A stretch of DNA of 64,000 nt. Source: an archaeon. Lineage in GTDB: Archaea; Thermoproteota; Nitrososphaeria; Nitrososphaerales; Gagatemarchaeaceae. Positions 1 to 64,000 of this stretch are shown in pieces. How positions within the stretch are numbered: position 1 is the first letter of the stretch; each line of letters starts with the position of its first letter. A model generated the notes under the pieces. The model saw only the letters and a list, made by a program, of their open reading frames with translations. It made no database searches and was not told the origin of the DNA. The stretch is taken from positions 744,001 to 808,000 of the forward strand of contig CP066694.1 in assembly GCA_016432545.1 (NCBI GenBank), in the 5' to 3' direction. Both the position numbers and the translations under genes were made by a program.

Positions 1-2
1 GG

Positions 3-344
3 AGCCTTGGGACCATTGACGTGAGGTTCACCGTGATTTGGGACCCAAAGGGCAGGCCGTGGTCCGCTGACATGCAGTTCAGCCCGGTTACAGGGCTGCT
101 GGAGAACGGGACCCTGTCCGCCTACTTCTTCCAGACTACGAGGGTCTTCACGTACCACCTGGTCTCGTACCAGAAGTACGCTCCTATCGACTACACGCTC
201 GTCGGTTACGTCGGAATCGCAGCCTTGGGAGGAGTCCTGGTCTACGCTGTCCTCACCAGGAAGAGCTCAAGCGAGAAGAAGGTCGAGAGGGTCAGGCGGA
301 AGTTCGGGAGGAGGACGAGACACAGCCTGGGTCCTTTGACTTGA
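3..344 (+). CDS. 3' end of a membrane-anchored protein (partial)
   Basis: The reading frame is open from the first bases of the window, so the true start lies upstream and the GTG at 21 is probably internal. The visible part is a polar, presumably extracellular stretch followed by one hydrophobic segment (about residues 58-80 counted from the GTG) and a basic cytoplasmic tail rich in Arg/Lys. This is the layout of a surface protein anchored by a C-terminal transmembrane helix. The stop codon overlaps the TTG start of the next gene by 4 bases, so the two are probably translated together. I do not recognise the family. Confidence 0.6.
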   Translation, partial: SLGTIDVRFTVIWDPKGRPWSADMQFSPVTGLLENGTLSAYFFQTTRVFTYHLVSYQKYAPIDYTLVGYVGIAALGGVLVYAVLTRKSSSEKKVERVRRKFGRRTRHSLGPLT

Positions 345-844
345 TAGGGGGAGCCGACAGGAAGAGGGTAAGGCCCTCACTCAAGAACTTCGCATATTCA
401 GGTGGGGTCCTTCTGGCGGCGGTGTACGTCTCTGGATTCCTCCCTTTCGACTCCGTCCTGGAGCCGTTGGGAGCGATGTTGGCGACCGGGTCCGCGGTAG
501 GACTCTTCAGATACTTGCGCCTTAGGTCGAGGATTCCGAAGCCGTACGGAGAAGGGAAGATTACGGAAATCGATGCCGCGCGGGCCGCCAGGTCGGGCCT
601 GTTAATGGTGGCCGCTGGAGGCGCCGTTATGGTCGCGCTGGTCGGAGGCTCGTACTTCATCCCGGGGGCGATACTGTTCACCATCATCTTCGGCCTGATA
701 GGAGGACTTCCACTGCAAGAGCTCATCTTCTTCCTTACAGTCGTCGCTCTTGAGAGGAGGTCGGTGGCAAAGCTCTACGCCGTGACCCAGGAGACAGAGG
801 TCGCAGGAAGGCCCCTGCTACGAAAGACCGTGGAAGTCGACTAG
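341..844 (+). CDS. Membrane protein of unknown function
   Basis: A 167-residue protein with a TTG start overlapping the stop of the preceding gene (TTGA). Three to four hydrophobic segments are visible (about residues 18-35, 40-57, 86-103 and 106-130), separated by a basic loop, and the tail is charged. It is likely an integral membrane protein co-expressed with the upstream anchored protein. No family motif is recognised. Confidence 0.6.
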   Translation: MIGGADRKRVRPSLKNFAYSGGVLLAAVYVSGFLPFDSVLEPLGAMLATGSAVGLFRYLRLRSRIPKPYGEGKITEIDAARAARSGLLMVAAGGAVMVALVGGSYFIPGAILFTIIFGLIGGLPLQELIFFLTVVALERRSVAKLYAVTQETEVAGRPLLRKTVEVD

Positions 845-859
845 AGCCAAGTCCTGAAC

Positions 860-1240
860 CTAGAGCTCGCCCAGATTCATCCAGGCAACCTCTTGTGACT
901 TTGACCGAAAGCCCATGCCCTTCCATGGCTGTGGGAGTTCCCTGCGGATCTCTATGACCAGGGCTCTTGCAGATGTCCTGACGGTCCTCATGTCTTCGCC
1001 GGAACCGACCAGGGGCTTCACCTCCAAGGCAGACTCAATCCTGAAGGAGCTCCTTAGGGGGAAGCCGAACTGTGATCTGTTGAGGTTCTCGATGGTCACC
1101 AGGAATTTGACAGGGAAGGAGGTCTCGAACTCGGTTATCCGCTGGCCCCTGTTGGTGTAGTACTTGAAGCCCAGTCTCCCAAGAGAGGTCTCGACGGCCT
1201 TCGAGACTTCGGAATCGGCTAGCCGAGTTAAAGCTCGCAC
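860..1240 (-). CDS. Small conserved-looking hypothetical protein
   Basis: A soluble protein of about 126 residues, alternating short hydrophobic strands and charged helices, with no recognised motif. A longer frame reaches a TTG at 1279, but a TATA-like TTATAC (about 1262-1267, minus strand) would then lie inside the coding region. The GTG at 1240 is about 25 nt downstream of that box, as expected for a leaderless message, so I prefer it. Function unknown. Confidence 0.5.
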   Translation of the reverse strand: MRALTRLADSEVSKAVETSLGRLGFKYYTNRGQRITEFETSFPVKFLVTIENLNRSQFGFPLRSSFRIESALEVKPLVGSGEDMRTVRTSARALVIEIRRELPQPWKGMGFRSKSQEVAWMNLGEL

Positions 1241-1259
1241 AGGTCCCGTCCCACTTTGA

Positions 1260-1268
1260 CGTATAACA
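1260..1268 (-). promoter_or_regulatory. TATA box for the gene starting at 1240
   Basis: TTATAC on the minus strand, about 25 nt before the GTG at 1240. It supports the shorter start and a leaderless transcript. Confidence 0.4.
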
Positions 1269-1333
1269 GGGTTCGGCAACCGCGTCCGTAGGAACCTGAG
1301 ACGAGTCTGGGTTTGCTTGCCTAAAACGGGGAT

Positions 1334-1363
1334 AGCAATTGAGTCCGCGTGGACCCAATTGCT
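1334..1363 (-). terminator. Strong hairpin after the solute-binding protein gene
   Basis: Inverted repeat AGCAATTG/CAATTGCT enclosing GTCC/GGAC with one A-C mismatch and a 4-nt loop. On the minus strand it follows the stop codon of the solute-binding protein gene by about 10 bases and is followed by a short T-rich stretch. It is most likely the 3' end or a stabilising hairpin of that mRNA. Confidence 0.6.
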
Positions 1364-1372
1364 CGAATGTGT

Positions 1373-3847
1373 TTAGTGGACGTTGAATCCAGATGCTTGG
1401 TACCAGGTCCGCTTAAGGCCCTGGAAGGTGTACGTGGTCGAAACCACGATCTTGTAGTTGCCCGGTGCGAGCAACGCAGTTGGGATGGAGGCTGAGTATA
1501 TTCCAGTTCCAGTGTTCTTGGCTAGGTTGTACTTCTTGACCAATGCTCCGGCTGCGGTGTAGACGCCGACTGCCTTGCCCAACGAAGCCCACGACTGTCC
1601 AGGGTTAGTTCCCTTGACTTGGCAGGTTCCGGTAGCGCCCGAAGCTACTCCACAGTATGCAGAGGCTGTCGGGTTGAAGATGGGCATGTACAGCGCGGTG
1701 CTGAACAGGAAGGGAGTTCCGACTGCTACAGAGTTCGCCGAGACGTTAGAGTCCCAGGCGGTCCTGAAGTAGTACGGGTTCCTGTCGATCTCGCCAGTGC
1801 CGGTGGGTGTATCCCAGCTCTTCAACCAGAACGGCCCTGAGCCGACTTCTAAGTTGTTGAGGAAGAATATCCACTTTGGTGCCTTCGGCGCATTCTGTGT
1901 CGAGTAGGCGTTTACGAAGAAGAATGACTTCGTGGTGTCTACTGTCGACAGAAGGGTCGAGACGTGGTCGGTGTTGAAGTACTTCCACATGTGCTGTGGG
2001 AAGACTGGTACTAGGACGTTGGGAAGGTTCCAGAACGAGGAGCTGTTGAGGTAGATGTCGATCGAGTACTTGCTAGTAACTACCGACGCGATGAGTCCTG
2101 CAGAACCGCCCGCAATGCCGCTGAACGGAGAGGCACTGTCTGGGTAGTTGGGGCTCGCCGCTACGTTGGTGAAGTCCAACGAGAACTGGTAGTCAGTAGC
2201 AGTGAACGGGATCTGGTCGTAGAAGGTGATGTTGTTCGCGAAGTTGAGAGTGATCTTCTGACCGCTCACAATGTTCTGGGCTGTGTGCTGCCCAGCTCCC
2301 TTTAGTTGCTGGTAGTTGAACTCCGCCTTTCCACCTGGCGTCATTCCTGAGAAGCCAACGATGGAGTGGCTGGTGGTCATGTAGTCCATGAATGCGTTGA
2401 CAACGTTTGTCTGGGATGGAGGAGTGGCCAAGGCCGTGTCGTAAATCGAGCCGTAGACATCTGCCTGCCAGACCCAATTGGTGTTGTACAGCGGGAACAA
2501 GCCATCTTGGTCCGATACCTGCTGCAGCGCTAGCTTGAAGGTCCCGCCTACGACTCCCGCGTTGGCCGTGAATGGATACGAAGTATCCAAGTCACAGGTC
2601 GAGGAGCCGCACTTGTGGACGTTGAGCAGCGTGTAGAACAGGCCAGTAAGGTCGTTCGGACTCTGGGTGGCTAGGTTCGCGTAACCAGTCCAACCGTTGG
2701 AGTTGTCCGCGAAGAGCTCGTTCTCGAAGTATCCCATTACAGTTGGGAGCTGCTGCGAGTATCCGATTGCGAAGTTCTTCGCCCATCTGTTAGCAGTGGC
2801 CGCGTCGGGTGCCAGCAAGACTTTGTTGGTCGCGACGTTGATGTTGACATGTGTGGCGTTGGTAACTGTTGACGATTGGTCATCGTAGTTCATCGTGTTG
2901 GTCGGTATTCCTGAGAACTGGGAGTTGTACTCCTGAAGGTTCCCGTTGAATGCCGGACCTGAGATGAACCCGAAGGTCAGCATGTCGCAGTGGTCTGCGG
3001 TGATTGCTGTGCCGTTAGTTACCTGTGGGTTGTTACCACCAGTGCCCGAGTTGTAAGACCCAGGCGTGGTGACCTCAGCAGCGTTCGGGAGGAAGCAGTT
3101 TGCTTGTGCTCCGCCGCCGCCGACGAGGTGGTTGTTGAAGCTTAGCCCAATCTGGGATGCCTCGAATGAAGTCCTAGCGCCCCATGGATTTCTGTGGTGA
3201 GTCGTTCTCCTCCACAAATCCGGCGAGAATGGGAGTGTGTGGCCTGCATCTTTGAACCAGAGAGTCGAACTGTTGGCAGTCGACGCTGTGCAGCCGTCGC
3301 AGAAGAGTCCTGCTTGCAGGAGCTCAGATGCTGCGGCCGTCAGGTTCAGTGAGTAGGAGCGCACGCTCGAATTGCTGCCGTCCATAGGTTGGCATGCGGC
3401 GCCGTATGCAGCGCATGGCAGGACGTCAGGCGAAGCGGTTCCCTCAACACCGTTGAGGATTGTTGCTTGGATGTAGCTGTAGTCCTGCAGGTCCTGAATC
3501 GCCCTTCTATAGTGGACGTTGGAACCTGGGAACTTCAGCGTGTTGAACGCGATGCCGAACCACGAATAGCTCACAGTCGAGTTTTCGATGACATCAGGGT
3601 TGCTACCCAGAGAGGTGTATGCGCCGGTGCTAAACGTCCATTCAGGAGCCTGTATGGTCCCTGCTGCGACTGCCCCCTGCATACCGCCTTCGGTGGTGTA
3701 GACGCTGATGATGACTTTGTCGACTAGAGGTCCGTGTGTTTGTGTCTGTGCTCCGTTGAAGTAGACACCTTCGGTCGCTGTTGCCATTGGAACTGAGGAA
3801 AGGATGAATGATATTGCGATTGCAAATACTAGGTATTTGCTGTTCAT
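1373..3847 (-). CDS. Extracellular solute-binding protein, family 5 (peptide/nickel ABC transporter type)
   Basis: An 824-residue secreted protein with an N-terminal signal peptide (hydrophobic core about residues 5-22). The middle and C-terminal parts resemble SBP family 5 lipoproteins that bind oligopeptides or other solutes for ABC import: aromatic-rich lobes, an FYDQIPFTATDYQFSLDF-like stretch near residue 545, and VFPQHMWKYFN near residue 620. At about 800 mature residues it is longer than bacterial OppA (about 540), which is common in archaea. No permease or ATPase genes are adjacent, so the transporter partner must lie elsewhere or the protein acts alone at the surface. A TATA box lies at 3876-3884 and a hairpin follows the stop codon. 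Confidence 0.75.
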   Translation of the reverse strand: MNSKYLVFAIAISFILSSVPMATATEGVYFNGAQTQTHGPLVDKVIISVYTTEGGMQGAVAAGTIQAPEWTFSTGAYTSLGSNPDVIENSTVSYSWFGIAFNTLKFPGSNVHYRRAIQDLQDYSYIQATILNGVEGTASPDVLPCAAYGAACQPMDGSNSSVRSYSLNLTAAASELLQAGLFCDGCTASTANSSTLWFKDAGHTLPFSPDLWRRTTHHRNPWGARTSFEASQIGLSFNNHLVGGGGAQANCFLPNAAEVTTPGSYNSGTGGNNPQVTNGTAITADHCDMLTFGFISGPAFNGNLQEYNSQFSGIPTNTMNYDDQSSTVTNATHVNINVATNKVLLAPDAATANRWAKNFAIGYSQQLPTVMGYFENELFADNSNGWTGYANLATQSPNDLTGLFYTLLNVHKCGSSTCDLDTSYPFTANAGVVGGTFKLALQQVSDQDGLFPLYNTNWVWQADVYGSIYDTALATPPSQTNVVNAFMDYMTTSHSIVGFSGMTPGGKAEFNYQQLKGAGQHTAQNIVSGQKITLNFANNITFYDQIPFTATDYQFSLDFTNVAASPNYPDSASPFSGIAGGSAGLIASVVTSKYSIDIYLNSSSFWNLPNVLVPVFPQHMWKYFNTDHVSTLLSTVDTTKSFFFVNAYSTQNAPKAPKWIFFLNNLEVGSGPFWLKSWDTPTGTGEIDRNPYYFRTAWDSNVSANSVAVGTPFLFSTALYMPIFNPTASAYCGVASGATGTCQVKGTNPGQSWASLGKAVGVYTAAGALVKKYNLAKNTGTGIYSASIPTALLAPGNYKIVVSTTYTFQGLKRTWYQASGFNVH

Positions 3848-3875
3848 ATTTTCGAACAGAACTTCGGCCCGTGAC

Positions 3876-3884
3876 CTTATTATG
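3876..3884 (-). promoter_or_regulatory. TATA box for the solute-binding protein gene
   Basis: CATAATAAG on the minus strand, about 33 nt upstream of the ATG at 3847; a transcript would start around 3855. Confidence 0.45.
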
Positions 3885-3938
3885 CATTGTTACCAGAACG
3901 ATTTCGCATGAACCCTCCGCGGCATCATCTAGGCGAAG

Positions 3939-3946
3939 TTTATAAC
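3939..3946 (+). promoter_or_regulatory. TATA box for the secreted protein gene at 3982
   Basis: TTTATAAC on the plus strand. Transcription would start near 3969, so a start at GTG 3982 or TTG 4000 leaves a leader of 13-31 nt. Confidence 0.5.
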
Positions 3947-3981
3947 AGAAATTCACCCCAAAAAAGAATAAGTAGCCTGCG

Positions 3982-4719
3982 GTGCCATCAGCGGGTTGCT
4001 TGAAGACTATTCAAGTATCTAGAAAACAACTGTACATCAGCACACTACTCATTGGGGCAGTGCTCGTATTCTCACCTGCGGCCCGCGCCGCGGGGTCCAC
4101 CTTCTCGTACCAGAGCGTCGGGGGCAACGACAACATCTCGATCGCGGCGAATGAGGACGGTTCAGCATTCACCGTAGACGGCAGCCTAGGCAATTGGTCC
4201 AGCAGCTACGCGGTCGCAGGCACCGGTGACGGTGACACGACCGATATCTTTGGGATCAACGGCACGGGGCTTGGCCACGCATTCCCAGGCGCTAACACAC
4301 CAACCAACAGCGTCGACACTGAGGGCAACGGGGCCACCATCAACGTCCACAACGGTGGACTGGGTGACGACCTCCAGTGGACGATAACCGCCGGCATCGG
4401 ATCGACTATCCAAGTCGGCGATGACAACCTCCTAAACTCGGCCGGGTTCGCAAATGCCACCTACTCCATCACTGCGGGTTCGGGATCTGGGGTCACCTTC
4501 AATGCGGCACCTTGGTTCTCCAACCTCACCAATCCACTCTTCACAGACCGCATCTACAACGGAACGTGGGCGGGCAACAACGGCGTCTTCGGTGGGAGCC
4601 CAGCGGCGGCTTTCAACTTCGAGTCGATGACCTATACGGTGACGATCACCGTTGGTTCTGGCTCGACAGTGACCATCGTAGCAAGCAACGCGACTAGCAC
4701 ATATACAGTTACAATGTAG
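3982..4719 (+). CDS. Small secreted Gly/Ser/Thr-rich protein, paralogue of the 14719-15309 gene
   Basis: A 245-residue protein with an N-terminal signal peptide (hydrophobic core about residues 17-36). The mature part is Gly/Ser/Thr/Asn-rich and predicted beta, with repeated GTGDGDT-like and GSGSxVTI-like strands and many N-glycosylation sequons. It ends in a hydrophobic-polar strand with no membrane anchor. The layout and short motifs match the smaller secreted protein at 14719-15309 (GSGDGDT; GSGSIVRI; a similar last strand), so the two look paralogous. GTG start; TTG at 4000 is an alternative. It may be an S-layer or matrix component, but the function is unknown. Confidence 0.65.
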   Translation: MPSAGCLKTIQVSRKQLYISTLLIGAVLVFSPAARAAGSTFSYQSVGGNDNISIAANEDGSAFTVDGSLGNWSSSYAVAGTGDGDTTDIFGINGTGLGHAFPGANTPTNSVDTEGNGATINVHNGGLGDDLQWTITAGIGSTIQVGDDNLLNSAGFANATYSITAGSGSGVTFNAAPWFSNLTNPLFTDRIYNGTWAGNNGVFGGSPAAAFNFESMTYTVTITVGSGSTVTIVASNATSTYTVTM

Positions 4720-4753
4720 CGTTGTCCACCGGGACAACGCCGTCCTCCTTTTT
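4719..4753 (+). terminator. Hairpin plus T-tract terminator
   Basis: Perfect 9-bp stem GCGTTGTCC/GGACAACGC (4719-4727 with 4732-4740, 4-nt loop), starting on the last base of the stop codon and followed by a run of five T at 4749-4753. Confidence 0.8.
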
Positions 4754-4788
4754 CTGGAAGAGCTATTAGGAAAGCATAGTCGAGTGGC

Positions 4789-5826
4789 TTGTTGAGAGTT
4801 CACAATTCGTCTAGTCCTCTTAGGCCCAGATTCCTCTGTTTGGTTGCTCTCATCTTTGCGGCAGAGTTAGCTTCAACACTCCCAGTGTCGTCTTCTGCGG
4901 CTCAGCTCAACTTTACCATCGTTACATCTGCAGGGGGAAACATCAGTAGACTAAATTGGAGGGCGCCCTTTCCCGTGGAAGTTACGTTCTCAGCAGTTAC
5001 CCCATTGACGGGGGCTCTATCTTATCACTGGGAATTTGGGGACGGGGTTGAAAGCACAGCAGCCGCCCCCGTTCACACCTTCGAAGGTGAAGGGATCTAC
5101 AACATTTCAGTAGTAGTGAGCAACACGGCCGGGTCGAAGACTTCCGCGAACAGGCTCTTCATTCCCTTTGCACCCGGATCTGGACCGGCAGTCATCGTGT
5201 CGCCTCCCACGGGCACTGCGGGAATAACCAAGGTCCTGCTTGCGGGAGGGTTCTATCACGCTAATCAGTCCGTACAGGTAAGGCTGGACGACACTCCCGT
5301 GGCAACCGTAGTCTCTGACAAGACCGGAAGCTGGCTGCTCAACATCACTAGGCTCCTGTCTCCGAGAGTAAACAATTCAGTTTACTCCATCACGACCGTC
5401 CCGTCCGCATTCAGTCGGACCTTCACGACGCTTCCAGGAGTCGCCGCGACGCCGAAGTCTGGCAACCCCGGGAGCTCAGTCTCGGTCATGGGATACTCCT
5501 ATCCGCCCGACGCCACAGTGCTGGTCTTCCTCGCGGGGGTCAGCGTTGGACAGGCGCAGTCAGACGCAACGGGCAGCTTCACGTCCAATTTCGAGTTGCC
5601 AGGCACTTCGCCTTTCTCGCAGGCAGGCAGCTACTCCTTTAGCACGTTTCCCGACATACAAGGCGAAGGAGCGAACTTCAGAGTTCTGACGACGTCGGGG
5701 GTCGGGTTCCTGCCAGTGGACAACACCTACGTCCTGCTGACGTTGGCGGTTCTAATCCTCTTTGGGGGTCTGATTGCGGTCCGGAGGCGGCGGAAGCCGA
5801 GGATCGTTTCATCTCGTCTCAAGTAG
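4789..5826 (+). CDS. Cell-surface protein with PKD domain and C-terminal membrane anchor
   Basis: A 345-residue exported protein: signal peptide (about residues 15-37), a PKD-type Ig-like domain (about 45-130) with the diagnostic WEFGDG and HTFEGEGIYNISVVV strands, two further beta-rich Ig-like modules (about 135-295), one transmembrane helix (about 310-328) and a basic tail RRRRK. PKD domains usually mediate protein or carbohydrate contacts at the surface. TTG start. It follows the terminator of the preceding gene and appears monocistronic. Confidence 0.75.
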   Translation: MLRVHNSSSPLRPRFLCLVALIFAAELASTLPVSSSAAQLNFTIVTSAGGNISRLNWRAPFPVEVTFSAVTPLTGALSYHWEFGDGVESTAAAPVHTFEGEGIYNISVVVSNTAGSKTSANRLFIPFAPGSGPAVIVSPPTGTAGITKVLLAGGFYHANQSVQVRLDDTPVATVVSDKTGSWLLNITRLLSPRVNNSVYSITTVPSAFSRTFTTLPGVAATPKSGNPGSSVSVMGYSYPPDATVLVFLAGVSVGQAQSDATGSFTSNFELPGTSPFSQAGSYSFSTFPDIQGEGANFRVLTTSGVGFLPVDNTYVLLTLAVLILFGGLIAVRRRRKPRIVSSRLK

Positions 5827-5845
5827 GCTTAAGCGCGAGAATTCC

Positions 5846-5853
5846 TATATACC
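5846..5853 (+). promoter_or_regulatory. TATA box for the gene at 5877
   Basis: TATATACC centred about 26 nt upstream of the ATG at 5877, the spacing expected for a leaderless archaeal transcript. Confidence 0.6.
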
Positions 5854-5876
5854 TTCTACCATCCCCTTTTGAGGAA

Positions 5877-6776
5877 ATGCGGCTGGCCTCGGACAAGGCT
5901 AGAGATAGGCGTCACGCCAAGATAGCGGCCATAGGGCTAATCGCGGTGATTGAAATCGGGGCAGCCCTGTACTTCTTCGGGCTCCAGACCCCAAAGGTGG
6001 TCTTCGTCCCGCCGACGGAGACAACAACCAAGAGCACCGCCACGACATCAACGACCGTCGCACCCCCACCAATAGCGATTAGGACTGCGGGCATCTACAA
6101 CGACAGTCTTCGACTTACTGTAAAGAATAACGGCCCGCTTCCGACGCAGAACTTGTCAGTCACGAAGATATGCACGCCAGGGTTCCAGACCTGCTACGAC
6201 TACGGCAAGTTCGCGGGGAAGCCCTACAGCAAGATCTTCGTCCTTCCATCAGGGAAAGAATACGTCGACAACCTGACCAGGATCTGCGTGATGCCGATAA
6301 TTCACTGCTCGAGGTATTTTCCGGTCGTGAACGCCACGTACTACTTCAACGTCAAGTTCTCCTTCGACGGGGGGTCATCGGTCACTCTCCCGGTCACGGC
6401 CAAGACTAACAACACCTACGCCCCCAGGACTTCAGTCTTTGAAATCACCCCACAACTCACTTCGTTTTCGGGCAATCTGAGCGGGCGCATGATGGTAACC
6501 ATCACAGTCAACGACACCCTCGACGGGGCGAACTACACGGCCTCTCTCGACGTCTACGCGGCCAAGACCGGATACACGATGAGCGTGCTGTCGAATAGGA
6601 CGGGTTGCGGGCTGGCATGGGGGACTGACTGCGCCGATGGAGTCACCATCGTGTCTAGCTTCTCCACCGTGGACACGGGCATTGGAACCGGAGGCAACTT
6701 CTATGCACTTGTGATCAACGACGAGTCCTACAGATATACGAACTTCGCCATCTGGGCAATCCCACAGAGGGGTTAG
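5877..6776 (+). CDS. N-terminally anchored extracellular protein with Thr-rich linker
   Basis: A 299-residue protein: short basic N-terminus, one transmembrane helix (about residues 16-36), a Thr-rich linker (about 44-62), then an extracellular beta-rich region with many NxS/T sequons and six cysteines, among them CTPGFQTC, CVMPIIHC and a pair near residues 242 and 249 that could form disulfides. No catalytic motif is visible. The ATG lies about 26 nt after a TATA box. It is probably a surface protein; the domain resembles generic CARDB/Ig-like folds but I cannot assign it. Confidence 0.65.
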   Translation: MRLASDKARDRRHAKIAAIGLIAVIEIGAALYFFGLQTPKVVFVPPTETTTKSTATTSTTVAPPPIAIRTAGIYNDSLRLTVKNNGPLPTQNLSVTKICTPGFQTCYDYGKFAGKPYSKIFVLPSGKEYVDNLTRICVMPIIHCSRYFPVVNATYYFNVKFSFDGGSSVTLPVTAKTNNTYAPRTSVFEITPQLTSFSGNLSGRMMVTITVNDTLDGANYTASLDVYAAKTGYTMSVLSNRTGCGLAWGTDCADGVTIVSSFSTVDTGIGTGGNFYALVINDESYRYTNFAIWAIPQRG

Positions 6777-6806
6777 CCTCAGAGAGGTCCAGTTACGCGG
6801 CCTGCC

Positions 6807-8063
6807 CTATGTCGCCGTGAGGTTGCGAGGGTCCTCTTGTGGTGGCTTCCTTAGCCTACGATGGCGGAGCCGATACGCGATTGCCGCAAGGAGTAGGAAG
6901 AAGAGGATCAGCGCGAGGGCGAGAAGCATCCCGGGAGTGGGGAACTGGGCAGGGGCCTCCTCCACGGCTGAGGCGGTAGTCGAAGTGGTGATGACTTGGG
7001 TGTTGGAGATAGTGGTCGCGCGGCTCGTGGTCGATGTCGATGTCCTGGCGGGGAGGTCCCTGATTACTGAAATCGTATCGTTGTCAATGTTCGCGACATA
7101 GGCGAAGCCAGTGTAGTGGTCGACAGTCACTTCCGCTGGTGATCCTCCGACGGTGAGGTTAGCAATCGACCCCCAAGACTTCTCCTTGAAGACAGACACT
7201 GAGCCGTTGTCACTGTTCGCAACGTAGACGAGTCCGTCGACGCGGTCCACATCGACCGATGAGGGAGAGTAGCCCGTTGTTAGGTTCGCTATCGACTGGT
7301 AAGACGTCCCGCCGAAGACCGAAAGGGTATCGTCAGCCCCGTTGACCACGTACACGTTGCCGTTGGCAGGGTTCACAACCACCGAGTTCGGACCCCGGCC
7401 GAGGCTTACGTTGGCGGCCGACGTGTAGGTGGTCCCGCGAATCACTGAGAGCATTCTGTCCCTGGGGCTGACCACGTAGAGTGCCCCGGTGACTGAGTTC
7501 ACGGCGATTGCATCGGGGGACCTTCCCACCGGAATGGTGAATAGCTCGGTGTAATTAGTCCCCGAGATTACCGAGACGTCGTTATCATCCCTGTTGACCA
7601 CGTACACCCTCCTCGAACCCGGGTCGACGGCTACGGCCACTGGATTCGTGCCCACGGTCAGGTTGCCCACGACCTTGTTGTTGCTACCCCTGATCACTGA
7701 GACGAAGCTGTCGTTTTCGCTCACTACGTAGACCATGTGGATTGAAGGGTTGACCGCGATGGCGACCGGGTTGGCCCCGACTTGCACGGTCGCGATGACC
7801 TTGTCGGTCGCGGCCGAGATCACCGTGACAGTACCGTCCGCAGAGTTGGCGACGTAGATGACACTGGATATAGGGTCGACTGCGATGCTTACCGGTCTGT
7901 GCCCCACGTGGACTGTGGCGACTAGCGTTGGAAGGGCGTGGGCCTCAAAGCTCGAAGTCAAGTAGACCCCCATGATTAGGGCCAGTGTCAAGAGCGCCGC
8001 CAACCTTGTCGTGCGTGTGATTCCTTTTGGTCGGGTGTGTCCGAGTTCCAACCGATTGCGCAC
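6807..8063 (-). CDS. Seven-bladed YVTN beta-propeller surface protein with C-terminal sorting-type tail
   Basis: A 418-residue exported protein: N-terminal hydrophobic segment (about residues 20-42), seven YVTN-type propeller repeats (VDP/VNPxxGxVYV strands, about 45-335), a Ser/Thr-rich linker (about 338-368), a QFPTP motif near residue 373, a transmembrane helix (about 379-398) and a basic tail. This tripartite tail (short motif, helix, basic cluster) is typical of archaeosortase/exosortase substrates. GTG start, 12 bases after the stop of the archaeosortase gene, so it is the third gene of a three-gene operon. The 15 or so residues after the basic cluster are unusual for a sortase signal. 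The propeller resembles surface-layer proteins of archaea. Confidence 0.85.
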   Translation of the reverse strand: MRNRLELGHTRPKGITRTTRLAALLTLALIMGVYLTSSFEAHALPTLVATVHVGHRPVSIAVDPISSVIYVANSADGTVTVISAATDKVIATVQVGANPVAIAVNPSIHMVYVVSENDSFVSVIRGSNNKVVGNLTVGTNPVAVAVDPGSRRVYVVNRDDNDVSVISGTNYTELFTIPVGRSPDAIAVNSVTGALYVVSPRDRMLSVIRGTTYTSAANVSLGRGPNSVVVNPANGNVYVVNGADDTLSVFGGTSYQSIANLTTGYSPSSVDVDRVDGLVYVANSDNGSVSVFKEKSWGSIANLTVGGSPAEVTVDHYTGFAYVANIDNDTISVIRDLPARTSTSTTSRATTISNTQVITTSTTASAVEEAPAQFPTPGMLLALALILFFLLLAAIAYRLRHRRLRKPPQEDPRNLTAT

Positions 8064-8075
8064 CGACCGAGTAAT

Positions 8076-9008
8076 CTAGGAGGGCCTGCCCGGGTTCAAT
8101 CGCCCGGCCTTCGCCTCATGTCGGTAGAGCGTGGGGCTGCCCATCCTAGAGTAGACGACAAGAACTGCGACATAGAATCCAAGGAAGATGGCGTAGCCTA
8201 TCCAGTTGTGAAGGCCCCAGAGTGCCTCGGAGCCCCCGTCGTACCCGGCCCAGAGTAGGATCCCAATTCGGACACTGTTAAGGAAGACAAGGACGAGCAC
8301 GCCGACGACTCCAGTCTTCAGGGTCGAGGCCTTGTCCTTTCGCAGGTCGAAGTGCATCAGCCCGAGGAGTCCCAAGAAGGTCGTGACTGAAAGTATGCTC
8401 GAGCACCCCGCGGTTATGGTCCCACTCACGACTTCGCCGGACCGGGATATGAGCTCAAACTGGGTGCCCTGCCAGGCGACGGGAATCCCCGAGAGATTCA
8501 CGAGAAGGGCCGTGAGGGACGTTGAAAGTCCCGCCAATGGCTCACCAAAGGCGTATTGAATGCCAGACGGGGCCGTCACCCCTACCAAGTAGAGTGCTGC
8601 GTAGGGAAGGAGGAACTTCCTCGTTCTAGGGTTGATGACGAGGGACGCCCCATAGAAGGACATGATGAGGGTCGCGGCCGAGAGTTCAAGATACCTAGCC
8701 GTGAAAGGAGAGAAAGGTAGAGGAAGAAGAATCAGGGCCAGCCCGACGAGCCGGGTGCCTCTAGAACCCGAGAGTCCTTCCTCTCTCTGGAGGATCCCGT
8801 GGAATTCGTACCAACGGACGATGAAGAGTACGGCAAGCAGAGCTACGAACGGGATTGCTGGGAAGGAGCTCCCGAAGGTCTCGTCCAGCTTCCCGTCAAG
8901 GAGGCCGAAGAACGAGACCAACTGGCCCAAGTATAGCGTTGAAGAGATTGAAATGGCGAGGGCGAGCCAGAGGAAGAATCTGATGACGCCTCGGTCGGGG
9001 CGTCTCAA
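8076..9008 (-). CDS. Archaeosortase/exosortase family transmembrane cysteine protease-transpeptidase
   Basis: A 310-residue protein with about eight hydrophobic segments. It shows the family's catalytic trio in the usual order: Cys202 in the motif TAGCSSILS, Arg247 in NSVRIGILLW and His267 in GLHNWIGYAIF. In archaeosortase A this trio processes C-terminal PGF-CTERM tails of surface proteins and helps attach them to lipid. The genes on both sides, 3 and 12 bases away on the same strand, encode propeller proteins with sorting-like tails, the obvious candidate substrates. TTG start. It could belong to the thaumarchaeosortase (PEFG-CTERM) or PEF-CTERM subfamily; I cannot settle the subfamily by eye. 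Confidence 0.85.
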   Translation of the reverse strand: MRRPDRGVIRFFLWLALAISISSTLYLGQLVSFFGLLDGKLDETFGSSFPAIPFVALLAVLFIVRWYEFHGILQREEGLSGSRGTRLVGLALILLPLPFSPFTARYLELSAATLIMSFYGASLVINPRTRKFLLPYAALYLVGVTAPSGIQYAFGEPLAGLSTSLTALLVNLSGIPVAWQGTQFELISRSGEVVSGTITAGCSSILSVTTFLGLLGLMHFDLRKDKASTLKTGVVGVLVLVFLNSVRIGILLWAGYDGGSEALWGLHNWIGYAIFLGFYVAVLVVYSRMGSPTLYRHEAKAGRLNPGRPS

Positions 9009-9011
9009 GGG

Positions 9012-10190
9012 CTACAGCCTTGGGATTGCCACGCGCCTAACTAGTACGTACGATGCGACTATGACCATAGTTGCAAGAATTATGAAGGTCAGGCCCATCG
9101 GGAACTCGGGAATGCCTCCAGGGGTTGTTCCTGTCCCGGTAGTCGAGGTCTGAGCCGTTGTGCTCGTGGAGGTCGTAGACGTCGACGTGGTGACGACGGC
9201 CCCTTCCTTTATCACTGAGACCGAGGCATCGTTCATGTTGGCCGCATAGGCCGCTCCGTTTGCCGATGTATCCACGCCTATGGCGTCGGGCTCGGCGCCA
9301 ACTGTGACTGTTGCCAGCACGCTGTTGGTCGTCGCGTCCAGGATTGTCACGCTATCGGCGCCGTTGTTGACAAGGTAGACGCGCTTGGTCTGCGAATTGA
9401 ATGCGACCCCGTTGGGAGTGTCGGCCACCGTGATGTTGGCTGTGATCTTGTTGCTCAACGTGTCGATTACGGCAAGGGTGGCAACGCCATCCACCGAGTA
9501 GAGTATGCCGCCGGCCGGGTTTATCGCAAGGGATGCTGGGGTCGGAGCTGAAATGTTGCCGACGAGGCTGTTGGTCGTCCCGTCGATCACGTCAATTCGG
9601 TCAGAACCCGCATCTGCGACATACACCATTCCGGTGGTGGGGTTGACCGCTATCGAGTCAGGGCTGTCACCAACGCTGACCGTGGCCACCGCGGTGTTGG
9701 TGCTGTCAACGACGGACACTGTGCCAATCAGATAGTTAGCCACGTAGACATTGCCTGTCGAGGGGTTCACGGCGACCGCGCTTGGCGAGGTCCCTACTGT
9801 TACGTTCGTGACGAAGGCGTTGGAGCTATCAAAGACCGCTATGCTGTTTCCGTCGGACTGGGCGACATACACCATCCCGTTCGATGGGTTCACTGCGACA
9901 CCGGTCGCGCTTGAACCTACCGTAAGGTTTGCCTGCAGCGAGTTTGTGGCGGTGTCGAAGACGTAAAGCGTGTCGTCGGCCTGGTTCAGGACGTAGTACC
10001 TGCCGAGGGTCGGATTGACTGCGATTGAAACCGGGGTGATTCCAACGTTCACGGTAGTGGTGACCGAGAAGGTCACCGCGGCCTGGGCGGCTGGAACAAG
10101 AGCGAAACCAATCATGACGACGAGGATCGCCCCGAGTCCAAGCTGGACCGTCTTCGAGCCTTTGCTCCGTGCGGGGCTGCCCGTTCGCAT
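9012..10190 (-). CDS. Seven-bladed YVTN beta-propeller surface protein with PEF-type C-terminal tail
   Basis: A 392-residue exported protein: signal peptide (about residues 14-38), seven YVTN repeats (VNPTxGxVYVA-type strands, about 40-330), a Ser/Thr linker that is a likely O-glycosylation zone, an IPEFP motif at about 360-364, a hydrophobic helix (about 365-385) and a basic tail. IPEFP followed by a helix and basic cluster is the form of PEF-CTERM sorting signals. A TTG at 10196 is possible, but ATG 10190 fits the TATA box at 10214-10222. It is the first gene of the operon with the archaeosortase and a second propeller. Confidence 0.88.
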   Translation of the reverse strand: MRTGSPARSKGSKTVQLGLGAILVVMIGFALVPAAQAAVTFSVTTTVNVGITPVSIAVNPTLGRYYVLNQADDTLYVFDTATNSLQANLTVGSSATGVAVNPSNGMVYVAQSDGNSIAVFDSSNAFVTNVTVGTSPSAVAVNPSTGNVYVANYLIGTVSVVDSTNTAVATVSVGDSPDSIAVNPTTGMVYVADAGSDRIDVIDGTTNSLVGNISAPTPASLAINPAGGILYSVDGVATLAVIDTLSNKITANITVADTPNGVAFNSQTKRVYLVNNGADSVTILDATTNSVLATVTVGAEPDAIGVDTSANGAAYAANMNDASVSVIKEGAVVTTSTSTTSTSTTAQTSTTGTGTTPGGIPEFPMGLTFIILATMVIVASYVLVRRVAIPRL

Positions 10191-10213
10191 TACCAAAACC
10201 CAACCGGAATTGA

Positions 10214-10222
10214 GTATAAAAG
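10214..10222 (-). promoter_or_regulatory. TATA box of the propeller-archaeosortase operon
   Basis: CTTTTATAC on the minus strand, centred about 28 nt before the ATG at 10190; it implies a leaderless or nearly leaderless operon transcript. Confidence 0.55.
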
Positions 10223-10277
10223 CGTTAGACGAATTGCCGGAAGTAGAATCGAAAGATCCTCGGATAGCCTATGAACA

Positions 10278-13200
10278 CTAGGACACCGTCGTCGTTACCG
10301 TGTTGGAGTAGATTATGAATGGCACGTAGGCGCTGTCTATTACTTCGAGCTTGAACGCCCAGACGCCGGTTGTCAGGGTCCCGGTCCCCACGCTTGGAAG
10401 GCTTCCGGCAGTGCACGGGAAGAAGCTACCTAGTGCGACAAAGCCACCCCCACCTGGTCCATCTACGAGCCACTGACAAGTGTAGGTCGGAGTCCCGGCG
10501 GCGAACCCGACCGTGGTGTTGAGCGTCGTCGATGTGTTGTTGGCTATCGCCCCTGAGCCAATCGTTATGGTCGGGGCTGACATGGCGGTGTTGACCGTGA
10601 CAGCGGCGCTGGCGCAGAACAGGGCCGCGGGGGAACCAGGGCTCGCGTCAGTCACTTTGACGGAGTAGGAAGTCGTCACCGGGGGCGACGGAGTGTATGT
10701 CGAGGCGGTGGCTCCGCCTACTGGAGTCGTGCAGGAGGACCCCGTGTACCACTGGTAGGAGTAGGCAGGTGTCCCTCCGGAGGGAATCGCGGTCATGAGA
10801 ATCGACTGGCCGTTGTCGATGGTAGCCGAGGACGGGCTGATCGAGGCGGAGAGTGCCGTGTTGATGGTGAAGGTGGAGACGGCGGTGTACTTCGTGACTG
10901 GGATGAATGAGGTGTCCACGACCTTGGCGCAGTACTTCGTGGTGGAGCCAGGAGACGGGAAGGTGAAGGTGGCGCTGCCCGAGGTGAGGCCGGTCAGCGG
11001 GTTGGAGCCTGGGACCACAGCAACGACCGTGTTGTCGGAGGTGCACGTTGAGCTTGACCCGCTGTAGAGGGTTACCGTGTAGGAGGTCGTGCCTCCAGTC
11101 CAGGTCACGGTCGCGGTGATCGTATAGGTCTGCCCGGAGTTGATCGCGCCGCTTGAGAGGCCGAGGGTGGGGGTCGTCATCGCTGGATTGACGTTGAACT
11201 TCGCTGTCGCGGAAGTGGTTGTTACTGGGATGCTAGCGCTGTCGGCTACAGTCGCGCAGTAGAAGGTGGTCGATCCTGGGGAGGAAATCGGGAAGACGGT
11301 CGGGGAGCCGGCGAGGGACGAGTGGACCGCCACCACCGTGGTATCCGAGGAGCAGGTCGAGCTGGAACCGCTGTAGAGGGTGGCCGTGTAGGTGGATGTC
11401 CCTCCGGACCAGGTGACAGTGGCAGTGAAGTTCACGCTCTGCCCAAAGTCGATGTTACTCACCGAGAGGGAGGTGGTTGGGGTTGAGAGGGCTGGGCTTA
11501 TCGTGAACTTGAACGCGCTCGAGACCGAAGAGGTGGGGACGGTGGCCGCGTCGGTCACCGTAGCGCAGTAATAGGTCGTCACGATCGGGGATGTGAAAGT
11601 GAAGGTCGTGATCTTTCCTACGATGTTCGTGCGGGTGGCGACTACAGTCGTATCTGAGGCGCAGGTGCTGCTGAACCCGCTCCTGAGGACTACTGAGTAG
11701 GGCGAAGCCCCTCCTGTCCAGGAAAGGGTGGCGGTGACCGTAGTGGACTGGCCCACGTCAAGGGCGCTGGGAAACAGAGAGAGTGCTGCCGAGAGGGCCG
11801 CGTGGACCGTCACGGTGTCGCTGGCGCAGACTCCCGCAACCGGGCTCCCCGTGCTGCTGTCCATGACCTTGACGTAGTAGGTCGTGTTGGACACTGGGGT
11901 CGTCCCTGGCGAGTAGGTCGAACCGGTCTGGCCCGAGATTGGAGCGGTGCAGGCAGCCGCCGAGTACCACTGGTATGAATACGGATTCGTCCCGCCGGAA
12001 GTCACGGCTGTAAGCGTGAAGGTCACCGACTGTCCGGAGTCGACCGCCGGGGCCACTGGTGTTATGACCACGGACAGGACGGGGTTCACGGTGAAGAGGG
12101 ATACTACGGAAGTCGTTGATTCAGGTATCACCGCGCTGTCCTTCACCGAAGCGCAGTAGTCGGTAGTAGAGGCAGGGGCAGTGAAGGAGAAGACAGCGGG
12201 GCCCGCTGCCAGGGGTGCGGAGATCGACACGACGTTGGTGTCAGCCGCACAGCTCGCGCTGCTCCCGCTGTAGACAGTCACGACGTATGTGGATGTGCCC
12301 CCCGCCCAGTTTACGGTCGCGGTCACTGTGGCGGTCTGGCCGAAGTCAATCGCCGTCGGGGTCAGCATCAGGCTCGGAGTTCCGAGGGCTGAGTTGACAC
12401 TGAACTTCGTCGACGCGGAGACGGCGGAGACAGGGGTCGCTGAGGTGTCCTTGACGGTGGCGCAGTAGTATGTCGACCCGGCAGGAGAGGGGAATGAGAG
12501 CATCGCGGTCGTCCCGACTACGCCTGTCTGTGGGTTGGGCGGAGGCGTGAGGACCACGACGGTCGTGTCGGAGGAGCAGGTGGCGCTGTTCCCGCTGGTA
12601 AGTGTCACCGAGTAAGTGGACGTCCCGCCCGTCCATGACACCGTGGCCGTGATGGTAGCGGTCTGGCCTATGTCCATCGCAGGAGAAGAGAGCGTAATGT
12701 TAGGCGCGGTGAGGACGGGGTTGACCTTGACGTGGACGCTGGCGCAGGCCGACGAGAGTGGCATGAACGGGCTGTTGTCGGTGACTTTGACCGAATAGTT
12801 CGCTGAGACGGTGAGGGTGCCGGTCGCGTAAGCCTTGGCGGTGGCTCCTGTGATTGCGGCGGCGCAGGTGTTGCCGGTGGACCACTGGTAGAAGTATCCC
12901 GGGGTGCCCTGGGCTGGGACCGCGGTCAGGGTTACCCCCTGCCCGGAATCTATGCCGGGGGTCGGCGGGGTGATTGTCGCCGTCAGGGCCTGGTTGATTG
13001 AGAAGGTGATGGGGCCTGCCGTGACCACCTCCGGCGAACTAGCGCTGTCCACCACCAAAGCACAGTAGACCGTCTTCGAAATGGGGGCGGCGAAGGTGAA
13101 GGTCGTCGTCCTCGAGACCACACCACTCCTTGGGTTGGTCCCTGAAGTGAGGTGGACCGCGGTGTTGTCCGAGTTGCAGTTGTTGGAAGTACCGCTGAGG

Positions 13201-14600
13201 AGAGTGATGGAGTACGGGGGCGTTCCACCGGGAACCGTGACTGTGGCGGTCACCGTTCCTGATTGCCCGACGTCCATTCCGGGAGGGCTAAGCGACAGGG
13301 TGGCGCTTAGAGCGGCGTGGACAGTGATCGTGTCCCCGAGGGTCGTGGACGTGCTCTGCGGCGCACTGGCACTGTCGGTGACTGTGGCGCAGTAGGTTGT
13401 TGTCGAATTGGGTCGGACCGTGAACCTCGAAGAGGTCGTCGTCAGGTTCACGATTGCCGCCCCGGCCGCCGTTGGGCTGGAGCAATCGCTCGACTGGCTC
13501 GTGGAGAGCTGGAGCGCGTAGGGTGATGTACCGGCGGGCGTCCAGGACACGGTGAGGTTGACGGCCTGTCCAGCGTCCGACACGCTGGCGTCCCCACTGA
13601 TGTTGATGAAGCTCCCTCTGAAGAGTGAGTTCACTTTGACCTCATCGGAGGCGCACACGCTCGACGCCGGCGTCCCCTTCCCGCTGTCTGTGACTGACAC
13701 GGAGTAGGTCGTTGTGGAGCTGATTGCGCCCGTCGAGAAGGTGGAGGTGGTCTTGCCCGACAGTGGGGTGCCACATCCCGTCCCGCTGGACCACTGGTAA
13801 GAGTACGGTGAGGTGCCGTGAGAGGGTGTGGCGGTGAGGCTGATCGACTGGCCGCTGTCCAAGACCGGAGAGGATGGGGTTATCGTGACGCCGAGGGGCT
13901 GGTTGACAGTGAACTTCGCCGCCGAGGAGGTGGCTGAAGAGGGCGTGGTCGCGCTGTCCTTCACAGCCGCACAGTAGAGGCTGGTCGAACCGGGAATCTG
14001 CAGGGGGAAGGTCGCACTGGTGCCAATTGCCGACTTCGAGCTGACAAGCGTGGTGTCGGAGGAGCAAGTTGAACTGAAGCCGCTGTAGAGTGTGACAGAG
14101 TAGGGCCCTAGTCCACCGCCCCAGGTTACATTTGCGACCAAGTTGGCGGACTGGCCCGAGTCGATGTCCGCCGGGATGATGCTCACGATTGGGGTGTCGA
14201 GGGAGGGTCCGACCGTTATCTTGGCAGCCTTCGAGATCGCGGAGGTGCCCTTCGTTGAGACGACGAGACCGCAGTAGTAGATTGTCTTTCCAGGTTGCTG
14301 ACTGAACGTGTTCATGGGGGTAGAGAGCCCGCCCTTGGACTGCACAGGAGTCGAGTCTGACGAGCATGTGCTGTTGAGGCTGCTGTACAGGTTTACGCTG
14401 TAGGGGAAGGACGTCCCGTCGTGCCACGAGACCGTGATTTGCACGGTCTGTCCCGCGTCTATGGTGGCTGAAGCGGGAGAGATGGCTGCGGGAGTGGCCG
14501 AGACTGCCTGGAGAGCCAGATAGCCCACCCCTCCACCACCTATTACAATACCAAGGAGGAGAACTTTGACTAGGGTGCTTTCTCCCCTCAGCGGAAGCAT
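10278..14600 (-). CDS. Giant secreted protein of 14 tandem Ig-like repeats
   Basis: About 1440 residues: an N-terminal hydrophobic segment (about residues 12-32 from ATG 14600) then 14 tandem beta-sandwich repeats of 90-105 residues to the C-terminus, with no C-terminal anchor. Ten repeats share DxGQ near the start and a Cys pair (STCSSDTTVV ... YYCATV) that probably forms one disulfide per domain; repeats 3, 6, 9 and 13 are a second type with YSYQWY and a late CAS. It looks like a long fibre or stalk tethered at the N-terminus. A longer start at ATG 14621 is possible, but TATA 14625-14634 favours 14600. The high internal similarity suggests expansion by duplication. Confidence 0.8.
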   Translation of the reverse strand: MLPLRGESTLVKVLLLGIVIGGGGVGYLALQAVSATPAAISPASATIDAGQTVQITVSWHDGTSFPYSVNLYSSLNSTCSSDSTPVQSKGGLSTPMNTFSQQPGKTIYYCGLVVSTKGTSAISKAAKITVGPSLDTPIVSIIPADIDSGQSANLVANVTWGGGLGPYSVTLYSGFSSTCSSDTTLVSSKSAIGTSATFPLQIPGSTSLYCAAVKDSATTPSSATSSAAKFTVNQPLGVTITPSSPVLDSGQSISLTATPSHGTSPYSYQWSSGTGCGTPLSGKTTSTFSTGAISSTTTYSVSVTDSGKGTPASSVCASDEVKVNSLFRGSFINISGDASVSDAGQAVNLTVSWTPAGTSPYALQLSTSQSSDCSSPTAAGAAIVNLTTTSSRFTVRPNSTTTYCATVTDSASAPQSTSTTLGDTITVHAALSATLSLSPPGMDVGQSGTVTATVTVPGGTPPYSITLLSGTSNNCNSDNTAVHLTSGTNPRSGVVSRTTTFTFAAPISKTVYCALVVDSASSPEVVTAGPITFSINQALTATITPPTPGIDSGQGVTLTAVPAQGTPGYFYQWSTGNTCAAAITGATAKAYATGTLTVSANYSVKVTDNSPFMPLSSACASVHVKVNPVLTAPNITLSSPAMDIGQTATITATVSWTGGTSTYSVTLTSGNSATCSSDTTVVVLTPPPNPQTGVVGTTAMLSFPSPAGSTYYCATVKDTSATPVSAVSASTKFSVNSALGTPSLMLTPTAIDFGQTATVTATVNWAGGTSTYVVTVYSGSSASCAADTNVVSISAPLAAGPAVFSFTAPASTTDYCASVKDSAVIPESTTSVVSLFTVNPVLSVVITPVAPAVDSGQSVTFTLTAVTSGGTNPYSYQWYSAAACTAPISGQTGSTYSPGTTPVSNTTYYVKVMDSSTGSPVAGVCASDTVTVHAALSAALSLFPSALDVGQSTTVTATLSWTGGASPYSVVLRSGFSSTCASDTTVVATRTNIVGKITTFTFTSPIVTTYYCATVTDAATVPTSSVSSAFKFTISPALSTPTTSLSVSNIDFGQSVNFTATVTWSGGTSTYTATLYSGSSSTCSSDTTVVAVHSSLAGSPTVFPISSPGSTTFYCATVADSASIPVTTTSATAKFNVNPAMTTPTLGLSSGAINSGQTYTITATVTWTGGTTSYTVTLYSGSSSTCTSDNTVVAVVPGSNPLTGLTSGSATFTFPSPGSTTKYCAKVVDTSFIPVTKYTAVSTFTINTALSASISPSSATIDNGQSILMTAIPSGGTPAYSYQWYTGSSCTTPVGGATASTYTPSPPVTTSYSVKVTDASPGSPAALFCASAAVTVNTAMSAPTITIGSGAIANNTSTTLNTTVGFAAGTPTYTCQWLVDGPGGGGFVALGSFFPCTAGSLPSVGTGTLTTGVWAFKLEVIDSAYVPFIIYSNTVTTTVS

Positions 14601-14624
14601 GAAGGTCTCCAACCCCAACATTAC

Positions 14625-14634
14625 GGGTTTAAAT
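14625..14634 (-). promoter_or_regulatory. TATA box for the giant repeat protein gene
   Basis: GATTTAAACC on the minus strand, centred about 30 nt upstream of ATG 14600; it would overlap the leader if the ATG at 14621 were used. Confidence 0.5.
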
Positions 14635-14718
14635 CTATAGGTCGCCTATGCGATTTCCCAAGCCGATGAGAGGGACTTCCAGGCATCTTAGCACCGGCCT
14701 TCGGGTCGTCGAGCTTCC

Positions 14719-15309
14719 TTACATGTGCACTGATAGGTTGGTGCTTGCGTTGCCACCCGTGATCCTGACGATTGAGCCCGAGCCCACGAAGATGAGAAAG
14801 GACTGCTGCGAGAACGTGTTCTTGGCTTTGAAGGACGATCCGACTGCGATAGAAACAATCGACCCCGAACCTCCGGCGATAGTGTAGGAGTTGCTCCCAT
14901 TTCCTGCGTTCACGGTGAATGTTGCGCCTTTCCCGCCCGTAAGCTGGTACGTTGAGTTCGAGACTCCACCTTTGAAGACCGTGAAGACGTCCCCGGAGCC
15001 CGACCCGGTCGCGACGAAGATCTCGTTGTAGGAGTCGGCCTTCTGCGGGCCCGAGAGGGAGAACGTGTCCCCGTCGCCGCTTCCGGTCACCCTGTAGATG
15101 CTCGGCGAGGAGACGGTAGAGTTGGAAGAGGAGGCGTCTACTGCGAAGGTAGCCGAGTCGCTGTCGTTCGTGCAAGAGATCGTGTCGAAGGTGTTGCTGC
15201 TGGTGAAGCTGAAGGGGACGGCGCAGACCGCGACCGTCGGGTGCGGCAAGGAGGCTACCAGGAGAGCGGTGAGTAGGAGGACCGACATCCCAAGCGAACG
15301 TGATTGCAA
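14719..15309 (-). CDS. Small secreted Gly/Ser-rich protein, paralogue of the 3982-4719 gene
   Basis: A 196-residue protein with a clear signal peptide (hydrophobic core about residues 8-27). The mature part is Gly/Ser/Thr/Asn-rich and predicted beta, with the strands GSGDGDT and GSGSIVRI that also occur in the product at 3982-4719. Two cysteines (about residues 29 and 46) could pair. TTG start, 4 bases after the stop of the 1196-residue secreted protein, so the two are translationally linked. Probably a structural surface component; function unknown. Confidence 0.65.
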   Translation of the reverse strand: MQSRSLGMSVLLLTALLVASLPHPTVAVCAVPFSFTSSNTFDTISCTNDSDSATFAVDASSSNSTVSSPSIYRVTGSGDGDTFSLSGPQKADSYNEIFVATGSGSGDVFTVFKGGVSNSTYQLTGGKGATFTVNAGNGSNSYTIAGGSGSIVSIAVGSSFKAKNTFSQQSFLIFVGSGSIVRITGGNASTNLSVHM

Positions 15310-15313
15310 ATTG

Positions 15314-18300
15314 TCACTTCCAGACGAAGTTCCCGACGCTGAGTTTGTTGACTGCGTCCCCTCCGTAGCTCGCCCTGATCCTGACCATGCTGGGGAAGGT
15401 AGCGAGGACTGTGACCGAGCACGATCCCGAGGAAAGGGCGCAGGTGAGGGATGAGAAGTTGACCAAGCCCGAGCCTGAGGCCTTCGACCAGGTTATCGTG
15501 CCGGAGGGAGAGTGCCCGCCGGTGACAGTGGCCGTGCAAGTGATGTTGGCACCCAGGCTGAAAGGTATCGATGAGCAGGAGATGTGGGTCATCGTCCTGG
15601 CCGCAATGACCTTGACCATCTTGTCGCCTATGCTCGCGACGTTGTTCGAGTCGCCGCTATAGGTCGCCTCTACGACGACAGTCCCCTGGGTGGCCGGGTT
15701 CATCATCACCGCGCACTTCCCAGAGACCAACGCACAGGTTGAACTAAGATAGTTGACTGTGCCCGAACCGCCTTGAGTCCAGGTGACGTTCCCCGTCGGA
15801 TGGTATCCTTTGACCGTCGCGGTGCACTTGAAGGGCGAGAGGGAACCTGCCGTCGAGGCCTTCGGAGCGCAGGAGACCTTGGTGGTGGTCTCCCGGAGGG
15901 CGACGGCGAAGCTGGTGTACCCGACATAGGGGCCGTTTGACGAGTCCCCACCGTAGGTTGCGGAGATCGTGACCGGCGAGGAGCCCGAGGTGGGCGTGTA
16001 CTTGAAGAAGCAGGCTGAGAAAGAAAGATGGCACGTCGATCGAGAGAACTTTCCGGGCTCGTTGGTGCCCAGGGTGATCGTGCCCGTCGGCGCGTTGCCG
16101 CTCACCACCACCAGGCAGTTGGCTGTTACTCCGACCATGGTCTCGGTGAAGCAATCAACGAAGACGGTGGCGTCAATGAAAATCTGCGACAGGACGTTGG
16201 TTCCGTCGCTTACTGTGACGTTGTGTGGCCCTGAGAAGGTGTGGGGGACAATGAATTGGCACCCGTCGCTGACTATCCCAAATGTGTCTGTCGTGCACCC
16301 GGTGGGCATACCCGAGGTCGATCCGTCGTAGGTAATGGTGAGAGGCTGGGAGGCGGCAAGGCCGAAGCCCGATACCCCCACTGGGAAGCCTGCTACAGAA
16401 GCCTGTGCGCTCAGCGATAGCGTGGGGACGATCTCCGTTGGGGTCACGAATTCCACTCTGCCTCCGAATATTCCGAACCAGCCGTAGGAGGTTACAATGA
16501 CGACGAGGGAGCCGTTCGAGGGGACCCCGAACCCGAAGACGACGGAGGTGCTCTCGTCGTGGTATCCATCGTTGCTCTTCTTCCATATGCTTGGAGAGAG
16601 CACAGGGGTGTTGTTGTTCTTGACTCCCACTCCTCCAACGATGCTGGAGCCGCAAGCTGCGGATACGCTGGCCGAGTTGCTCAGGTCGTGCCCGACAGAG
16701 CTGAACCTAGGCGGCGTAGGGTTTGTGGTGTCCACCGTGAAGGATGTCGAGGTGAAATCGCAATTCCCTTCCCCAGCCCCGAACGCGTAGTATGAGAATC
16801 CTGGGGGGGCGGCCAGGGAGCTGCCCCCGGTCGCGGAGGAGGCGGAGCCCGACCCCCAGGCGTAGGTCCCTCCGGGAGGGAACACGTATGCGGCCGAAGA
16901 AATGTCAGTGCCGAAGGCCGAGGAGCTTGCTTGGAGGAAGTACGTGCCCGCTGAGACTGACGGGCACACGAGGACGACGACGCTCTCGAATCCGTCAGGC
17001 CCGGTTGCCTTTATGGACTGGACGCACTGCGAGACTGTGACAGCGAGGAACGTGTTGCTTGCAACTCCGCTCCCAGAGTAGGACGCAGTGACCGTCCCGG
17101 CGCCAGCAGAGTCGCCGGTGATGTTGACGCTACAGGAGCCGGAGGAGAGCACGCAGAGGGAAGGGGAGATAGTTACAGCACCGGTACCGGAGTAAGACCA
17201 GGTGATGCTGCCCGTGGGGGAGCCGCCGCCCACGACCGCCGTGCAGTTCGAGGTCGATTCTAGAGAGAGAGAAGTGGACTTGCACGACGCAGAGGTTGAG
17301 GTAGCTCCTACGAGGTCCTGCAGAGTGACCCGGGCGATCTCTGTGGACCAACCCTGGTATGCGGCGTCGGTCCGATACTCTCCGGTGACCCAGAACGTGG
17401 AGGTCATGGAAGGGTCTGCGCTGGCGCCGAAGTAGTCTCCGAACCTGAACGAGAGGTCAGGCTGCGTGCCGGGGGCGATCAAGGTGGCGTTTCTGATTGT
17501 GTTCGGAGCGTCCGAAGAGAGCCTGTCAGCGATGGCCAACGAGGGGTACATCGACCCGGAGGAGGTCCCGTAGACGAGGACGAGGTCGTTGGACGAATCG
17601 AGACTGACGGCGGGGTAGAACAGATAGGCGCCACTCGTGCCGATGTCAAAGTCTTGGACCTTGGTGGGGGTCGAGACGCCCGAGGTCGCAAGCTCGACGA
17701 GCCGGACACACGAGCGTGTCGTAGAATCGCCGGCAGGGATGCACGCGTCGGTCAATGAGAACCAAAGCGCGCCCGCGTTCCAGACTGCGCTCAGAATTCG
17801 GTTGTCGTTCGTGACAAGTGGGAAGCCGGTCCCTTCCTGGGTTGCGTCAGGGGGCGGGCTCGCGGTAGCTATCGGGACTGAAGAGGAGTGAGGGGTGACA
17901 GGGCCGGGGGGAACCCCAGTCAGCGCGACTACCTTGACTGATGTGGCAGTCCCGAAACCGACCGAGGCCATGTAGAGGACCCCTGAGGCGTTCGAGAGCT
18001 GCCTTGCGGGCTGCAGTGAAGCCTTGGTGCTGTCAGGCGCAGACGTGGAGAAGTGTATCGTGGCCGCCGCCGAGACCAGCTCTGCTTTGCTGAAGACCCA
18101 GTATTGGTTGCCCAGGAACGTCCAGCAGCATGAAAAGTCATTGGCCGAGATGACGAACTTGTCTTCACTCACGCCGAGAAACGGTTGGTCGGGGATGGAG
18201 AAGCTGGCCGTTGCGAGGCCATAGACCACCCAAGAGCCTGTCGGGTCCGAGCTGTCGGAGACTGCGAATATCACCCTGTTTCCCAGGATGTCAAGCACCG

Positions 18301-18904
18301 ATGCGAACCATCTTGAGCTCATGGAGTCGTAGAGCACCTGCGGGTCGCTCATCGAGTAGGTTGGGACCCCGAAGAATCCAGACAGGGCGAAGGGGATCCG
18401 GGCGACAGACCCGGACTTCGTGTAGATTACACCCGCAAGGTTGACCACTTGGAAGACGTGGGTCGGGCCGACGGCGACGTCAGGGTCGGGGGGTGAACAC
18501 GTGCAGGGGTTGGTCCCGCTGCCCGGAACTCCCCCCATCGAAAGGTTCGAGACAATCGCTGGGCCTCCCGTAGTGGAGGGGACCACCACCGTCTTGGATG
18601 CCTCGCCAGGGGGGACGAACCCAATCTGAGAGGCCTCCTGCTTGAGGGCCTCGACAGCGGCCGCCCCGTCAGGTAGTTGTATCGTTCGCGGTTTTGACGC
18701 ATTGAGAGTAGAGATCGGCGGGAGTTTGGCGACATCGACATGCTGAAGGACTTGGGCAACGCCCGGCGTCAAGGTTGAGGCGCTCTCAGGGGTTTTCGCC
18801 TGCGCGGGGATGACCAGAGCGGAATAGACCGATGAAGTTGAGAGCAGTAAGGCGAGAAGCACGACGGCAGCACTGTACCTTGACAAACTCTGGTGCGAGC
18901 GCAT
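15314..18904 (-). CDS. Large secreted protein with Ig-like (Big_3-type) repeats
   Basis: A 1196-residue protein: signal peptide (about residues 10-30), an N-terminal region (about 100-530) of beta-propeller-like character with conserved DPDVAVGPTHVFQVVN and DPQVLYDSMSSRWF stretches, then several Ig-like modules, the last four bearing CxxTVxGxxPTGxxTW and YSGDSNN motifs typical of Big_3/Ig-like repeats, with two or three cysteines each. No C-terminal anchor is seen. A TATA box at 18917-18926 would place the transcript start near 18895, inside the N-terminus, so TTG 18886 may be the true start. It is the first gene of an operon with the small secreted protein. Confidence 0.75.
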   Translation of the reverse strand: MRSHQSLSRYSAAVVLLALLLSTSSVYSALVIPAQAKTPESASTLTPGVAQVLQHVDVAKLPPISTLNASKPRTIQLPDGAAAVEALKQEASQIGFVPPGEASKTVVVPSTTGGPAIVSNLSMGGVPGSGTNPCTCSPPDPDVAVGPTHVFQVVNLAGVIYTKSGSVARIPFALSGFFGVPTYSMSDPQVLYDSMSSRWFASVLDILGNRVIFAVSDSSDPTGSWVVYGLATASFSIPDQPFLGVSEDKFVISANDFSCCWTFLGNQYWVFSKAELVSAAATIHFSTSAPDSTKASLQPARQLSNASGVLYMASVGFGTATSVKVVALTGVPPGPVTPHSSSVPIATASPPPDATQEGTGFPLVTNDNRILSAVWNAGALWFSLTDACIPAGDSTTRSCVRLVELATSGVSTPTKVQDFDIGTSGAYLFYPAVSLDSSNDLVLVYGTSSGSMYPSLAIADRLSSDAPNTIRNATLIAPGTQPDLSFRFGDYFGASADPSMTSTFWVTGEYRTDAAYQGWSTEIARVTLQDLVGATSTSASCKSTSLSLESTSNCTAVVGGGSPTGSITWSYSGTGAVTISPSLCVLSSGSCSVNITGDSAGAGTVTASYSGSGVASNTFLAVTVSQCVQSIKATGPDGFESVVVLVCPSVSAGTYFLQASSSAFGTDISSAAYVFPPGGTYAWGSGSASSATGGSSLAAPPGFSYYAFGAGEGNCDFTSTSFTVDTTNPTPPRFSSVGHDLSNSASVSAACGSSIVGGVGVKNNNTPVLSPSIWKKSNDGYHDESTSVVFGFGVPSNGSLVVIVTSYGWFGIFGGRVEFVTPTEIVPTLSLSAQASVAGFPVGVSGFGLAASQPLTITYDGSTSGMPTGCTTDTFGIVSDGCQFIVPHTFSGPHNVTVSDGTNVLSQIFIDATVFVDCFTETMVGVTANCLVVVSGNAPTGTITLGTNEPGKFSRSTCHLSFSACFFKYTPTSGSSPVTISATYGGDSSNGPYVGYTSFAVALRETTTKVSCAPKASTAGSLSPFKCTATVKGYHPTGNVTWTQGGSGTVNYLSSTCALVSGKCAVMMNPATQGTVVVEATYSGDSNNVASIGDKMVKVIAARTMTHISCSSIPFSLGANITCTATVTGGHSPSGTITWSKASGSGLVNFSSLTCALSSGSCSVTVLATFPSMVRIRASYGGDAVNKLSVGNFVWK

Positions 18905-18978
18905 CGCAGGGTAAGACTATAAAATCTGTTTGCCCGTAAACTGTCAGGCGCGGCCACCTTTGGACCAAGACAGTTCTC

Positions 18979-19070
18979 TGGCGGGCCCGGTGGGATTCGA
19001 ACCCATGGTCTCTGAGCTTTGACTTCAGCTCCGAAGGCTGACGCCTTAATCCGTGCTAGGCTACGGGCCC
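18979..19070 (-). tRNA. tRNA-Arg(TCG) with an insertion after the anticodon arm
   Basis: Acceptor stem GGGCCCG/CGGGCCC, D arm GCC...GGC, perfect anticodon stem TCAGC/GCTGA with loop CTTCGGA (anticodon TCG), T loop TTCGAAT, discriminator G and encoded CCA. Between the anticodon stem and T stem are 18 nt where about 5 are expected, so roughly 13 extra bases are present. As Arg is not a long-arm tRNA in archaea, a small intron at a non-canonical site is the likely reason. The T stem has an A-C mismatch at its outer pair, so the exact splice points are unclear. It lies upstream of an endonuclease homologue gene (20216). Confidence 0.75.
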
Positions 19071-19146
19071 GAGGTGCCCGAAGTGCTTCTTCTCATAATG
19101 CTTTTCATGCTTGAACGATGCGCTCACAGTGGGTCCAGAGGGATGG

Positions 19147-20187
19147 TCAACCCATCATGGACGTAATACCCAGCGGATACGGCTGAGAGAGGAGCCCTAC
19201 GTCTGTGATCATCCTCGTCACTAGCTCGGGCGGAGTGGAGTCGAAAGCCGGGTTGGCCACCCTGACTCCCTTCGGGGCGATCCTCCTCCCCCTGACCTTG
19301 ACGACTTCGTTGGAGGAGCGCTCCTCAATCACCACTTGCGAATGGTCCCTCGACAGGTCGAAGGTGGACTTTGGCGCAGCAACGTAGAACGGGACTTTGT
19401 GTCTATGGGCCAGGACCGCCTCCTGATACGTGCCGATCTTGTTGAATACGTATCCGTCTTTGGTGATCCTGTCCGCCCCGACTACGACCTTGTCCACGCG
19501 GCCCTGGCTGAGCATGTAGCCGACAGCGGTGTCGGAGATGAGGGTGCAGTCTATCCCGTCGGAGGTGAGCTCGTAGGCGGTGAGCCTTGCACCCTGGAGG
19601 GCAGGCCTCGTCTCAGGCGCTATCACCTTGACCAGCTTCCCCTCCTCCACGGCAGCCCTCACGACCCCGAGGGCAGTCCCATAGCCCACAGTCGCCAGGG
19701 CGCCCGCGTTGCACTGGGTGAGGATGGTGTCTCCGTCCTCGATCAGAGCCGACCCGAACTTGCCCAGCTTCCTGTTCGCCATGACGTCCTCTTCCTCCAT
19801 CTTCTTCACCTCCGTCACGGCAATCTCCTTCGCCTCTTCTGCGGTCTTCGAAGGCCGGATCGCCTCCAGGACCCTGTCTATTCCCCAGAAGAGGTTGACA
19901 GCAGTGGGACGGGTGGATCTTAGGAGAGCGCCTGCCGCCTCCGCTTCCTTGACGAGGCCGGCCACGTCGCGCCGCTTGGACCTGACGACCGCGAGTGCCA
20001 CGCCCATGGCTGCCGCGACCCCGATCGCCGGAGCCCCGCGTACCACCATGGTCGAGATGCCCCTGGCGACCTGTTCAGGGGTCGTGTAAGTTACGTAGGA
20101 GAAGCGCAAGGGGAGGGCGGTCTGGTCGATCATCTTGACCTCTCCGTCCGACCAGGAGACGGTTCTCGCGGTGAAGAAGTCGGGCAA
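19147..20187 (-). CDS. mtnA: S-methyl-5-thioribose-1-phosphate isomerase (eIF2B-like family)
   Basis: A 346-residue enzyme interconverting methylthioribose-1-phosphate and methylthioribulose-1-phosphate in methionine salvage. Visible signatures are RGAPAIGVAAA (about residues 50-60), the catalytic cysteine in TQCNAG (Cys159), the catalytic aspartate in VVGADRI (Asp239) and NKIGTY in the C-terminal Rossmann half. The length matches the family. In some archaea relatives act on ribose-1,5-bisphosphate (AMP salvage), so the substrate is not certain. It diverges from the endA-like gene across 28 bases. Confidence 0.85.
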   Translation of the reverse strand: MPDFFTARTVSWSDGEVKMIDQTALPLRFSYVTYTTPEQVARGISTMVVRGAPAIGVAAAMGVALAVVRSKRRDVAGLVKEAEAAGALLRSTRPTAVNLFWGIDRVLEAIRPSKTAEEAKEIAVTEVKKMEEEDVMANRKLGKFGSALIEDGDTILTQCNAGALATVGYGTALGVVRAAVEEGKLVKVIAPETRPALQGARLTAYELTSDGIDCTLISDTAVGYMLSQGRVDKVVVGADRITKDGYVFNKIGTYQEAVLAHRHKVPFYVAAPKSTFDLSRDHSQVVIEERSSNEVVKVRGRRIAPKGVRVANPAFDSTPPELVTRMITDVGLLSQPYPLGITSMMG

Positions 20188-20215
20188 GAGGCCCGAGACC
20201 GGGGGCGGGCGCTAA

Positions 20216-20821
20216 ATGGTTTCTCTTGGCGTTGAAGCTTCAAATAGACTGGAGGCTCGTTCGGCGAAAGACATGGAAGAAAGCGTCGCCGCGGAGCAGA
20301 CTTCGCAGGCCTTCGAGGGAAGTTTGGTGGACGGGACTGTGGTGGTCACCGACAAGGGGAGGTTCGGGGAGCTGACCGAGTCGGGATACGGCACCGTCAA
20401 GGAGGACAGACTGCTGCTCAGGGATTACGAGGCGCTGTACCTTCTCTACTCGAAGAAGCTGGTCCTAAAGGATGGGGAGGGAAGGGAAGTAGGGTTTGAG
20501 GCGCTCTCGGAGTCGAGCCAGAGGGCAGCGAGGGACGCGTGGACGAAGTTCATGATCTACCGGGACCTTAGGAGCAGGGGATACGTGGTCAGGGAAGGGT
20601 TCGGGTTCGGGACGGACCTGAGGGTCTACGAGAGGGGCGACTATCCCAAGAAGCCTGCGAAGTACGTCGTCTTCGCCCTCGACGAAGGGATAGAGAAAGG
20701 GGTCCAGGACCTGCAGAAGTCGGTCAGAGAGATGGCCAAGATGGGAAAGGAGGCGATCATCGCGGTGATTGAGAGGAGAGGGGAGGTAATCTACTACAAG
20801 GTAAGCAAGGCGAGGTTCTAG
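20216..20821 (+). CDS. endA: tRNA-splicing endonuclease family protein, probably structural subunit
   Basis: A 201-residue protein with an N-terminal domain (about 35-100) and the C-terminal EndA nuclease-fold domain marked by YRDLRSRGYVV, FGTDLRVYERG and a closing GEVIYYKV strand. The usual catalytic trio is Tyr, His, Lys: Tyr138 and a lysine near 178 are present, but the position where family members carry His (HSKY) reads PAKY. In crenarchaea and thaumarchaea the enzyme is a heterotetramer of catalytic and structural subunits, so this may be the structural one. ATG 20270 is an alternative start. It is followed after 4 bases by the UbiA gene. Confidence 0.75.
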   Translation: MVSLGVEASNRLEARSAKDMEESVAAEQTSQAFEGSLVDGTVVVTDKGRFGELTESGYGTVKEDRLLLRDYEALYLLYSKKLVLKDGEGREVGFEALSESSQRAARDAWTKFMIYRDLRSRGYVVREGFGFGTDLRVYERGDYPKKPAKYVVFALDEGIEKGVQDLQKSVREMAKMGKEAIIAVIERRGEVIYYKVSKARF

Positions 20822-20825
20822 GGGC

Positions 20826-21671
20826 GTGGACCTGAGGGCGGGGCTCCAGCTCGTCCGGCCGATCAACTGCGCGATGATCGGGTTTGCCGTGATCGTCGGC
20901 GCCTTCGTCTCGAAGCCTCCGTCCACATCGGGTCTGCAGCTTGCGCTCGGATTTGCGACTGGTTTTCTGATCTGCGCTTACTCGATGGCGGTCAACGACG
21001 TTTACGACGTCGAGGTCGACAGGGTCAACATGCCGGAGAGGCCGATCCCGAGCGGAAGGCTGACAGTCGGGTCAGCGACCAGGGTCTCGATCGTCGTCCT
21101 GATCGGCGGAGTGGCTGCGTCTGTCCTGAGCCTCAACCCGGCGGCCGTCGCGATCGCGTTGGTCTATGCGTTCCTCTCGTGGCTCTACAACGCAAGGGCG
21201 AAGAAGGCGGGGCTCGCCGGGAACCTGATCGTGGCGTCCTCCTTAGCGATACCGTTCCTGTACGGAGGGGTGGTCGCGGGGGGCAGCGTCCTGGGTTCGC
21301 TCCTCGTCTTGATGGCGCTGACCTCGTTCTTCGCCGGAGTTGGGCGGGAGGTCGTGAAGGCGATGGCGGACGTTGAGGGTGACTCGGAGAGGGGAGTCAG
21401 GTCGGTCGCGAGGACGAGGGGGCTCAAGGCCGCGTCACTGGTCGGGGCCGCCTTCTTCCTGGGTGCTGTGGTCACGAGCTGGGTCCCGCTGTTCACCGGG
21501 CTCGCGAACCTGTACTATACAGTAGGCGTGGTCGTTCCGGACGTGGTCTTCGTCTACCTGGCGGCCAGCGTGCTGAGGAGGGCTGACGCCTCGAACGCGT
21601 ACAGGGTCAAGAAGATCGCCCTGGCTGGGATGACTGCTGGGCTCGTCGTCTTCATAGGGGGCGGCCTCTAG
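20826..21671 (+). CDS. UbiA prenyltransferase, likely digeranylgeranylglyceryl phosphate synthase
   Basis: A 281-residue protein with eight to nine membrane helices. The Mg-prenyl-diphosphate site NDxxDxxxD lies at residues 57-65 and is followed by NMPERPIPSG, the typical DGGGP-synthase context; a second acidic site (DVEGD, about 180-185) precedes RGVRSVARTRG. The enzyme adds the second geranylgeranyl chain to geranylgeranylglyceryl phosphate, an essential archaeal lipid step at the membrane. GTG start. It sits 4 bases after endA and 1 base before rfcL, so the three form one operon. Confidence 0.85.
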   Translation: MDLRAGLQLVRPINCAMIGFAVIVGAFVSKPPSTSGLQLALGFATGFLICAYSMAVNDVYDVEVDRVNMPERPIPSGRLTVGSATRVSIVVLIGGVAASVLSLNPAAVAIALVYAFLSWLYNARAKKAGLAGNLIVASSLAIPFLYGGVVAGGSVLGSLLVLMALTSFFAGVGREVVKAMADVEGDSERGVRSVARTRGLKAASLVGAAFFLGAVVTSWVPLFTGLANLYYTVGVVVPDVVFVYLAASVLRRADASNAYRVKKIALAGMTAGLVVFIGGGL

Positions 21672-21672
21672 G

Positions 21673-22848
21673 TTGTGGTCCGAGAAGTACAGGCCGAAGA
21701 GCCTCGACGAGATGACCGGGAACGAGGAGGCTCGGGCAAAGCTGCTCGTTTGGCTGAAGAAGTGGAAGAAGGGAGGCAAGGCTGCTCTGCTGGTCGGCCC
21801 CCCGGGGACTGGGAAGACGACCACGGTCGCCCTGGCGGCCAAGGAGTTGGGACTCCTGCTCGTGGAGCTCAACGCGAGCGACGCGAGGACCAAGGAGAAG
21901 ATGACCAGGAAGATTGGGGAGGCGATCTCCAGCGTCTCCCTGATGGGCGACAGGTCGCTGATCTTCATCGACGAGGTGGACGGTCTCGCGGGGAGGGCGG
22001 ACTACGGGGCGATAGACTTCATCAAGGACGCAGTGAGGAGGAGCCTCAACCCTGTGGTGATGGCAGCCAATGACCCCGAGTCTGACGAGGTGCGGAAGCT
22101 CGGGAGCGTCGCCTCGAGGATCGAGTTCGTAAAACCTCTGCCGGAGGAGGTGGAGGGCAAGCTGAGAAGCGTCGCAGAAGCCGAAGGGCTTCGATTGGAA
22201 GTGGGCGAGCTGGAAGGGTTCGCGGCGGCGGCGAATGGGGACCTGAGGGTCGCGGTCAACTTCTTGCAGGCAGGGATCTCGGCGCGCAAGGACGAGGAGG
22301 TGACGGCGTCGAGGGCGGTCAACGGCTTCTTCGAGGCTACGGACAGGGGGGCTGCGCTTGAGGCCCTCAGGGCGTATCCGGGCCAGCCCAGAGACAAGGT
22401 CAGGGACATCTACAACGGGGTCGTGAAGGCGAAGATCCACGAGGAGAGGAAGGCCGCGGCCCTGGAGGTCCTCTCCAGGGTGGACGTGCTCATGGGCCGG
22501 ATGATGCGGGGGAGGGACTGGAGGCTACTCAGGTACCTGGATTCGATGCTCGCTGCCGAGCTGTGGCCCACCTTGGGGGACGGCGGCGCGAAGTTCACCA
22601 TGGACGCGGTGCCCTGGCTCCTGCAGGTGAGGATCTGGAACGATTCGAGGAAGCTGAAGGACATAGGGCTCTGGGCCGGGAAGAGGCTGGGGATCAGCCA
22701 GAAGGAGAGCCTCGTGGAGGACATGCCCTACATCCTCCTCCTCTGCAGGGAGGCCGGGTTCAGGGAGGAGCTCTCGAAGAGCCTTGGCCTCGAGGAGAAC
22801 TACGTGGCCTTCGTGGAGAAGGAGGCCGCCAGGTCCGCGCGCCGCTAG
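21673..22848 (+). CDS. rfcL: Replication factor C large subunit (clamp loader)
   Basis: A 391-residue AAA+ protein. The N-terminus WSEKYRPKSLDEMTGN is the RFC box, Walker A GPPGTGKTT is at residues 42-50 and Walker B LIFIDEVD at 96-103, with the lid and collar helices following. With RFC small subunits it loads PCNA onto primed DNA. TTG start one base after the UbiA stop. The C-terminus lacks a clear PIP-box extension and is basic (ARSARR). The 3' end overlaps the convergent winged-helix gene by 4 bases. Confidence 0.88.
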   Translation: MWSEKYRPKSLDEMTGNEEARAKLLVWLKKWKKGGKAALLVGPPGTGKTTTVALAAKELGLLLVELNASDARTKEKMTRKIGEAISSVSLMGDRSLIFIDEVDGLAGRADYGAIDFIKDAVRRSLNPVVMAANDPESDEVRKLGSVASRIEFVKPLPEEVEGKLRSVAEAEGLRLEVGELEGFAAAANGDLRVAVNFLQAGISARKDEEVTASRAVNGFFEATDRGAALEALRAYPGQPRDKVRDIYNGVVKAKIHEERKAAALEVLSRVDVLMGRMMRGRDWRLLRYLDSMLAAELWPTLGDGGAKFTMDAVPWLLQVRIWNDSRKLKDIGLWAGKRLGISQKESLVEDMPYILLLCREAGFREELSKSLGLEENYVAFVEKEAARSARR

Positions 22849-23084
22849 TTGTAGGCCTCTGGGTAGGGGGCCTCTTCAAGGACCCTCCAGTCCGCGAGGA
22901 AGCGCGCGAGGACGCCGACCCTCGGGTTCCCCTTCTCGACCCTGAAGATCCTGATGCGGTTGAAGCGCTTCTCGCTGAGGATTCCTGACTTTTTGAGGTA
23001 TTCGAGGTGGCGGGCGGCCGAGCTGTGTGAGAGGCCCGACCTCTTGGTGATCTCCGAGATGTTCAGCTCTCCAGTCTCGAGCAT
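22845..23084 (-). CDS. Small winged-helix transcriptional regulator
   Basis: A 79-residue protein with an ArsR-like winged helix: helix-turn-helix ISEITKRSGLSHSSAARHLEYLKKSGIL (about residues 9-36) and a basic wing. The same frame extends upstream of ATG 23084 with a very HTH-like sequence (VEKLLSSYGRTKILTV) reaching the 3' end of the orc1 gene, but no ATG, GTG or TTG is available there. Either translation starts at 23084 and the extra helix is lost, or a rare start codon or coupling to orc1 is used. Confidence 0.65.
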   Translation of the reverse strand: MLETGELNISEITKRSGLSHSSAARHLEYLKKSGILSEKRFNRIRIFRVEKGNPRVGVLARFLADWRVLEEAPYPEAYN

Positions 23085-23127
23085 GACCGTCAGGATCTTG
23101 GTCCTGCCGTACGAGGAGAGGAGCTTC

Positions 23128-24300
23128 TCAACTTCTAACGTCGGCCACCATGCCTTTCTCGAGCTCGCCCATCAGCTCCTTCGCGGAGACGAGGTCAAGC
23201 CCGATCAGGGTCGTCCGGCCGCGCCTGCCCCTGCCCGATAGCTCTGTCGCGATGATGCCCTTCCGGGAGAGCTCGTTGACGTCGTTCCAGACCTGGGTGT
23301 GGTGGTTGGCGCCGACTCCGAGGCCCTCGCACAGGGCGGAGTAGCTCTTCTCCACCTCGCCTATGCTCACGTAGCGCGAGTCGCCCTTCTTGAGCAGGGT
23401 CGAGACCGCTAGGAGTATGAGCCTCTGGTGCCTGGTCAGGTAGCTCAGCTCTTCCTTCTTGAGCTGAGGGGGGAGCTGTGCCTTGGCTGCGCGCACGTGC
23501 TCGGGGAGGACGCGCGGAGACTCGCCCATGTCGGCCAGCTTTCCTGCTCCGTAGACGAGGTCGAGGGCGTAGCGGGCGTCCCCGAACTGGGCCGCGATGT
23601 CGGCTGCGAGCTGCATCGAGTTGTCCGGGAGGGAGCCGTCGTTGAAGGCCTCGACGCGGGAGGAGATGATGTCGAGGAGCTGCTCGGAGGGGTAGGGCTC
23701 GAGGCGGACGTCGCTGGACTGGAGGGAGCTGAGGGTGCTCAGGTCGACCGCCTTCAGGTAGTCGAGGGTCTTGGAGACGAGGAGGGAGGAGAAGACCTGG
23801 CTTCCTGGGGTCATCTCCCTCAGGCGGGTGATCGTGTAGAGGGCGGAAGGGTCGGAGAGGATCAGGGAGTCGACCTCGTCGAAGACGATGACCAGGTGCA
23901 TCCTGTTGCTCCTCAGCTCGTCGAGGAGGGTGGAGAGGAGCTCCTCGAAGCTGTAGCCCCTCGATGGGTAGGTGTGTCCGAGGGACTTCAGGGCGCGGAC
24001 CATCACGGCCTGGAGCGACCGGTCGATCCGGCAGTTGACTAGGAGGACCTTGACGAGGTTCCCGTGGAGGGCTGCCTTCTTCGGGAGGGACTCTGCGAGC
24101 TTCTTCGCGATCATGGTCTTTCCCGACCCGATTGGGCCGGAGAGGACCACGGTCTGGCTCGCCTTGGAAGCGTTCTGGATAACTCCCTGGAAGTAGACTT
24201 CGAGGGCCTTGAGCTGGGCGTCGCGGTGCGGGGTCTGGTGGGGGAGGTACTCCGGGAGGAGGAGGCTTTCGTCGCGGAAGACAGAGCGAGGGAGAGGCAT
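23128..24300 (-). CDS. Orc1/Cdc6 replication initiator
   Basis: A 390-residue AAA+ ATPase of the archaeal origin-recognition family. Walker A GPIGSGKT and Walker B VIVFDEVDS are present, followed by sensor regions and a C-terminal winged helix (about 300-380) that binds origin DNA. The frame extends to TTG/ATG codons up to 24456, but MPLPRSVFRDESLLLPEYLPH at 24300 matches the normal N-terminus of the family, and a TATA box lies 30 nt upstream. Its upstream intergenic region has no obvious origin recognition boxes. It neighbours the clamp loader gene, giving a small replication cluster. Confidence 0.85.
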   Translation of the reverse strand: MPLPRSVFRDESLLLPEYLPHQTPHRDAQLKALEVYFQGVIQNASKASQTVVLSGPIGSGKTMIAKKLAESLPKKAALHGNLVKVLLVNCRIDRSLQAVMVRALKSLGHTYPSRGYSFEELLSTLLDELRSNRMHLVIVFDEVDSLILSDPSALYTITRLREMTPGSQVFSSLLVSKTLDYLKAVDLSTLSSLQSSDVRLEPYPSEQLLDIISSRVEAFNDGSLPDNSMQLAADIAAQFGDARYALDLVYGAGKLADMGESPRVLPEHVRAAKAQLPPQLKKEELSYLTRHQRLILLAVSTLLKKGDSRYVSIGEVEKSYSALCEGLGVGANHHTQVWNDVNELSRKGIIATELSGRGRRGRTTLIGLDLVSAKELMGELEKGMVADVRS

Positions 24301-24328
24301 CGAGAGTTGCGGTTTTCCTCGACTTCGT

Positions 24329-24337
24329 CTTATAACT
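24329..24337 (-). promoter_or_regulatory. TATA box for orc1/cdc6
   Basis: AGTTATAAG on the minus strand about 30 nt upstream of ATG 24300. It supports the shorter Orc1 start. Confidence 0.5.
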
Positions 24338-24429
24338 ATGATTCTACGGACTAGCGCATCTTTCTGACAGGGTAGAGTGAAAGTGTTGTAGGGAAGGGTA
24401 AAAAGGACAGGGAGGTCCGCGCCCGCCTC

Positions 24430-25458
24430 GTGAAGGCTGTAAGGTTCCACAAGCACGGAGGGCCGGAGGTACTACAGTTCGAAGAGGCCCCAGACCCGAG
24501 CCCGAACGCAGACGAAGCGTTAGTGAGGGTGAGGGCGTGCGCGCTCAACCGCCTGGACCTATGGGCGAGGAACGGGCTCCCCAACGTGGAGATACCGATG
24601 CCGCACATCTCGGGCAGCGACATAGCAGGGGTGGTGGAGGGCGTACCGAAGGAGGAGAAGGAGTTCAGGGCGGGGGACGAGGTCATAGTCAACCCGGGGG
24701 TCGGCTGCGGGAAGTGCGAGAAGTGCCTGCTGGGAAGGGACAACCAGTGCAGGTTCTACGCGATTATCGGGTACGGAGTGGACGGGGGGTACGCCGAGCT
24801 GGTCAAGGTGCCGAGGAGGAACCTGGTAAGGAAGCCAGAGTCGATGAGCTTCGAGGAAGCAGCCTCCTTCCCCCTGGTCTTCCTGACGGCGTACCACATG
24901 GTCGTAACGAAGGCCCGGCTCGTGCCCGGGGAGAGCGTCCTGGTCCTTGCGGCCAGCTCGGGGGTCGGCTCAGCGGCGATCCAGGTCGCAAAGCTCCTGG
25001 GGGCCGAGGTGATCGCAACGGCGAGCGGGAAGGAGAAGGTGGAGAAGGCGCGCACGCTGGGGGCGGACCACGTGGTGGACCACTACGAGCAGAACGTTCT
25101 GGAGGAGGTGAAGAGGATCACCGGGAAGAGGGGGGTCGACGTGGTGGTCGAGCACGTCGGCAAGGCGACCTGGGACGGGAGCGTGAAGGCCTTGGCCAAG
25201 GGCGGGAGGCTGGTCCTGTGCGGGGCCACGACCGGGGCGGACGCAGTGACGGACCTCAGGTACGTCTACAGCAGGGAGCTCACGATCTACGGGAGCTACA
25301 TGGCCAGCAAGGGAGAGCTCCTGAAGGTGGTGGAGCTCTTCAGGCAGAAGAGGCTAAGGCCAGTCGTCGACTCTGTCTATCAGCTCGAAAGGGCGGCAGA
25401 GGCCCAGGCGAGGATGGAAGAGAGCCAGCACTTCGGCAAGATCGTGCTGAAGGTCTAG
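24430..25458 (+). CDS. Zinc-type medium-chain dehydrogenase/reductase
   Basis: A 342-residue NAD(P)-dependent oxidoreductase. The N-terminal GroES-like domain has GSDIAGVVE and a structural-zinc lobe CGKCEKCLLGRDNQC (about residues 97-111). The Rossmann domain starts with AASSGVGSAAIQVAKLLGA (about 176-194). The catalytic-zinc Cys of classic alcohol dehydrogenases is replaced (CALNRLDLWAR), which is closer to quinone-oxidoreductase-like relatives, so the substrate is open. GTG start; convergent with the OsmC gene, with a 4-base overlap at the stop codons. Confidence 0.8.
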   Translation: MKAVRFHKHGGPEVLQFEEAPDPSPNADEALVRVRACALNRLDLWARNGLPNVEIPMPHISGSDIAGVVEGVPKEEKEFRAGDEVIVNPGVGCGKCEKCLLGRDNQCRFYAIIGYGVDGGYAELVKVPRRNLVRKPESMSFEEAASFPLVFLTAYHMVVTKARLVPGESVLVLAASSGVGSAAIQVAKLLGAEVIATASGKEKVEKARTLGADHVVDHYEQNVLEEVKRITGKRGVDVVVEHVGKATWDGSVKALAKGGRLVLCGATTGADAVTDLRYVYSRELTIYGSYMASKGELLKVVELFRQKRLRPVVDSVYQLERAAEAQARMEESQHFGKIVLKV

Positions 25459-25877
25459 GCCTGGATCTCGTACGAATGCGTGATCTTGGCGGTCGGGGCG
25501 AGTGAGGCACCCACGCTGCAGAACTTCTCGGTGCTGTCCTTGATCGCTTCCTCCACGTACTTCGTCTCCAGGGCCTCCCCTGACAGGACGTACTTGATGT
25601 GAATCGAGGTCCACGGCTTTGGGAGCCCGTGCTCGGGGCGCCCGCCAGATACGAGGACCTTGAGCGACTTCAGGGTCTGGTTCCTCTTGTGCAGGATCGC
25701 GACGATGTCCATCCCGGTGCAGGCGCCGAGCGCGGTCAGGAGGGCGCGCATCGGGCCGATCCCCTTCTGGGTGCCCTCGGTCGAGTCGTACACGACCGTG
25801 TGCCCCGACGTGTCGCTCCCAAGGAAGACGTTGTCCCCGGCCCAGGAGATCTCCGCGAGCCAGTTGTCTTTACTCAA
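25455..25877 (-). CDS. OsmC-family peroxidase
   Basis: A 140-residue OsmC/Ohr fold protein with the two conserved redox cysteines, Cys53 in GACTGMD and Cys120 in KFCSVGASL, used to reduce organic hydroperoxides. Its closest resemblance is to the YhfA/OsmC branch. TTG start overlapping the upstream gene's stop by 8 bases, so it is the second gene of a two-gene operon with the hypothetical protein at 25870. Confidence 0.82.
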   Translation of the reverse strand: MSKDNWLAEISWAGDNVFLGSDTSGHTVVYDSTEGTQKGIGPMRALLTALGACTGMDIVAILHKRNQTLKSLKVLVSGGRPEHGLPKPWTSIHIKYVLSGEALETKYVEEAIKDSTEKFCSVGASLAPTAKITHSYEIQA

Positions 25878-26433
25878 TCGAAATCACCGCGGGCTTCGAC
25901 TTTGCGTTTACTGAGCCCTTCTCTATGAAGCTTCTGCGCCCCCACTTCGCCGAGGCGGAGGCGACGAGGCGGTGGGAGCCCTTGCCGAGAGAGGAGGCGG
26001 GAATCTTGAGGGTCTTCTCGACATCGAGCATCTTCGACTTCGCGTCCTCCACGCTGTGGGGGATCTTGGGCGGGCCGCCGTCCTCGGGGACTATCATGGC
26101 CCAGATCCGGTAGGGGAGGTCCGGGTCGCGGCTCCAGTAGAAGCTCGCCCTCCGCACTTCCTTCTTGGTCTCAGAGGCCTTCCGGGTGATGAGCCCCCGC
26201 CGGACGCCGACCGAGGCCCTCAGCGTCAGGCGGAGTATCTTGTCGAAGTCTTCCCAGGCGACGGTCCAGACCTCCGGATGGAATGCTTCGCGGAGGCCCC
26301 CAACAACCCTGAACTCCAGGTTGGCCGATATCGTCTCGTTGACGCCGTAGGACTTCTTGTCAGTGAGGAGCTTCACACGGTCCGCCTTGGTCGGTCCCCA
26401 TGAGTAGTCGCCTCTCCGGTCCTTGAGTGGCAA
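25870..26433 (-). CDS. Hypothetical protein in operon with OsmC
   Basis: A 187-residue soluble protein with no signal peptide. Alternating hydrophobic strands (LEFRVVGGL, VWTVAWEDF, YRIWAMIVPED) and a C-terminal strand-rich part suggest an all-beta, immunoglobulin- or arrestin-like fold. There is no catalytic motif and I do not recognise the family. Its stop overlaps the OsmC start, implying shared expression. Confidence 0.55.
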   Translation of the reverse strand: MPLKDRRGDYSWGPTKADRVKLLTDKKSYGVNETISANLEFRVVGGLREAFHPEVWTVAWEDFDKILRLTLRASVGVRRGLITRKASETKKEVRRASFYWSRDPDLPYRIWAMIVPEDGGPPKIPHSVEDAKSKMLDVEKTLKIPASSLGKGSHRLVASASAKWGRRSFIEKGSVNAKSKPAVISIE

Positions 26434-26460
26434 TTCGGAAGGGCGGCGACTGGCTGCTGG

Positions 26461-27318
26461 TTAAAAGTTTGATTGGGCGATGCCTTCCGCGTTCCTCGAC
26501 GCGGCCCGTCTGAGGATGTTCGGAACCTCGCGGACGACCGCCGCGACACGGAAGGAGCAGACTTCGTCGCCGTGCGTGACGCACTGCGCCTCGGAGACGT
26601 CGAAGGGTGCCCCGAAGAGACCCGACATGAACCCTCTCAGGTGCGCCCTGAAGAAGACGCTCTTCTGGCGGATGCGCCTCTTGGAGGAGGCCTCGCACTC
26701 GAAGAGCCCCTTTGCGTGGACGACGACTGGGAACTCGGACGACTTTGACCTTTCGATGGAGACTTCCGCGTACCCTAGGGCCGAGTAGGCGCTGAGGAGC
26801 TCGTCGAGCTGTGCGACCGCGAAGTCGTGCCCAAAGTCTTCCAGCATCTCGGTCGCGGATTGGCGCCCCATCGCCTCGGCCATCTGGTCGATGATCGTTC
26901 CCGCTCCGCTGCCGAAGACGCTCCAGAGCCTTAGGAGCATCTCGTTTAGGGCCTCTGCCCTCATGATGACCGCCTTCCTTCCGGCCCACTGGACCGGGAA
27001 GTGCTGCTTGTCGACCATGAACCCGTCCTCAGACGCCACGACGTCCACCGACTCGACCACGTCGATCGATTGGAGGGTGCTCTTGAACTCCGAGATCCCG
27101 CCCATCGCGTCGGTGACGTCAGCGAAGAAGCTCCAGGTGGCGACAGGGGAAGCGCTCGGCGCGTTCATGAACCCTGAGAGCATGTTGACATCGAGGTCAG
27201 ATACCGCCTGGCTGCACTTTGCCAGAGCTCCCTTGACGTTCTTGACCCGAATGACGACTTCCGCCAGCCGGCGGCCGGGGGCGTACTCCCAGATTTCCAC
27301 ATTCTTTGGATATCGCAT
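26461..27318 (-). CDS. ACT-like plus V4R-domain protein
   Basis: A 285-residue cytosolic protein. The N-terminal 85 residues form an ACT-like ligand-binding fold (EVVIRVKNVKGALAKCSQAVSDL). The rest is a V4R domain (about 125-265) ending with the family signature QCVTHGDEVCSFRV and an upstream FECEASSKRRIRQKSVFFRAH. V4R domains bind small hydrophobic molecules or metals and occur in regulators and TRAPP-like proteins. Cysteines near 211, 254 and 262 could bind zinc. A TATA box (CTTTATTTAG, about 27348-27357) lies upstream of ATG 27318. Confidence 0.7.
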   Translation of the reverse strand: MRYPKNVEIWEYAPGRRLAEVVIRVKNVKGALAKCSQAVSDLDVNMLSGFMNAPSASPVATWSFFADVTDAMGGISEFKSTLQSIDVVESVDVVASEDGFMVDKQHFPVQWAGRKAVIMRAEALNEMLLRLWSVFGSGAGTIIDQMAEAMGRQSATEMLEDFGHDFAVAQLDELLSAYSALGYAEVSIERSKSSEFPVVVHAKGLFECEASSKRRIRQKSVFFRAHLRGFMSGLFGAPFDVSEAQCVTHGDEVCSFRVAAVVREVPNILRRAASRNAEGIAQSNF

Positions 27319-27450
27319 GGTTCCTAGCCCCTATGCTCATGGTAAATTCTAAATAAAGGTTGCTCTAAGGGCCTAGCGGGAGTGACCGCCATAGCGATAC
27401 CGGGGGGCCCACTGGGGGCCAGGGAAGGGACTTGGAATCAGCACAGCTTA

Positions 27451-27460
27451 AATCGCGATT
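27451..27460 (+). promoter_or_regulatory. Palindromic candidate operator AATCGCGATT
   Basis: A perfect 10-bp palindrome located 8 bases upstream of the TATA box at 27468-27475 for the Lrp-like regulator gene; part of it (ATCGCG) recurs just after the TATA box. It is a possible autoregulatory site. Confidence 0.4.
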
Positions 27461-27467
27461 GCGCATG

Positions 27468-27475
27468 TTATATCG
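27468..27475 (+). promoter_or_regulatory. TATA box for the Lrp-like regulator
   Basis: TTATATCG centred 26 nt before ATG 27498, the standard leaderless spacing. It excludes the upstream TTG at 27432 as the main start. Confidence 0.6.
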
Positions 27476-27497
27476 CGGGCACTGCCAGGAGAATTGG

Positions 27498-28640
27498 ATG
27501 ACACTCGTTCAGCCCGAGGCCAATAACGTTAACGCACGCACAGTGCAGATGGTGAAGCTCCTCACCGAAGTTGGCCCTGACGTCCCTGAAATATCGAGGC
27601 GCCTGGGGCAGTTCAAGGAGTCCGTCAGGTACAGGTACAAGGAGAAAATAGTCAACAAGGGGATTGCGGTCCAGGCCGCAGTGGACCACGAGAGGCTGGG
27701 GCTCAAGAGGATGGTCCTTGTGGTCGAGTTCAGCGAGCCGTACAAGCAGTATGCGCAGGCGATCTTTGCAGCGATGAACGAGCTGTCCTATCTCGTGGGC
27801 TTCGCGAAGGTTATGGTCAGCGGGCAGTACACGGTCAACCTGAGCGCGCCGGCGAGGCTGCTCGGCGAGGTCAAGGAGTTCTTCCTGTCTCTGAGGGAGA
27901 AGGGGATGTTCACCACCGTGGAGGTATACGAGTTCGACTGGATGAGGGTAGTCCCGATGAGGGCGGAGTACTACGACTTCGACACGGGAAGGTGGGACTT
28001 TGAGTGGCAGGGCCCCGCGTCCCAGGACTTCGAGGGGGCAGGCTACTCTCCCTCGGCGCTGTCGAAGTTCGACAAGATCGACCTTCTGATCATCAAGGAG
28101 CTTCAGATGGACGCGAACAAGTCGCTGAAGGAGATCTCCGACAAGCTGGGGATCAACTACAAGAAGCTCGCGTGGCACCACAGCGCTCACGTCTGCGAGA
28201 GGAAGCTGATCCACGGATACAGCGTCAACTGGATGGGGACCAGGTACGACTACGGGATGGAGAAGGCCCTCCACAGGAAGCACAGGTACTTCGCCCTCGA
28301 GCTGTTCGTGAAGAACGTGAGCGAGTACGAGAAGATGGCCCTGCGCCAGCAGATCGACCGCCTGCCCTTCGTGTGGGCTGAGGCGGCCGGGAAGGACTAC
28401 TTCGCACAGGTGGCCCTCCCGGTCGATTTCGTCGTCGAGGGGCTTCAGTACGTGGGCAACGCGGCCGCGGCCGTCAAGGACAGGATGAGCCTCTACACGA
28501 TGGACCAGTCAGACGCGACAAGCTTCACCATCTCATACCAGCTGTACGACCCGTCCAGCAAGCAGTGGCTGTTCAACAGGCTAGACCTGAGCAAGAGATT
28601 CGACGAGCTGATAATGCAAATAAAAGTCGGAGCTCACTAG
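27498..28640 (+). CDS. Large Lrp/AsnC-like transcriptional regulator with two HTH domains
   Basis: A 380-residue protein with an N-terminal helix-turn-helix (TVQMVKLLTEVGPDVPEISRRLG, about residues 14-38), a mixed alpha/beta middle, a second HTH (KFDKIDLLIIKELQMDANKSLKEISDKLG, about 192-222) and a C-terminal alpha/beta part. This duplicated HTH-ligand-domain design of 370-400 residues is seen in thaumarchaeal AsnC-type regulators. It is probably DNA-binding and self-regulated through the palindrome just upstream of its TATA box. The target genes are unknown. Confidence 0.7.
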   Translation: MTLVQPEANNVNARTVQMVKLLTEVGPDVPEISRRLGQFKESVRYRYKEKIVNKGIAVQAAVDHERLGLKRMVLVVEFSEPYKQYAQAIFAAMNELSYLVGFAKVMVSGQYTVNLSAPARLLGEVKEFFLSLREKGMFTTVEVYEFDWMRVVPMRAEYYDFDTGRWDFEWQGPASQDFEGAGYSPSALSKFDKIDLLIIKELQMDANKSLKEISDKLGINYKKLAWHHSAHVCERKLIHGYSVNWMGTRYDYGMEKALHRKHRYFALELFVKNVSEYEKMALRQQIDRLPFVWAEAAGKDYFAQVALPVDFVVEGLQYVGNAAAAVKDRMSLYTMDQSDATSFTISYQLYDPSSKQWLFNRLDLSKRFDELIMQIKVGAH

Positions 28641-28646
28641 GAAAGC

Positions 28647-28769
28647 CTAGTGAGTTCCCCAACCGCTCAAAGCCTCGAGCGGGGCGATCTTCAGGCCCAG
28701 GGTCGCGAAAATAAGACTCGCGCCGCTGAGTGCCAGCATTCCGTATCGGATTTGTTCGTCTAGGGTCAT
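28647..28769 (-). CDS. 40-residue small membrane protein
   Basis: A short frame with ATG 28769 and stop TAG at 28647, encoding a polar N-terminus (MTLDEQIRYG), a single hydrophobic segment (about residues 11-31) and a short tail ending WGTH. A TATA box CTTAAAAATC is centred 26-27 nt before the ATG, the exact leaderless spacing used by neighbouring genes, which argues that it is real. It lies tail-to-tail with the Lrp-like regulator gene and divergent from the VIT transporter gene. Function unknown. Confidence 0.6.
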   Translation of the reverse strand: MTLDEQIRYGMLALSGASLIFATLGLKIAPLEALSGWGTH

Positions 28770-28790
28770 GGCCCCTGCCTCTGCTAAAGT

Positions 28791-28800
28791 GATTTTTAAG
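28791..28800 (-). promoter_or_regulatory. TATA box for the 40-residue protein
   Basis: CTTAAAAATC on the minus strand, centred 26-27 nt before ATG 28769. Confidence 0.55.
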
Positions 28801-28916
28801 ACTGCGCCTACGCATGATACGGACTCAACATAACTGCGTGAAATCGCAAGTTGAAATCGCCCTTTCCCGGGCCGCAGGCCCCTGACAGGCTCCAATTAGC
28901 CCGCCAAGCCCTAAAT

Positions 28917-29651
28917 ATGGTCGCAGGGTCTGATTTGCGAGCCTCTCTGTCTGTCAGCACCCAGGAGAAGCACCCGCACATCCCCGCCAGGCACATAATG
29001 GACAGGATTGTGCTCGGAGGGAGCGACGGGGCGATAGAGTGCGTCGCCATGGCCGCGGCCCTCAACGGGGCGGGGGTAGCGTTCGGGACCGTCCTGATAG
29101 CCGGGCTCGCCTTCGCGCTGGCCGGAGGGGCGTCGATGTTCTTCAGCTCCTACCTTGCTAGGAGGTCAGAGATCGGGGCGCTGAAGATGGACATCGCACG
29201 TGAGAAGATGGAGATCGAGTCCGAGCCAGAGGAGGAGAGGGCAGAGCTCGAGGCGCTCCTGAAGGAAGAGGGATACGAGCAGAGAGAGGTCGACGTCATC
29301 ATGGGAAGGCTGGTCAAGAACAAGGAGCTGTGGCTGAGGGAGCAGCTGAGGCACGAGCTCCGGGTCAACGTCGAGGACCTCGAGACCGACCCGCTCCTTG
29401 GCCCCGGGCTTGCGGGCGCGGCCTTCTTCGGGACCGCAATCCTGGCGATCGCTGCCTACACGCTCGCCCTGGAGAGGGTCGAGACCCTGCTGCTCTCGGT
29501 CGTGCTGTCACTGCTCGCACTCTTCTCGCTGAGCTCGAGGCTCTTCACTCCTACCCACTTCAGCGCGAAGGCCGGACTCGAGTCTGCGGCCGTAGGGGGG
29601 GTCGCTGCGGGCGCTCTCTATTCGATAGGCCTGCTGATAGGGTCGCTGTGA
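28917..29651 (+). CDS. VIT1/CCC1-family metal transporter
   Basis: About 244 residues. HIMDRIVLGGSDGAIECVAMAAALNGAG is the typical first helix pair of vacuolar iron transporter/CCC1 proteins, followed by a helix ending in FFSSYLARRSE, a long acidic cytoplasmic insertion (about residues 100-175) that in family members binds metal, and three C-terminal helices. It is predicted to move Fe2+ or Mn2+ across the membrane. ATG 28917 is given; later starts near 28998 are possible because TATA-like TAAATATGG overlaps 28912-28920. Confidence 0.75.
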   Translation: MVAGSDLRASLSVSTQEKHPHIPARHIMDRIVLGGSDGAIECVAMAAALNGAGVAFGTVLIAGLAFALAGGASMFFSSYLARRSEIGALKMDIAREKMEIESEPEEERAELEALLKEEGYEQREVDVIMGRLVKNKELWLREQLRHELRVNVEDLETDPLLGPGLAGAAFFGTAILAIAAYTLALERVETLLLSVVLSLLALFSLSSRLFTPTHFSAKAGLESAAVGGVAAGALYSIGLLIGSL

Positions 29652-29654
29652 GGG

Positions 29655-31073
29655 TCAGGCGCCTATCTTCCCGGCCATCTTCAGGAAGTCCGAACCCTTG
29701 CCGGTCCGCTCGTAAAGCACTCTGTTCCTGCCCTTCACGGTGGTGACCCCCACTCTCGAGACCAGTTGAAGGGCTTCGAGCTCCTCAAGGTGCTGGTAGA
29801 TGCTTGCGGTCGTGATCGACCTGGTGGAGGAGAGCTCCTTCCAGAGGTCGTAGCCGAAGCCGGGGCGCCCGAGGAGCCTGAGGATGGTCATCTTGGTCTC
29901 GCCCACCTGGGAAGGAGCCGGTTCCGCGCCGCGGACCGGGAGGGAGCGTGCCGCCCTAGCGATCCTGGAGACGACTCGGGTGTCCTTCAAGCCCGCACCA
30001 GTGATTACGCAGACCACAGTCTCGTCCCTGTCGAGCGCCCCCACCTTCCTTGCTGAGTGAAGGCAGGCCACGGCGGAGGCGGAGGCGGGCTCCGCGAAGA
30101 TCCCCTCGCTGCGGGCAAGTAGGCTGGTGGCTCGTATCGTCTCGTCTGCAGTCACGTCGATGGTGGTCCCTCCTGAGGCCCTCACCGACCTCTTGGCCTC
30201 CTCGAGCAGTATTGGGTCAGACTCCTCGAGTTCGGTGAGGTTGCTCGGGTCGCCCCGGGTCTTCCTTGAGTTCGGAGGCCTTTCCCTAGAAGTGGCCCCG
30301 GCCATGCGCGCGCCGATGAGCCGGGTCTGACCGCCCTCCGTGAGCCCCGCCTCCTTGAGCTGCTCGAGGGCCCTCCACACCATGGTCAGGTGGCCGCCCG
30401 TCCCGATTGGGAGGACAATCGCGTCTGGCGGCGCCCACTTCATTTCCTGGACGACCTCAAGGCAGGTTGTCTTCTCTCCCTCGAGGAAGTATGGGTTGGC
30501 CGCGTCGACCTCAAGGACTCTCCTGGAGGATCGTTCGACCGTGAGGGGGGCGGACGAGACCCCGACCTCCGCCCCAAACGCTATCATCTGGTAGAGCTTG
30601 CCTTGGTCAGTCGTCGGGCTTATGCGCACTTGCGAGGCGATCCCCGCCTTTGCGCAATAGGCAGAGAGAGAGGCCCCAAGGTTGCCGGTCGTCATGCAGG
30701 AGCATGAGACGACCCCGGCGCTCAGCGCGAGGCTTACCAGCAGCGTAGCCCCCCGGTCCATGAACGAACCCGTCGGGTTGCGGGTCTCGTCTTTGAGGAA
30801 GAGGCTGCGGAGTGAAAGTTCGTCGCCCAGCCGCCCGGACGGGAGCAGGGGAGTCGCGCCCTCGCCCAGGGTCACGATTTGCTCGGACGGAACCTCTGGC
30901 AGTAGCGCTCTGTACCTCCAGACACCGGAGGGCGGGGACTCGAAGTCCTCGCGTGCAACGCTCTTCAGCGCTTTTGGCACGAGCAGAGGAGGGCCGCCAC
31001 AGCTGGGACAGGTTGGCGCGAGGGAGTCGCTCTCGAATCCGTGCGCGCACTTCGTGCAACGGAGAGAAGTCAT
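29655..31073 (-). CDS. Threonine-synthase-like protein fused to a winged helix, PLP lysine replaced by Met
   Basis: A 472-residue fusion: zinc ribbon (CTKC and CPSC, residues 6-25), a fold-type II PLP-enzyme domain resembling threonine synthase (about 60-385) and a C-terminal PadR-like winged helix (about 395-472, ITTASIYQHLEELEALQLV). The motif that normally reads NPTGSFKDRG reads NPTGSFMDRG, so Met105 replaces the lysine forming the Schiff base with PLP. The phosphate-cup region (PIGTGGHLTMVW) and FAEPASASA are retained. It is thus probably a ligand-binding regulator and not an active ThrC. It diverges from an ECF S-component gene across 43 bases. Confidence 0.8.
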   Translation of the reverse strand: MTSLRCTKCAHGFESDSLAPTCPSCGGPPLLVPKALKSVAREDFESPPSGVWRYRALLPEVPSEQIVTLGEGATPLLPSGRLGDELSLRSLFLKDETRNPTGSFMDRGATLLVSLALSAGVVSCSCMTTGNLGASLSAYCAKAGIASQVRISPTTDQGKLYQMIAFGAEVGVSSAPLTVERSSRRVLEVDAANPYFLEGEKTTCLEVVQEMKWAPPDAIVLPIGTGGHLTMVWRALEQLKEAGLTEGGQTRLIGARMAGATSRERPPNSRKTRGDPSNLTELEESDPILLEEAKRSVRASGGTTIDVTADETIRATSLLARSEGIFAEPASASAVACLHSARKVGALDRDETVVCVITGAGLKDTRVVSRIARAARSLPVRGAEPAPSQVGETKMTILRLLGRPGFGYDLWKELSSTRSITTASIYQHLEELEALQLVSRVGVTTVKGRNRVLYERTGKGSDFLKMAGKIGA

Positions 31074-31093
31074 CCTTTCAGGCCCGCTCAGCC

Positions 31094-31102
31094 GATATAT
31101 AG
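31094..31102. promoter_or_regulatory. Near-palindromic TATA element between divergent genes
   Basis: GATATATAG lies in the 43-base gap between the threonine-synthase-like gene (start 31073, minus) and the ECF S-component gene (start 31117, plus). On the minus strand it is 25 nt from the ATG, ideal for a leaderless transcript. On the plus strand ATG 31117 is only 19 nt away, so if it works in that direction the start would be TTG 31150. Confidence 0.45.
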
Positions 31103-31116
31103 GTTGGGACTTTAAT

Positions 31117-31959
31117 ATGCCCGAGAGCGGGATTTGTGCGAAGGAAATCTTGGGCGCCCAGCTATCGGAGAGTCAGCGAAGGTCCAACAGCGTCACAGTC
31201 GCGGGAGCCGCAGTCTTCACTGCCTTTGTCGCCGCAGCGACCGCCCTCTTTGCGGTAAACCTACCGCTAGGCTACTTCAATGTCGGCGAGATTATGGTCT
31301 ACACTTCGGCGCTGTTGATGGGGCCCTATGTTGGGTTCTTTGCGGGCGGGTTCGGGTCCATGATTGCGGACCTCGCGACTGGATATCCACAGTATGCCGC
31401 CGGCACCTTCGTAATCAAGGGAGCCGAGGGGTTCATCGTGGGCTTCCTGTCCACGAGGGTCTTCTCGAGGCTCTCGAGGACCGAGTGGAGGGCGACCACA
31501 ATCGCGACGGGCGTGATCGTCTCGGTCCTGCTGGGGTACGTCGGTGTCACTTACCTGTCGGGCAGCTTTTCGATAGCCTTGGGCGGAACTCTGTACGTCC
31601 CCTGGTTCCTGGGCGGCAACTGGAGCGTCCCGGCCTATCAGGTCGACTTGGACGTACCGGCCTACTTCTGGGCGGGCCTAGCCGCTCTTGTCCTTGCTGT
31701 GCTCACAGTCGTGGCGACCCGGAGCGCGGGAGGGACGGGGAAGATGGCGCTTGCTGTACTTGTAGGAGGGGCAGAGATGGTCGCGGGGTACTTCCTTTAT
31801 GAGACGTACGCGTTGCAGCTGGGTAGCTACCCGCCCACAGAGGTCCCTTTCAACATCGCCCAGGCCCTCGTGGGGCTCATAGTGGCGGTGCCTCTTGTGA
31901 GGAGCGCGAAGAAGGTGGCGGGGCGCCGGGGGGCAAGGCCCCGGGGTTCAGTACCGTAG
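31117..31959 (+). CDS. ECF transporter S component (vitamin-type substrate binder)
   Basis: About 280 residues with six or seven hydrophobic helices. FNVGEIMVYTSALLMGPYVGFFAGGFGSMIADLATGYPQYA matches the second and third helices of energy-coupling-factor S components, membrane proteins that capture vitamins such as riboflavin, thiamine or pyridoxine for an ECF ABC importer. No EcfA or EcfT gene is in the window, so it would use a shared module or act alone. It is followed after 2 bases by an AIR-synthase-like gene, with which it likely forms an operon. TTG 31150 is an alternative start. The substrate is unknown. Confidence 0.75.
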   Translation: MPESGICAKEILGAQLSESQRRSNSVTVAGAAVFTAFVAAATALFAVNLPLGYFNVGEIMVYTSALLMGPYVGFFAGGFGSMIADLATGYPQYAAGTFVIKGAEGFIVGFLSTRVFSRLSRTEWRATTIATGVIVSVLLGYVGVTYLSGSFSIALGGTLYVPWFLGGNWSVPAYQVDLDVPAYFWAGLAALVLAVLTVVATRSAGGTGKMALAVLVGGAEMVAGYFLYETYALQLGSYPPTEVPFNIAQALVGLIVAVPLVRSAKKVAGRRGARPRGSVP

Positions 31960-31961
31960 GC

Positions 31962-32969
31962 ATGAAGTCGGGCGTGCTCAGGCCCGGCAAAGTTCCGATC
32001 GGCCTCCTCGAGAAGACGGTCCTCAGGATGACAGGGGCGAGTTCGAAATTGGAGGCGGTACCTCCGGGAGCGGGCCTTGACTTTGCTTCAGTCAGGGTAG
32101 GGAGAGAGTTCCTGCTGGTGTCTGCCGACCCGATCACCGGAGTCGAGCACAGGATCGGCGACTACGCGGTCCAGGTTACAGCCAACGACATCGCGACGAG
32201 CGGGAATCGACAGCAGTTCGCCGAGACTGTGATACTCCTCCCCGAGAAGTCCAGACCGGCTGACCTCGAGGAGATTGCGCACCAAATCCATTCCGCGGCC
32301 GAGAGGCTCGGAGTCACGATCCTCGGGGGGCACACCGAGGTTACGCCGGGGCTGAGGAGGCCGATCGTCTCTGTGACAGGCTTCAGCCTCGTGGACGCAT
32401 ACGTCTCTTCAGGAGGGGTGCGGCCCGGCGACACCCTCATGATGACAAAGACCGCTGGCATCGAAGGTACCGCGGTCCTGGCGTCCGAGGGAGGGCTTGA
32501 GGGAAGACTGAATCCGCGCGAGCTGAAGCGGGCTGGAGGATTTCTCTCGAGAATCTCTGTCGTGGAGGAGGGGGTGAAGGCCTTCGGGACTGGAGGGGTC
32601 CGCGCTATGCACGACTGTACCGAGGGAGGGGTCCTTGGCGCGGCCTTCGAGATGTCTGTGGCGTCAGGGGTCGGGTTCGAGCTTGTCGAGCGGGCGGTCC
32701 CGGTTGCGGCGGAGACCAGGAGAATCTGCGAGGCTCTCTCTCTAGACCCTCTGAGGCTCATCGCTTCGGGCGCCATGCTGATGGCCGTCAAGCCAGGAGA
32801 GGAGCGCAAGGTAGCAAAGGCCCTTCGCTCGATCGCCGAGACGACCGTGATCGGCTCTCTCGGAGGCACTGCCAGAGTCTGCGCGAGGGACGGAGGGAAG
32901 AAGGAGAAGCTGACCGAGGCGCCGGAAGACGAGTTATGGAGAGTGCTTCGCGCCGCTGGCCGGAGGTGA
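31962..32969 (+). CDS. AIR-synthase/HypE-like enzyme
   Basis: A 335-residue member of the PurM/ThiL/HypE/SelD ATP-binding superfamily. The N-terminal half carries SADPITG and VTANDIATSGNRQQF, which supply Mg-ATP-binding acidic residues, and GGHTEVTPG; the C-terminal half contains MHDCTEGGVLGAAFEM, the HypE-like DxTxGG motif. No hydrogenase genes are nearby, and many archaea carry HypE-like proteins of unsettled role. Cotranscription with an ECF vitamin transporter suggests a cofactor pathway, which is inference. Its 3' end overlaps the convergent topoisomerase gene by 36 bases. Confidence 0.75.
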   Translation: MKSGVLRPGKVPIGLLEKTVLRMTGASSKLEAVPPGAGLDFASVRVGREFLLVSADPITGVEHRIGDYAVQVTANDIATSGNRQQFAETVILLPEKSRPADLEEIAHQIHSAAERLGVTILGGHTEVTPGLRRPIVSVTGFSLVDAYVSSGGVRPGDTLMMTKTAGIEGTAVLASEGGLEGRLNPRELKRAGGFLSRISVVEEGVKAFGTGGVRAMHDCTEGGVLGAAFEMSVASGVGFELVERAVPVAAETRRICEALSLDPLRLIASGAMLMAVKPGEERKVAKALRSIAETTVIGSLGGTARVCARDGGKKEKLTEAPEDELWRVLRAAGRR

Positions 32970-34499
32970 AACCCCGACCCCCGGTTCAGAGACGGCGTCC
33001 TCAGGCGAGACCCATGAGAATTTCTTCTGGAGGGACTTGCTGTACACCTTCGCCCACTCCAGGCCTACTTCGTCGCACCACTTCTTGTAGACGCGCGGGT
33101 CGATGTAGTTCTTCATCGAAGTGTTGAGGTTGTAGTTCTTGGTCCTGACGTAGAAGTCGACCTCCCTCTCGAGCTTCTGGGCTCTCGCTTCGCTGCCCGA
33201 CGCCCTCGCTAGTTCGAGGCGCTCCTTCTTCTTCTCCAGGGACTGCTCCCACGTCTTGGGTGGAGTCCGCTGGTGATTGCAGAAGACCGCAGCCGCGAGG
33301 TTTGCTTCCTTTGCGTGATAGAGCTTGTCGAGGTCCTCCGCATGGCTGAAATTCTTGGAGTGGAGGACTTCATCAGCGGTCGCGGTGGCGTGATAGGTGC
33401 GGAAGACCTTGGCGGAGAGGCCCGGGACGATCGAGGAGAGGAACTGGTTGACCATCTGCGAGCTTACGTGGTGGAAGACTTCGGCGTCCTGGCTCTTGCC
33501 GGAGGTGAGCCTCTTGAGGTTCCTTACTACTGCAGGGGGAGGAGTGTCCTTCTTGAGCCAGGGGACGGAGTCCTTGCCTAGGAACTTGAACTCGACCGTG
33601 GGCCCGTCGATCTGCACGTGCTCGACCCTGAGGGTCGAGGCGCCGACCGTGTCGGCCTCGTCCTCGTCCTTCTCGTCGCCGACCCTCATCCCAAGCCTGT
33701 CGATCAGATAGCACACCGTAGCGACCTGGGCGGCGACCTCGTCATTGGACTCGAGTCCCTCCTCGATCTTGGAGCGAATCCTGTCGAGGTTCTTCCCCAC
33801 CGCCTGGGCCTTGTCGTACTTCGCCATGTTCCGGGACTGCTGGATGGGAGAGGTCTCGTGGAGCCAAACGTACTTTTCTTTCTCGGTCAGCTTGTCGACC
33901 CACTTCGCCATCCACATCGAATTGTGGTCGTGGACCACCTGCTTCCACTTCCCCGCCGGGGCCGTCGTCTTCTCGTCAAGGTTGAGGATGACGTCATCCT
34001 GAGTGACCCTCGGCTTCCAACTCCCCCTCAGCGGGTGCTGGCCCCGCCCCATGAAGAGGCCCGGAGGCTCAACCATCCAGTTGGCGATCTCGACCTCCTT
34101 GCCGTCGACCGTTGCCCTGCCGTAGCGCGCCTTCAGGGCCTCCCTACTGTTCTTGCGCTTCGCTGCCAAAGACTTCTTCTTCTCCTTCGACATCGACTCC
34201 TTGTCGGCCCTCTCCTGGTCGACCTGATTGAAGAACCGGGAGAAGTCGACCTCCGAGTACGTTGCCCGCCTGTACGCAGGAGGGAGGAGCTTGGAGAAGT
34301 CCTTCATGAAGTTGGACGTGAAGACCGGGTCCTGGATGTAGGGGGTGTCCTTCTTTTTGGCGAGGTGGTACGCCATCTCCTCGGCGAGAGGAGTGAGCTG
34401 CGCCTCGGCCCCGTTGACCTTGATGGTCAGGCCTGACGGCACGTACTCCTCGGGAAAATTGACTCCGTTGTGGGAGAGCGTCTCCCAGTAGGCACTCAT
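32934..34499 (-). CDS. DNA topoisomerase IB (eukaryote-type)
   Basis: A 521-residue enzyme with the eukaryotic Topo IB core: N-terminal cap region EEYVPSGLTIKVNG, the central GMRVGDEKDEDEADTVG motif, active-site arginine in KVFRTYHAT, and the catalytic tyrosine Tyr465 in TSMKNYIDPR near the C-terminus. It relaxes supercoils through a 3'-phosphotyrosyl link. Topo IB in archaea is characteristic of Thaumarchaeota and relatives, which is the strongest lineage marker here. A coiled linker of about 60 residues precedes the tyrosine. A TATA box (CTTAAATAC, about 34529-34537) fits a near-leaderless message. Confidence 0.9.
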   Translation of the reverse strand: MSAYWETLSHNGVNFPEEYVPSGLTIKVNGAEAQLTPLAEEMAYHLAKKKDTPYIQDPVFTSNFMKDFSKLLPPAYRRATYSEVDFSRFFNQVDQERADKESMSKEKKKSLAAKRKNSREALKARYGRATVDGKEVEIANWMVEPPGLFMGRGQHPLRGSWKPRVTQDDVILNLDEKTTAPAGKWKQVVHDHNSMWMAKWVDKLTEKEKYVWLHETSPIQQSRNMAKYDKAQAVGKNLDRIRSKIEEGLESNDEVAAQVATVCYLIDRLGMRVGDEKDEDEADTVGASTLRVEHVQIDGPTVEFKFLGKDSVPWLKKDTPPPAVVRNLKRLTSGKSQDAEVFHHVSSQMVNQFLSSIVPGLSAKVFRTYHATATADEVLHSKNFSHAEDLDKLYHAKEANLAAAVFCNHQRTPPKTWEQSLEKKKERLELARASGSEARAQKLEREVDFYVRTKNYNLNTSMKNYIDPRVYKKWCDEVGLEWAKVYSKSLQKKFSWVSPEDAVSEPGVGVSPPASGAKHSP

Positions 34500-34579
34500 G
34501 AACGGGGATTCGCCGTCGAGCCGGCGCGCGTATTTAAGATGAACAACGAAAACTCGTGGAGAGCCGGACCGAGACTGAC

Positions 34580-34587
34580 TTAATATG
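34580..34587 (+). promoter_or_regulatory. TATA box for the PAC2 protein gene
   Basis: TTAATATG centred about 33 nt upstream of ATG 34617. Confidence 0.45.
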
Positions 34588-34616
34588 AGGGAGAGCTGCG
34601 TGCGTCCGAAGCGACG

Positions 34617-35342
34617 ATGTGGATTGATTTTGAAAAGACGGACGGAGTCCAGCTCAACGCGCCGGCAATAGTCGTCGCCGTCTCGACTTCAATGCCCCAA
34701 TACAGGGCGCTGTACTCCCAGGCGCGAGAAGTCGCAACGTACATGCTTGCCAAGATGAAGTTCGAGAGGATCGCGACCCTCCGCTCCTCCTCCTTTCCGC
34801 CTGAGGTGCTCGTCAGGGACGAAGGGATCTCGTCTCTTCCGAGCTGCGGCTTCCACCTCCACAGGGGGAAGAGGGACATCGTGCTATTCGCAGGGGACAC
34901 GAGCCCGATGGAGGACCAGTACGAGTTCGCTCAGTTCCTCCTAGGCTACGCCCAAGAGTTGGGAGTCAAGGACCTGTTCTCTATCGGCGCAAGGTGGGCT
35001 GAGAATCCCGTCCCAGCAGAGGCGGAACCGCAACTGAGCGGGTTCGCGACCGACGAGGAAGGAGTGAGAAAGCTCGCGGACAAGGGGATAAGGATACTCA
35101 AGGAGGAACCTGCGCCCTTCTTCTCCTCTATGATCGTCGCCCTTGCAAAGGAGAGGAGCATGCTCGGGTACAAACTCTCGGTCGACCACGGTGAGCCCAG
35201 TCCCCACCCAAGGTCGGTCGCCAAGATCCTCGGAGCCCTTGCGGGCCTGGCAGGGTTCGAAGTGGAGCTGAAGGAGCTCAGTCCCAAGGCGGGAGCTTCG
35301 GCCTCGGAGGGGAAGCGCCCCGAAAGGGGAATCTATCAGTAG
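34617..35342 (+). CDS. PAC2-family (proteasome assembly chaperone 2-like) protein
   Basis: A 241-residue cytosolic protein with the PAC2 alpha/beta fold: APAIVVAVSTSMPQYRALYSQAREVATYML at the start, DIVLFAGDTSPMEDQYEFAQFLLGYAQELGVKDLFSIGARW in the centre, and an ATDEEGVRKLADKGI stretch. Archaeal homologues are linked to proteasome assembly or ATP-grasp-like functions, without firm proof. It seems monocistronic with its own TATA box. Confidence 0.75.
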   Translation: MWIDFEKTDGVQLNAPAIVVAVSTSMPQYRALYSQAREVATYMLAKMKFERIATLRSSSFPPEVLVRDEGISSLPSCGFHLHRGKRDIVLFAGDTSPMEDQYEFAQFLLGYAQELGVKDLFSIGARWAENPVPAEAEPQLSGFATDEEGVRKLADKGIRILKEEPAPFFSSMIVALAKERSMLGYKLSVDHGEPSPHPRSVAKILGALAGLAGFEVELKELSPKAGASASEGKRPERGIYQ

Positions 35343-35350
35343 CGCTTCGA

Positions 35351-35815
35351 CTAGGACAACGTCTCCGCTTCGCGGTCGAGTGCCGCGAGCTCCTCGCCGA
35401 AACCCCACTTCCTCGCCAAGGCGTCCGCCTCGGCCTCCCTTTCCCGAGACTCTTCGGGGCGCTTGTGTTCGTTGAGCCACGCGTGGGCGAGCTCGTGGGC
35501 TATCACCGCCTCCGCAGCCCTGTCAGAGAGCGCGTTCATCAGGTCGGAGTAGAATGTGATCGTCTGCCTCGGCTTGGAGAGGACCATCAGGAGCCTCACC
35601 TCGGAGTAGCGCGTGAGGCCGACCACACTTTTGGTCGGGTGGTTGGAGAGGGCGACGGCCTTGACTGAGCTGATTCCTTGGAACTCCTTCGGGGGGCGTA
35701 ATACGGCGTCCCTCAGGAGGCGTCGGAACCGCTTGTCCTTTGCTCTGACCGTGAATCGGCCCTTGAGTATCCCCCCTTCGAAGGAGGCGGGCCTCCGTCC
35801 GAGGACGGGTGGCAA
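35351..35815 (-). CDS. Small zinc metalloprotease-like protein (HELAH)
   Basis: A 154-residue protein with the zinc motif HELAHAWLNEH and a downstream EREAEADALARKWGFG, the layout of M48/gluzincin peptidases where the second Glu is the third zinc ligand. No membrane segment is visible, so it is a minimal soluble version. TTG start 14 bases after the stop of the upstream membrane protein gene; the two form an operon. Confidence 0.7.
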   Translation of the reverse strand: MPPVLGRRPASFEGGILKGRFTVRAKDKRFRRLLRDAVLRPPKEFQGISSVKAVALSNHPTKSVVGLTRYSEVRLLMVLSKPRQTITFYSDLMNALSDRAAEAVIAHELAHAWLNEHKRPEESREREAEADALARKWGFGEELAALDREAETLS

Positions 35816-35829
35816 GGGGGGCGTCTTGT

Positions 35830-36252
35830 CTACATCCCCTTCGCGATCCGCCTCGCGCCGACTGCGAGAGTGAGGCCGGCCCAGTAGACCCAGAGGTCCG
35901 CAGCTGGCCCCAGGCCGAGCCTGTATGCCGCGAAGGCGAAGGAGACCAGGACCCCGAGGAATCCAGCCCCACCGCCGAGGAGTATCAGAGTCCGGCCGGT
36001 CGAGCGGCGCCCTCTCATCAGGGCGATGCCCCCGAGCAGGACGGTGACGCCACCGAGGGCGATCATGACCTGCAACACCGTGATCGCGAGTGCGGCTACT
36101 CCCTCTGTCGGACCGGCGAGGTACGACGGGACCTCTTCAGCCGCGAAGCCCGCAGCGATGAAGAGGAGCCCACGGGACGCGTACCCGCTTGCGATCATGA
36201 GGACGCCTCCTGCAAGGGCCATAGCGCCACCCACCGCGGCCCGCCTTCTCAC
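35830..36252 (-). CDS. Four-helix membrane protein
   Basis: About 140 residues with four hydrophobic helices (about 5-28, 45-72, 83-105, 110-132). The frame is open further upstream to 36429, but that part would run antisense through the next gene and its promoter, so the GTG at 36252 is preferred. It lies directly upstream of the small HELAH protease and may be its membrane partner, by analogy with M48 proteases that carry membrane helices in the same chain. Family unknown. Confidence 0.5.
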   Translation of the reverse strand: MRRRAAVGGAMALAGGVLMIASGYASRGLLFIAAGFAAEEVPSYLAGPTEGVAALAITVLQVMIALGGVTVLLGGIALMRGRRSTGRTLILLGGGAGFLGVLVSFAFAAYRLGLGPAADLWVYWAGLTLAVGARRIAKGM

Positions 36253-36349
36253 ACCCCCTGGAGGCCGTGAAGGTTGATGAGGATTGCTGCTGGTCGCTCT
36301 ACGCACCGAGATGTTTATCCGTCGCTGCGGTGCCGAAGAGCAGAGACGC

Positions 36350-37102
36350 ATGCATTCAGCGAAGGCCGACAGGTCCCTTGAGAGCACCTTGGAGTGGGCC
36401 ATCGAGCGCATGAAGTACAAGGGGTACATCGTAACGTCTCAGGTCGCCCTTTCGGTCGACTCTCAACTGGCAATCATGGGATACGCGCGGAAGGAAGGGG
36501 ATTCGCACAGGATCGTGATCTCGGAGTGGGCGCTGGATTCGGAGATGCTCGGAGGGCTGGTCCTGCACGAACTCGCTCACATCTACTTCACAGAGAGGGG
36601 TGCGCACTCCCACGACGGGCAGCTCCTCGAGGAGATACTCCTGGGCTTGAAGGATCGCGAGGGATTGAGGGCCAAAGAGACCGAGTATCTGATAGACGCC
36701 TTCAACCACCTCCAGAACATACTTGTCGACGACATCGTCTTCTCAGTGATGGAGGAGAAGGAGCTCAACCTGGCGAAGAGGTTCTTCTCCGAGTGGATCT
36801 CGGACCGGCCATCGGGGGACCCGGTCCTCGACGCGGCCCTGTTGTCGAGGAACGCGTTCGCCATAGCCTCCCTGAAGAGGAGGAACCTATTCGACGCGGA
36901 GAACGACATGGTCCGCAGAAACAGGGGGTTCCTTGGAGCGGTGGGAGTCAAGTGCGAGGAGGACTTCGACTGGGTCGAGTCCTTCTTGGAGAACTCGAGC
37001 CCTGAGTGGGGGCGCGAAGAGTTCAGGGCGGCAATCGAGGAGTACTTTGACAGGATCCTCTCGCTGATGCGCTCCTCTTCGAAGCTGGACGACCTCAGAT
37101 AG
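36350..37102 (+). CDS. HELAH-motif metalloprotease-like protein
   Basis: A 250-residue protein with zinc-binding HELAHIYFTERG (about residues 72-83) and a later NILVDDIVFSVMEEKE helix that may supply the third ligand. The C-terminal half is helical and charged. It resembles no classic family by eye and may be an archaeal peptidase of unknown target. ATG 36350 is supported by TTTATCC at about 36313-36319. The next gene starts 2 bases after its stop, so they are an operon. This is the second HELAH gene within 1 kb. Confidence 0.65.
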   Translation: MHSAKADRSLESTLEWAIERMKYKGYIVTSQVALSVDSQLAIMGYARKEGDSHRIVISEWALDSEMLGGLVLHELAHIYFTERGAHSHDGQLLEEILLGLKDREGLRAKETEYLIDAFNHLQNILVDDIVFSVMEEKELNLAKRFFSEWISDRPSGDPVLDAALLSRNAFAIASLKRRNLFDAENDMVRRNRGFLGAVGVKCEEDFDWVESFLENSSPEWGREEFRAAIEEYFDRILSLMRSSSKLDDLR

Positions 37103-37104
37103 GA

Positions 37105-37605
37105 ATGCCCGGACCGGAGGGCGGCTCGCGGACAAGGGTCGCCGTCATAGTTGCTCTAGTAGGCTCGGTCGCGTTCGGGGGGGTCCTGGGCTACCTCGCT
37201 TGGACGAACAACAGCTTCCCTTCAGAGAGCAGGCCATTCGGCGACTACGCCCAGGTCGTCTCAGGGGCCTTCAACGGGACCGAGTACTCGATCAAGCTGC
37301 GCTGGCTTTCTTCCGGCTACCTTCCCCTATATGCGCAGCTCAGGTCGGACGCGACCGACGCGGCCAACACTCCCGTCTGTGACCTCAGATACTCTTCGGT
37401 CTCCCAGGGGCAGGAGGTCGACCTTCCATTCGCTGTGGCGAAGCCGACCGCGGCCCTGAGTTCGGTCGACCTGTTCTTGGCGGTGAGGGACCTCGGGACT
37501 GGGGCCCAGTTCACGATCGTCTACCACTGGGACCAGGTCGATCGGCAGCAGGGCGACGTAATGCCAACGGACGTGCTGTGCCAGCAGGGAGCCGCCCCTA
37601 CCTGA
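37105..37605 (+). CDS. N-terminally anchored extracytoplasmic protein
   Basis: A 166-residue protein with a short polar N-terminus, one transmembrane helix (about residues 11-32) and a beta-rich outer domain carrying two cysteines (about 91 and 159). It is cotranscribed with the HELAH protein, 2 bases downstream. No recognised family. Confidence 0.6.
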   Translation: MPGPEGGSRTRVAVIVALVGSVAFGGVLGYLAWTNNSFPSESRPFGDYAQVVSGAFNGTEYSIKLRWLSSGYLPLYAQLRSDATDAANTPVCDLRYSSVSQGQEVDLPFAVAKPTAALSSVDLFLAVRDLGTGAQFTIVYHWDQVDRQQGDVMPTDVLCQQGAAPT

Positions 37606-37657
37606 GCCCACTACGCTTTTAGCGGGCAGAAGCCCTCGAGTCACGGACAAAGCTCGC

Positions 37658-38545
37658 TTGAAACAGTCCATGGTAGTCCTCCTCGTTGGAGCGCTCTTAC
37701 TTACAGCGGCCGCGCACGCGAGCGCCGGAAGTCCTCAGAGCACATCCTTCGTGATCCAGGTGTACTCGGACGGCTCATCGCTTCTGACGCAGAAGCTGGC
37801 CGTCCCCTCGGCATCGGCCTCGGTGGAGATCCCCCTCCTCTCGGAAGTCCTCTCCAACGTGGTCGCTACTGACCAGAACGGGTCTCCGCTCTCCTTCAAG
37901 ATATCCGGCTCGAACATCACGGTCTATACGCTCGGGGCGACCCAAGTCACCTTGATCTACGACACGCAGAGCTTGACGAACAAGACCGGGACAGTCTGGT
38001 CGCTGATCTTCGTGACCAGCTACAACACGACCGTAATCCTCCCGAAGTACTCGACGCTAAGTTATGTCTCGGGGACCACCTACTCCCTGAGCGTGCAGGA
38101 AGGCTCGCCCACGGTCACGATCGCTCCGGGCGCGTGGAAGCTCAGCTACGGGGTCTCGGCCGGGACCGGCGGCCCGGGAGGGACGACGACCCAGGGAGGG
38201 GGGCCGTTCGGGATTGTGATCGAAATCGGGTCCGGGGCCTCGCTTCTCGTGGTGCTCGTCGCGGTCGGGGCGGGCGGATTCTTGGCGTTCAGGTGGTGGA
38301 GAGGGAGGCTTGACCTTGGCGCACAGGGGAAGGACCTGAGGCAAGACGATGTGCAGGTGCTCGGCTTCATCAGGGAGAAGGGGGGCAAGGTGCTCGAGCC
38401 AGAGATCAGGACGAGGTTCGCGCTCCCGAAGACGTCGGCCTGGAGGCAGATCAAGCGATTGGAGCGGATGGGCTTCGTCAAGGTGACCAAGATCGGGTCG
38501 CAGAACCAGATAGAGCTTCTGAAAAATGGGGAACCTGGAGCTTAG
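37658..38545 (+). CDS. Membrane-spanning one-component regulator with cytoplasmic winged helix
   Basis: A 295-residue protein: signal peptide (about 5-23), an extracellular beta-sandwich sensor-like region (about 28-165), a Gly-rich linker, one transmembrane helix (about 185-212), then a cytoplasmic winged helix (about 225-290) with DVQVLGFIREKGGKVLEPEIRTRFALPKTSAWRQIKRLERMGFV. Such type-I membrane proteins with a C-terminal DNA-binding domain occur in archaea and could couple an external cue directly to transcription. TTG start. The convergent Ala-rich secreted protein gene overlaps its 3' end by 4 bases. Confidence 0.75.
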   Translation: MKQSMVVLLVGALLLTAAAHASAGSPQSTSFVIQVYSDGSSLLTQKLAVPSASASVEIPLLSEVLSNVVATDQNGSPLSFKISGSNITVYTLGATQVTLIYDTQSLTNKTGTVWSLIFVTSYNTTVILPKYSTLSYVSGTTYSLSVQEGSPTVTIAPGAWKLSYGVSAGTGGPGGTTTQGGGPFGIVIEIGSGASLLVVLVAVGAGGFLAFRWWRGRLDLGAQGKDLRQDDVQVLGFIREKGGKVLEPEIRTRFALPKTSAWRQIKRLERMGFVKVTKIGSQNQIELLKNGEPGA

Positions 38546-40419
38546 GCTTGGGCTGAGGAAGCCGCCTGAAGCTCCACGGTTGCGCTTGCCATCGCCTGCG
38601 CGCCGCCGGCTATGTCCAGGCTCGCGAAGAGCTGGACCGCCTGGTCGACGAAGGCGTTGGCCGATGCTACTTGGGATACCCTCGCTGAGATGTCGCTGTT
38701 GAGGTAGGCGCCCGCCGTCGCGACCGCTGCCGCTGTGGCGTGTGCCTGGGTTGCCAGGGACCCGGACGAGGTCGCCAGGGTGCCCGCCGCCGCACCGAAG
38801 GCCGACGCTCCGAGCTGGAGCGAAGACTGTGCCGCGGTGGTGAAGGAGAGGGCAGCCTGCGAATAGGCCTGGGCCGAGGTCTGGGCTGTGTTGAAGGCCG
38901 CTGCGCCCGTAGTGCTGAGCAGTTGCTGCTCCGTGAGGGCGAGCGAGACGATCGCGGTGACTGAGGATGTGAGGTTCTGAGACGCCGCGAAGTTGGCCAC
39001 TGCGGCGGAGAGGGACTGTGCCTTCGTCTGGGCCGCGCCGACAGCCGATGTCATGCCTGAGAGCGAGGTCCCGACTCCGGACGTGGTGGAGGTCACCGAG
39101 GAGGCCATGGTGTTGAGGGTCGCCTGGACCGCCAGGATCTGGGTGAGGTTCAGGGCGCCCGCTGTGGCGACGAAGGATGCGAGGTTGGTCTGCACGTTGT
39201 GGTATGCTGCGATGTATGCCGACCCAGCCGCTGCGGCGCCTGAAGCGTCCGCGGCAAGGACCGTGTTGTACGACGCGAATGCGCTGACTGTGGTGGATGA
39301 GAAGGCCGTAGCCTGTGAGGAGGCGGTGGAGATGGAGGTTGAGTACGTGGCCGCGGCGGACTGGGCCGCGACTATGGAGGCCGTCAGGCTGGCCGAGGAG
39401 GGAAGTCCGGCGACCAACGACTTGAGGGCCGTGAGGTTCGACTTGACGCTAGCCAGGAGGGCCTGGGACGTGGAGACCGAACTCGCGACAGCGCCAGTCC
39501 CTACGGACGAGATCGCCGCTGCGAGGGCGCTCGCGTTCGAGGAGACTGCGCCAGCCAGGGTGGCTTGCGCGCCGGTCGTCGAGTTGACTTGGGATGACAG
39601 CTGTGCGAGCTGGGTTTGGACGGACTGCTGCGAGAGGATTGTGGAATTGGCGCTGGCGGTGAGGCTCGCGAGGACGTTGGAGACGAAGTTGTGGGCACGC
39701 ACTAGGTAGGTTGTGGAGGCGACAGTCGAGAGCGCTGCGGTGGCCTTGGCGAACTCCGCCCTTGCTCTGACGAGAAGGGCAGCCGCTCGAGCCAGGTTGA
39801 CCTGGACCGAGGCGTTTGCCTTGGCCTGGGCCACGAAGCTGGCCGCTTGCGTCACGGTGGCGCTGGCGTTGGCGAGGTGCGCCGAGACCTGGGCGCAGGC
39901 CTGAGCATAGGTGCTGGCGTTGTTGGTCGTGGAAGAGGCTCCTGCGCAGGCTTGTGCCGCGATCTGGGCGACTATGGAGACTGTCGCGTTGACTTCGGCG
40001 ACGGCACCCGCGGCCGCGTCGACGTCCACCGACGCTTCTAGCCCTGCGCTCCTGAGGCCCGCTGAAGCAAAGATGCCGGCCTTGGTGTAGGCGAGCATGG
40101 CTGCCTGAGCGCCCTGGAGGCCTGCGGTCAGGTTGCTCCCGGAGGCGAGGGATGCGTTGGCTATGGCCATCTGGGCGTCTCCTGACGCGAAGAGGCTCTG
40201 GGCCAAGGAGACGTCGAGGGAGTGGATCGCTGCTGCCGTGATTGTGCCCGAGGCGTAGGAGCGGGCTGAGAGGGCGACGTTCACTGCGTTTTGGAGCTGC
40301 GCGCCGGTTGTGGCGCCGCTGGTGACTTGGGCGAGTACTGCGATTGGGACTATTGTCCCGGCGACCAGTAGGCAAGCCACGGCCGCCGGTAGGAGGGTTC
40401 GTTCGGACCGAGTTTTCAT
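38542..40419 (-). CDS. Large secreted Ala/Ser-rich helical protein
   Basis: A 625-residue protein with a signal peptide (about residues 9-31) and an extremely Ala/Ser/Thr-rich mature part with regularly spaced hydrophobics (e.g. VSIVAQIAAQACAG, TLNTMASSVTSTTSGVGTSL), predicted as long alpha-helical or coiled-coil segments. Two cysteines (CAGAS, QACAQ) near residues 158 and 174. No C-terminal anchor. The promoter is nearly identical to that of the 40733-41773 gene, including a palindromic operator, so the two secreted proteins are likely coregulated. Function unknown; a fibrous surface or adhesive layer is possible. Confidence 0.7.
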   Translation of the reverse strand: MKTRSERTLLPAAVACLLVAGTIVPIAVLAQVTSGATTGAQLQNAVNVALSARSYASGTITAAAIHSLDVSLAQSLFASGDAQMAIANASLASGSNLTAGLQGAQAAMLAYTKAGIFASAGLRSAGLEASVDVDAAAGAVAEVNATVSIVAQIAAQACAGASSTTNNASTYAQACAQVSAHLANASATVTQAASFVAQAKANASVQVNLARAAALLVRARAEFAKATAALSTVASTTYLVRAHNFVSNVLASLTASANSTILSQQSVQTQLAQLSSQVNSTTGAQATLAGAVSSNASALAAAISSVGTGAVASSVSTSQALLASVKSNLTALKSLVAGLPSSASLTASIVAAQSAAATYSTSISTASSQATAFSSTTVSAFASYNTVLAADASGAAAAGSAYIAAYHNVQTNLASFVATAGALNLTQILAVQATLNTMASSVTSTTSGVGTSLSGMTSAVGAAQTKAQSLSAAVANFAASQNLTSSVTAIVSLALTEQQLLSTTGAAAFNTAQTSAQAYSQAALSFTTAAQSSLQLGASAFGAAAGTLATSSGSLATQAHATAAAVATAGAYLNSDISARVSQVASANAFVDQAVQLFASLDIAGGAQAMASATVELQAASSAQA

Positions 40420-40442
40420 AGGTCTTTGTTACCTCGGCGTGA

Positions 40443-40472
40443 GGATAAGGAACCCTCTGGAACGAGCGTTCC
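40443..40472 (-). promoter_or_regulatory. Promoter with palindromic operator, copy A
   Basis: On the minus strand: GGAACGCTCGTTCC (40459-40472), 3 bases, GGGTTCC (40449-40455), then TTATCC as TATA (40443-40448), and ATG 40419 exactly 23 nt later. The same elements with the same spacing precede the gene at 41773. The palindrome is placed where an activator or repressor would contact TFB/TBP. Confidence 0.7.
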
Positions 40473-40474
40473 AC

Positions 40475-40708
40475 TCAGTGAGAGGGCCTCTCGGGGGGAG
40501 CGGTCCGGAAGAACTCCTCGAGGGCCCAGATCGCAAAGTCAGTCTCCATCAGGCGCGACCCGAGGCGCTCCCTCTGCTTCATCAGGCGCCTGAGCTTGGC
40601 CGCCTTGATGGCCGGCGAGTCTTCCACGGGTTCTTCCACAGGCCGCCTCAGGCTGAGGGCCGGACGGCGGGGATTGGTAATCGTAAGTCGTCTTTGTTCG
40701 CGGCTCAT
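40475..40708 (-). CDS. Small basic helical protein
   Basis: A 77-residue protein with a basic N-terminus rich in Arg and Pro and a charged helix (about residues 33-70: KAAKLRRLMKQRERLGSRLMETDFAIWAL) that could form a coiled coil. It lies between the two coregulated secreted protein genes and after the terminator of the first. Its stop is 2 bases from the operator of the next. No family recognised. Confidence 0.5.
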   Translation of the reverse strand: MSREQRRLTITNPRRPALSLRRPVEEPVEDSPAIKAAKLRRLMKQRERLGSRLMETDFAIWALEEFFRTAPPERPSH

Positions 40709-40711
40709 TGG

Positions 40712-40747
40712 AAAAAAAGGGTCAGTGGTGGCCTACGAGGCCACCAC
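40712..40747 (-). terminator. Hairpin plus T7 terminator
   Basis: Perfect 9-bp stem GTGGTGGCC/GGCCACCAC (40725-40733 with 40739-40747, 5-nt loop) overlapping the stop codon of the 40733-41773 gene. On the minus strand it is followed by seven consecutive T at 40712-40718. Confidence 0.8.
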
Positions 40748-41773
40748 TAGGACGTTGGCGTAGGTGTTTGCTCCTATGACAGTGACCAGGTACTGCTGCC
40801 CGGTCACGATCCCGGTGACTTGGACGCTGCCGGCGCCGAAGTTCAACGAGATGGCCCCGTTGTAGTTCAGGGTCACCATCGAGCCGGAGGTGACGTTGGC
40901 CCCTGCGTTGAGCAGGGCCGTTGATTGGATGGAGGTGGTGGACTGGACTGAGCCCGAACCGTTCACGGTGAAGACCGCGGAGCCGGTGATCGAGCTGGGG
41001 AGCGTGGTGCTGGTGTATGTGGCTGCGGATACGGGGGTCACGATGACCTCCTGGATCTGGGCCTTGGCGTTTCCGGAGTTCTGGACGGTGAGGACCATGG
41101 AGTTGCTCCTCAAGGTCCCGAAGACGGAGACGCTTGTGCTCGTCGATGCCTGGAAGTCAGACCACCAGGCCTGCCCCGAGAGGCTGGCCGTTGATCCGAG
41201 CTGGATGGAGATGGAGACGAGTGCGCTGGATGGAATCCCTGTCGCCACCGCTGAGGCGGCGAAGATGAACTGGGGGCTGGTAGAGGTGCCTGCGTTGACT
41301 ATGAAGGTGCGCAGGTCGACCACTGCCGCTGCCCTCGAGGAGTCCGCGACCACGACCCTGCTCTGTGAGTGGGCCGTGACCGTGGTGGAGGAGACTGTGG
41401 CTATGTACTCGTGGCCCTGGAAGACGACCTTGGCCGAGTCGACGCGTAGGCGGAAGGCGTCATACGAGGCCGCTCTTACCTGAGAGACGGCGATCGTCTG
41501 CGCCGAGCCGCTGGCGCCGACAAGACGCATAGTCCCCGAGCCGGAGACTTGGGTCCAGCCGCTGGCCATGTCCGAGCCCGCTGTGTGTGCCATGACTGAG
41601 CTGTAGTGGATGGAGGCGTCCGTGACGCCGTAGGCGGTGATCGGGGGGTCAGTGCCCATCAGGGCGAGCTGCCCCGAGCCGCCGGGACTTTGGCTTAGGA
41701 GGACCGCTGCCGCCCCGATCGCGACGACCAGGACTGCGGCGATCGCTACTGCCGCGACGTATGTTTTCTTCAT
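40733..41773 (-). CDS. Membrane-anchored extracellular protein with DUF4382-like domain
   Basis: A 346-residue protein with an N-terminal transmembrane helix or signal (about residues 5-27). Residues 35-185 resemble DUF4382: LALMGTDPPITAYGVTDASIHYSSV at the start, VRAASYDAFRLRVDSAKVVF in the middle and a late FIFAASAV strand. The rest is Ser/Thr-rich beta sandwich. DUF4382 proteins are secreted and of unknown role. The promoter and operator match those of the Ala-rich protein gene downstream. Confidence 0.7.
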   Translation of the reverse strand: MKKTYVAAVAIAAVLVVAIGAAAVLLSQSPGGSGQLALMGTDPPITAYGVTDASIHYSSVMAHTAGSDMASGWTQVSGSGTMRLVGASGSAQTIAVSQVRAASYDAFRLRVDSAKVVFQGHEYIATVSSTTVTAHSQSRVVVADSSRAAAVVDLRTFIVNAGTSTSPQFIFAASAVATGIPSSALVSISIQLGSTASLSGQAWWSDFQASTSTSVSVFGTLRSNSMVLTVQNSGNAKAQIQEVIVTPVSAATYTSTTLPSSITGSAVFTVNGSGSVQSTTSIQSTALLNAGANVTSGSMVTLNYNGAISLNFGAGSVQVTGIVTGQQYLVTVIGANTYANVLVVAS

Positions 41774-41797
41774 AGGGGCACGTTGGCGGCCGGGGGT

Positions 41798-41826
41798 GAT
41801 TAGGAACCCCGAGGAACATGCGTTCC
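41798..41826 (-). promoter_or_regulatory. Promoter with palindromic operator, copy B
   Basis: On the minus strand: GGAACGCATGTTCC (41813-41826), GGGTTCC (41803-41809), TAATCA as TATA (41797-41802), then ATG 41773 exactly 23 nt later. The layout and most bases match copy A at 40443-40472. Confidence 0.7.
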
Positions 41827-41899
41827 CGAAGGGGGTGGAACGGTGTTCTGCGAATCCGGGCCTGTTCAGCGACTTTGAGAGCGTCGAGGCCTCTCGGGC

Positions 41900-42187
41900 T
41901 TAGAGATGGGCTCCGTAGAGGTAGAAGAGACCGATCCAGGCCAGGGCGGCGAGTGCCACAGGCGGCCAGAAGGAGGCCTTGGAGGTCTTGTGGTGGAAGG
42001 CTATGGCCCCGGCGAGGACTCCGAGGAACCCGCCCGCAAATGCTAGGACCCAGATCGAGCGCTCGCTGGTGCGCCTGCGAGCCCCGCGAGCGAGGGCCTT
42101 GTCGAGGCCCATAGAGGCGAAGGCAACTATGTTCAGCGCCGTGAGCCAGAAACTCAACGGCGACAGGGCCAGAATCAAGAGGGACAT
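41900..42187 (-). CDS. DUF1294 membrane protein
   Basis: A 95-residue protein with three hydrophobic helices and the DUF1294 signature: ASMGLDKALARGARRRTSERSIWVLAFAGGFLGVLAG followed by HHKTSKASFW. DUF1294 proteins are small membrane proteins of unknown function found in bacteria and archaea. The frame extends to 42277, but ATG 42187 gives the family's normal N-terminus. Confidence 0.8.
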   Translation of the reverse strand: MSLLILALSPLSFWLTALNIVAFASMGLDKALARGARRRTSERSIWVLAFAGGFLGVLAGAIAFHHKTSKASFWPPVALAALAWIGLFYLYGAHL

Positions 42188-42326
42188 CCCATAAGGTGAG
42201 GTGAACTGGATTTGAAGGCTGCCGATGCGGGCGCAGTCCAGCGGCCGACGGACAGTTTCGGGGAACCCCAGTCTCATGGCGTCGCTAAGGGAATACGGCT
42301 AATCTAGTTCATTCCACATTTAGAGT

Positions 42327-43553
42327 TTGATGATCCAGGGCGAACTGGATGCAATCACAAGCCGATTCTGGGAGATGCGCCACGAGAGACGAGACGTCGA
42401 AGCCTACGAGCGGTACCTCGACATCTTCAGGCTTCATTCAGACGGTAAGAGCGACGCGCAAGTCGGAAGGATGTTGCACATGAACAATGTAGGCAAGTAC
42501 CTGAAGGGTCAGAAAAGGCCGTTCCTTGCGACCATGGCATCGTGGGCAGAGCGCCTCGGGCAGCCCCGTGAAGGATGGCAGTGGCTACCTTTGAGTCTAA
42601 GGCCGAGAGGGACGCCTGGAGACGAATGGATTCAAGTACCCACAGAGGTTCGGTATTTCCGAGACATATCCAATGTATTGAATCAGCTCCGGCCGAAGGA
42701 TGTCTCCCCAGAAGAATTGTCCGACTTTGGATTCTCAAGTAGGTCCGGAATGGAAAACGAGAAGGCCCTCCTGTTTGGTTTCTTTCTGGGAGCGACCATT
42801 GGAGACGCAGGGAAGCACACAAAGGGCGAGAGCCACTTCGAGAGCAAATCCATTTCGTTGATGCTATCCATGGCGAAACCTAACAGTCTCAGGTTCGGCG
42901 AGTTTGCAACTCTCTCCGTCAGAGCCTCGCTGGGCCTTGCTATGCATCGTATCGCCGATTCGCCCATGAGTACCGGTAGATACTCGAAGGCGGCGTGCTT
43001 TCAATGGCTTACCCCTTCCTCACCTCTTCTTGCCTGGGTCTTTCATGTCTGTCTGGGGTTGAAAAAGGGCGAGCTTACCACGTATGATGCCCTCAGAATG
43101 CCGTGGCTACTGAACTCCCCTGCAAGGTTCAAAGTCGCAGTCCTCCAAGGGGTCTGCGAGTCTGACGGTTGGGTCGACGCAGCGGCAGATACGGCCTGCT
43201 TCGTGAGTTCTCCGAACACCACGTTGTTTTCCAGATTGTTGGAGAGGTTGAACACTCCTTACCGTGTAGACCGCCAGAAGTTGGTCGAAGTAACTCGGAT
43301 TCCAACAAGCTATGCCGCAGGACTATGTCTCTTCAACTCCAGAATTCGTAGTGTGTACTATCGACAATTGAGTTGCATGAGCAAGGCAACACGACTTCCC
43401 GAAAGAGTGAGACTGCGCTCCGAAGTTGTCGGTTGGATCCAAGAACTGGCGGCACATAACGGAAGGATTAGCGAGATTTGCCTAGCCCTTGCAACAAAGT
43501 ATCACATCAAGGTCGCTGGGAACACGGTGAGGAGGTACACCCAGTTCCTGTGA
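42327..43553 (+). CDS. Freestanding LAGLIDADG-type homing-endonuclease-like protein
   Basis: A 408-residue protein. The N-terminal part (about 1-90) includes a helix-turn-helix-like stretch (SDGKSDAQVGRMLHMNNVGKYLKG). Two LAGLIDADG-like helices follow: LFGFFLGATIGDAG (about 148-161) and LQGVCESDGWVD (about 273-284), the spacing expected for a monomeric two-motif enzyme. A C-terminal HTH-like segment (ISEICLALATKYHIKVAGNTVRRYTQF) may bind DNA. The reading frame looks less GC-rich than its neighbours, with many codons ending in A/T, which suggests transfer. It is not inside another gene, so it may be domesticated or an orphan invader. Confidence 0.7.
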   Translation: MMIQGELDAITSRFWEMRHERRDVEAYERYLDIFRLHSDGKSDAQVGRMLHMNNVGKYLKGQKRPFLATMASWAERLGQPREGWQWLPLSLRPRGTPGDEWIQVPTEVRYFRDISNVLNQLRPKDVSPEELSDFGFSSRSGMENEKALLFGFFLGATIGDAGKHTKGESHFESKSISLMLSMAKPNSLRFGEFATLSVRASLGLAMHRIADSPMSTGRYSKAACFQWLTPSSPLLAWVFHVCLGLKKGELTTYDALRMPWLLNSPARFKVAVLQGVCESDGWVDAAADTACFVSSPNTTLFSRLLERLNTPYRVDRQKLVEVTRIPTSYAAGLCLFNSRIRSVYYRQLSCMSKATRLPERVRLRSEVVGWIQELAAHNGRISEICLALATKYHIKVAGNTVRRYTQFL

Positions 43554-43655
43554 ATGCGAAGTTTCACTCACGAGACGAGGCCGACTCCTGCAACGGTCCG
43601 GACTATGGGGAAGCGCTGAATTGTGCCCGCGCTAGGAGGGATTGTTCTTAGAGTC

Positions 43656-45329
43656 CTACGTTCCAGTTATTGGCTGAATCGGGAGAGGTTCTCCGTGTTC
43701 GCCGGCAGCGCAGCCACAGCCCTGAACGTGGCCACCTCGGCGTAGAGTCCCTCTGTAAAGGCCATCTTCCAGCTTCCTTCCGGTCTTCGCCTCCCACGCT
43801 TCGATGGGCATGCCGTACTTCTGCTGAATCCGGTCGCGGTACCATTCTGGGATAACATTAAAACTGCAAAATGGAATTATCCTCAGGTCGGGCGTCAGGT
43901 AGTGGATGTCGCAGCGCTGGAGCCTCTCCTCGTCCTGGTTGTACTTGTCCTGGAAGTGCATCATTCCTAGGAACATGCTCTTCAGGTGGAACTGCCCGAT
44001 GGCCGTGTAGTCGTGCTTGATGAGCGCGTCCGTGAGGAGCTTGGCGAAGCTGAGCGACTTTGGCTGCTTCTCCTTGTTGACGAACGAGGACAGCCTGGTC
44101 AGCACCTTCGCTGCCACGAGGTAGCGGTTCGTCCCCGAGTAGATCTCCTCCGACTTTTCGTCCAGGTATTCGATCATCCCGGGGATGTCCACGAACTCTG
44201 GCAGCGGGACGAGGCGTTTCTTGTCCGGGTCGTTGAACACGTACGTCCCGGCGCCGCATGCGAAGTGGATCGAAAGCTCGTACTGCTCCTTCTTGGTGAA
44301 GGCCTCGATGAAGCCGGTCACTGGCGAGCACGACGGGACCGGGAACCATCCGTCCTTTGAGATCTCGCCGTTGGTCTGCTCTTCGATCCTCTCGATGCAG
44401 TCTGGAATCGTGATTCTGTACTTTGCTCTCTCGGTCTTGGTGAGTCTTCCTGTCAGCGAGACGGGCTGGAAGTTGACTGCGTGCACCGTTTCGATGTTCT
44501 TCTGGCCGAAGCGGATGATGTCGCCCAGCTCGTGGTCGTTGATCGACTTGATTACGGTCGGGACCAGGACTACGCCGACGCCCACCCTGCGGCAGGCCTC
44601 GATGGCGTATGGCGCCTCCCAGTGGTTCTTCGGGTTGGTCTTCGGGGTCGTGCCGTCGAAGCTCATGTAGAGGTTCGAGACGCCGGCGTCCTTGAGCCTC
44701 TTCGCGAGTCCGGGGTTGAGCGCCAGGTTGATTCCGTTGGTGTTAAGCTGGATGTGGTCGACTCCCTCCTCCTTCAGGATCTTGATTATGGTCGGCAGGT
44801 CTTCGCGGATAGTCGGCTCGCCTCCGGTGATTTGGACGGAGTTGCCTGCAACGGGTCGTTCGGACTTTAGCGAGCGGCCCATCTCGCGGATCTGGTCAAG
44901 GGTCGGCTCGTACACGTAGGCGCCTTCGAGCCCCTTCTTGACGTAGAAGAAGCAGTACCAGCAGGTCAGGTCGCAGCGGTTGGTGACGATTATGTTGGAG
45001 AGCCCCGTATGCGAGAGGTGGTTGGAGCAGAGGCCGCAGTTCGCAGGGCAGGAGCAGACGTCCAGCGGCACGTTGGCCGCGTGGGTCCCCTTCCCGTCCT
45101 TCCAGTATCTTGAGAACTTGCTGTACATCTCGTAGGAGCCGAAGTAGAGCTCCTCGGTCTCGCCGTGCTGCGGGCAGGTCTTGGTCATCCAGACCTTGTT
45201 GTCCCGCTCGAAGACTATCGCCGGCAGGATTCTGTTGCAGTCTGGACAGATCGACTGCGTCTGTCGGATGAAGTTCCCCTTGGAAGCCTGTTTCTTGATT
45301 TCTAGACTAACGTCTGCGATTTGAGCCAT
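43656..45329 (-). CDS. tes: Tetraether lipid synthase (radical SAM, Tes/GDGT-MAS)
   Basis: A 557-residue radical SAM enzyme. The cluster motif CDLTCWYC is at residues 119-126, preceded by an N-terminal Cys-rich region (CPDC at 28-31, Cys52, CSCPANCGLC at 92-101) and followed by ITGGEPTIREDL and QLNTNG. The C-terminal part has further Cys motifs (PFCSFN, GCGC). This is the arrangement of tetraether synthase, which joins two archaeol-type lipids tail to tail into glycerol dialkyl glycerol tetraethers. It diverges from a TrmB-family regulator gene over 75 bases. Confidence 0.85.
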   Translation of the reverse strand: MAQIADVSLEIKKQASKGNFIRQTQSICPDCNRILPAIVFERDNKVWMTKTCPQHGETEELYFGSYEMYSKFSRYWKDGKGTHAANVPLDVCSCPANCGLCSNHLSHTGLSNIIVTNRCDLTCWYCFFYVKKGLEGAYVYEPTLDQIREMGRSLKSERPVAGNSVQITGGEPTIREDLPTIIKILKEEGVDHIQLNTNGINLALNPGLAKRLKDAGVSNLYMSFDGTTPKTNPKNHWEAPYAIEACRRVGVGVVLVPTVIKSINDHELGDIIRFGQKNIETVHAVNFQPVSLTGRLTKTERAKYRITIPDCIERIEEQTNGEISKDGWFPVPSCSPVTGFIEAFTKKEQYELSIHFACGAGTYVFNDPDKKRLVPLPEFVDIPGMIEYLDEKSEEIYSGTNRYLVAAKVLTRLSSFVNKEKQPKSLSFAKLLTDALIKHDYTAIGQFHLKSMFLGMMHFQDKYNQDEERLQRCDIHYLTPDLRIIPFCSFNVIPEWYRDRIQQKYGMPIEAWEAKTGRKLEDGLYRGTLRRGGHVQGCGCAAGEHGEPLPIQPITGT

Positions 45330-45362
45330 TACCTAACGCTTGTCAGGTGCCTGTTCGAGATA

Positions 45363-45371
45363 AGCATATAA
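45363..45371. promoter_or_regulatory. TATA element between tes and the TrmB regulator gene
   Basis: AGCATATAA is close to palindromic (GCATATAAGC versus GCTTATATGC). It lies about 38 nt from both ATG codons (45329 minus, 45405 plus), so it could serve both directions. Confidence 0.45.
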
Positions 45372-45404
45372 GCATTTTAACTTTACCGAGGGGGAGAGGT
45401 AAAG

Positions 45405-46199
45405 ATGGCCGAAAAGAGCGGCGCGACCGGAAGGCAGTCGTTGAGCGAGCGGGCCGGGGCCGCCTTAGAGGACCTTGGTCTGACTGGGAGCGAAGTCAAG
45501 GCCTACGTGGCCCTCCTTAGAGGCGGAACGATGACCGCGAGCGACGTCAGCAGGGAGGCGAGGATACCCTACTCAAAGGTCTACGAGGCTCTGGAGGCGC
45601 TACACAAGAAGGGGTGGGTCGAGGAGCAGAAGAGCAGGCCGATCTTCTACACTGCGAAGCCGCCGGACACCGCGCTGGAGGAGCTCAGGTCAAGGCAGGA
45701 GACGGAGAGGAGCGAGAAGGAGAGGCTTGCGCTGGACGAACTGATGGGAGTCTACGTGAGCAGGGGCGAGCAGGAGAAGCCGGACATCTGGATCATGAGG
45801 GGGACCAACGAGATACTTTCGAGGGTCAAGAACCTGCTATTGAACTGCAGGACAGAGCTACTGATCGCCCTGCCGCCTTCGCTGCTGCCCTTCACCGAGA
45901 GGATCGAGCCCCTCCTGGCCGCGCTCAAGGAGAAGGGGGTGAGGTGCATGGTGCTCACCTCCCCGGAGCTTCCGAAGGAGGCCGGTGAGCAGCTAGGTAG
46001 GTACTCGGAGATCAGGGTGAGGAAGACGATGTATGGGGGAGGCCTCATCTCGGACTCGAGGGAGGTGGTCCTCCTTCTGGGAGGAGGGGAGCAGGGGGGC
46101 CTTCCGCTCGCCATCTGGGCGTCGCACCACGGGCTGGCCAGCTTCGCGAAGGACTACTTCGAGTTCCTGTGGAATTCGCAGGGGACCTCCAGGGTATGA
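45405..46199 (+). CDS. TrmB-family transcriptional regulator
   Basis: A 264-residue protein with an N-terminal TrmB winged helix (LEDLGLTGSEVKAYVALLRGGTMTASDVSREARIPYSKVYEALEALHKKGWV, about residues 20-72), a charged coiled coil (about 85-115) and a C-terminal phospholipase-D-like sensor domain (about 120-258) as in many archaeal TrmB proteins. It is divergent from tes and is a candidate regulator of membrane lipid composition; that is inference from position. Its stop overlaps the next gene by 4 bases (ATGA). Confidence 0.8.
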   Translation: MAEKSGATGRQSLSERAGAALEDLGLTGSEVKAYVALLRGGTMTASDVSREARIPYSKVYEALEALHKKGWVEEQKSRPIFYTAKPPDTALEELRSRQETERSEKERLALDELMGVYVSRGEQEKPDIWIMRGTNEILSRVKNLLLNCRTELLIALPPSLLPFTERIEPLLAALKEKGVRCMVLTSPELPKEAGEQLGRYSEIRVRKTMYGGGLISDSREVVLLLGGGEQGGLPLAIWASHHGLASFAKDYFEFLWNSQGTSRV

Positions 46200-46564
46200 G
46201 AAAGCTTCCTCCGTCCGAACAAGAGATGAGGCTGATCGAGATGCTCGTATCGGAGGCAGGGCTTACCCCAGAGGAAGGGACGTTGTACCTTCGTCTGCTG
46301 CAGGAGGGCTCGGCCAGGCCGGGGTCTCATCCAGGACTCGCGGCGCTGCAAAGGAGGGGAATGGCGATCCTTTCGGGAGACGACACGAGAATCATCCCTG
46401 TCCACCCGCGGCTCGGGATTGCCAACTACTACAGGACTTGGAGGGAGAAGACGGTCAGGGAGATCAACGAGAGGAGGATTAGGACCGACAAGCTGATCCT
46501 AGAGCTGATACCTGTCTACGAGGCCACAATAGAGAAAAGGATGAGCAAGGAGGCGGGCCGATAG
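46196..46564 (+). CDS. TrmB-like small protein
   Basis: A 122-residue protein starting at ATG 46196, overlapping the TrmB stop. The N-terminal half (QEMRLIEMLVSEAGLTPEEGTLYLRLLQEGS) echoes the TrmB winged helix, but the recognition helix is not convincing. The C-terminal half is a charged helix. It may have arisen from the neighbouring regulator or act with it. Function unknown. Confidence 0.55.
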   Translation: MRKLPPSEQEMRLIEMLVSEAGLTPEEGTLYLRLLQEGSARPGSHPGLAALQRRGMAILSGDDTRIIPVHPRLGIANYYRTWREKTVREINERRIRTDKLILELIPVYEATIEKRMSKEAGR

Positions 46565-46565
46565 A

Positions 46566-46988
46566 TTGGCGGACTGCGAGCACGAAATAGTCTTCAACGC
46601 GATGGTCAACGTCAACCGCGACAACTACCTCCAGGGAGTGGTGGACGTCTGGCGATGCAGGAAGTGCAAGAGGCTCTTCTGCGACGACAAGAGGTACGAC
46701 GAGCCCCTGAAGCCAAGCGTCGGGTTCGAGTCGATCCCTGACGAGGAGGAGTGGGGGATTCTGACCTGCACAACCCTGAAGGAGGTCTTCATGAATAGCA
46801 TGGGGGTCCGGCCCGGGAAGAAGCTGACGCACGCGTGCAGGAGCGGGGAGGTCCACGAGTTCATGGTGGGCTCGGACTTTTCACTTTCACCCGACATCGC
46901 CAACCCGATACATAGGGTCTATCTGGTCAAGGACAACCTGAACAGGAACATCGAGGCTGGCTACTACAAGTTGACGATGAAGAATTGA
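46566..46988 (+). CDS. Zinc-ribbon-containing hypothetical protein
   Basis: A 140-residue cytosolic protein with a likely zinc site: Cys4 and His6 near the N-terminus and CRKCKRLFC at about residues 31-39. The rest is mixed alpha/beta. TTG start one base after the preceding stop, and its own stop overlaps the next gene (TTGA), so it belongs to the four-gene unit starting at 45405. No family recognised. Confidence 0.55.
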   Translation: MADCEHEIVFNAMVNVNRDNYLQGVVDVWRCRKCKRLFCDDKRYDEPLKPSVGFESIPDEEEWGILTCTTLKEVFMNSMGVRPGKKLTHACRSGEVHEFMVGSDFSLSPDIANPIHRVYLVKDNLNRNIEAGYYKLTMKN

Positions 46989-47392
46989 GACTTGGCACAC
47001 TGGCGGCAGTGTCTGGTGTCCTGGCGGGAGTCTGGGCGATGGGCGGAGAATTCGCTTTCAGTGCGTGGGCGTACGGCCCTTTCTGCACATCCGACGTGTG
47101 CTTTTCTGCTCCGGGATGGTTTTCGTTGGGTGTCGGCGTTGTCGGGGGGATCTTAGTCCTGTCTTCGCTCGCTGGCTTCTTCGGGCCGAGGAGGTCGTTC
47201 TATGTGGGGGCTGCATCGGGAGGTGCAATCGTGGTATTGCTGCTCGCTGTCTGGGGCGAAGTGGGGGTGGCGTTCTACTGGTCGTTGCTCATTCTGGCAC
47301 TGGTCGCCGGGACGCTCTCAGTTCTGGCCGCGAGGTCCAGGACAGCGCTCTCGGAGCAGTCCAACCCGATGAACCTGCCCGTCTTCGGCTAG
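46985..47392 (+). CDS. Four-helix membrane protein
   Basis: A 135-residue protein with four hydrophobic segments (about 5-28, 46-66, 71-90, 95-112) and two cysteines in the first loop (FCTSDVC). TTG start overlapping the previous gene. It is the last gene of the TrmB operon; the convergent DUF309 gene overlaps its stop by 4 bases. Confidence 0.55.
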   Translation: MRLGTLAAVSGVLAGVWAMGGEFAFSAWAYGPFCTSDVCFSAPGWFSLGVGVVGGILVLSSLAGFFGPRRSFYVGAASGGAIVVLLLAVWGEVGVAFYWSLLILALVAGTLSVLAARSRTALSEQSNPMNLPVFG

Positions 47393-47946
47393 ACTGCAAA
47401 GACGGCGAATCGCCCGCTTCTGATGATTTCGGCGACCTCTGACCTGAGGTTAGAGAGGTCAATTCCGTGGTAGAGCGGGTCCGGGTACTCCAGCTGGATC
47501 GCGGCTCTTCTCAGCACGCCTATCCCGACTTGGTCTTTGGACTTCTGGTGATGGACGAGCCCGGCACACACGAGGATCAGGCCCTGGAGAAGGTTCTTCT
47601 CGGGACCTTGTTTCACCCTCCACAGGCCTTCGAGAACCTCGTGGCACTCCCAGTACCTCTCAGAATTGAAGAGCTCTCGCGCATCTCTTAGCACCTCTTC
47701 GTCGGTCGCGTGCTTAGGAGCCTCGTTCAGGTCGTGGACGAACTCTACCTTTGCGAGCGGCTCGATCGCCGAGAGGAAGGTCTGGAAGTCACCCGAGGAA
47801 GGCGCGAAGACGTCGACCTCCGTCGCCCCATAGGATGATCGCTTCGGGTTGCGGACCTGCAGTCCGAGGGTAGTCGCGACAGACCGTGCCGCGGTCAGAG
47901 GGTCTTGGTTCTTCTCCCCAGGCGCGAATCGCACCAGATATCGCAT
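47389..47946 (-). CDS. DUF309-domain protein
   Basis: A 185-residue protein. An N-terminal ferredoxin-like domain (about 1-85, MRYLVRFAPG...) is followed by a DUF309 helical domain with its signature LFNSERYWECHEVLEGLWR and GPEKNLLQGLILVCAGLVHHQK. DUF309 proteins are small, possibly metal-binding, and of unknown role. The frame extends upstream to 48057, but ATG 47946 lies about 25-30 nt after TATA-like CCGATTAAAG (about 47992-48001), which supports this start. Confidence 0.75.
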   Translation of the reverse strand: MRYLVRFAPGEKNQDPLTAARSVATTLGLQVRNPKRSSYGATEVDVFAPSSGDFQTFLSAIEPLAKVEFVHDLNEAPKHATDEEVLRDARELFNSERYWECHEVLEGLWRVKQGPEKNLLQGLILVCAGLVHHQKSKDQVGIGVLRRAAIQLEYPDPLYHGIDLSNLRSEVAEIIRSGRFAVFAV

Positions 47947-48165
47947 GGTCAGGTCGAGGGAAGGGAGTTGAAATGCGTTCCCGAGCCAAGGCTTTAATCG
48001 GAAAGCCGCGAGGAACTTCGATGTGGGTAATGACCTGAATAACCCGTCTGACACCATATGGGGAAGATCTTGAGTAGGGAACTCACGCTCTTTGGGAAGC
48101 TCTTGAACTGAAAGCTGGGAATCAGTTTATAACGTGAAGGGGGCTCGAGGTGCTCGGGCCCTTCC

Positions 48166-48624
48166 TTGGTAGAAATAGACCTGACCTGTCATCTCGAAGG
48201 GTTCAGGAGGTTCCTGATCAGCAGCACCTGCAGGAGCTTCATTCCGGAGTCGTACTTGAGAGACGACGAGGTGTTTCCCGAGAAGGCGGGCGACCAGGGC
48301 TCCATCTACGTGGAAGCGGTGGACAAGGTCGACCTCAAGAAGATCCGCGACGTCACATTCGTGAACGCGAAGGACATACTGGGGATTATCTACACGTCCA
48401 AGAGCGGGAATACCAAGCTCAAGTGGAGGGAGCTCAGGGGGCGCACAGGGAGGCTGACGGGCGAGGCATCCAACAACTCCTTGGTCAACATGTCCATGGC
48501 GCGGATACTCTCGCCTCAGGATGTGGAGGCCATCATCTCCAGCCAGGAAGGGCAGGCCGAGGAACAGGCACCCGCCTCGGATTCAGAAGAACAGGTACAG
48601 GCCGACGTTCCCCAGGAACAGTAG
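48166..48624 (+). CDS. Hypothetical protein with acidic Gln-rich tail
   Basis: A 152-residue cytosolic protein with a mixed alpha/beta core (about 1-115) and a low-complexity acidic Glu/Gln tail (about 118-152). TTG start about 40 nt downstream of a TATA box (TTTATAAC at about 48126-48133). No motif recognised. Together with the next gene it looks like a lineage-specific pair. Confidence 0.55.
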   Translation: MVEIDLTCHLEGFRRFLISSTCRSFIPESYLRDDEVFPEKAGDQGSIYVEAVDKVDLKKIRDVTFVNAKDILGIIYTSKSGNTKLKWRELRGRTGRLTGEASNNSLVNMSMARILSPQDVEAIISSQEGQAEEQAPASDSEEQVQADVPQEQ

Positions 48625-48661
48625 TTTTCAAACAGAAAACGAAGCGCAAACTGCGGCGTTT

Positions 48662-48670
48662 AGTTTATAC
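48662..48670 (+). promoter_or_regulatory. TATA box for the gene at 48695
   Basis: TAGTTTATA-like element centred about 28 nt before ATG 48695, again a leaderless layout. Confidence 0.5.
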
Positions 48671-48694
48671 CCACCGTAGAGCGATTGGGTTCGA

Positions 48695-49030
48695 ATGGCA
48701 AAGGTCAAGGTCAACAGGATAAGCAGCGTCACTGACCCGCTCTCTGGCCTGCCGGCCAAGCAGATCGAGCTGGTGGAGGTCAGGGACTCGAGGAGGCCTG
48801 AGATGTTTCCGCCCAGCGACGAGGGCAGGCTCGTTCAGGGGATGGTCTCTCAGCTGCAGTCGATGGGCCTGATGCCGCAGATGAGAGAGTTCGGGTTCTC
48901 CAAGGTCGTAATGACCCTCACTGAGTCAGAGTACGACATGCTCGGAATCAGGCTGGATGTCAACGAAGTCTACGAACTCGACATCAGGAACGGAGCTCTA
49001 ACCTTGCAGAAACACACCGAAGGAACCTAG
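48695..49030 (+). CDS. Conserved small protein, possibly Arcadin-1-like
   Basis: A 111-residue protein starting KVKVNRISSVTDPLSGLPAKQIELVEVRD and ending in a beta-rich part (EYDMLGIRLDVNEVYELDI). The start resembles Arcadin-1-type proteins of crenarchaea (linked to the crenactin cytoskeleton cluster) as I remember them, but this is tentative. No cytoskeletal genes are adjacent. Peroxiredoxin follows 23 bases later. Confidence 0.5.
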   Translation: MAKVKVNRISSVTDPLSGLPAKQIELVEVRDSRRPEMFPPSDEGRLVQGMVSQLQSMGLMPQMREFGFSKVVMTLTESEYDMLGIRLDVNEVYELDIRNGALTLQKHTEGT

Positions 49031-49053
49031 GCCGAAGGGAGAGCAGAGCCCAC

Positions 49054-49563
49054 TTGACAGGCGGCGTCGAGAAGGGCGACCGGGCCCCTGACTTCTCACT
49101 TCCATCGCAGCAAGGCAGGCTGGTGTCGTTGCGCGATTTCGTGGGCAAGAAGAGGGTCGTGCTGTACTTCTATCCAAAGGACTTCACAGTGGGCTGCACG
49201 GCCGAGGCCAAGACATTCAGTGAGAATTATGATGAGATCAAGAGTTTGGACGCCGAGGTCTTGGGCATAAGTTCCGATTCCATCGAGAGTCACGGGGAAT
49301 TCGCAGAAGACTGTAAGGTCGAGTTCCCGCTGCTCAGCGACTCCGAGGGTGGCGTGAGGCGTCAGTACGGCATCCGTCGCTCTTTCGGGCTTGTCCCCGG
49401 GAGGGTCACTTTCGTAATCGACCGGAGAGGGATAGTGGTCAAGTCCTTCAATTCTCAGGTCGACCCCAGGAGGCATGTGAGAGAGGCGATCGAGGCGCTC
49501 CGGGACTCCGAAGTTGAAGAGGAAGCAAGGTCCCGACAGTTGAAGAGCGGACCATCTACTTGA
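49054..49563 (+). CDS. Peroxiredoxin (Bcp/PrxQ type)
   Basis: A 169-residue thiol peroxidase: GDRAPDFSLPSQQG start, peroxidatic Cys48 in PKDFTVGCTAEAKTF, and LGISSDSIESHGEFAE. The usual PrxQ resolving Cys five residues after the first is absent (Lys); the only other Cys (about residue 91, EDCKVEF) may resolve the disulfide, or it acts as a 1-Cys enzyme. It detoxifies H2O2 and organic peroxides. TTG start. The next gene overlaps its stop by 4 bases. Confidence 0.85.
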   Translation: MTGGVEKGDRAPDFSLPSQQGRLVSLRDFVGKKRVVLYFYPKDFTVGCTAEAKTFSENYDEIKSLDAEVLGISSDSIESHGEFAEDCKVEFPLLSDSEGGVRRQYGIRRSFGLVPGRVTFVIDRRGIVVKSFNSQVDPRRHVREAIEALRDSEVEEEARSRQLKSGPST

Positions 49564-49580
49564 GAGAGCGAGCGGCGAGG

Positions 49581-50192
49581 ATGAAGATAGTTGGGATTGG
49601 AGATTCTACGACGGCCGGCGCCCCCGCCTTCCGCTCGCCTCTAGAGTCCCCTCCGGGGGGAGCGGGGGAAGCCAGAAGCCAGTATTCCTACTGGATGATG
49701 AAAGAGCACCCCGAGTGGGAGGTCCTCAACCGGGGGATTGCGGGGGAGAGAACCGACCAGATCCTTGCGAGGTTCGCGAGGGACGCAATCTCCCCCGAGC
49801 CGGAGTTCGTAGTAATTCTTGGCGGTGTCAACGACATCTTCCAAGGAGTGCCAGTCGGGGCGATCGAAATCAGTCTGTCAAAGATGTATCAGTGGGCCCT
49901 CGATTCGGGCATGGTACCGGTCGCCTGTTCGGTTCTGCCCTATTCAGGGATGAGCTCGGGCGAGAAGACGGCGATGGAGACGCTCTACCGGTGGATCCTG
50001 GACGAAAGTAAGACCCTGGCGATCCCCTTCTGTGACACGGCGCTCTCAGCCTCTGACCCGAAGGACAGATGGAGCCTGGCAGACACTCCGGATGGAGCCC
50101 ATCCAGGAGTCGAGGGCTACCACAGGATGGCTCGTGCGATCTCCTTGGTGATTGCGGAAGACCTCAAAGAGGCTGCGGGCGCCAAGGACTGA
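49581..50192 (+). CDS. SGNH/GDSL-type hydrolase
   Basis: About 203 residues with the four SGNH blocks: GIGDST (Ser nucleophile), the oxyanion Gly in NRGIAGERT, GGVNDIF (Asn), and DTPDGAHPG carrying the Asp-His pair. It is a predicted esterase or lipase of the arylesterase/acyl-CoA thioesterase I branch. The frame begins at 49560 (TTG) overlapping the peroxiredoxin stop; ATG 49581 puts the first strand in place. No signal peptide, so cytosolic. Confidence 0.8.
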   Translation: MKIVGIGDSTTAGAPAFRSPLESPPGGAGEARSQYSYWMMKEHPEWEVLNRGIAGERTDQILARFARDAISPEPEFVVILGGVNDIFQGVPVGAIEISLSKMYQWALDSGMVPVACSVLPYSGMSSGEKTAMETLYRWILDESKTLAIPFCDTALSASDPKDRWSLADTPDGAHPGVEGYHRMARAISLVIAEDLKEAAGAKD

Positions 50193-50512
50193 GTGCGGCC
50201 GCCGAGACGTGGAGTTTTAGTGTTGCGGGATGTGGATTCGTGGGTCTGGACCTCTTGAGGACTCGAATCCGACCGGCCCATCGCCCGCTTGTTTTCCCAG
50301 TTCCGTTTGAATGTCTACTCGTCTCGAATTCGCGCACGACGGGACCCGGACCGACTTTAGGGGCTAGAAATGGCACCGGATGGTTTCGTCGGTTTCGTTC
50401 CGGCATGGAGTCGAGCATGTGGCGCCGAAGGCCCCGCGCCTAGTCGCTTCGGGGTTTCGAACCTGAACATGTATCGGTCGGAAAAGATGACAGGGTTAGC
50501 CCGATGCTTGGC
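50193..50512. other. Intergenic stretch without recognised genes
   Basis: About 320 bases between the 3' ends of the SGNH hydrolase gene and the secreted protein gene at 50513. I find no convincing coding frame, tRNA or strong hairpin here; short frames present lack start context. Confidence 0.5.
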
Positions 50513-51382
50513 TTAGCACCTGCCGGACACCTGACAGGCGTATGGCACGGGACTACCGGAACCGGTCCAAAGTGAGGTTCCATCGCCGATGGAAGTGCCA
50601 GTGTATTCCCAGCTGGGTGAATCTGTTGATGAGAGCCCGGTGTTCAAGTTCACGCCAAGCATGGCTCTGCCTCCGACTACAGCAGCGGCACTTCCCAGAA
50701 ATGTGATTATGTCACGGTTACCCTCAATCGAGCTCGCGGCCACGTAGGACCATGTTGTTCCCGAATAGGATTCAAGCGAATTCTGATCGACGTGCCATGA
50801 GCTGGAAGTAATGTTCGTCGGTGATTCTACTCCAAATTGAAATCTCTCGACCGTCTTTCCATTAACGGTCGTAGTTCCTACGTAAAAATTAGTGTCACCA
50901 GTCGCAGATGAGAGGGGATTGTAGATTGTTGGGGCATTGTTGTCAAATTGGGTATGAGTATTATACACGAAATTCACGAACTTCACTTTGCCAATTGATG
51001 AATCATATTTCACCAGTCCCTCGAGGGCAAAGCTGCTTGTTGTCCCAACGTTGGCAATTTCCACGCGCGTCGGATTCTGCATCCAAGGAAATGTCTCGAC
51101 CAATATTGACACCTGACCAGTCGGATAGAGGTTGTAGCTCTGCTGGTATGTGCAGGGACACTGGCCACTTGATGAAGTCCCTGCCACAGAAGCAATGCTG
51201 AGAATCCAGGTCGGGATGACGGATGGATTCGTCCCACTGAAGTCCGTCCCGATGAAGACCTTAGTTGCCGTCGATTGACTCGGAGTAAAGTAACCCGCGG
51301 TATAGTCGTTCGCATAGGAAGGGGTTGCGGAGCCCATCAACAGAACTGTCAAGCCTACCAATAGTGCCAGAGATTTATTCAA
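50513..51382 (-). CDS. Secreted protein of unknown function
   Basis: A 289-residue protein with a signal peptide (about residues 4-24) and a beta-rich mature part with many Ser/Thr, four cysteines (CPC near residue 80; two near the C-terminus, ACQVSGRC) and N-glycosylation sequons. No anchor or enzyme motif. Its ATG overlaps the stop of the upstream secreted protein (ATGA), so they are a pair. The two genes are poorer in GC than most neighbours. Confidence 0.6.
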   Translation of the reverse strand: MNKSLALLVGLTVLLMGSATPSYANDYTAGYFTPSQSTATKVFIGTDFSGTNPSVIPTWILSIASVAGTSSSGQCPCTYQQSYNLYPTGQVSILVETFPWMQNPTRVEIANVGTTSSFALEGLVKYDSSIGKVKFVNFVYNTHTQFDNNAPTIYNPLSSATGDTNFYVGTTTVNGKTVERFQFGVESPTNITSSSWHVDQNSLESYSGTTWSYVAASSIEGNRDIITFLGSAAAVVGGRAMLGVNLNTGLSSTDSPSWEYTGTSIGDGTSLWTGSGSPVPYACQVSGRC

Positions 51383-51975
51383 GAGATTGCGACCGTAATG
51401 TCGGTGTCGTAGAGAATGAAAAGGCCCGCACTTGGCGAAACCGATAGTCCGCCGGCGAACAACTTGAAGGTCGTACTCTGCACTCCGCTTGGCACCGTCA
51501 GCGATAAGACGGTTGTGAGAGTCTTTCCCGCCCCCAAATTCACCGAAGCCTGAGAATAGGTCTCAGCACCTGTTATATCGAAGGATCCGATTGATTCTTG
51601 ACCCTGAACGGTATCGAAGGAGACCGTTACAGAGGTCAGGGTGGAGTCGAAGCTAGTCAACTTCAGGGTTATTGGAATCTTCAGTGTTTGCCCAACGCTG
51701 GCGTGCAGCACACCTCTTGTCGAGGAACTGATATTTAGCAATCCGGTGACTCCGTTTTCCTTTGCTAGGGATGGGTTTGAGAGCAATGCAGAAGCAGGAA
51801 AAGCCTGGATATAGTGAGTCGAGATTGAAGTCTGAGCAAAGTCGACCTGTCCGACAATTGATGGAGTCGCATGCGCCGATTGATATTCGATACTTACGCC
51901 TCCCAGAAACAGGAAAAACACACTGAACAGGAGATAATGCCGCTTCTTGGGCGAGCCTCTGCGGACAAGCTTCAA
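51379..51975 (-). CDS. Secreted Ig-like protein, partner of the 50513 gene
   Basis: A 198-residue protein with a basic N-terminus, signal segment (about residues 13-33) and an all-beta domain (LKIPITLKLTSFDSTLTSVTVSFDTVQGQ; LSLTVPSGVQSTTFKLFAGG) typical of Ig-like or TasA/camelysin-like surface folds. First gene of a two-gene operon; TATA-like CTTAATTGC lies about 35 nt upstream. The pairing of two short secreted proteins might indicate a filament and its accessory protein, which is speculative. Confidence 0.6.
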   Translation of the reverse strand: MKLVRRGSPKKRHYLLFSVFFLFLGGVSIEYQSAHATPSIVGQVDFAQTSISTHYIQAFPASALLSNPSLAKENGVTGLLNISSSTRGVLHASVGQTLKIPITLKLTSFDSTLTSVTVSFDTVQGQESIGSFDITGAETYSQASVNLGAGKTLTTVLSLTVPSGVQSTTFKLFAGGLSVSPSAGLFILYDTDITVAIS

Positions 51976-52151
51976 TCAGACCAGCCATCGAACAGACCGT
52001 TATCAAGCAATTAAGGTTTTCTTGGAATGTCACGTCTTCGACCTATTCCCTTTGTGCACTACCCTGCGAGTTCGAATGATCTCGCCAACTTCTGTCCCAC
52101 TTCTGAGTGTTCCGGGAAATATGAATGCATCCATTTCTGGCGCTGATAATG

Positions 52152-52243
52152 TGGTGCGGCCGCCGGGATTCGGACCCGGGCAAGAGGCCTACCCGGCCTG
52201 TGCCATTGGGAAGCCACTATCCTAACCACTAGATCACGGCCGC
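52152..52243 (-). tRNA. tRNA-Gly(CCC) with probable intron
   Basis: Acceptor stem GCGGCCG/CGGCCGC, discriminator A and encoded CCA, D arm TCTAGTGGTTAGGA, anticodon 5' stem GTGGC with loop TTCCCAA (anticodon CCC), T arm CCGGG TCCGAAT CCCGG. The 3' anticodon strand does not follow the loop directly: about 16-17 extra bases come before GCCTC, which pairs with GTGGC except for one T-T mismatch. An intron at the canonical 37/38 site is the simplest reading. Confidence 0.75.
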
Positions 52244-52400
52244 GCTTCTCGCATCGGATTCAAACTGCCCGTATAAATCAGATTAAGCCCCGATCGGCCT
52301 GAGAGGCTTCAATTCGGGAAGAATCTGAGATGCATCCAAACAGTATAAACAATGGCGGTTGAGTTTCGCGAGAGTTGAGTGAAGAACTCGTGGAGCCGAT

Positions 52401-53135
52401 TTGCCCAGCCTGAAGGGACTCGGTCGAAAGGCCCGCCGAAGGACGTCCGGTACGAGAAAGGCGATAGTCCTCCTCTCGGGCGGCATCGACTCCGCGACGT
52501 GCCTCTACCTCCTGAGGAGAGAACATGACGTGCGTGCCATCACTTTCGAGTACAGAGGTATCGTAGCTTCAGAGCTCGCCTCGGCAAGGGCCATAGCGGC
52601 GCACGCAGGCGTCAGAGAGCACAGAGTTGTTCGACTCCCCGACCTGCGCGAGGCCGCGGACATTGGCGCCGAGAAGTTCCCCGGCAGGCCGCCCAGCTAC
52701 ATACCGGCCAGAAACGCGGTCTTCTACGGCCTGGCGGCTTCCTTCGCAGAGGAGGTCGGCGCTGTCGTAGTGGCCGGAGGACATCACAAGGAGGACGCCG
52801 TGAGGTTCCCAGACGCGAGCCCTGCTTTCTTCTCTGCGCTCGAGCGGGCGCTGCTCGTGGGCACCCCTGCTCTGAGACGGAGGGGGATGAGGATAGTGTT
52901 ACCGCTCAGGACTCTTTCAAAGTCCCAAGTCTTGCGCAGAGCGTCCAGAGAGGGTGTGCCCCTCCAGCTCACCTGGAGTTGTCATAGGGACGGAAGGCTC
53001 CACTGTTGGAAGTGCGAGGGATGCCTTTGGAGGGTGAGGTCCTTCAGGGAGGCGGGAGTCAGCGACCCGCTTCTCGGGTTACAAGGAAACATGCAGGGTC
53101 CAGAGTCCCGCCCGAAGCACCGAGCATCACCTTAA
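52401..53135 (+). CDS. queC: 7-cyano-7-deazaguanine (preQ0) synthase
   Basis: A 244-residue PP-loop ATPase. The SGGIDS motif is at residues 26-31 and the zinc-binding cysteines are Cys194, 202, 205 and 208 (CWKCEGC). QueC turns 7-carboxy-7-deazaguanine and ammonia into preQ0; in archaea this feeds archaeosine in the tRNA D-loop. TTG start; a TATA-like TATAAACA at about 52341-52348 is upstream. Other archaeosine genes are not in the window. The C-terminus is extended by about 25 residues beyond the zinc site. Confidence 0.88.
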   Translation: MPSLKGLGRKARRRTSGTRKAIVLLSGGIDSATCLYLLRREHDVRAITFEYRGIVASELASARAIAAHAGVREHRVVRLPDLREAADIGAEKFPGRPPSYIPARNAVFYGLAASFAEEVGAVVVAGGHHKEDAVRFPDASPAFFSALERALLVGTPALRRRGMRIVLPLRTLSKSQVLRRASREGVPLQLTWSCHRDGRLHCWKCEGCLWRVRSFREAGVSDPLLGLQGNMQGPESRPKHRASP

Positions 53136-53140
53136 ATCGA
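53133..53140 (+). promoter_or_regulatory. TATA box for the DUF72 gene
   Basis: CTTAAATC-like element at the end of queC, centred about 28 nt before ATG 53165; it indicates a separate leaderless transcript. Confidence 0.5.
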
Positions 53141-53164
53141 GAACCAGACCGCGGCGCCCTGCCA

Positions 53165-54022
53165 ATGGGAGACCTTCTGATCGGGACGTCGGGATGGTCG
53201 TACAAGGAGTGGAACGGCGTCTTCTACCCAAGCTCGAGCACCAACAAGCTCAGCTACTATGCGACTGTCTTCGGGACCGTTGAAATCGACTCCACTTTCT
53301 ACGCCTACCCTTCGAAGGGCCTGGTCTTCGGTTGGGCGAGATACACCCCTGACGACTTCGTCTTCAGCGCCAAGCTCCCCAGGCTCCTGACCCATGAGAA
53401 GCGGCTCGACGCCTCGAAGGGAGTAGAGGCCGACCTCATCAGGTTCCTGAGCCTGATGAAGCCCCTGATAGCCGGGGGAAAGATGGGGCCGATACTGATC
53501 CAACTGCCACCGAGCTTCACCTATTCCCAGGACTACGACGCGCTTAAGGCCTTCCTCGGAGTCCTCCCCGAGGACGTCAGGTTCGCGGTCGAGTTCAGGC
53601 ACCCCTCATGGCTCAAGGAGGAGGTGTGGTCCCTCCTGAAGAGCAAGAATGTGGCCAATGTGATTGTCGACGAGCCCCTCCTCCCGCCTGACCCAGTGGT
53701 CACCGCCGATTTCTCGTTCATCAGATGGCATGGGAGGGGGTCGAGGCCCTGGTACAACTACAGGTATAGCGACGCCCAGCTCTCTGACTGGGTCCCGAGG
53801 GTCAACGAGGTCGCTTCGAGGGTCAAGAAGACGTTTGGTTACTTCAACAACCACTTCCACGGCTTCGCGGTCGAGAACTCAGTCAAAATGATGGGCAAGC
53901 TGGGCGTTTCGAACCCGAGGCAGGAGGAGGCAGGGAAGAAGGCGACTTTGTTTCTTGAAGGAGGGGGAGGGAAGGACGGAGAGGGGAGCATGCTCGAGTT
54001 CATCGGCGGGAAGGGTGGCTGA
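53165..54022 (+). CDS. DUF72 (YecE-like) protein
   Basis: A 285-residue TIM-barrel-like protein with the DUF72 signature: IGTSGWSYKEWNGVFYP at the start, EIDSTFYAYPS, LIQLPPSFTYS, FAVEFRHPSWL and YNYRYS, with a FNNHFHGFAVENS C-terminal motif. Its biochemical role is not established; the fold resembles endonuclease IV and xylose isomerase. An upstream in-frame start at 53006 lies inside queC and is disfavoured by the TATA box. Confidence 0.82.
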   Translation: MGDLLIGTSGWSYKEWNGVFYPSSSTNKLSYYATVFGTVEIDSTFYAYPSKGLVFGWARYTPDDFVFSAKLPRLLTHEKRLDASKGVEADLIRFLSLMKPLIAGGKMGPILIQLPPSFTYSQDYDALKAFLGVLPEDVRFAVEFRHPSWLKEEVWSLLKSKNVANVIVDEPLLPPDPVVTADFSFIRWHGRGSRPWYNYRYSDAQLSDWVPRVNEVASRVKKTFGYFNNHFHGFAVENSVKMMGKLGVSNPRQEEAGKKATLFLEGGGGKDGEGSMLEFIGGKGG

Positions 54023-54830
54023 TTCGAAGGTCAAGCTGCTCATGGGGGATGGGAAGCCGAAGGTCAACCCATCGGAGTTGAAAGAGACGATCGAGAAGGC
54101 GGGTATGAGCGTAGGGGACAGGAAGGCAGACTTCGGGTTAGTTGTGGGGGGAGACGGGAGGTTCGGGAGGTACGGGAGGACGGAGTCGATCCCGCTCCTC
54201 TTCGTCGGCGTGCGTTCAAGGAGGGCGACGGGTTCCAAGGCGTTCATGGCTGCTGCGTACTACGACGACCTCCCGGCAGTCCTCCAGGAGATGGGCAAGG
54301 GGAACTACGCCGTGGCGGAGCACAAGAGGCTCGAGGTCTTGAAGAACGGGAGGCAGCTTGGCGAGGTCTTCACCGACGTGTACCTGGAGAGAGGAGCGGA
54401 GAGCACCTGCCTGAGGTACCGCGTGACGATCGAGGGACAGGAGGGCGCCTTCGAGGACGAGGCGATAGGGGACGGAGCCGTGGTTACAACCGCTGCGGGA
54501 GCAACCGGCTACTACTCGTACCCGGACAGGATCAGCGGTGGGACAATGGACCCGACTGCCCACTCCGCGGTGGGGGAGGACCAGATTGGCATCTGCCACG
54601 TGACACCCACGTTCACCAGGAGAGCGGGCACGGAACTCCATCCCCTAAGGTACACGCTTCCGTGGGGGACCAGGGTGGAGCTGACCCTGTTCAGGAAGGC
54701 CGACGCACGCCTCTACGGCACGACTGACGACAGGGGAGGGGTCAAGGTTACGATGAAGGACAGGATCACGGTCCTGCCCGGAAAGAGGGTCACGAGGCTC
54801 GTTTCAGTTCCGCACTCAGGCGTGGAATAG
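54015..54830 (+). CDS. NAD kinase-like protein
   Basis: A 271-residue protein of the ATP-NAD kinase fold: GGDGRFGRYG corresponds to the GGDG phosphate motif, and TTAAGATGYYSYPDR to the conserved GSTAY-type loop. It probably phosphorylates NAD+ to NADP+, but the divergent second half leaves the substrate open. GTG start overlapping the end of the DUF72 gene by 8 bases, indicating coupling. A weak hairpin (GCCTAT/ATAGGC, 54844-54864) follows the stop. Confidence 0.75.
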   Translation: MADSKVKLLMGDGKPKVNPSELKETIEKAGMSVGDRKADFGLVVGGDGRFGRYGRTESIPLLFVGVRSRRATGSKAFMAAAYYDDLPAVLQEMGKGNYAVAEHKRLEVLKNGRQLGEVFTDVYLERGAESTCLRYRVTIEGQEGAFEDEAIGDGAVVTTAAGATGYYSYPDRISGGTMDPTAHSAVGEDQIGICHVTPTFTRRAGTELHPLRYTLPWGTRVELTLFRKADARLYGTTDDRGGVKVTMKDRITVLPGKRVTRLVSVPHSGVE

Positions 54831-54971
54831 AAGCCCGGAAGGCGCCTATGGGGGCCCGATAGGCCCGCTTCGGTCAAAGATAGATTTTCCAGACTAGGGC
54901 TGGGCGAATTGCAATAATTCGTTCAAACCTGAGGTATTATTCCCAGCGCGGAAAGCGAAGGCCCAACGGGG

Positions 54972-55304
54972 GTGAAAAGAGTGAACCAAGAAGACGGATA
55001 CCAGATATCACGTGCCCTCCTTCTGATAGGAGGCATAGTGGCCATCGCCTTCGGAGCGACCGCACTTGGCGTCAACCTGACGGGCGCCAGGACATATGCA
55101 GACCTGCTCGCCTTCCCAGGGCCGCTGCTGACTATGATAGTCGGCATCATCGCCCTAGTCACATCTAGCAAGGTCAAGGACGAGTCCCTCAACGTGGTCA
55201 TGGCGGTCCTAGGCTTCATCGCAGGAGGAGTTGGTGGAGTCTTGGTCGCGGTCGCTGGCGTCTGGGCCATCATCTCTAGACACACCCTGAAGGGTGCCGC
55301 GTAG
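54972..55304 (+). CDS. Small membrane protein
   Basis: A 110-residue protein with three hydrophobic helices (about residues 14-35, 43-63, 74-101), Gly/Ala/Val-rich. GTG start; a second GTG at 54981 is possible. It has its own terminator and no close neighbour, so it is a single-gene unit. No family recognised. Confidence 0.55.
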   Translation: MKRVNQEDGYQISRALLLIGGIVAIAFGATALGVNLTGARTYADLLAFPGPLLTMIVGIIALVTSSKVKDESLNVVMAVLGFIAGGVGGVLVAVAGVWAIISRHTLKGAA

Positions 55305-55352
55305 CGGGCGATAGCCCGCCGCAGCCCGAAGGGTAACCCCACGGGCTTTTTC
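55304..55352 (+). terminator. Double-hairpin terminator
   Basis: First hairpin GCGGGC-GATA-GCCCGC (55304-55319) starts on the last base of the stop codon. The second, AGCCCG/CGGGCT (55323-55328 with 55342-55347), is followed by five T. Confidence 0.8.
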
Positions 55353-55365
55353 TTAGAACTGCCGG

Positions 55366-56472
55366 TCACTGGGGAGTTTGGACTCCGAGGGCCTGGGCCA
55401 CGGAGGGTGAGCGCTCCCCAAGGATCCGCAGCCGCTCGCGGACGACCTCGTGACTGAGCCTGCCCGCCGCGCGCGGAGCGCTAGCAATCTCCTTGAGGAC
55501 GGTGCGGTACGCGGGCCCGAGGACCTTGAGGACAGACTCGAGGACCTTGTAGCAGTCGAGCTCCTCGAAGTCGGCGTCCCCATTGAAAGAAAGTTTGAGA
55601 AGGGCGACCTTCTTCTTGGAGAGCTCGGAGAGCTCCCGTGAGAGGTCCGAGGCAGCCCTCTTCAGGCCGTTGAGGTCCGCGTGCGCGCTTAGGGTCGGGT
55701 CGTTCATCACGTTGACGGCATGGACCTGGTCGCAGTACTCGAGTCCCACGAAGCCGGCGTCTTCTGAGACAGAGGTGGTCATCTTGATCCTGGCACCGTT
55801 GTCTGCCTTCTGGAAGTGGGCCCTGACCTTCTCTCCGGAGGTCTCCGCGTCCGTGAGGACGTACTGGTCGAGCCTCTCGAATCCCAGAACCCTGCTCTTC
55901 TTGAGGAGGGCTTTTGAGAACCTGACAGGGACCTTGAGGTCGTAGCCGAGCTGGGAGAGCATCAACTCTTGGTGGAAGAGCTTGGAGTTCTGCGCCGCGA
56001 GCCGAAAGTCGTACTTGATTCCTCCCTCGCATTCGTATCTGGAGTGAGCTTGGTAGATTCCGTCCCCGAGCTTGACTGACACGACCTGTTCGATGACCGG
56101 GATGGGGTCCGTCGCGAGGTAGGCTTCCATGCTCTTGAGCGCCTTGTCCCGCTCGCCCGCCGCCGCAGCCTGCCGCTCCGCGACTTCTTCCTTTGCCTTC
56201 CGCTTGAGCTTCTGCTTTGCTTGAGCGACTGCCGCCGATAGGAAGCTCTCCAACTGTTTCGTGAGCTCCTCCACCGCCTCGTCAGAGTCCTCCCTCATGC
56301 CGGAGGTCAGGTTGAGAATCTCCTCGGTCCTTGAATCCAGCTTGCTGAGCTCGGTTTCAAGCGTCCCTTCCAGGTCAGCGGCTTCCTTCTCGAGCTCCTT
56401 CGCGTGCTCGCTGTGCTTCACGGCGTCGAAGAGGTTTGTAACTGTCTGCCTCAGCGAGTCCGCTGGGTCCAT
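55366..56472 (-). CDS. Coiled-coil protein of unknown function
   Basis: A 368-residue soluble protein. The N-terminal 115 residues are heptad-rich coiled coil (KHSEHAKELEKEAADLEGTLETELSKL; KQKLKRKAKEEVAERQ). The middle is a beta-rich domain (about 125-255) and the end a helical C-terminal part. No known enzyme motif. TATA-like GGTTATAGG sits about 29 nt upstream of ATG 56472, implying a leaderless mRNA. Confidence 0.6.
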   Translation of the reverse strand: MDPADSLRQTVTNLFDAVKHSEHAKELEKEAADLEGTLETELSKLDSRTEEILNLTSGMREDSDEAVEELTKQLESFLSAAVAQAKQKLKRKAKEEVAERQAAAAGERDKALKSMEAYLATDPIPVIEQVVSVKLGDGIYQAHSRYECEGGIKYDFRLAAQNSKLFHQELMLSQLGYDLKVPVRFSKALLKKSRVLGFERLDQYVLTDAETSGEKVRAHFQKADNGARIKMTTSVSEDAGFVGLEYCDQVHAVNVMNDPTLSAHADLNGLKRAASDLSRELSELSKKKVALLKLSFNGDADFEELDCYKVLESVLKVLGPAYRTVLKEIASAPRAAGRLSHEVVRERLRILGERSPSVAQALGVQTPQ

Positions 56473-56574
56473 TCGTTGGTCGAAATTCCCGTCGTTCCTC
56501 CTATAACCGTTTGCTCCCTTCGGGGAAGGCTGATGAATGGAGAAATAGTCTCCCTGACTTGAGACGGAATAGGA

Positions 56575-57057
56575 TTGAGTCAGGATAGGGGAGAGGAAGA
56601 TGAGGCGATGGAAAGGCTTCTACTGGACGTAAAGGCAGTTACTTTGCTTTCGGGCTCGGACGAGGAGCTCAGGGCCAGGGTCAAGGCAGGACTGGTCGTG
56701 AACAGCGACGAAACCGTTCAAAGGTTCGTAGGCGCGCTACAGGAGAAGAGAAGGCCCGACGTGGTGCGGCTGATGGCGATGGCGCTTGGCGAGCTGGTGC
56801 TGGCATCGGTACTCGTGGTCGCGGGGACCGTCACGCTGGCGCCCACGGTGCTGGGCGTCAAGACCCCGGCCGGCCTCGTTGAGTACTTTGCCGAGCAGGT
56901 CTATGGGGCGATCGGCACTTCCCCGTTAGCGGAATACGTGTCGGTGATAGAGTTCGTGGTCGGGGCCGTACTCGTGCTAGGGGCCTTCTACACCCTCAGT
57001 CAGGCTGCGCTCAACATGAGGGAGGCCGGGCTCTCGGTAACGCCAGGCGAGGGTTAG
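56575..57057 (+). CDS. Two-helix membrane protein, partner of the APC transporter
   Basis: A 160-residue protein with a helical, charged N-terminal cytosolic part (about 1-65) and two transmembrane helices (about 68-90 and 121-145). TTG start. Its stop overlaps the GTG start of the amino-acid transporter gene by one base, so it may be an accessory or regulatory subunit. No family recognised. Confidence 0.6.
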   Translation: MSQDRGEEDEAMERLLLDVKAVTLLSGSDEELRARVKAGLVVNSDETVQRFVGALQEKRRPDVVRLMAMALGELVLASVLVVAGTVTLAPTVLGVKTPAGLVEYFAEQVYGAIGTSPLAEYVSVIEFVVGAVLVLGAFYTLSQAALNMREAGLSVTPGEG

Positions 57058-58892
57058 TGCCCCAGCTCCTTCCGAGGGTCAGGACCGCAGCCCTTGGGTT
57101 CAAGGTAGTCGGCTTCGCGGTGGGCCTGGCCCTGGTCTCTCTGGGGGTCGGGATCGCATTCGATGAGTTCACCTATCTTTCGAGCACGCCTCTGGTAGGA
57201 GTGGGGGACGTCGTCGTCCTCCTCGCGACAGGCTCGATGATCTTTGCGGGAGGGGCGCTGGTCGCACAGCTGCCCGAGTCGCTCACTGCGAGGTTCAAGA
57301 GGATACCCGGGTTGGCGAGAAGGAGGCCAGTCTACGGGTTTGGGACGATGGTAGCGGTGGGCGTGGGCGCGACCCTAGGGTCGCCCCTCTTCATCCTCAT
57401 CCCTCTCAATGTCGAGCAGTACGAGGTGGTTTCGATAGCCTCGCTCGGTCTTGCCACGCTCCTGTCGCTCGGGATGGCTAAGGTCTACTCGGACATGTAC
57501 AAGGAGTCAAGGGCGCAAGGGCAGGAAGGGGTCGGAGGTCCTTCCTTCGCGAAGCTGGCGTGGGGGCGAAGGAGCGTCAGGTACTTCGTTTCAAGGGTCT
57601 CGATGTGGGTAGCTAACACCGCGCTGGCGGCGTACACGAAGATAGTCTTCCTCGTCTTCGACTTTGCTTTCCTCCCTAGGATCCTTTCGGCTTATGGCCT
57701 CGGGGGGGAGACGACCAACATAGTAGTCTACGGGCTCGCGGCCGCCTTCGTCCTCTGGACTCTCGTCAACGTGCTCTTCGAAAGGCGGTATCTCAAGGCC
57801 CTCGGCAACATACAGGTTGTGCTCACGGGGGGGCTCGTCGTCATGCTGGCGCTCCACTCACTTTCGCTCGGGGGGGCGGGTGGCTGGGACCTGACGGGGC
57901 TCTTCCAGCCGATAGCAGGCGGAGGGTGGCCGTGGGCCCTCATAGTCAACACGGGATACCTCTACCTGCTCTTCTTCGGGTTCCAGGAGATCCAGGCCTT
58001 GGAGAGGGACGCACTTGAGAGGTCCAAGATTCCGATAATCTCCAACCTGAGGAAGGGATTCACCATGGAGAGGACCAGGTACCTGGGCGTCGCGATGGTG
58101 GCTAGCGTGCTCATCGCGGCGTCGTTGAACATATTGTATGGGCTGGCGGTCTTCTCAGCCCATCCTGACCAGGGAGGGCTGGTCGGCTCCCAGATCCCGG
58201 CGATCTATTTGGCGCAGACCTTCCTCGGGACCGGCCAAGAACTCCTCGTCGCGGCCGCATTTCTGATCGCCGCGGTCACCACCTTCGTGCCCGCCTTCCT
58301 TGCCGCCGCCAGGCACCTCAGCGCCCTCGGAGAGGACGGGTACATGCCGGAGTCCCTGGCAAGCGCCTCCTGGCTTTTCACCCTGGTCGCGATCTTTCTT
58401 CTCGCGATAGGAAGTCAGAATTTCCTGGTCAACATAACCGACTTCATGGTTCTGTTGAGCCTCGGAGTGGTCACGCTCTCAGCCGTGGCCCTGAAAGGGA
58501 GGCCGCAGGGAAGGAGGATCGGCAAGTCGAAGCTGGCCCTGGTCATCAGCGGGTCCTGCTTCTTGTTCGGGGGCGCGGTATACTTCATCGACCCCACGGT
58601 GGTGGTCTTCGGGAGCGTAGCCGTGATCTTCGCATACCTGGTCTTCGACATCATCGAGCTCGGCAACCTCGGGTTGCAGCTGTTCGCATCCGTCTTCGGG
58701 CTCGTCTGCGCAGCGGCCCTGACCTCCTTCAAGCACACCGTGCTCCTGAAGGGCATCGTCCAGGCTGCGACGTTCGGAGTCGTCTCGGAGTCCGACGCGC
58801 TGATAGTCGGCGGCCTGCTCCTAGGAGCGGTCCTGTTGACCGGCAACCTTGTGCTGGACGTCAAGGTGCTGAGGAGGACCGTTAGAGGTTGA
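57057..58892 (+). CDS. APC-superfamily amino-acid permease-like transporter
   Basis: A 611-residue membrane protein with 12-14 hydrophobic helices. The layout (VGVGATLGSPLFILIP, NTGYLYLLFFGFQEIQALERD, LSALGEDGYMPESLA) fits the APC amino-acid/polyamine/cation permease superfamily. GTG start overlapping the previous stop. No cytoplasmic regulatory domain is fused at the C-terminus. Substrate unknown. Confidence 0.75.
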   Translation: MPQLLPRVRTAALGFKVVGFAVGLALVSLGVGIAFDEFTYLSSTPLVGVGDVVVLLATGSMIFAGGALVAQLPESLTARFKRIPGLARRRPVYGFGTMVAVGVGATLGSPLFILIPLNVEQYEVVSIASLGLATLLSLGMAKVYSDMYKESRAQGQEGVGGPSFAKLAWGRRSVRYFVSRVSMWVANTALAAYTKIVFLVFDFAFLPRILSAYGLGGETTNIVVYGLAAAFVLWTLVNVLFERRYLKALGNIQVVLTGGLVVMLALHSLSLGGAGGWDLTGLFQPIAGGGWPWALIVNTGYLYLLFFGFQEIQALERDALERSKIPIISNLRKGFTMERTRYLGVAMVASVLIAASLNILYGLAVFSAHPDQGGLVGSQIPAIYLAQTFLGTGQELLVAAAFLIAAVTTFVPAFLAAARHLSALGEDGYMPESLASASWLFTLVAIFLLAIGSQNFLVNITDFMVLLSLGVVTLSAVALKGRPQGRRIGKSKLALVISGSCFLFGGAVYFIDPTVVVFGSVAVIFAYLVFDIIELGNLGLQLFASVFGLVCAAALTSFKHTVLLKGIVQAATFGVVSESDALIVGGLLLGAVLLTGNLVLDVKVLRRTVRG

Positions 58893-58922
58893 AAACTAGT
58901 CTAGTTGGTTCTGGGACTTTCC

Positions 58923-59020
58923 GATGGGGGCCTCGTTGCTTGAAGACGATTCAGGAAGCTCAAATGGTCGCATAATGCGACGCCGGAAGGCGAACCACGG
59001 GAGACTTTCTGGCCCCCATC
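58923..59020 (+). ncRNA. Candidate structured RNA with multi-helix junction
   Basis: Outer stem GATGGGGGCC/GGCCCCCATC (58923-58932 with 59011-59020, 10 perfect pairs) encloses three small hairpins: TCGT/ACGA (58933-58936 with 58946-58949), GTCGCA/TGCGAC with loop TAA (58967-58981) and GCC-GGAA-GGC (58982-58991), whose GGAA is a GNRA tetraloop on the plus strand. It lies between two convergent gene ends and is unlike the simple terminators nearby. No known riboswitch or RNA class is recognised. Confidence 0.4.
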
Positions 59021-59046
59021 ACCGTCTCATGGGCGGGGCTTGCCTA

Positions 59047-59095
59047 TTAGGATAGTTACCATCGAGGACATCCGGCTTATTTGGATTGTTACCAT
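59047..59095. repeat. Pair of 16-bp near-direct repeats (GGATnGTTACCAT)
   Basis: TTAGGATAGTTACCAT (59047-59062) and TTTGGATTGTTACCAT (59080-59095), 14 of 16 identical, with a 33-base period equal to about three helical turns. They lie in the gap between convergent gene ends. Confidence 0.5.
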
Positions 59096-59167
59096 TCTTC
59101 TTTGAGATGAACAGAAACCGCTTTTCCCAGGCTAATCCTTAGTCTCCTGGGACGGAATTAACCGAAC

Positions 59168-60067
59168 CTAGGACCTTCTCCTGATGATGACGATCAGGAT
59201 CAAGACTATCGCTGCAGCTAGGGCTGGAAGGAGCACAAAGGCCTCCAGGTTCGAAATGCCTGATGTTTGGTTCTGCAGACTCTGTAACCCCGAGCTGATT
59301 TCATTGGCCTGGGCTGATGTTGCAAGGGAACCAACCGTCCCGCTGATTCCTCCAATGTCGCTTTGGATAATCGACTTCAGGTCGGCGATCGAGGCAGAGG
59401 TGGCCAGCGAGCCTAAGGTCCCCCTGATTGCAGTCAAGGATCCTGAGATGGTCGTGAAATTGCTCGCAAGGCTTGAGGATAGATTTCGTACTTGTCCACG
59501 TATGCTTGCAAAGTCACTTGACAGGACACCCATAGTGTTCGTGAAGTTCCCCGCCATGTTGGTGGAGAGCGAAGTCAATCTGGAACTTAGCAACACGACC
59601 TGGGAGTTGATAGCGGTGAGCTGGGAGGAAACCGCGGCCAGGGCGCTGGCAGAGGCAAGTTGATTGTTGACGGTGAACGAAGTCTGTCCCCATGTGGAGT
59701 TCGGGCCCACTGTAGCCTTCACGGTGATACTGTAGAGGCCGTTTGGCGCATTCAAAGGCAGATTGTATGTCCATCTGACAAGCTCTGCCGCCGTCACTGT
59801 AGGAGAGGCCGAAAGGGCAATGGCCGTCCCGTTAGGATAATAGATGCGCGACCCGGAAAAGGTAGCTTTGTTTCCAACGGCCGTTCCGTTGGTGTACTGG
59901 ACGGTTGAGGAGATTTGGACTGTCTGGCCGGCGTAAACCGGAGAGGAAGCCTCCACCGATATCACCAGCTGCCGAGACTTTGACGCAAAGGCGGGGAAGG
60001 CGAGAGGGCTGAGCGCCACTACGGTCACCATTACAAGACCTGCGGAAACCGTCAACCTCCGGTCCAT
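59168..60067 (-). CDS. Surface protein with Ig-like domain, coiled coil and C-terminal membrane anchor
   Basis: A 299-residue protein: signal peptide (about 7-28), an Ig-like/MG2-type domain (about 30-145, VYAGQTVQISSTVQYTNGTAVGNKATF), a helical heptad-rich region (about 150-270, with repeats of the type ISGSLTAIRGTLGSLATSAS) and a C-terminal transmembrane helix (about 274-295) with RRRS tail. ATG 60067 is chosen because a TATA-like element lies about 30 nt upstream; the frame is open to 60157. Coiled coil next to the membrane suggests an oligomeric stalk. Confidence 0.7.
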   Translation of the reverse strand: MDRRLTVSAGLVMVTVVALSPLAFPAFASKSRQLVISVEASSPVYAGQTVQISSTVQYTNGTAVGNKATFSGSRIYYPNGTAIALSASPTVTAAELVRWTYNLPLNAPNGLYSITVKATVGPNSTWGQTSFTVNNQLASASALAAVSSQLTAINSQVVLLSSRLTSLSTNMAGNFTNTMGVLSSDFASIRGQVRNLSSSLASNFTTISGSLTAIRGTLGSLATSASIADLKSIIQSDIGGISGTVGSLATSAQANEISSGLQSLQNQTSGISNLEAFVLLPALAAAIVLILIVIIRRRS

Positions 60068-60164
60068 TCGCAATCGGCACGGGGCCTCCCGATTAGATAA
60101 GCCTTCATGGCCTCGCATTCGACTCCGGCCGGACAGAACGCTGCATTCAGTGCTCATGGATTGA

Positions 60165-60179
60165 GGGTTCTCAACCCTT
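60165..60179. promoter_or_regulatory. Inverted repeat in the promoter of the 60207 gene
   Basis: AGGGTT-CTC-AACCCT overlaps the likely promoter (TTAAG, about 60178-60183) 27 nt upstream of GTG 60207. It could be an operator. Confidence 0.35.
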
Positions 60180-60206
60180 AAGCTTGGCAGCTAGTGATTC
60201 AGGCGC

Positions 60207-60860
60207 GTGAAAACGACAGAGGAGAAGAAAGGAATCTACTTGGCTAGCGCAGTCATCGCCTTCTCATTCCTGGTCACAGGACCCAACCTCCTAGTCTCCA
60301 AGCAGAGCCCGGGGATTGGGGTGACCGACACCTCAACTGGCGTCAACTTCAGCGTCATTCAGATCTCGAAGGTCATCTCACTGTCGGGCGCAGGCGGCGC
60401 TCCGACCTTCCCAGACTTCTGGTTCTACCTGTCGAATCCATCGAAGAACGTGACTCGGACATCGGTCTCCTGCATAGACCTCTTCGGAGTCTCGAGGACG
60501 TGCGTCGAACCATTGCACCAAGTCTATGTCAACGAGCTGGACATCCAGATCGCAGCACCGAACGGTACCACATTCACGAGCGACAGCTTCACGCCTCCGA
60601 CTGGAGCCACTTCGCCCGGAAGTTTCCCCACACCAGGGGCGCTTGATGGCACCCCGACGACCCTCTTCGGATACAGATGGGACTTCAGGGGTTGGGGTCA
60701 GGCCAGCGTTGCTCCAGCTGAGAACGCACTCGTGTTCTTTGTCGGATACGGCGTCGGCGCTCCCACGGGCACATACACGGTCACAGCGACCATGCACTAC
60801 ACGATAGCCGGTACTCCCCATTCGGTCTCCCTTACTTTCACCTTCAAGGTCGTAGCCTAG
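60207..60860 (+). CDS. N-terminally anchored extracellular protein
   Basis: A 217-residue protein with an N-terminal transmembrane helix (about residues 9-30) and an all-beta outer part containing a Cys pair (SCIDLFGVSRTC) and several N-glycosylation sequons. GTG start with no room for a leader after the predicted TATA box. It is divergent from the coiled-coil surface protein. Function unknown. Confidence 0.6.
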   Translation: MKTTEEKKGIYLASAVIAFSFLVTGPNLLVSKQSPGIGVTDTSTGVNFSVIQISKVISLSGAGGAPTFPDFWFYLSNPSKNVTRTSVSCIDLFGVSRTCVEPLHQVYVNELDIQIAAPNGTTFTSDSFTPPTGATSPGSFPTPGALDGTPTTLFGYRWDFRGWGQASVAPAENALVFFVGYGVGAPTGTYTVTATMHYTIAGTPHSVSLTFTFKVVA

Positions 60861-60981
60861 TCGAGGCTCCCCTGTCAAGGTTGCCGGACCAGCGTAAGCC
60901 CTGCCGCCGAGCGAGGGGGGTTCCTTCTATCGTAAGCTCCGGGAATGAAAGGTAATTAGGCTCTGAGACGAATAGGACTTC

Positions 60982-61449
60982 GTGAAACCTGCACAGAAGG
61001 GCGCTCAGAGTTCCGCCAAGAGTACCGCCTCGGCAGGCAAGAAGTTCAAGGGATTCACCGATGAGGAGCGCGCCGCGATGAAGGATCGCATCCAAGAGTT
61101 GAAGTCGGGGGACAAGGAAGATGGGGAGAGCGTCGTGCTCGCGAAGATCGCCGGGATGCGGGAGCCCGACCGCACGACGGGCAAACGGCTCCACGCAATC
61201 ATCAAGGCCAGTGCGCCCGGCCTTGCGCCGAAGCTCTGGTACGGGATGCCTGCTTACGCCAAGGACGGCAAGGTCGTCTGTTTCTTCCAAGCGGCGCAGA
61301 AGTTCAACTCGAGGTATGCGACGTTGGGCTTCAGCGACAAGGCGAATCTCGATGAAGGTGCTATCTGGCCGACCACCTTCGCGCTGAAGGGGTTGGGTGC
61401 CGCGGAAGATGCAAGAATCGCTGCGCTCGTGAAGAAAGCCGTGAGCTAA
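60982..61449 (+). CDS. DUF1801-family protein
   Basis: A 155-residue protein. The core ([45 protein letters not shown]) is the DUF1801/YdhG signature, seen mostly in bacteria, where it is small, soluble and of unknown role. A Lys/Ala-rich N-terminal extension (about 1-25) precedes it. GTG start with a TATA-like GGTAATTAG centred about 28 nt upstream. The family's bacterial distribution suggests acquisition by transfer. Confidence 0.75.
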
Positions 61450-61455
61450 ATTGGA

Positions 61456-61530
61456 TGGGCCGAAAGGGATTCGAACCCTTGGCCTCCCGATTATCAGTCG
61501 GGTGCTCTAGCCAAGCTGAGCTACCGGCCC
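61456..61530 (-). tRNA. tRNA-Ile(GAT)
   Basis: Cloverleaf on the minus strand: acceptor GGGCCGG/TCGGCCC, D arm GCTCAGCTTGGCTAGAGC, anticodon stem CCCGA/TCGGG with loop CTGATAA (anticodon GAT), T arm AAGGG TTCGAAT CCCTT, discriminator A. No intron and no encoded CCA. Confidence 0.9.
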
Positions 61531-61570
61531 ACGGTCTCGCCACGCCTCGGGTTTGCCTATAATTCCTTTC

Positions 61571-61621
61571 CAGACGAGAAGAGGATAAGAACAGACGAGA
61601 AGAGGATAAGAACAGACGAGG
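61571..61621. repeat. 21-bp tandem repeat (about 2.4 copies)
   Basis: CAGACGAGAAGAGGATAAGA plus A occurs at 61571-61591 and 61592-61612, with a partial third copy from 61613, between the divergent tRNA-Ile and tRNA-Ala genes. The A/G-rich TAAGA part lies where the promoter of tRNA-Ala would be. Confidence 0.8.
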
Positions 61622-61636
61622 AGCCCCTTCTATTGT

Positions 61637-61728
61637 GGGCCGGTAGTTCAGCGGTACGAACGCCCGCCTTGCACGCGGGAGAATCCGCAAGGGTCCCAAG
61701 GTCGGGGGTTCAATTCCCCCCCGGTCCA
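61637..61728 (+). tRNA. tRNA-Ala(TGC) with non-canonical variable-loop intron
   Basis: Acceptor GGGCCGG/CCGGTCC, D arm GTTCAGCGGTACGAAC, anticodon stem CCCGC/GCGGG with loop CTTGCAC (anticodon TGC), T arm GGGGG TTCAATT CCCCC, discriminator A, no CCA. Between the anticodon stem and the T stem are 24 nt; removing 19 (about 61680-61698) leaves the standard variable loop AGGTC. This indicates an intron outside the anticodon loop, as known in some crenarchaea and thaumarchaea. Confidence 0.85.
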
Positions 61729-61860
61729 TTTATGGATAGCTCAGAATAGACTCAGTTTGGCTGACAGAGTTTGTTTCGAGCCCTATTCTCACGGCTAGTA
61801 CGGTATGCGGTCGCAGGAAACTCAAGTTCGCCACTGTACTAATCCGCATCCTTGACCTCA

Positions 61861-61970
61861 TCAAGATGCCGCAATCACGGATACCGTGTTTGAGCCAGTG
61901 TTGTCGGCATAAACGTCTCCGTTGGAAGGGTCGAAGCCACCAGGGGTGGTGCCAACATGCACGATGTCAT
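61861..61970 (-). pseudogene. Remnant of a YVTN beta-propeller gene
   Basis: The last 31 codons before a stop at 61861 read as one propeller blade (VGTTPGGFDPSNGDVYADN then TGSNTVSVI), matching the blades of the propeller proteins at 6807 and 9012. Upstream sequence in that frame is not propeller-like and no signal peptide or start fits. It is most likely a decayed fragment. Confidence 0.6.
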
Positions 61971-62242
61971 GTCCCCTCCAGATGAAGTCGAGATAGAATG
62001 ACGGTGAGTTTGAACCCAACAATTTGCTCACAAACCATCGATAGAATGTCTCTGCCGAAATTTGAACCCGCGTGGGTGGCTTCAAATCCGACCCGCGTCA
62101 TAAAATTACTTGATTCGTCAGCGAGCAGCAGCTTTGAGCTGTCAGACCCCCGCCAGTCGACCTCCTCCTTTTGTTTAACGGCTATCATGATAAAGATAGG
62201 TCGGAAGGTCCCGTTCGAATACTAAGCAGAAAAAGGCGGAGC
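61971..62242. other. Non-coding stretch with a tRNA-like repeat fragment
   Basis: No credible gene. It contains TCAAATCCGACCCGCGT at 62082-62098, which recurs exactly at 63637-63653, and a related half copy at 62061-62073 (TTTGAACCCGCGT). These look like T-arm fragments of tRNA but no cloverleaf can be built. Confidence 0.5.
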
Positions 62243-62752
62243 CTACGCCCAGATGGGCCTGTAGGCTAACAGAGTCTCGGATGACTTCACCCCTTGCACT
62301 TCGGCAATCTTCGAGACTGAGGAGAGAACTTCGTCTTGGTTCTTCCCGTATACAGTCGCTAGGATGTCGAATTCGCCTGGTACAACGGATGCATTGCGTA
62401 CTTGTGGGTGCTGTTCTAGAGACTGGAGGACCTTCTGCGCGTTCTCGTTGACTTGCAACAGGACCAGTGCGAGAGCGTCAGTTGCCTGAACGTTCTTGCC
62501 GTTTGCAAAGCCTTCGAAAGGCGTGTAGGTTCTTGTTGATGTGACCCCGGTAATGGATCGGATCTTGTTGACCAGTTCGTAGACCTGCTTTTGGTCTGCG
62601 GCCTTCAGCTCAATCGCTAGATCGAACCTGCCGGTCACTGGTGAGAAGTAGGTGATTCCCTGAGTGTGCTTTAGCTGCTCAGTCACTTGGCTGAGCATCC
62701 TCGGCTGAACAGATGCGATTATGGTTGTTGGATTCATGTTGGTAGTTATCAT
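62243..62752 (-). CDS. Tandem AsnC/Lrp ligand-binding (RAM) domain protein without HTH
   Basis: A 169-residue protein made of two RAM-type alpha/beta domains: first about residues 9-80 (IIASVQPRMLSQVTEQLKHTQGITYFSPVTGRFDLAIEL), second about 92-165 (LVLLQVNENAQKVLQSLEQHPQVRNASVVPGEFDILATV). No DNA-binding helix is present, so it may sense an amino acid or modulate a full Lrp regulator. TATATAG (about 62784-62790) upstream on the minus strand supports ATG 62752. The lower GC of the promoter region is notable. Confidence 0.75.
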   Translation of the reverse strand: MITTNMNPTTIIASVQPRMLSQVTEQLKHTQGITYFSPVTGRFDLAIELKAADQKQVYELVNKIRSITGVTSTRTYTPFEGFANGKNVQATDALALVLLQVNENAQKVLQSLEQHPQVRNASVVPGEFDILATVYGKNQDEVLSSVSKIAEVQGVKSSETLLAYRPIWA

Positions 62753-62849
62753 TCTATTTCAATTTGCAATGTTTATGACACTATATAGGTGTATCTAATT
62801 TCAATGTTATACTTATTACATACTGGCTGGCGCCTTGTGATGGCATAGG

Positions 62850-63530
62850 TTGACAGCGTCATCCAAAAGAAACGGAAAAACGGTTAGCGAGGCTGTATCT
62901 ACGGTCATCTGGCGGAACTACGTGGTGCTCTCGTCGCTGAAGCTGAAGATAGTCAACTACCATGCGCTCGCATCCAAGATCTCGTCTGAAGTGGAGGAAC
63001 TGACCGGGAGGAAGGCCAAGATGGCGACCATCGTGGTCGCGATCAAGAGATTCTCGGACGGCTTGGAAGAGAAGAGACTCGAAGAGATGTCAGCCAGTCT
63101 GAAGGACTCCAAGCTCGAGCTCGCCGGAGGGATGGTTGACGTGTCGGTCGAGGGGAAAGCTACCCAACAGCATCAGATTCTGCAGGATTTCCTGAAGTTG
63201 AAGGACCGGTTCAGCGGCACTCCGTACGTCTTCCAGCTTCCCAACTCGGTTAAGATAATCGCCGAGGAGGAAGACGCGAAACTTCTCGAGGAAGTGTTGT
63301 GGGGAAACTACGAGACGTCTGTTATCAGGGACGTAGCAAAGGTCACGATCAGGTCGTCTCCCTCGGCGAAGAAAGTGCCCGGAATCTCGTCGTTCATCAC
63401 TGAGCTACTCTTCCGGAACGGTGTGAGCATCCTCGACGCGTTCTTGACCAACGAAGACATCGTATTGGTCATGCCGGAAGAGCTGGGGCCCAAAACCTAT
63501 CAAGTATTGAGCGAAGAGATTTCGAAATAG
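62850..63530 (+). CDS. ACT-domain protein with N-terminal winged-helix-like region
   Basis: A 226-residue cytosolic protein. The N-terminal 85 residues (SEAVSTVIWRNYVVLSSLKLKIVNYHALASKIS then RKAKMATIVVAIKRF) look like a helical DNA-binding fold. The C-terminal part ends in an ACT domain (KKVPGISSFITELLFRNGVSILDAF, about 170-222). Archaea carry families of this design, possibly amino-acid-responsive regulators. TTG start; TATA-like TTATACTT at about 62803-62810. Divergent from the RAM-domain gene, suggesting a regulatory pair. Confidence 0.65.
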   Translation: MTASSKRNGKTVSEAVSTVIWRNYVVLSSLKLKIVNYHALASKISSEVEELTGRKAKMATIVVAIKRFSDGLEEKRLEEMSASLKDSKLELAGGMVDVSVEGKATQQHQILQDFLKLKDRFSGTPYVFQLPNSVKIIAEEEDAKLLEEVLWGNYETSVIRDVAKVTIRSSPSAKKVPGISSFITELLFRNGVSILDAFLTNEDIVLVMPEELGPKTYQVLSEEISK

Positions 63531-63775
63531 CGAGGCCCCTATGACGCAGTCGCTCAACAAGCTGTTGAACTCCAGGCGGGAGTCTCATGCCCAGACACTA
63601 CTTAGCCGAGCTAGATGCGGCACTGTGCCTTGAGGCTCAAATCCGACCCGCGTGCCTCTTGAAGTGGAATTAGAGCCCCACATCGGAGGTCGTACCTCCC
63701 GTTTCACCCAATATGTGTGGAGTTGGCAGCCTCGGCCGAGCCCTATCCCTTGTATTCCGCGCACCGCGTTCGTGA
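63531..63775. other. Intergenic stretch with second copy of the 17-bp repeat
   Basis: No gene is supported. The repeat TCAAATCCGACCCGCGT lies at 63637-63653. All three plus frames contain stops before 63776. Confidence 0.5.
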
Positions 63776-64000
63776 CTACGAACTAGAGGCGTTCTTGCCC
63801 AGTCCCCACCATGCTCGAACAGCGCGGCTAGTCGCGCTGGCCTACATTCTAATGACGTCCTGCTGGTGGTTGATGACCGAGAAGTTCCTGACGAAAGTTG
63901 GGACTCGATCAGTACTATTCAGGATGCAGTGGGGAAGCACAAATCTGGCGAGACCATTCGGTTCCAGGTGCGTCGGGTCTCGGGCGAGACCGAAGAAATC
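63776..64000 (+). pseudogene. PDZ-domain fragment lacking a start (continues beyond window)
   Basis: The frame opens after a TGA at 63773 and runs to the window end. The sequence SAASRAGLHSNDVLLVVDD and GETIRFQVRR is a PDZ domain (usual form: sPAArAGL..gDvI..vdg). PDZ domains of this type sit in HtrA- or S2P-like membrane proteases. No ATG, GTG or TTG precedes the domain in frame, so the 5' part is missing or frameshifted. A sequencing frameshift cannot be excluded. Confidence 0.55.

Follow-up and report, generated by a model that had tools for sequence, protein, structure and literature searches.

A threonine-synthase fold without its lysine as a predicted vitamin B6 regulator in Archaea

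What does a threonine-synthase-like protein do when it lacks the lysine that should hold PLP and carries a winged helix at its C-terminus? This question is raised by a minus-strand gene in the window, the whole stretch of 64,000 nucleotides from an archaeal genome (Nitrososphaerales, Gagatemarchaeaceae) that was analyzed here. An earlier note on this DNA had suggested that the protein is a counterpart of MocR with fold type II, sensing PLP, an amino acid, or a vitamin and regulating a divergent ECF transporter gene and the AIR-synthase-like gene behind it. Our comparison of genomes supports this suggestion and narrows it to vitamin B6, on the grounds of linkage to S-components of the HmpT/PdxU family, the presence of pdxST in their place in five genomes, and a conserved palindrome that recurs at promoters away from the regulator gene. 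Binding remains unproven.

A threonine-synthase-like protein without the PLP lysine

The gene and the parts of its product are as follows:

29655..31073, minus strand: threonine-synthase-like protein without the PLP lysine and with a C-terminal winged helix, 472 amino acids, ATG start (predicted B6 regulator)
30999..31058, minus strand: N-terminal zinc ribbon, Cys4 (C6, C9, C22, C25)
29997..30875, minus strand: PALP domain (PLP enzyme fold type II), residues 67-359; PF00291, 183.7 bits
30759..30761, minus strand: codon of Met105, which replaces the PLP lysine (equivalent to Lys61 of Thermus thermophilus threonine synthase, ThrS)
29679..29885, minus strand: PadR-type winged helix, residues 397-465; PF03551, 32.1 bits, Pfam cut-off 27

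Two features that the earlier note had read from the translation, a methionine in place of the SFKDRG lysine and a PadR-like winged helix at the C-terminus, are both confirmed: the motif is NPTGSFMDRG with methionine at residue 105, and the match to PF03551 lies above the family cut-off. The interval given there, 29655-31117, comprises the open reading frame of the regulator plus the 43-base gap to the divergent S-component gene, a distance that is correct when counted from the ATG at 31117. The zinc ribbon had gone unmentioned; its cysteines are invariant in 19 close homologues and more than 90% conserved in 60 sequences. Also invariant in 60 sequences, which cover the two subfamilies A and B described below, are K394, Y408, Y426, and H428 in the winged-helix region. 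The AlphaFold model (mean pLDDT 87.9) predicts a threonine synthase fold and a winged helix with pLDDT mostly 91-95, preceded by a flexible linker (residues 377-387), and the best structural matches of this model are solved threonine synthases (Foldseek E 1e-23). According to Pfam, the C-terminal PadR-type domain is the only winged helix of the protein, and the N-terminal winged helix of the GntR type is absent. The closest NCBIfam model, PRK05638 (NF004170, ‘threonine synthase’), covers both the PALP domain and the winged helix, but with 240 bits the protein stays below its cut-off of 421.

In a single genome, one codon change in an assembly or in a decaying pseudogene would suffice to remove the lysine. 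Scored across the family, as the earlier note had proposed, this position holds lysine in none of 79 distinct winged-helix homologues (52 of subfamily A and 27 of subfamily B, after removal of sequences at least 95% alike), which excludes chance by far, and the lysine is retained in all 20 sampled homologues without a winged helix. Subfamily A has leucine in 19 sequences, isoleucine in 17, methionine in 8, valine in 5, threonine in 2, and asparagine in 1; subfamily B, whose members reach or approach the PRK05638 cut-off, has arginine in all 27. A search of 60 relatives returned full-length winged-helix homologues at 37-55% identity, none of them with lysine. A scan of named genomes found winged-helix homologues in Nitrososphaerales, other Thaumarchaeota, Bathyarchaeota, Thorarchaeota, Lokiarchaeota, Terraquivivens, Brockarchaeota, Methanosuratincola, Thermoprotei, and Thermoplasmata, with I, L, M, V, T, or N replacing the lysine wherever the homologue covers the position. 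The search and the scan overlap, as some of their genomes are identical records. The homologues are open frames at about 30-55% identity and come from many lineages, so that we see virtually no chance of an artifact; the uniform pattern across the family rules out a sequencing error or a pseudogene.

In a tree of 31 subfamily A sequences, 15 subfamily B sequences, and 20 homologues without a winged helix, built from the PALP core alone with the lysine column omitted, subfamilies A and B each form one group (SH-aLRT 96 and 99, respectively). Which two of A, B, and the lysine-bearing group are closest was not settled in this quick tree, so one or two losses of the lysine are both possible. One genome (G521) has regulators of both subfamilies (L168/L198 and L230). 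Every examined member of the PRK05638 equivalog (L164-L193) has a C-terminal winged helix and arginine at the position of the PLP lysine, and the name ‘threonine synthase’ for NF004170/PRK05638 appears to be wrong. An equivalog of that name with arginine at the catalytic lysine misleads pathway reconstruction: genomes without threonine synthesis get annotated as having it.

To describe the pocket, we took T. thermophilus ThrS as the reference. Its Asn87 corresponds to Asn131 of the regulator, which is invariant; its phosphate loop (187-190) to a G-x-G, of which both glycines are invariant in A and B; and its Thr317 to Thr358, invariant in A and present in 12 of 15 sequences of B. Asn154, Ser155, and Arg160 of ThrS, which we take to bind the phosphate of the substrate phosphohomoserine, correspond to D190, A191, and F196, and these positions are conserved in neither A nor B but are kept by most lysine-bearing enzymes. 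Since the contacts to PLP are retained and the lysine and the N154/S155/R160 positions are lost, the cofactor site appears to have been kept and the catalytic residue and substrate site to be gone. Could the protein nevertheless be an active enzyme that makes up for the lysine with a different residue or with a mechanism that needs no aldimine, the winged helix being incidental? The retained overall fold and PLP pocket would be compatible with this, and K94, K201, and K363 are invariant. These three lysines are, however, equally conserved in ordinary threonine synthases, so there is no new substitute lysine among them, and we reject a substitute lysine on this ground. Moreover, the lysine position tolerates I, L, M, V, T, N, or R, the phosphohomoserine-site residues are lost, the host lacks the pathway, and the gene has a conserved palindrome and conserved linkage (see below). 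We therefore regard an active enzyme as very unlikely.

The host genome (G000) consists of one contig of 1,504,237 bases and is 100% complete, so gene absences can be judged. No homoserine dehydrogenase was found in this complete genome, and none of its six PALP proteins is a lysine-bearing threonine synthase. Thus, there is no threonine pathway for the regulator to serve, which rules out a role as the threonine synthase of the host. The earlier note had held that its reading would fall if sister genomes all kept the lysine and the genome had no other thrC; the second part is true of the host, but sister genomes do not keep the lysine. Several relatives with homoserine dehydrogenase (e.g. G027, G031, G035, G039, G042, and G056) have extra ThrC-like proteins of ordinary length. 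As the host has the regulator without the pathway and these relatives hold separate ThrC-like proteins, the regulator gene does not track threonine synthesis.

These absences also bear on the idea of a regulator at the same locus whose ligand is not free PLP but an amino acid or intermediate, such as threonine, homoserine, phosphohomoserine, or the external aldimine of PLP with an amino acid. Descent from threonine synthase speaks for such a ligand. Going by lysine mutants of PLP enzymes, the absence of the lysine could also allow a stable external aldimine to form with an amino acid. In addition, four subfamily B loci have a divergent, lysine-bearing threonine synthase, which could mean an amino-acid signal at those loci. 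Against this stand the loss of the residues for the phosphate of phosphohomoserine, the persistence of the regulator gene where threonine synthesis is absent, and the linked genes, which serve B6 transport or synthesis. Overall, we consider an amino-acid ligand unlikely and free PLP the preferred reading.

Divergent genes and the promoter palindrome

The region between the regulator and its divergent neighbors, and these neighbors themselves, contain the following features:

31092..31103, no strand assigned: palindromic operator (predicted, no binding data); the minus strand reads CCTATATATCGG, and the consensus of the family is CCTATATATAGG
31110..31117, no strand assigned: TATA-like element; in the direction of the regulator, the family consensus is ATATATAAG, with position-specific conservation across 41 distinct elements
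31117..31959, plus strand: ECF transporter S-component, HmpT/PdxU family; PF07155, 5e-26
31962..32969, plus strand: AIR-synthase-like protein, directly after the S-component stop; PF00586/PF02769

The ATG at 31117 overlaps the promoter element, and the true start of the S-component therefore probably lies further downstream. An S-component gene stands head-to-head with the regulator at 28 of 50 subfamily A loci, including loci from Asgard archaea, Bathyarchaeota, Terraquivivens, and Thermoprotei, and lies downstream of the regulator on the same strand at 15 of 20 subfamily B loci. Outside regulator loci such genes are rare and the copy is usually single (18 of 61 relatives); PdxS is found alongside in 3 of the 18 relatives with an S-component (G033, G039, and G042). 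All 23 aligned S-components match PF07155, a family that includes the B6 transporters PdxU and PdxU2/HmpT (PMC9997740). A profile of the S-components found only one chain in the PDB, HmpT (4HZU-S, E 1.8e-16), and chain S of 4HZU is also the top structural match of the predicted model. HmpT was originally thought to be an HMP carrier, but it carries pyridoxamine, as shown by mass spectrometry (PMC4860826). Four of its six ligand residues (Glu41, Tyr120, Asn140, and Gln143) are identical and invariant in the archaeal S-components. The likeness to HmpT/PdxU2 (PF07155, COG4720) thus consists of the shared Pfam family, the sole PDB relative, the best structural match, and these four residues, whereas the archaeal family differs in having lysine and glutamate in place of His84 and Gln87, and the S-component of the window has an extra strand-rich loop. 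As for EcfT, one PF02361 protein is encoded elsewhere in the host genome. The AIR-synthase-like gene probably forms one operon with the S-component gene, which it often follows; at four subfamily B loci it lies in line with the S-component gene. Its product is HypE/ThiL/SelD-like according to NCBIfam and PDB matches, and the superfamily includes the kinase ThiL.

In five genomes, a pdxS-pdxT operon takes the divergent position: G011 (JOPF187; L075 and L152), a bathyarchaeote (QZM; L092), SKYB109 (L108, the same record as L242/G460), G426 (L238), and G536 (L262). The gap between pdxST and the regulator contains the palindrome or the variant CCCATATATGGA, the latter in L092 and G536. Two further genomes (G440 and G419) have the palindrome before pdxS with no regulator in the stretch examined; their regulator genes are on other contigs, each with a palindrome of its own. 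PdxS was not found in the complete host genome, and in a sample of the phylum, in which the winged-helix matches listed were read by hand, it is rarer in genomes with the winged-helix protein (7 of 55) than in the others (110 of 195). This association is confounded by phylogeny, as related genomes are not independent.

Aligned intergenic gaps share the arrangement ATATATAAG-N6-CCTATATATAGG from Asgard archaea to Nitrososphaerales, also before pdxST. If up to three mismatches are allowed, 45 of 50 subfamily A promoters have the palindrome, and in 14 promoters it is perfect; shuffled upstream sequences seldom get to two mismatches. A degenerate 13-mer of the palindrome occurs once in the whole 1.5 Mb host genome, at the predicted operator of the window. 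When 300 genomes of the phylum were searched with a 24-base pattern, the perfect matches listed were all at the regulator gene, and most of the one-mismatch matches among those listed were at the regulator or S-component (both judged by hand). Matches of this long pattern with two mismatches were not used, owing to similar counts in a reversed control. The element also precedes S-component genes that lack a regulator within 3 kb in five genomes (G533, G513, G453, G584, and G554), as does the variant CCCATATATG in two others (G423 and G437); five of these seven genomes (G453, G513, G554, G423, and G437) are known to have a regulator gene at another location. The palindrome sits between the TATA-like element and the regulator start, and just upstream of that element for the divergent gene. 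Such an arrangement points to autorepression together with control of the other promoter via the TFB site, and the TATA-like element, whose role is likewise inferred, probably serves both divergent promoters. For subfamily B promoters, we found neither CCTATATATAGG nor any shared palindrome. Three deep Thermoprotei loci (L099, L106, and L107) keep the divergent S-component with another promoter sequence, ATAAATATATT; the regulator site seems to have changed there.

Not all loci follow these arrangements. At 19 of 50 subfamily A loci (e.g. L064, L069, L085, and L105), neither the S-component nor pdxST stands head-to-head with the regulator. L069, L070, and L153-L155 have the regulator and the palindrome with neither S-component nor pdxST, and their divergent gene encodes an APC-type permease, possibly an alternative B6 transporter. 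Two bathyarchaeal loci (L080 and L087) have a perfect palindrome and, nearby on the opposite strand, a DMT/EamA-type permease. The four subfamily B loci with a lysine-bearing threonine synthase divergent to the regulator are L202, L208, L212, and L213. Downstream of the regulator, the window encodes a VIT1-family protein (28851-29651), which is found beside the regulator in many Nitrososphaerales loci. ThiD-ThiN or ThiR-like genes adjoin or lie near the AIR-synthase-like gene at L071, L083, L094, and L110.

Could the locus instead regulate the uptake of the thiamine precursor HMP or of riboflavin, with the S-component as an HMP or riboflavin transporter and the AIR-synthase-like protein in a ThiL-like role? 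PF07155 is named after riboflavin, HmpT was first assigned to HMP (PMC4860826), the AIR-synthase-like protein is similar to both ThiL and HypE, its gene has thiamine genes nearby at the few loci just named, and ThiC is missing from the whole family of the host. The sole solved relative of the S-component binds pyridoxamine, however; in five genomes the position of the S-component gene is occupied by pdxST, again with the palindrome or its variant, which also occurs before pdxS away from the regulator; and a sensor with a PLP fold has no evident means of reading thiamine. The distribution of ThiC does not discriminate between B1 and B6, as the gene is absent throughout the family of the host. 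We find control of HMP or riboflavin uptake quite improbable, but the thiamine genes near some clusters and the missing ThiC mean that a thiamine-precursor transporter is not fully excluded.

Predicted role and relation to known regulators

We propose, as the probable reading, that the protein is a lysine-less PLP sensor of fold type II that controls the acquisition of vitamin B6 and would thus be the archaeal counterpart of PdxR, with the binding of PLP and DNA and the sign of the regulation still untested. The loss of the lysine, the retention of the pocket, the gene linkage, the conserved palindrome, and the palindromes at B6 genes away from the regulator are seen in the sequences themselves, while PLP as the ligand, binding to the palindrome, autorepression, and induction of acquisition genes at low PLP are inferred. 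Apart from the lack of binding data, several observations speak against the proposal: the 19 subfamily A loci with neither head-to-head partner, the thiamine genes near some clusters and the missing ThiC, the two changed HmpT ligand residues, the three relatives that have both an S-component and PdxS, and, in subfamily B, the missing CCTATATATAGG and the four divergent threonine synthases. The protein would be a one-component transcription regulator built on a threonine-synthase fold that has presumably lost the ability to catalyze. Its pocket, without the aldimine lysine, would most likely bind free PLP non-covalently and so gauge cellular vitamin B6, and the C-terminal winged helix would bind CCTATATATMGG, the palindrome in the gap that separates the regulator gene from a divergent B6 acquisition gene. 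The putative target in B6 auxotrophs such as the host is the HmpT/PdxU-type ECF S-component with its AIR-synthase-like partner, and in other genomes pdxST. Like PdxR in bacteria, the regulator may thereby control B6 uptake or synthesis and also the expression of its own gene.

PdxR/MocR regulators, which belong to the GntR family, control pdxST, pdxK, and pdxU and have been reported absent from Archaea (PMC5320631). In Streptococcus pyogenes, PdxR represses its own gene and, under B6 scarcity, activates the pdxKU operon (PMC11619246); by analogy, the archaeal protein would probably raise the expression of the S-component and AIR-synthase-like genes, or of pdxST, at low PLP. A PLP-dependent repressor and an apo-activator cannot be distinguished from sequence. 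The archaeal protein shares with PdxR/MocR the combination of a PLP-enzyme fold and a winged helix, an inverted-repeat site in the shared promoter region, and linkage to a pdxU-like S-component and to pdxST with a conserved site, but no known pdxK. MocR proteins, however, are of fold type I with an N-terminal GntR winged helix, whereas the archaeal protein is of fold type II with a C-terminal PadR-type winged helix and lacks the aldimine lysine. Because the sensor fold, the winged-helix family, and the domain order all differ, it is proposed to work like PdxR without being a member of that family. With threonine synthase (ThrC), it shares the fold, ancestry, most PLP contacts, and the zinc ribbon, which is common to archaeal ThrC; it differs in the loss of the PLP lysine and of the phosphohomoserine-site residues, and in the lack of a pathway in the host. 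The winged helix resembles PadR-family regulators above the Pfam cut-off but is fused behind a full PLP-fold domain, unlike a stand-alone PadR.

The AIR-synthase-like gene stands where the streptococcal locus has pdxK, and the kinase ThiL belongs to the superfamily of its product, which makes a role as a B6 kinase, perhaps of a new type, conceivable; this is inference only, with no activity data. Taken further, there may be an archaeal B6 salvage module from Asgard archaea to Nitrososphaeria, in which a lysine-free regulator with the threonine-synthase fold reads free PLP without a covalent bond, an S-component imports a B6 vitamer, and a kinase of the AIR-synthase fold phosphorylates this vitamer instead of the ribokinase-type PdxK, a scheme that we offer only tentatively.

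No paper on PRK05638 or on a regulator with a threonine-synthase or other fold-type II domain was found in the open literature (subscription journals and preprints were outside our scope). The protein would be a predicted B6 regulator for a domain of life from which MocR has been reported absent, and, if the prediction is true, an independent example of how a PLP enzyme became a transcription factor, here one of fold type II that lacks the Schiff-base lysine. The prediction also suggests B6 dependence in many uncultured archaea. With a 12-base site and a defined ligand, it can be tested directly with purified protein. Elsewhere in the window, we observed an Ala/Ser/Thr-rich protein of 625 amino acids without a Pfam match (38542-40419) and an ACT-like region joined to a V4R domain, weakly similar to the regulator MsvR (26461-27318).

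Follow-up and report, generated by a model that had tools for sequence, protein, structure and literature searches.

Transmembrane transcription regulators, proteins that combine a transmembrane region with a DNA-binding domain in one polypeptide, have been enumerated in a protein-counting survey, with single-pass proteins as the most frequent type; its main text nowhere uses the words 'operator', 'Thaumarchaeota' or 'Nitroso' (PMC10269533). The closest archaeal systems are ArnR and ArnR1 of Sulfolobus acidocaldarius, which, in the available text of the source, are membrane-bound one-component regulators of surface-structure genes, the ArnR boxes being inverted repeats, TCGAC-N5-GTCGA, upstream of the BRE/TATA, in a fragment from -43 to -84 (PMC6396743). 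A further relevant case is EarA of Methanococcus maripaludis, described in the available portions of two sources as a winged-helix activator that binds just upstream of its promoter and that is probably needed for recruitment of the basal machinery at a weak BRE (PMC13286277, PMC6396743).

The locus considered here lies in a stretch of 64,000 nucleotides of archaeal DNA, which we denote the window. Two genes of the window, A and B, are each preceded by an operator of the same design, and the gene at 37658, next to gene B, encodes a candidate regulator with a predicted single transmembrane helix and a winged helix-turn-helix (wHTH) domain in one chain. By prediction, then, this protein is a transmembrane transcription regulator, in the sense of a DNA-binding domain and at least one transmembrane region in the same protein. 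Like ArnR, as far as the available description goes, the candidate is predicted to be a membrane-bound one-component regulator, and the putative target promoters contain an inverted repeat upstream of the BRE/TATA. However, the HTH of ArnR is N-terminal, with a putative HAMP region after it, whereas in the candidate a C-terminal wHTH comes after a signal helix, a beta domain and one transmembrane helix, and a Pfam search with the candidate gave no HAMP match; the ArnR box, TCGAC-N5-GTCGA, differs from the GGAAC-N4-GTTCC found here, and the targets are unrelated. Given that both the domain order and the box differ, the candidate is not an ArnR.

The likeness to EarA, in the portions of the sources available, is that of an archaeal winged-helix protein with a putative site just upstream of the promoter; yet EarA binds six-base repeats (TACATA, four times), in contrast to the combination of a palindrome and a half-site at the BRE found here. 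EarA is a soluble protein. The LexA/DinR box is CGAAC-N4-GTTCG, and the arms GAAC-N4-GTTC occur in the present operator as well, but the Pfam matches of the candidate include no LexA peptidase (S24 autopeptidase) domain, so that it is not a LexA. The SurR site, GTTn3AACn5GTT, is similar in having an extra half-site 5 bases on and differs in orientation and spacing. In the literature searched, with subscription journals and supplements outside its scope, we found neither this operator nor this family of regulators described, and little about cell-surface adjustment in these archaea.

Two promoters of one design

An earlier note on this DNA described, upstream of both genes, a palindrome, the motif GGGTTCC, a TATA-like hexamer and a gap of 23 nt to the ATG, and all these elements are present as it described them. 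Its notion of a shared promoter holds insofar as the same design recurs at both genes, but these are two separate promoters rather than a single shared one. On the minus strand, the promoter of gene B reads GGAACGCTCGTTCC-AGAG-GGTTCC-TTATCC-23 nt-ATG (ATG at 40419), and that of gene A reads GGAACGCATGTTCC-TCGG-GGTTCC-TAATCA-23 nt-ATG (ATG at 41773). The features of the locus are as follows.

37616..37623, plus strand: conserved TATA-like element CTTTTAGC of the candidate regulator gene
37658..38545, plus strand: candidate regulator, predicted membrane wHTH protein; overlaps gene B tail-to-tail by 4 bp
38542..40419, minus strand: gene B, 625 aa, predicted exported, Ala/Ser/Thr-rich
40443..40448, minus strand: TATA-like element TTATCC, 23 nt 5' of the gene B ATG, with a probable leaderless start
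40445..40472, minus strand: operator B, comprising the palindrome (40472-40459), N4, the third half-site GGTTCC and the first 4 bases of the TATA-like element
40475..40708, minus strand: 77-aa small ORF, located between genes A and B
40733..41773, minus strand: gene A, 346 aa, N-terminal membrane anchor or signal, beta-rich
41797..41802, minus strand: TATA-like element TAATCA, 23 nt 5' of the gene A ATG
41799..41826, minus strand: operator A, comprising the palindrome (41826-41813), N4, the half-site GGTTCC and TAAT
41837..41842, minus strand: extra half-site CGTTCC further upstream in the gene A promoter

At both promoters, the ATG is 53 nt from the start of the palindrome, and the half-sites GGAAC, GTTCC and GTTCC start at offsets 0, 9 and 19, so that half-site 3 is located 10 bp, or one helical turn, past half-site 2, over the BRE position. 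The inverted repeat, GGAACG-N2-CGTTCC, spans 14 bp and is centered about 46 bp upstream of the start; the TATA-like hexamer occupies -29 to -24. In archaeal promoter geometry, a TATA element at such a distance is the basis for reading the start as leaderless, and on these grounds the starts of A and B are probably leaderless.

The composite GGAAC-N4-GTTCC-N5-GTTCC has exactly two exact matches in the 1,504,237-base genome, both in the window and both at -53 of an ATG, against an expectation from base composition of about 0.003 (0.001-0.004) per genome. Random placement of the palindrome relative to promoters, the outcome that the earlier note had named as counting against its reading, was not what the genome-wide scan showed. 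The palindrome GGAACGNNNGTTCC alone occurs at one further genomic place, within a coding frame, and this third palindrome and the two 2-mismatch places of the composite in the same genome all lie under open frames. When loosened to at most 2 mismatches, the palindrome is not enriched in the window (13 matches vs 24.9 expected). A larger regulon in this genome was considered and rejected: the composite at up to 3 mismatches yields 48 matches, 46 of them with 2-3 mismatches, compared to 114 for the control.

The coding sequences of A and B are unrelated, as had been noted before, with no mutual BLASTP match at E<=0.01. Gene A has a weak, below-cut-off match to DUF4382 and a structure model with a mean pLDDT of 52; for gene B, the Pfam search returned no match. 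The small ORF between them is conserved in the loci of 8 other genomes, with a C-terminal helix motif in the relatives, LRLLMKERE...LDYxIWxLEEFFR, and lacks a clear ATG in several of these, where its start is uncertain.

Conservation of the operator within the genus

The composite extended by TWAT, at no more than 1 mismatch, is found at 21 places in 11 of the 31 genomes of the genus (the G007 and G008 copies among these sites are identical), whereas the reversed-pattern control gives 0. At these 21 sites, the first ATG, searched from +45, falls at +53 to +55. A survey that began from the genes, and hence was independent of the search pattern, located the element at the same place upstream of 12/12 copies of gene A and 10/10 copies of gene B examined, which lends strong support to the proposal that a common regulator controls the two. 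Eighteen of these 22 copies have no mismatch, two have 1, one has 2 and one has 4, the 12 gene A copies dividing into 11 with 0-2 mismatches and the one with 4. For comparison, 3,994 of 4,000 random 100-base stretches of the window score at least 5 mismatches, and the other six score 0, a value attainable only where a stretch contains a real site. Mean information is 1.7-1.9 bits across the operator and TATA, with the columns fixed by the pattern inflated by construction, vs 0.3 far upstream.

Within the genus, the two promoter types stay distinct: that of A is characterized by TAATC and an extra upstream CGTTCC-N4-CGTTCG, the block reading CGTTCC-N4-CGTTCG-GGAACG in the relatives, and that of B by TTATCC. 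These patterns bear on the idea that the resemblance of the two promoters arose by chance or through recent duplication of one of them. In its favor, the genome has just two copies, but the minute expected number, the unrelated coding sequences, the consistent differences between the promoters (with extra half-sites only in A) and the maintenance of the element in 11 genomes of the genus and in other families all speak against it; conservation excludes this origin, to which we assign a practically nil probability.

The genes themselves are distributed like the operator. Gene B is present in the same 11 of the 31 genomes, and the wHTH gene is found in these 11 and in G002, the latter yielding just a broken copy, a partial gene containing a stop. 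The co-occurrence of the operator and the wHTH gene is significant by Fisher's test (p about 1e-7), a value to be read with the caveat that the genes travel together and so are not independent; since A, B and the wHTH gene move as one unit, their joint presence within the genus counts for little by itself. This triad is kept in G012, G007 and G008 despite different outer neighbors. A stop codon interrupts the wHTH homologues at L116:593-1492 (G042) and in G002:C14, through either assembly error or decay.

Several copies or fragments of gene A occur in a single genome, on contigs C46, C137, C117 and C83 of G009; the C117 copy (50% identity) is the one with a degenerate operator of 4 mismatches. 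The operator is missing from most of the distant gene A paralogues. Nine of the 16 listed upstream regions of gene A paralogues share another block, roughly CCACGTTCAAAAACRTTGGTTGATAA and partial in some, about 70-110 nt 5' of the matched start (L023, L025, L029, L030, L031, L032, L033, L034 and L037), perhaps the site of a paralogous regulator.

The operator and the wHTH family across the class

Outside the genus, the link between the operator and the wHTH gene can be followed in other genomes of the class. A wHTH profile search was positive in 209 of 300 class genomes, and 18 stretches around homologues were inspected, one being the broken G002 copy. In G065, which belongs to another family of the class (f20), the wHTH domain is 84% and the ectodomain 49% identical to those encoded in the window; 18 consecutive residues across the recognition helix are unchanged, and the wHTH gene is flanked by two exact operators. 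One of these leads into a 624-aa exported homologue of gene B (E 1e-14), which is tail-to-tail with the wHTH gene as in the window, so that the arrangement "operator > gene B-like < wHTH" is kept in another family; the second leads into a 154-aa ORF that does not appear to be exported. In G035 and G299, the wHTH gene has an operator at its end, ahead of a gene for an exported helical protein, and in G227 an operator directly behind the wHTH gene leads into the next gene. No composite was seen near the wHTH gene in the other stretches inspected (families f10, f21, f22 and f6, and G030).

The class-wide scan of the 300 genomes allowed at most 2 mismatches to the pattern GGAACGNNYGTTCCNNNNNNTYCCTWAW, which had been drawn up with the sites of the genus, L149 and L152-L155 already in view. 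The total of 39 places in 26 genomes is not above background (about 41 in the reversed control), and the signal resides only in the 0-1 mismatch class, with 17 exact places vs about 0.01 expected and 5 one-mismatch places vs 0.6-0.8 expected. Seven of these 22 places are new finds beyond the pattern-defining sites (three in G037, two in G208, and one each in G227 and G026). The 22 places are distributed over 12 genomes, all 12 wHTH-positive (p=0.012, given 209/300 overall), and eight of the ten closest wHTH holders, those above 200 bits, are among these 12 (p=1.5e-11). The wHTH family (209/300) is far wider than the operator (12/300), so that many of its members must use other sites. With the co-occurrence, the tail-to-tail adjacency (-11 to +4 bp in 9/9 loci measured, G065 included) and the presence of the operator beside homologues in other families, the earlier nomination of the membrane wHTH protein as a candidate is well supported.

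Two other candidates for the factor that reads this element have to be considered here. The regulator could be a soluble protein encoded in trans, for example a winged-helix protein of the small HTH_45 type or the TrmB at 45405, with the membrane wHTH merely a neighbor. In favor of such a reading are a small HTH_45 gene with a 2-mismatch operator upstream in G037 and G208, and the small winged-helix gene that precedes the membrane wHTH gene, behind a GTTCC-repeat promoter, in the f10 genomes inspected. HTH_45 relatives, however, are present in 29/31 genomes of the genus, mostly without the operator, and thus do not track it, and in the G012, G007 and G008 loci the triad has no TrmB gene next to it; we regard this explanation as unlikely. 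Even less probable, to the point of being hardly credible, is the view that the element is no operator at all but a specialized core promoter recognized by a TFB paralogue: GGTTCC-TWAT is indeed contiguous with the TATA element, but the 14-bp inverted repeat and the further upstream half-sites are larger than a BRE, and the element tracks the wHTH gene.

In the f10 genomes (L160, L161, L162, L163, L165 and L166), the promoter of the small winged-helix gene upstream of the membrane wHTH gene contains conserved GTTCC/GTTYC direct repeats that end in GTTCCTCATTAA or similar, with a different spacing, and looks like a variant of the operator.

A candidate membrane-tethered regulator and its putative targets

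The protein encoded at 37658 is predicted to comprise a signal helix (residues 3-20), a beta ectodomain (28-167), a transmembrane helix (196-218) and a cytoplasmic wHTH (229-290). The wHTH is modeled at pLDDT 84-91, and the remainder of the model is weak (mean 60.7); the transmembrane helix, with a basic stretch after it, is predicted at low confidence (pLDDT about 50-60). In a Foldseek search, MarR-type winged helices predominate among the top ranks (best E 3.6e-3, with no match <=1e-3); Pfam matches to DUF7343 and MarR_2 are below cut-off (19.3 bits vs 27 for MarR_2) and NCBIfam matches to Lrs14/Sta1 far below it. Identity to the protein of the window, in the genus and in G065, is 83-91% over the wHTH domain and 49-56% over the ectodomain. 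A search for autoregulation revealed no operator upstream of the wHTH gene in the genus.

The operator, its spacing and conservation, the co-occurrence and adjacency of the genes, and the predicted architecture of the protein are read directly from sequence; binding by the wHTH protein, its dimeric mode, activation in preference to repression, and the nature of the signal are what we infer from them. It appears likely that the membrane-tethered wHTH protein binds the operator as a dimer and controls, probably activates, A and B depending on the state of the surface. The exported beta-rich ectodomain would read that state, and the cytoplasmic wHTH would grip the inverted repeat from the membrane and also touch the half-site GGTTCC over the BRE, so that a surface signal would be linked to transcription of the exported-protein genes A and B, probably in the activating direction.

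As for the direction of control, we lean toward activation, which fits the position of the operator upstream of the BRE, resembling that of the ArnR boxes, although the half-site at the BRE could equally serve repression. Under the latter scenario, the membrane wHTH would repress, with the BRE half-site blocking TFB/TBP until a surface signal brings release. The placement of half-site 3 directly at the BRE position in the sites is compatible with such a block, but the position of the main palindrome, 5' of the core promoter, is that of the ArnR boxes of archaeal activators in the available text of the source (PMC6396743), and repression seems to us possible but rather doubtful. An argument for activation from a weak TATA was abandoned: the best 8-mer of both targets has an A+T count of 6, the commonest value among the 50 window genes scored.

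What the putatively activating regulator would control more broadly is suggested by the 13 genes behind 0-1-mismatch places outside the genus, with chosen starts 48-66 nt past the palindrome start. Eight have a strongly hydrophobic N-terminus, two more have a Tat-like RR motif and three do not look exported; export enrichment did not reach significance in a crude hydrophobicity test (8/13 vs 24/60, p=0.13; 10/13 when the two Tat-like signals are counted). The targets include helical exported proteins, several of them inter-related (E 1e-36 to 1e-3) and linked via G065 to gene B, an HtrA-like Trypsin_2-PDZ protease in G037, a helical protein with a matrixin domain in G227 and DUF1800 proteins; in G208, a 2-mismatch place precedes another matrixin.

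This list of helical exported, HtrA-like, matrixin and DUF1800 proteins is the basis of a tentative hypothesis, namely, that a one-protein envelope-quality response operates across several families of one archaeal class. The tethered winged-helix protein would sense the surface directly and, acting through the conserved palindrome-plus-BRE operator, induce both HtrA-like and matrixin-type proteases and helical exported proteins that resemble chaperones or scaffolds. If true, bacterial envelope-stress responses would have an archaeal counterpart that dispenses with both a kinase and a sigma factor. Sequence alone thus suffices to name an operator, a candidate regulator and a few targets that hold across several families, and the regulator-operator pair is directly testable with the soluble wHTH domain and 60-bp DNA.

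Elsewhere in the window, positions 42327-43553 (plus strand) hold a 408-aa ORF with no Pfam match; in the loci of G009, G041 and G042, too, relatives of this ORF adjoin the radical-SAM gene.
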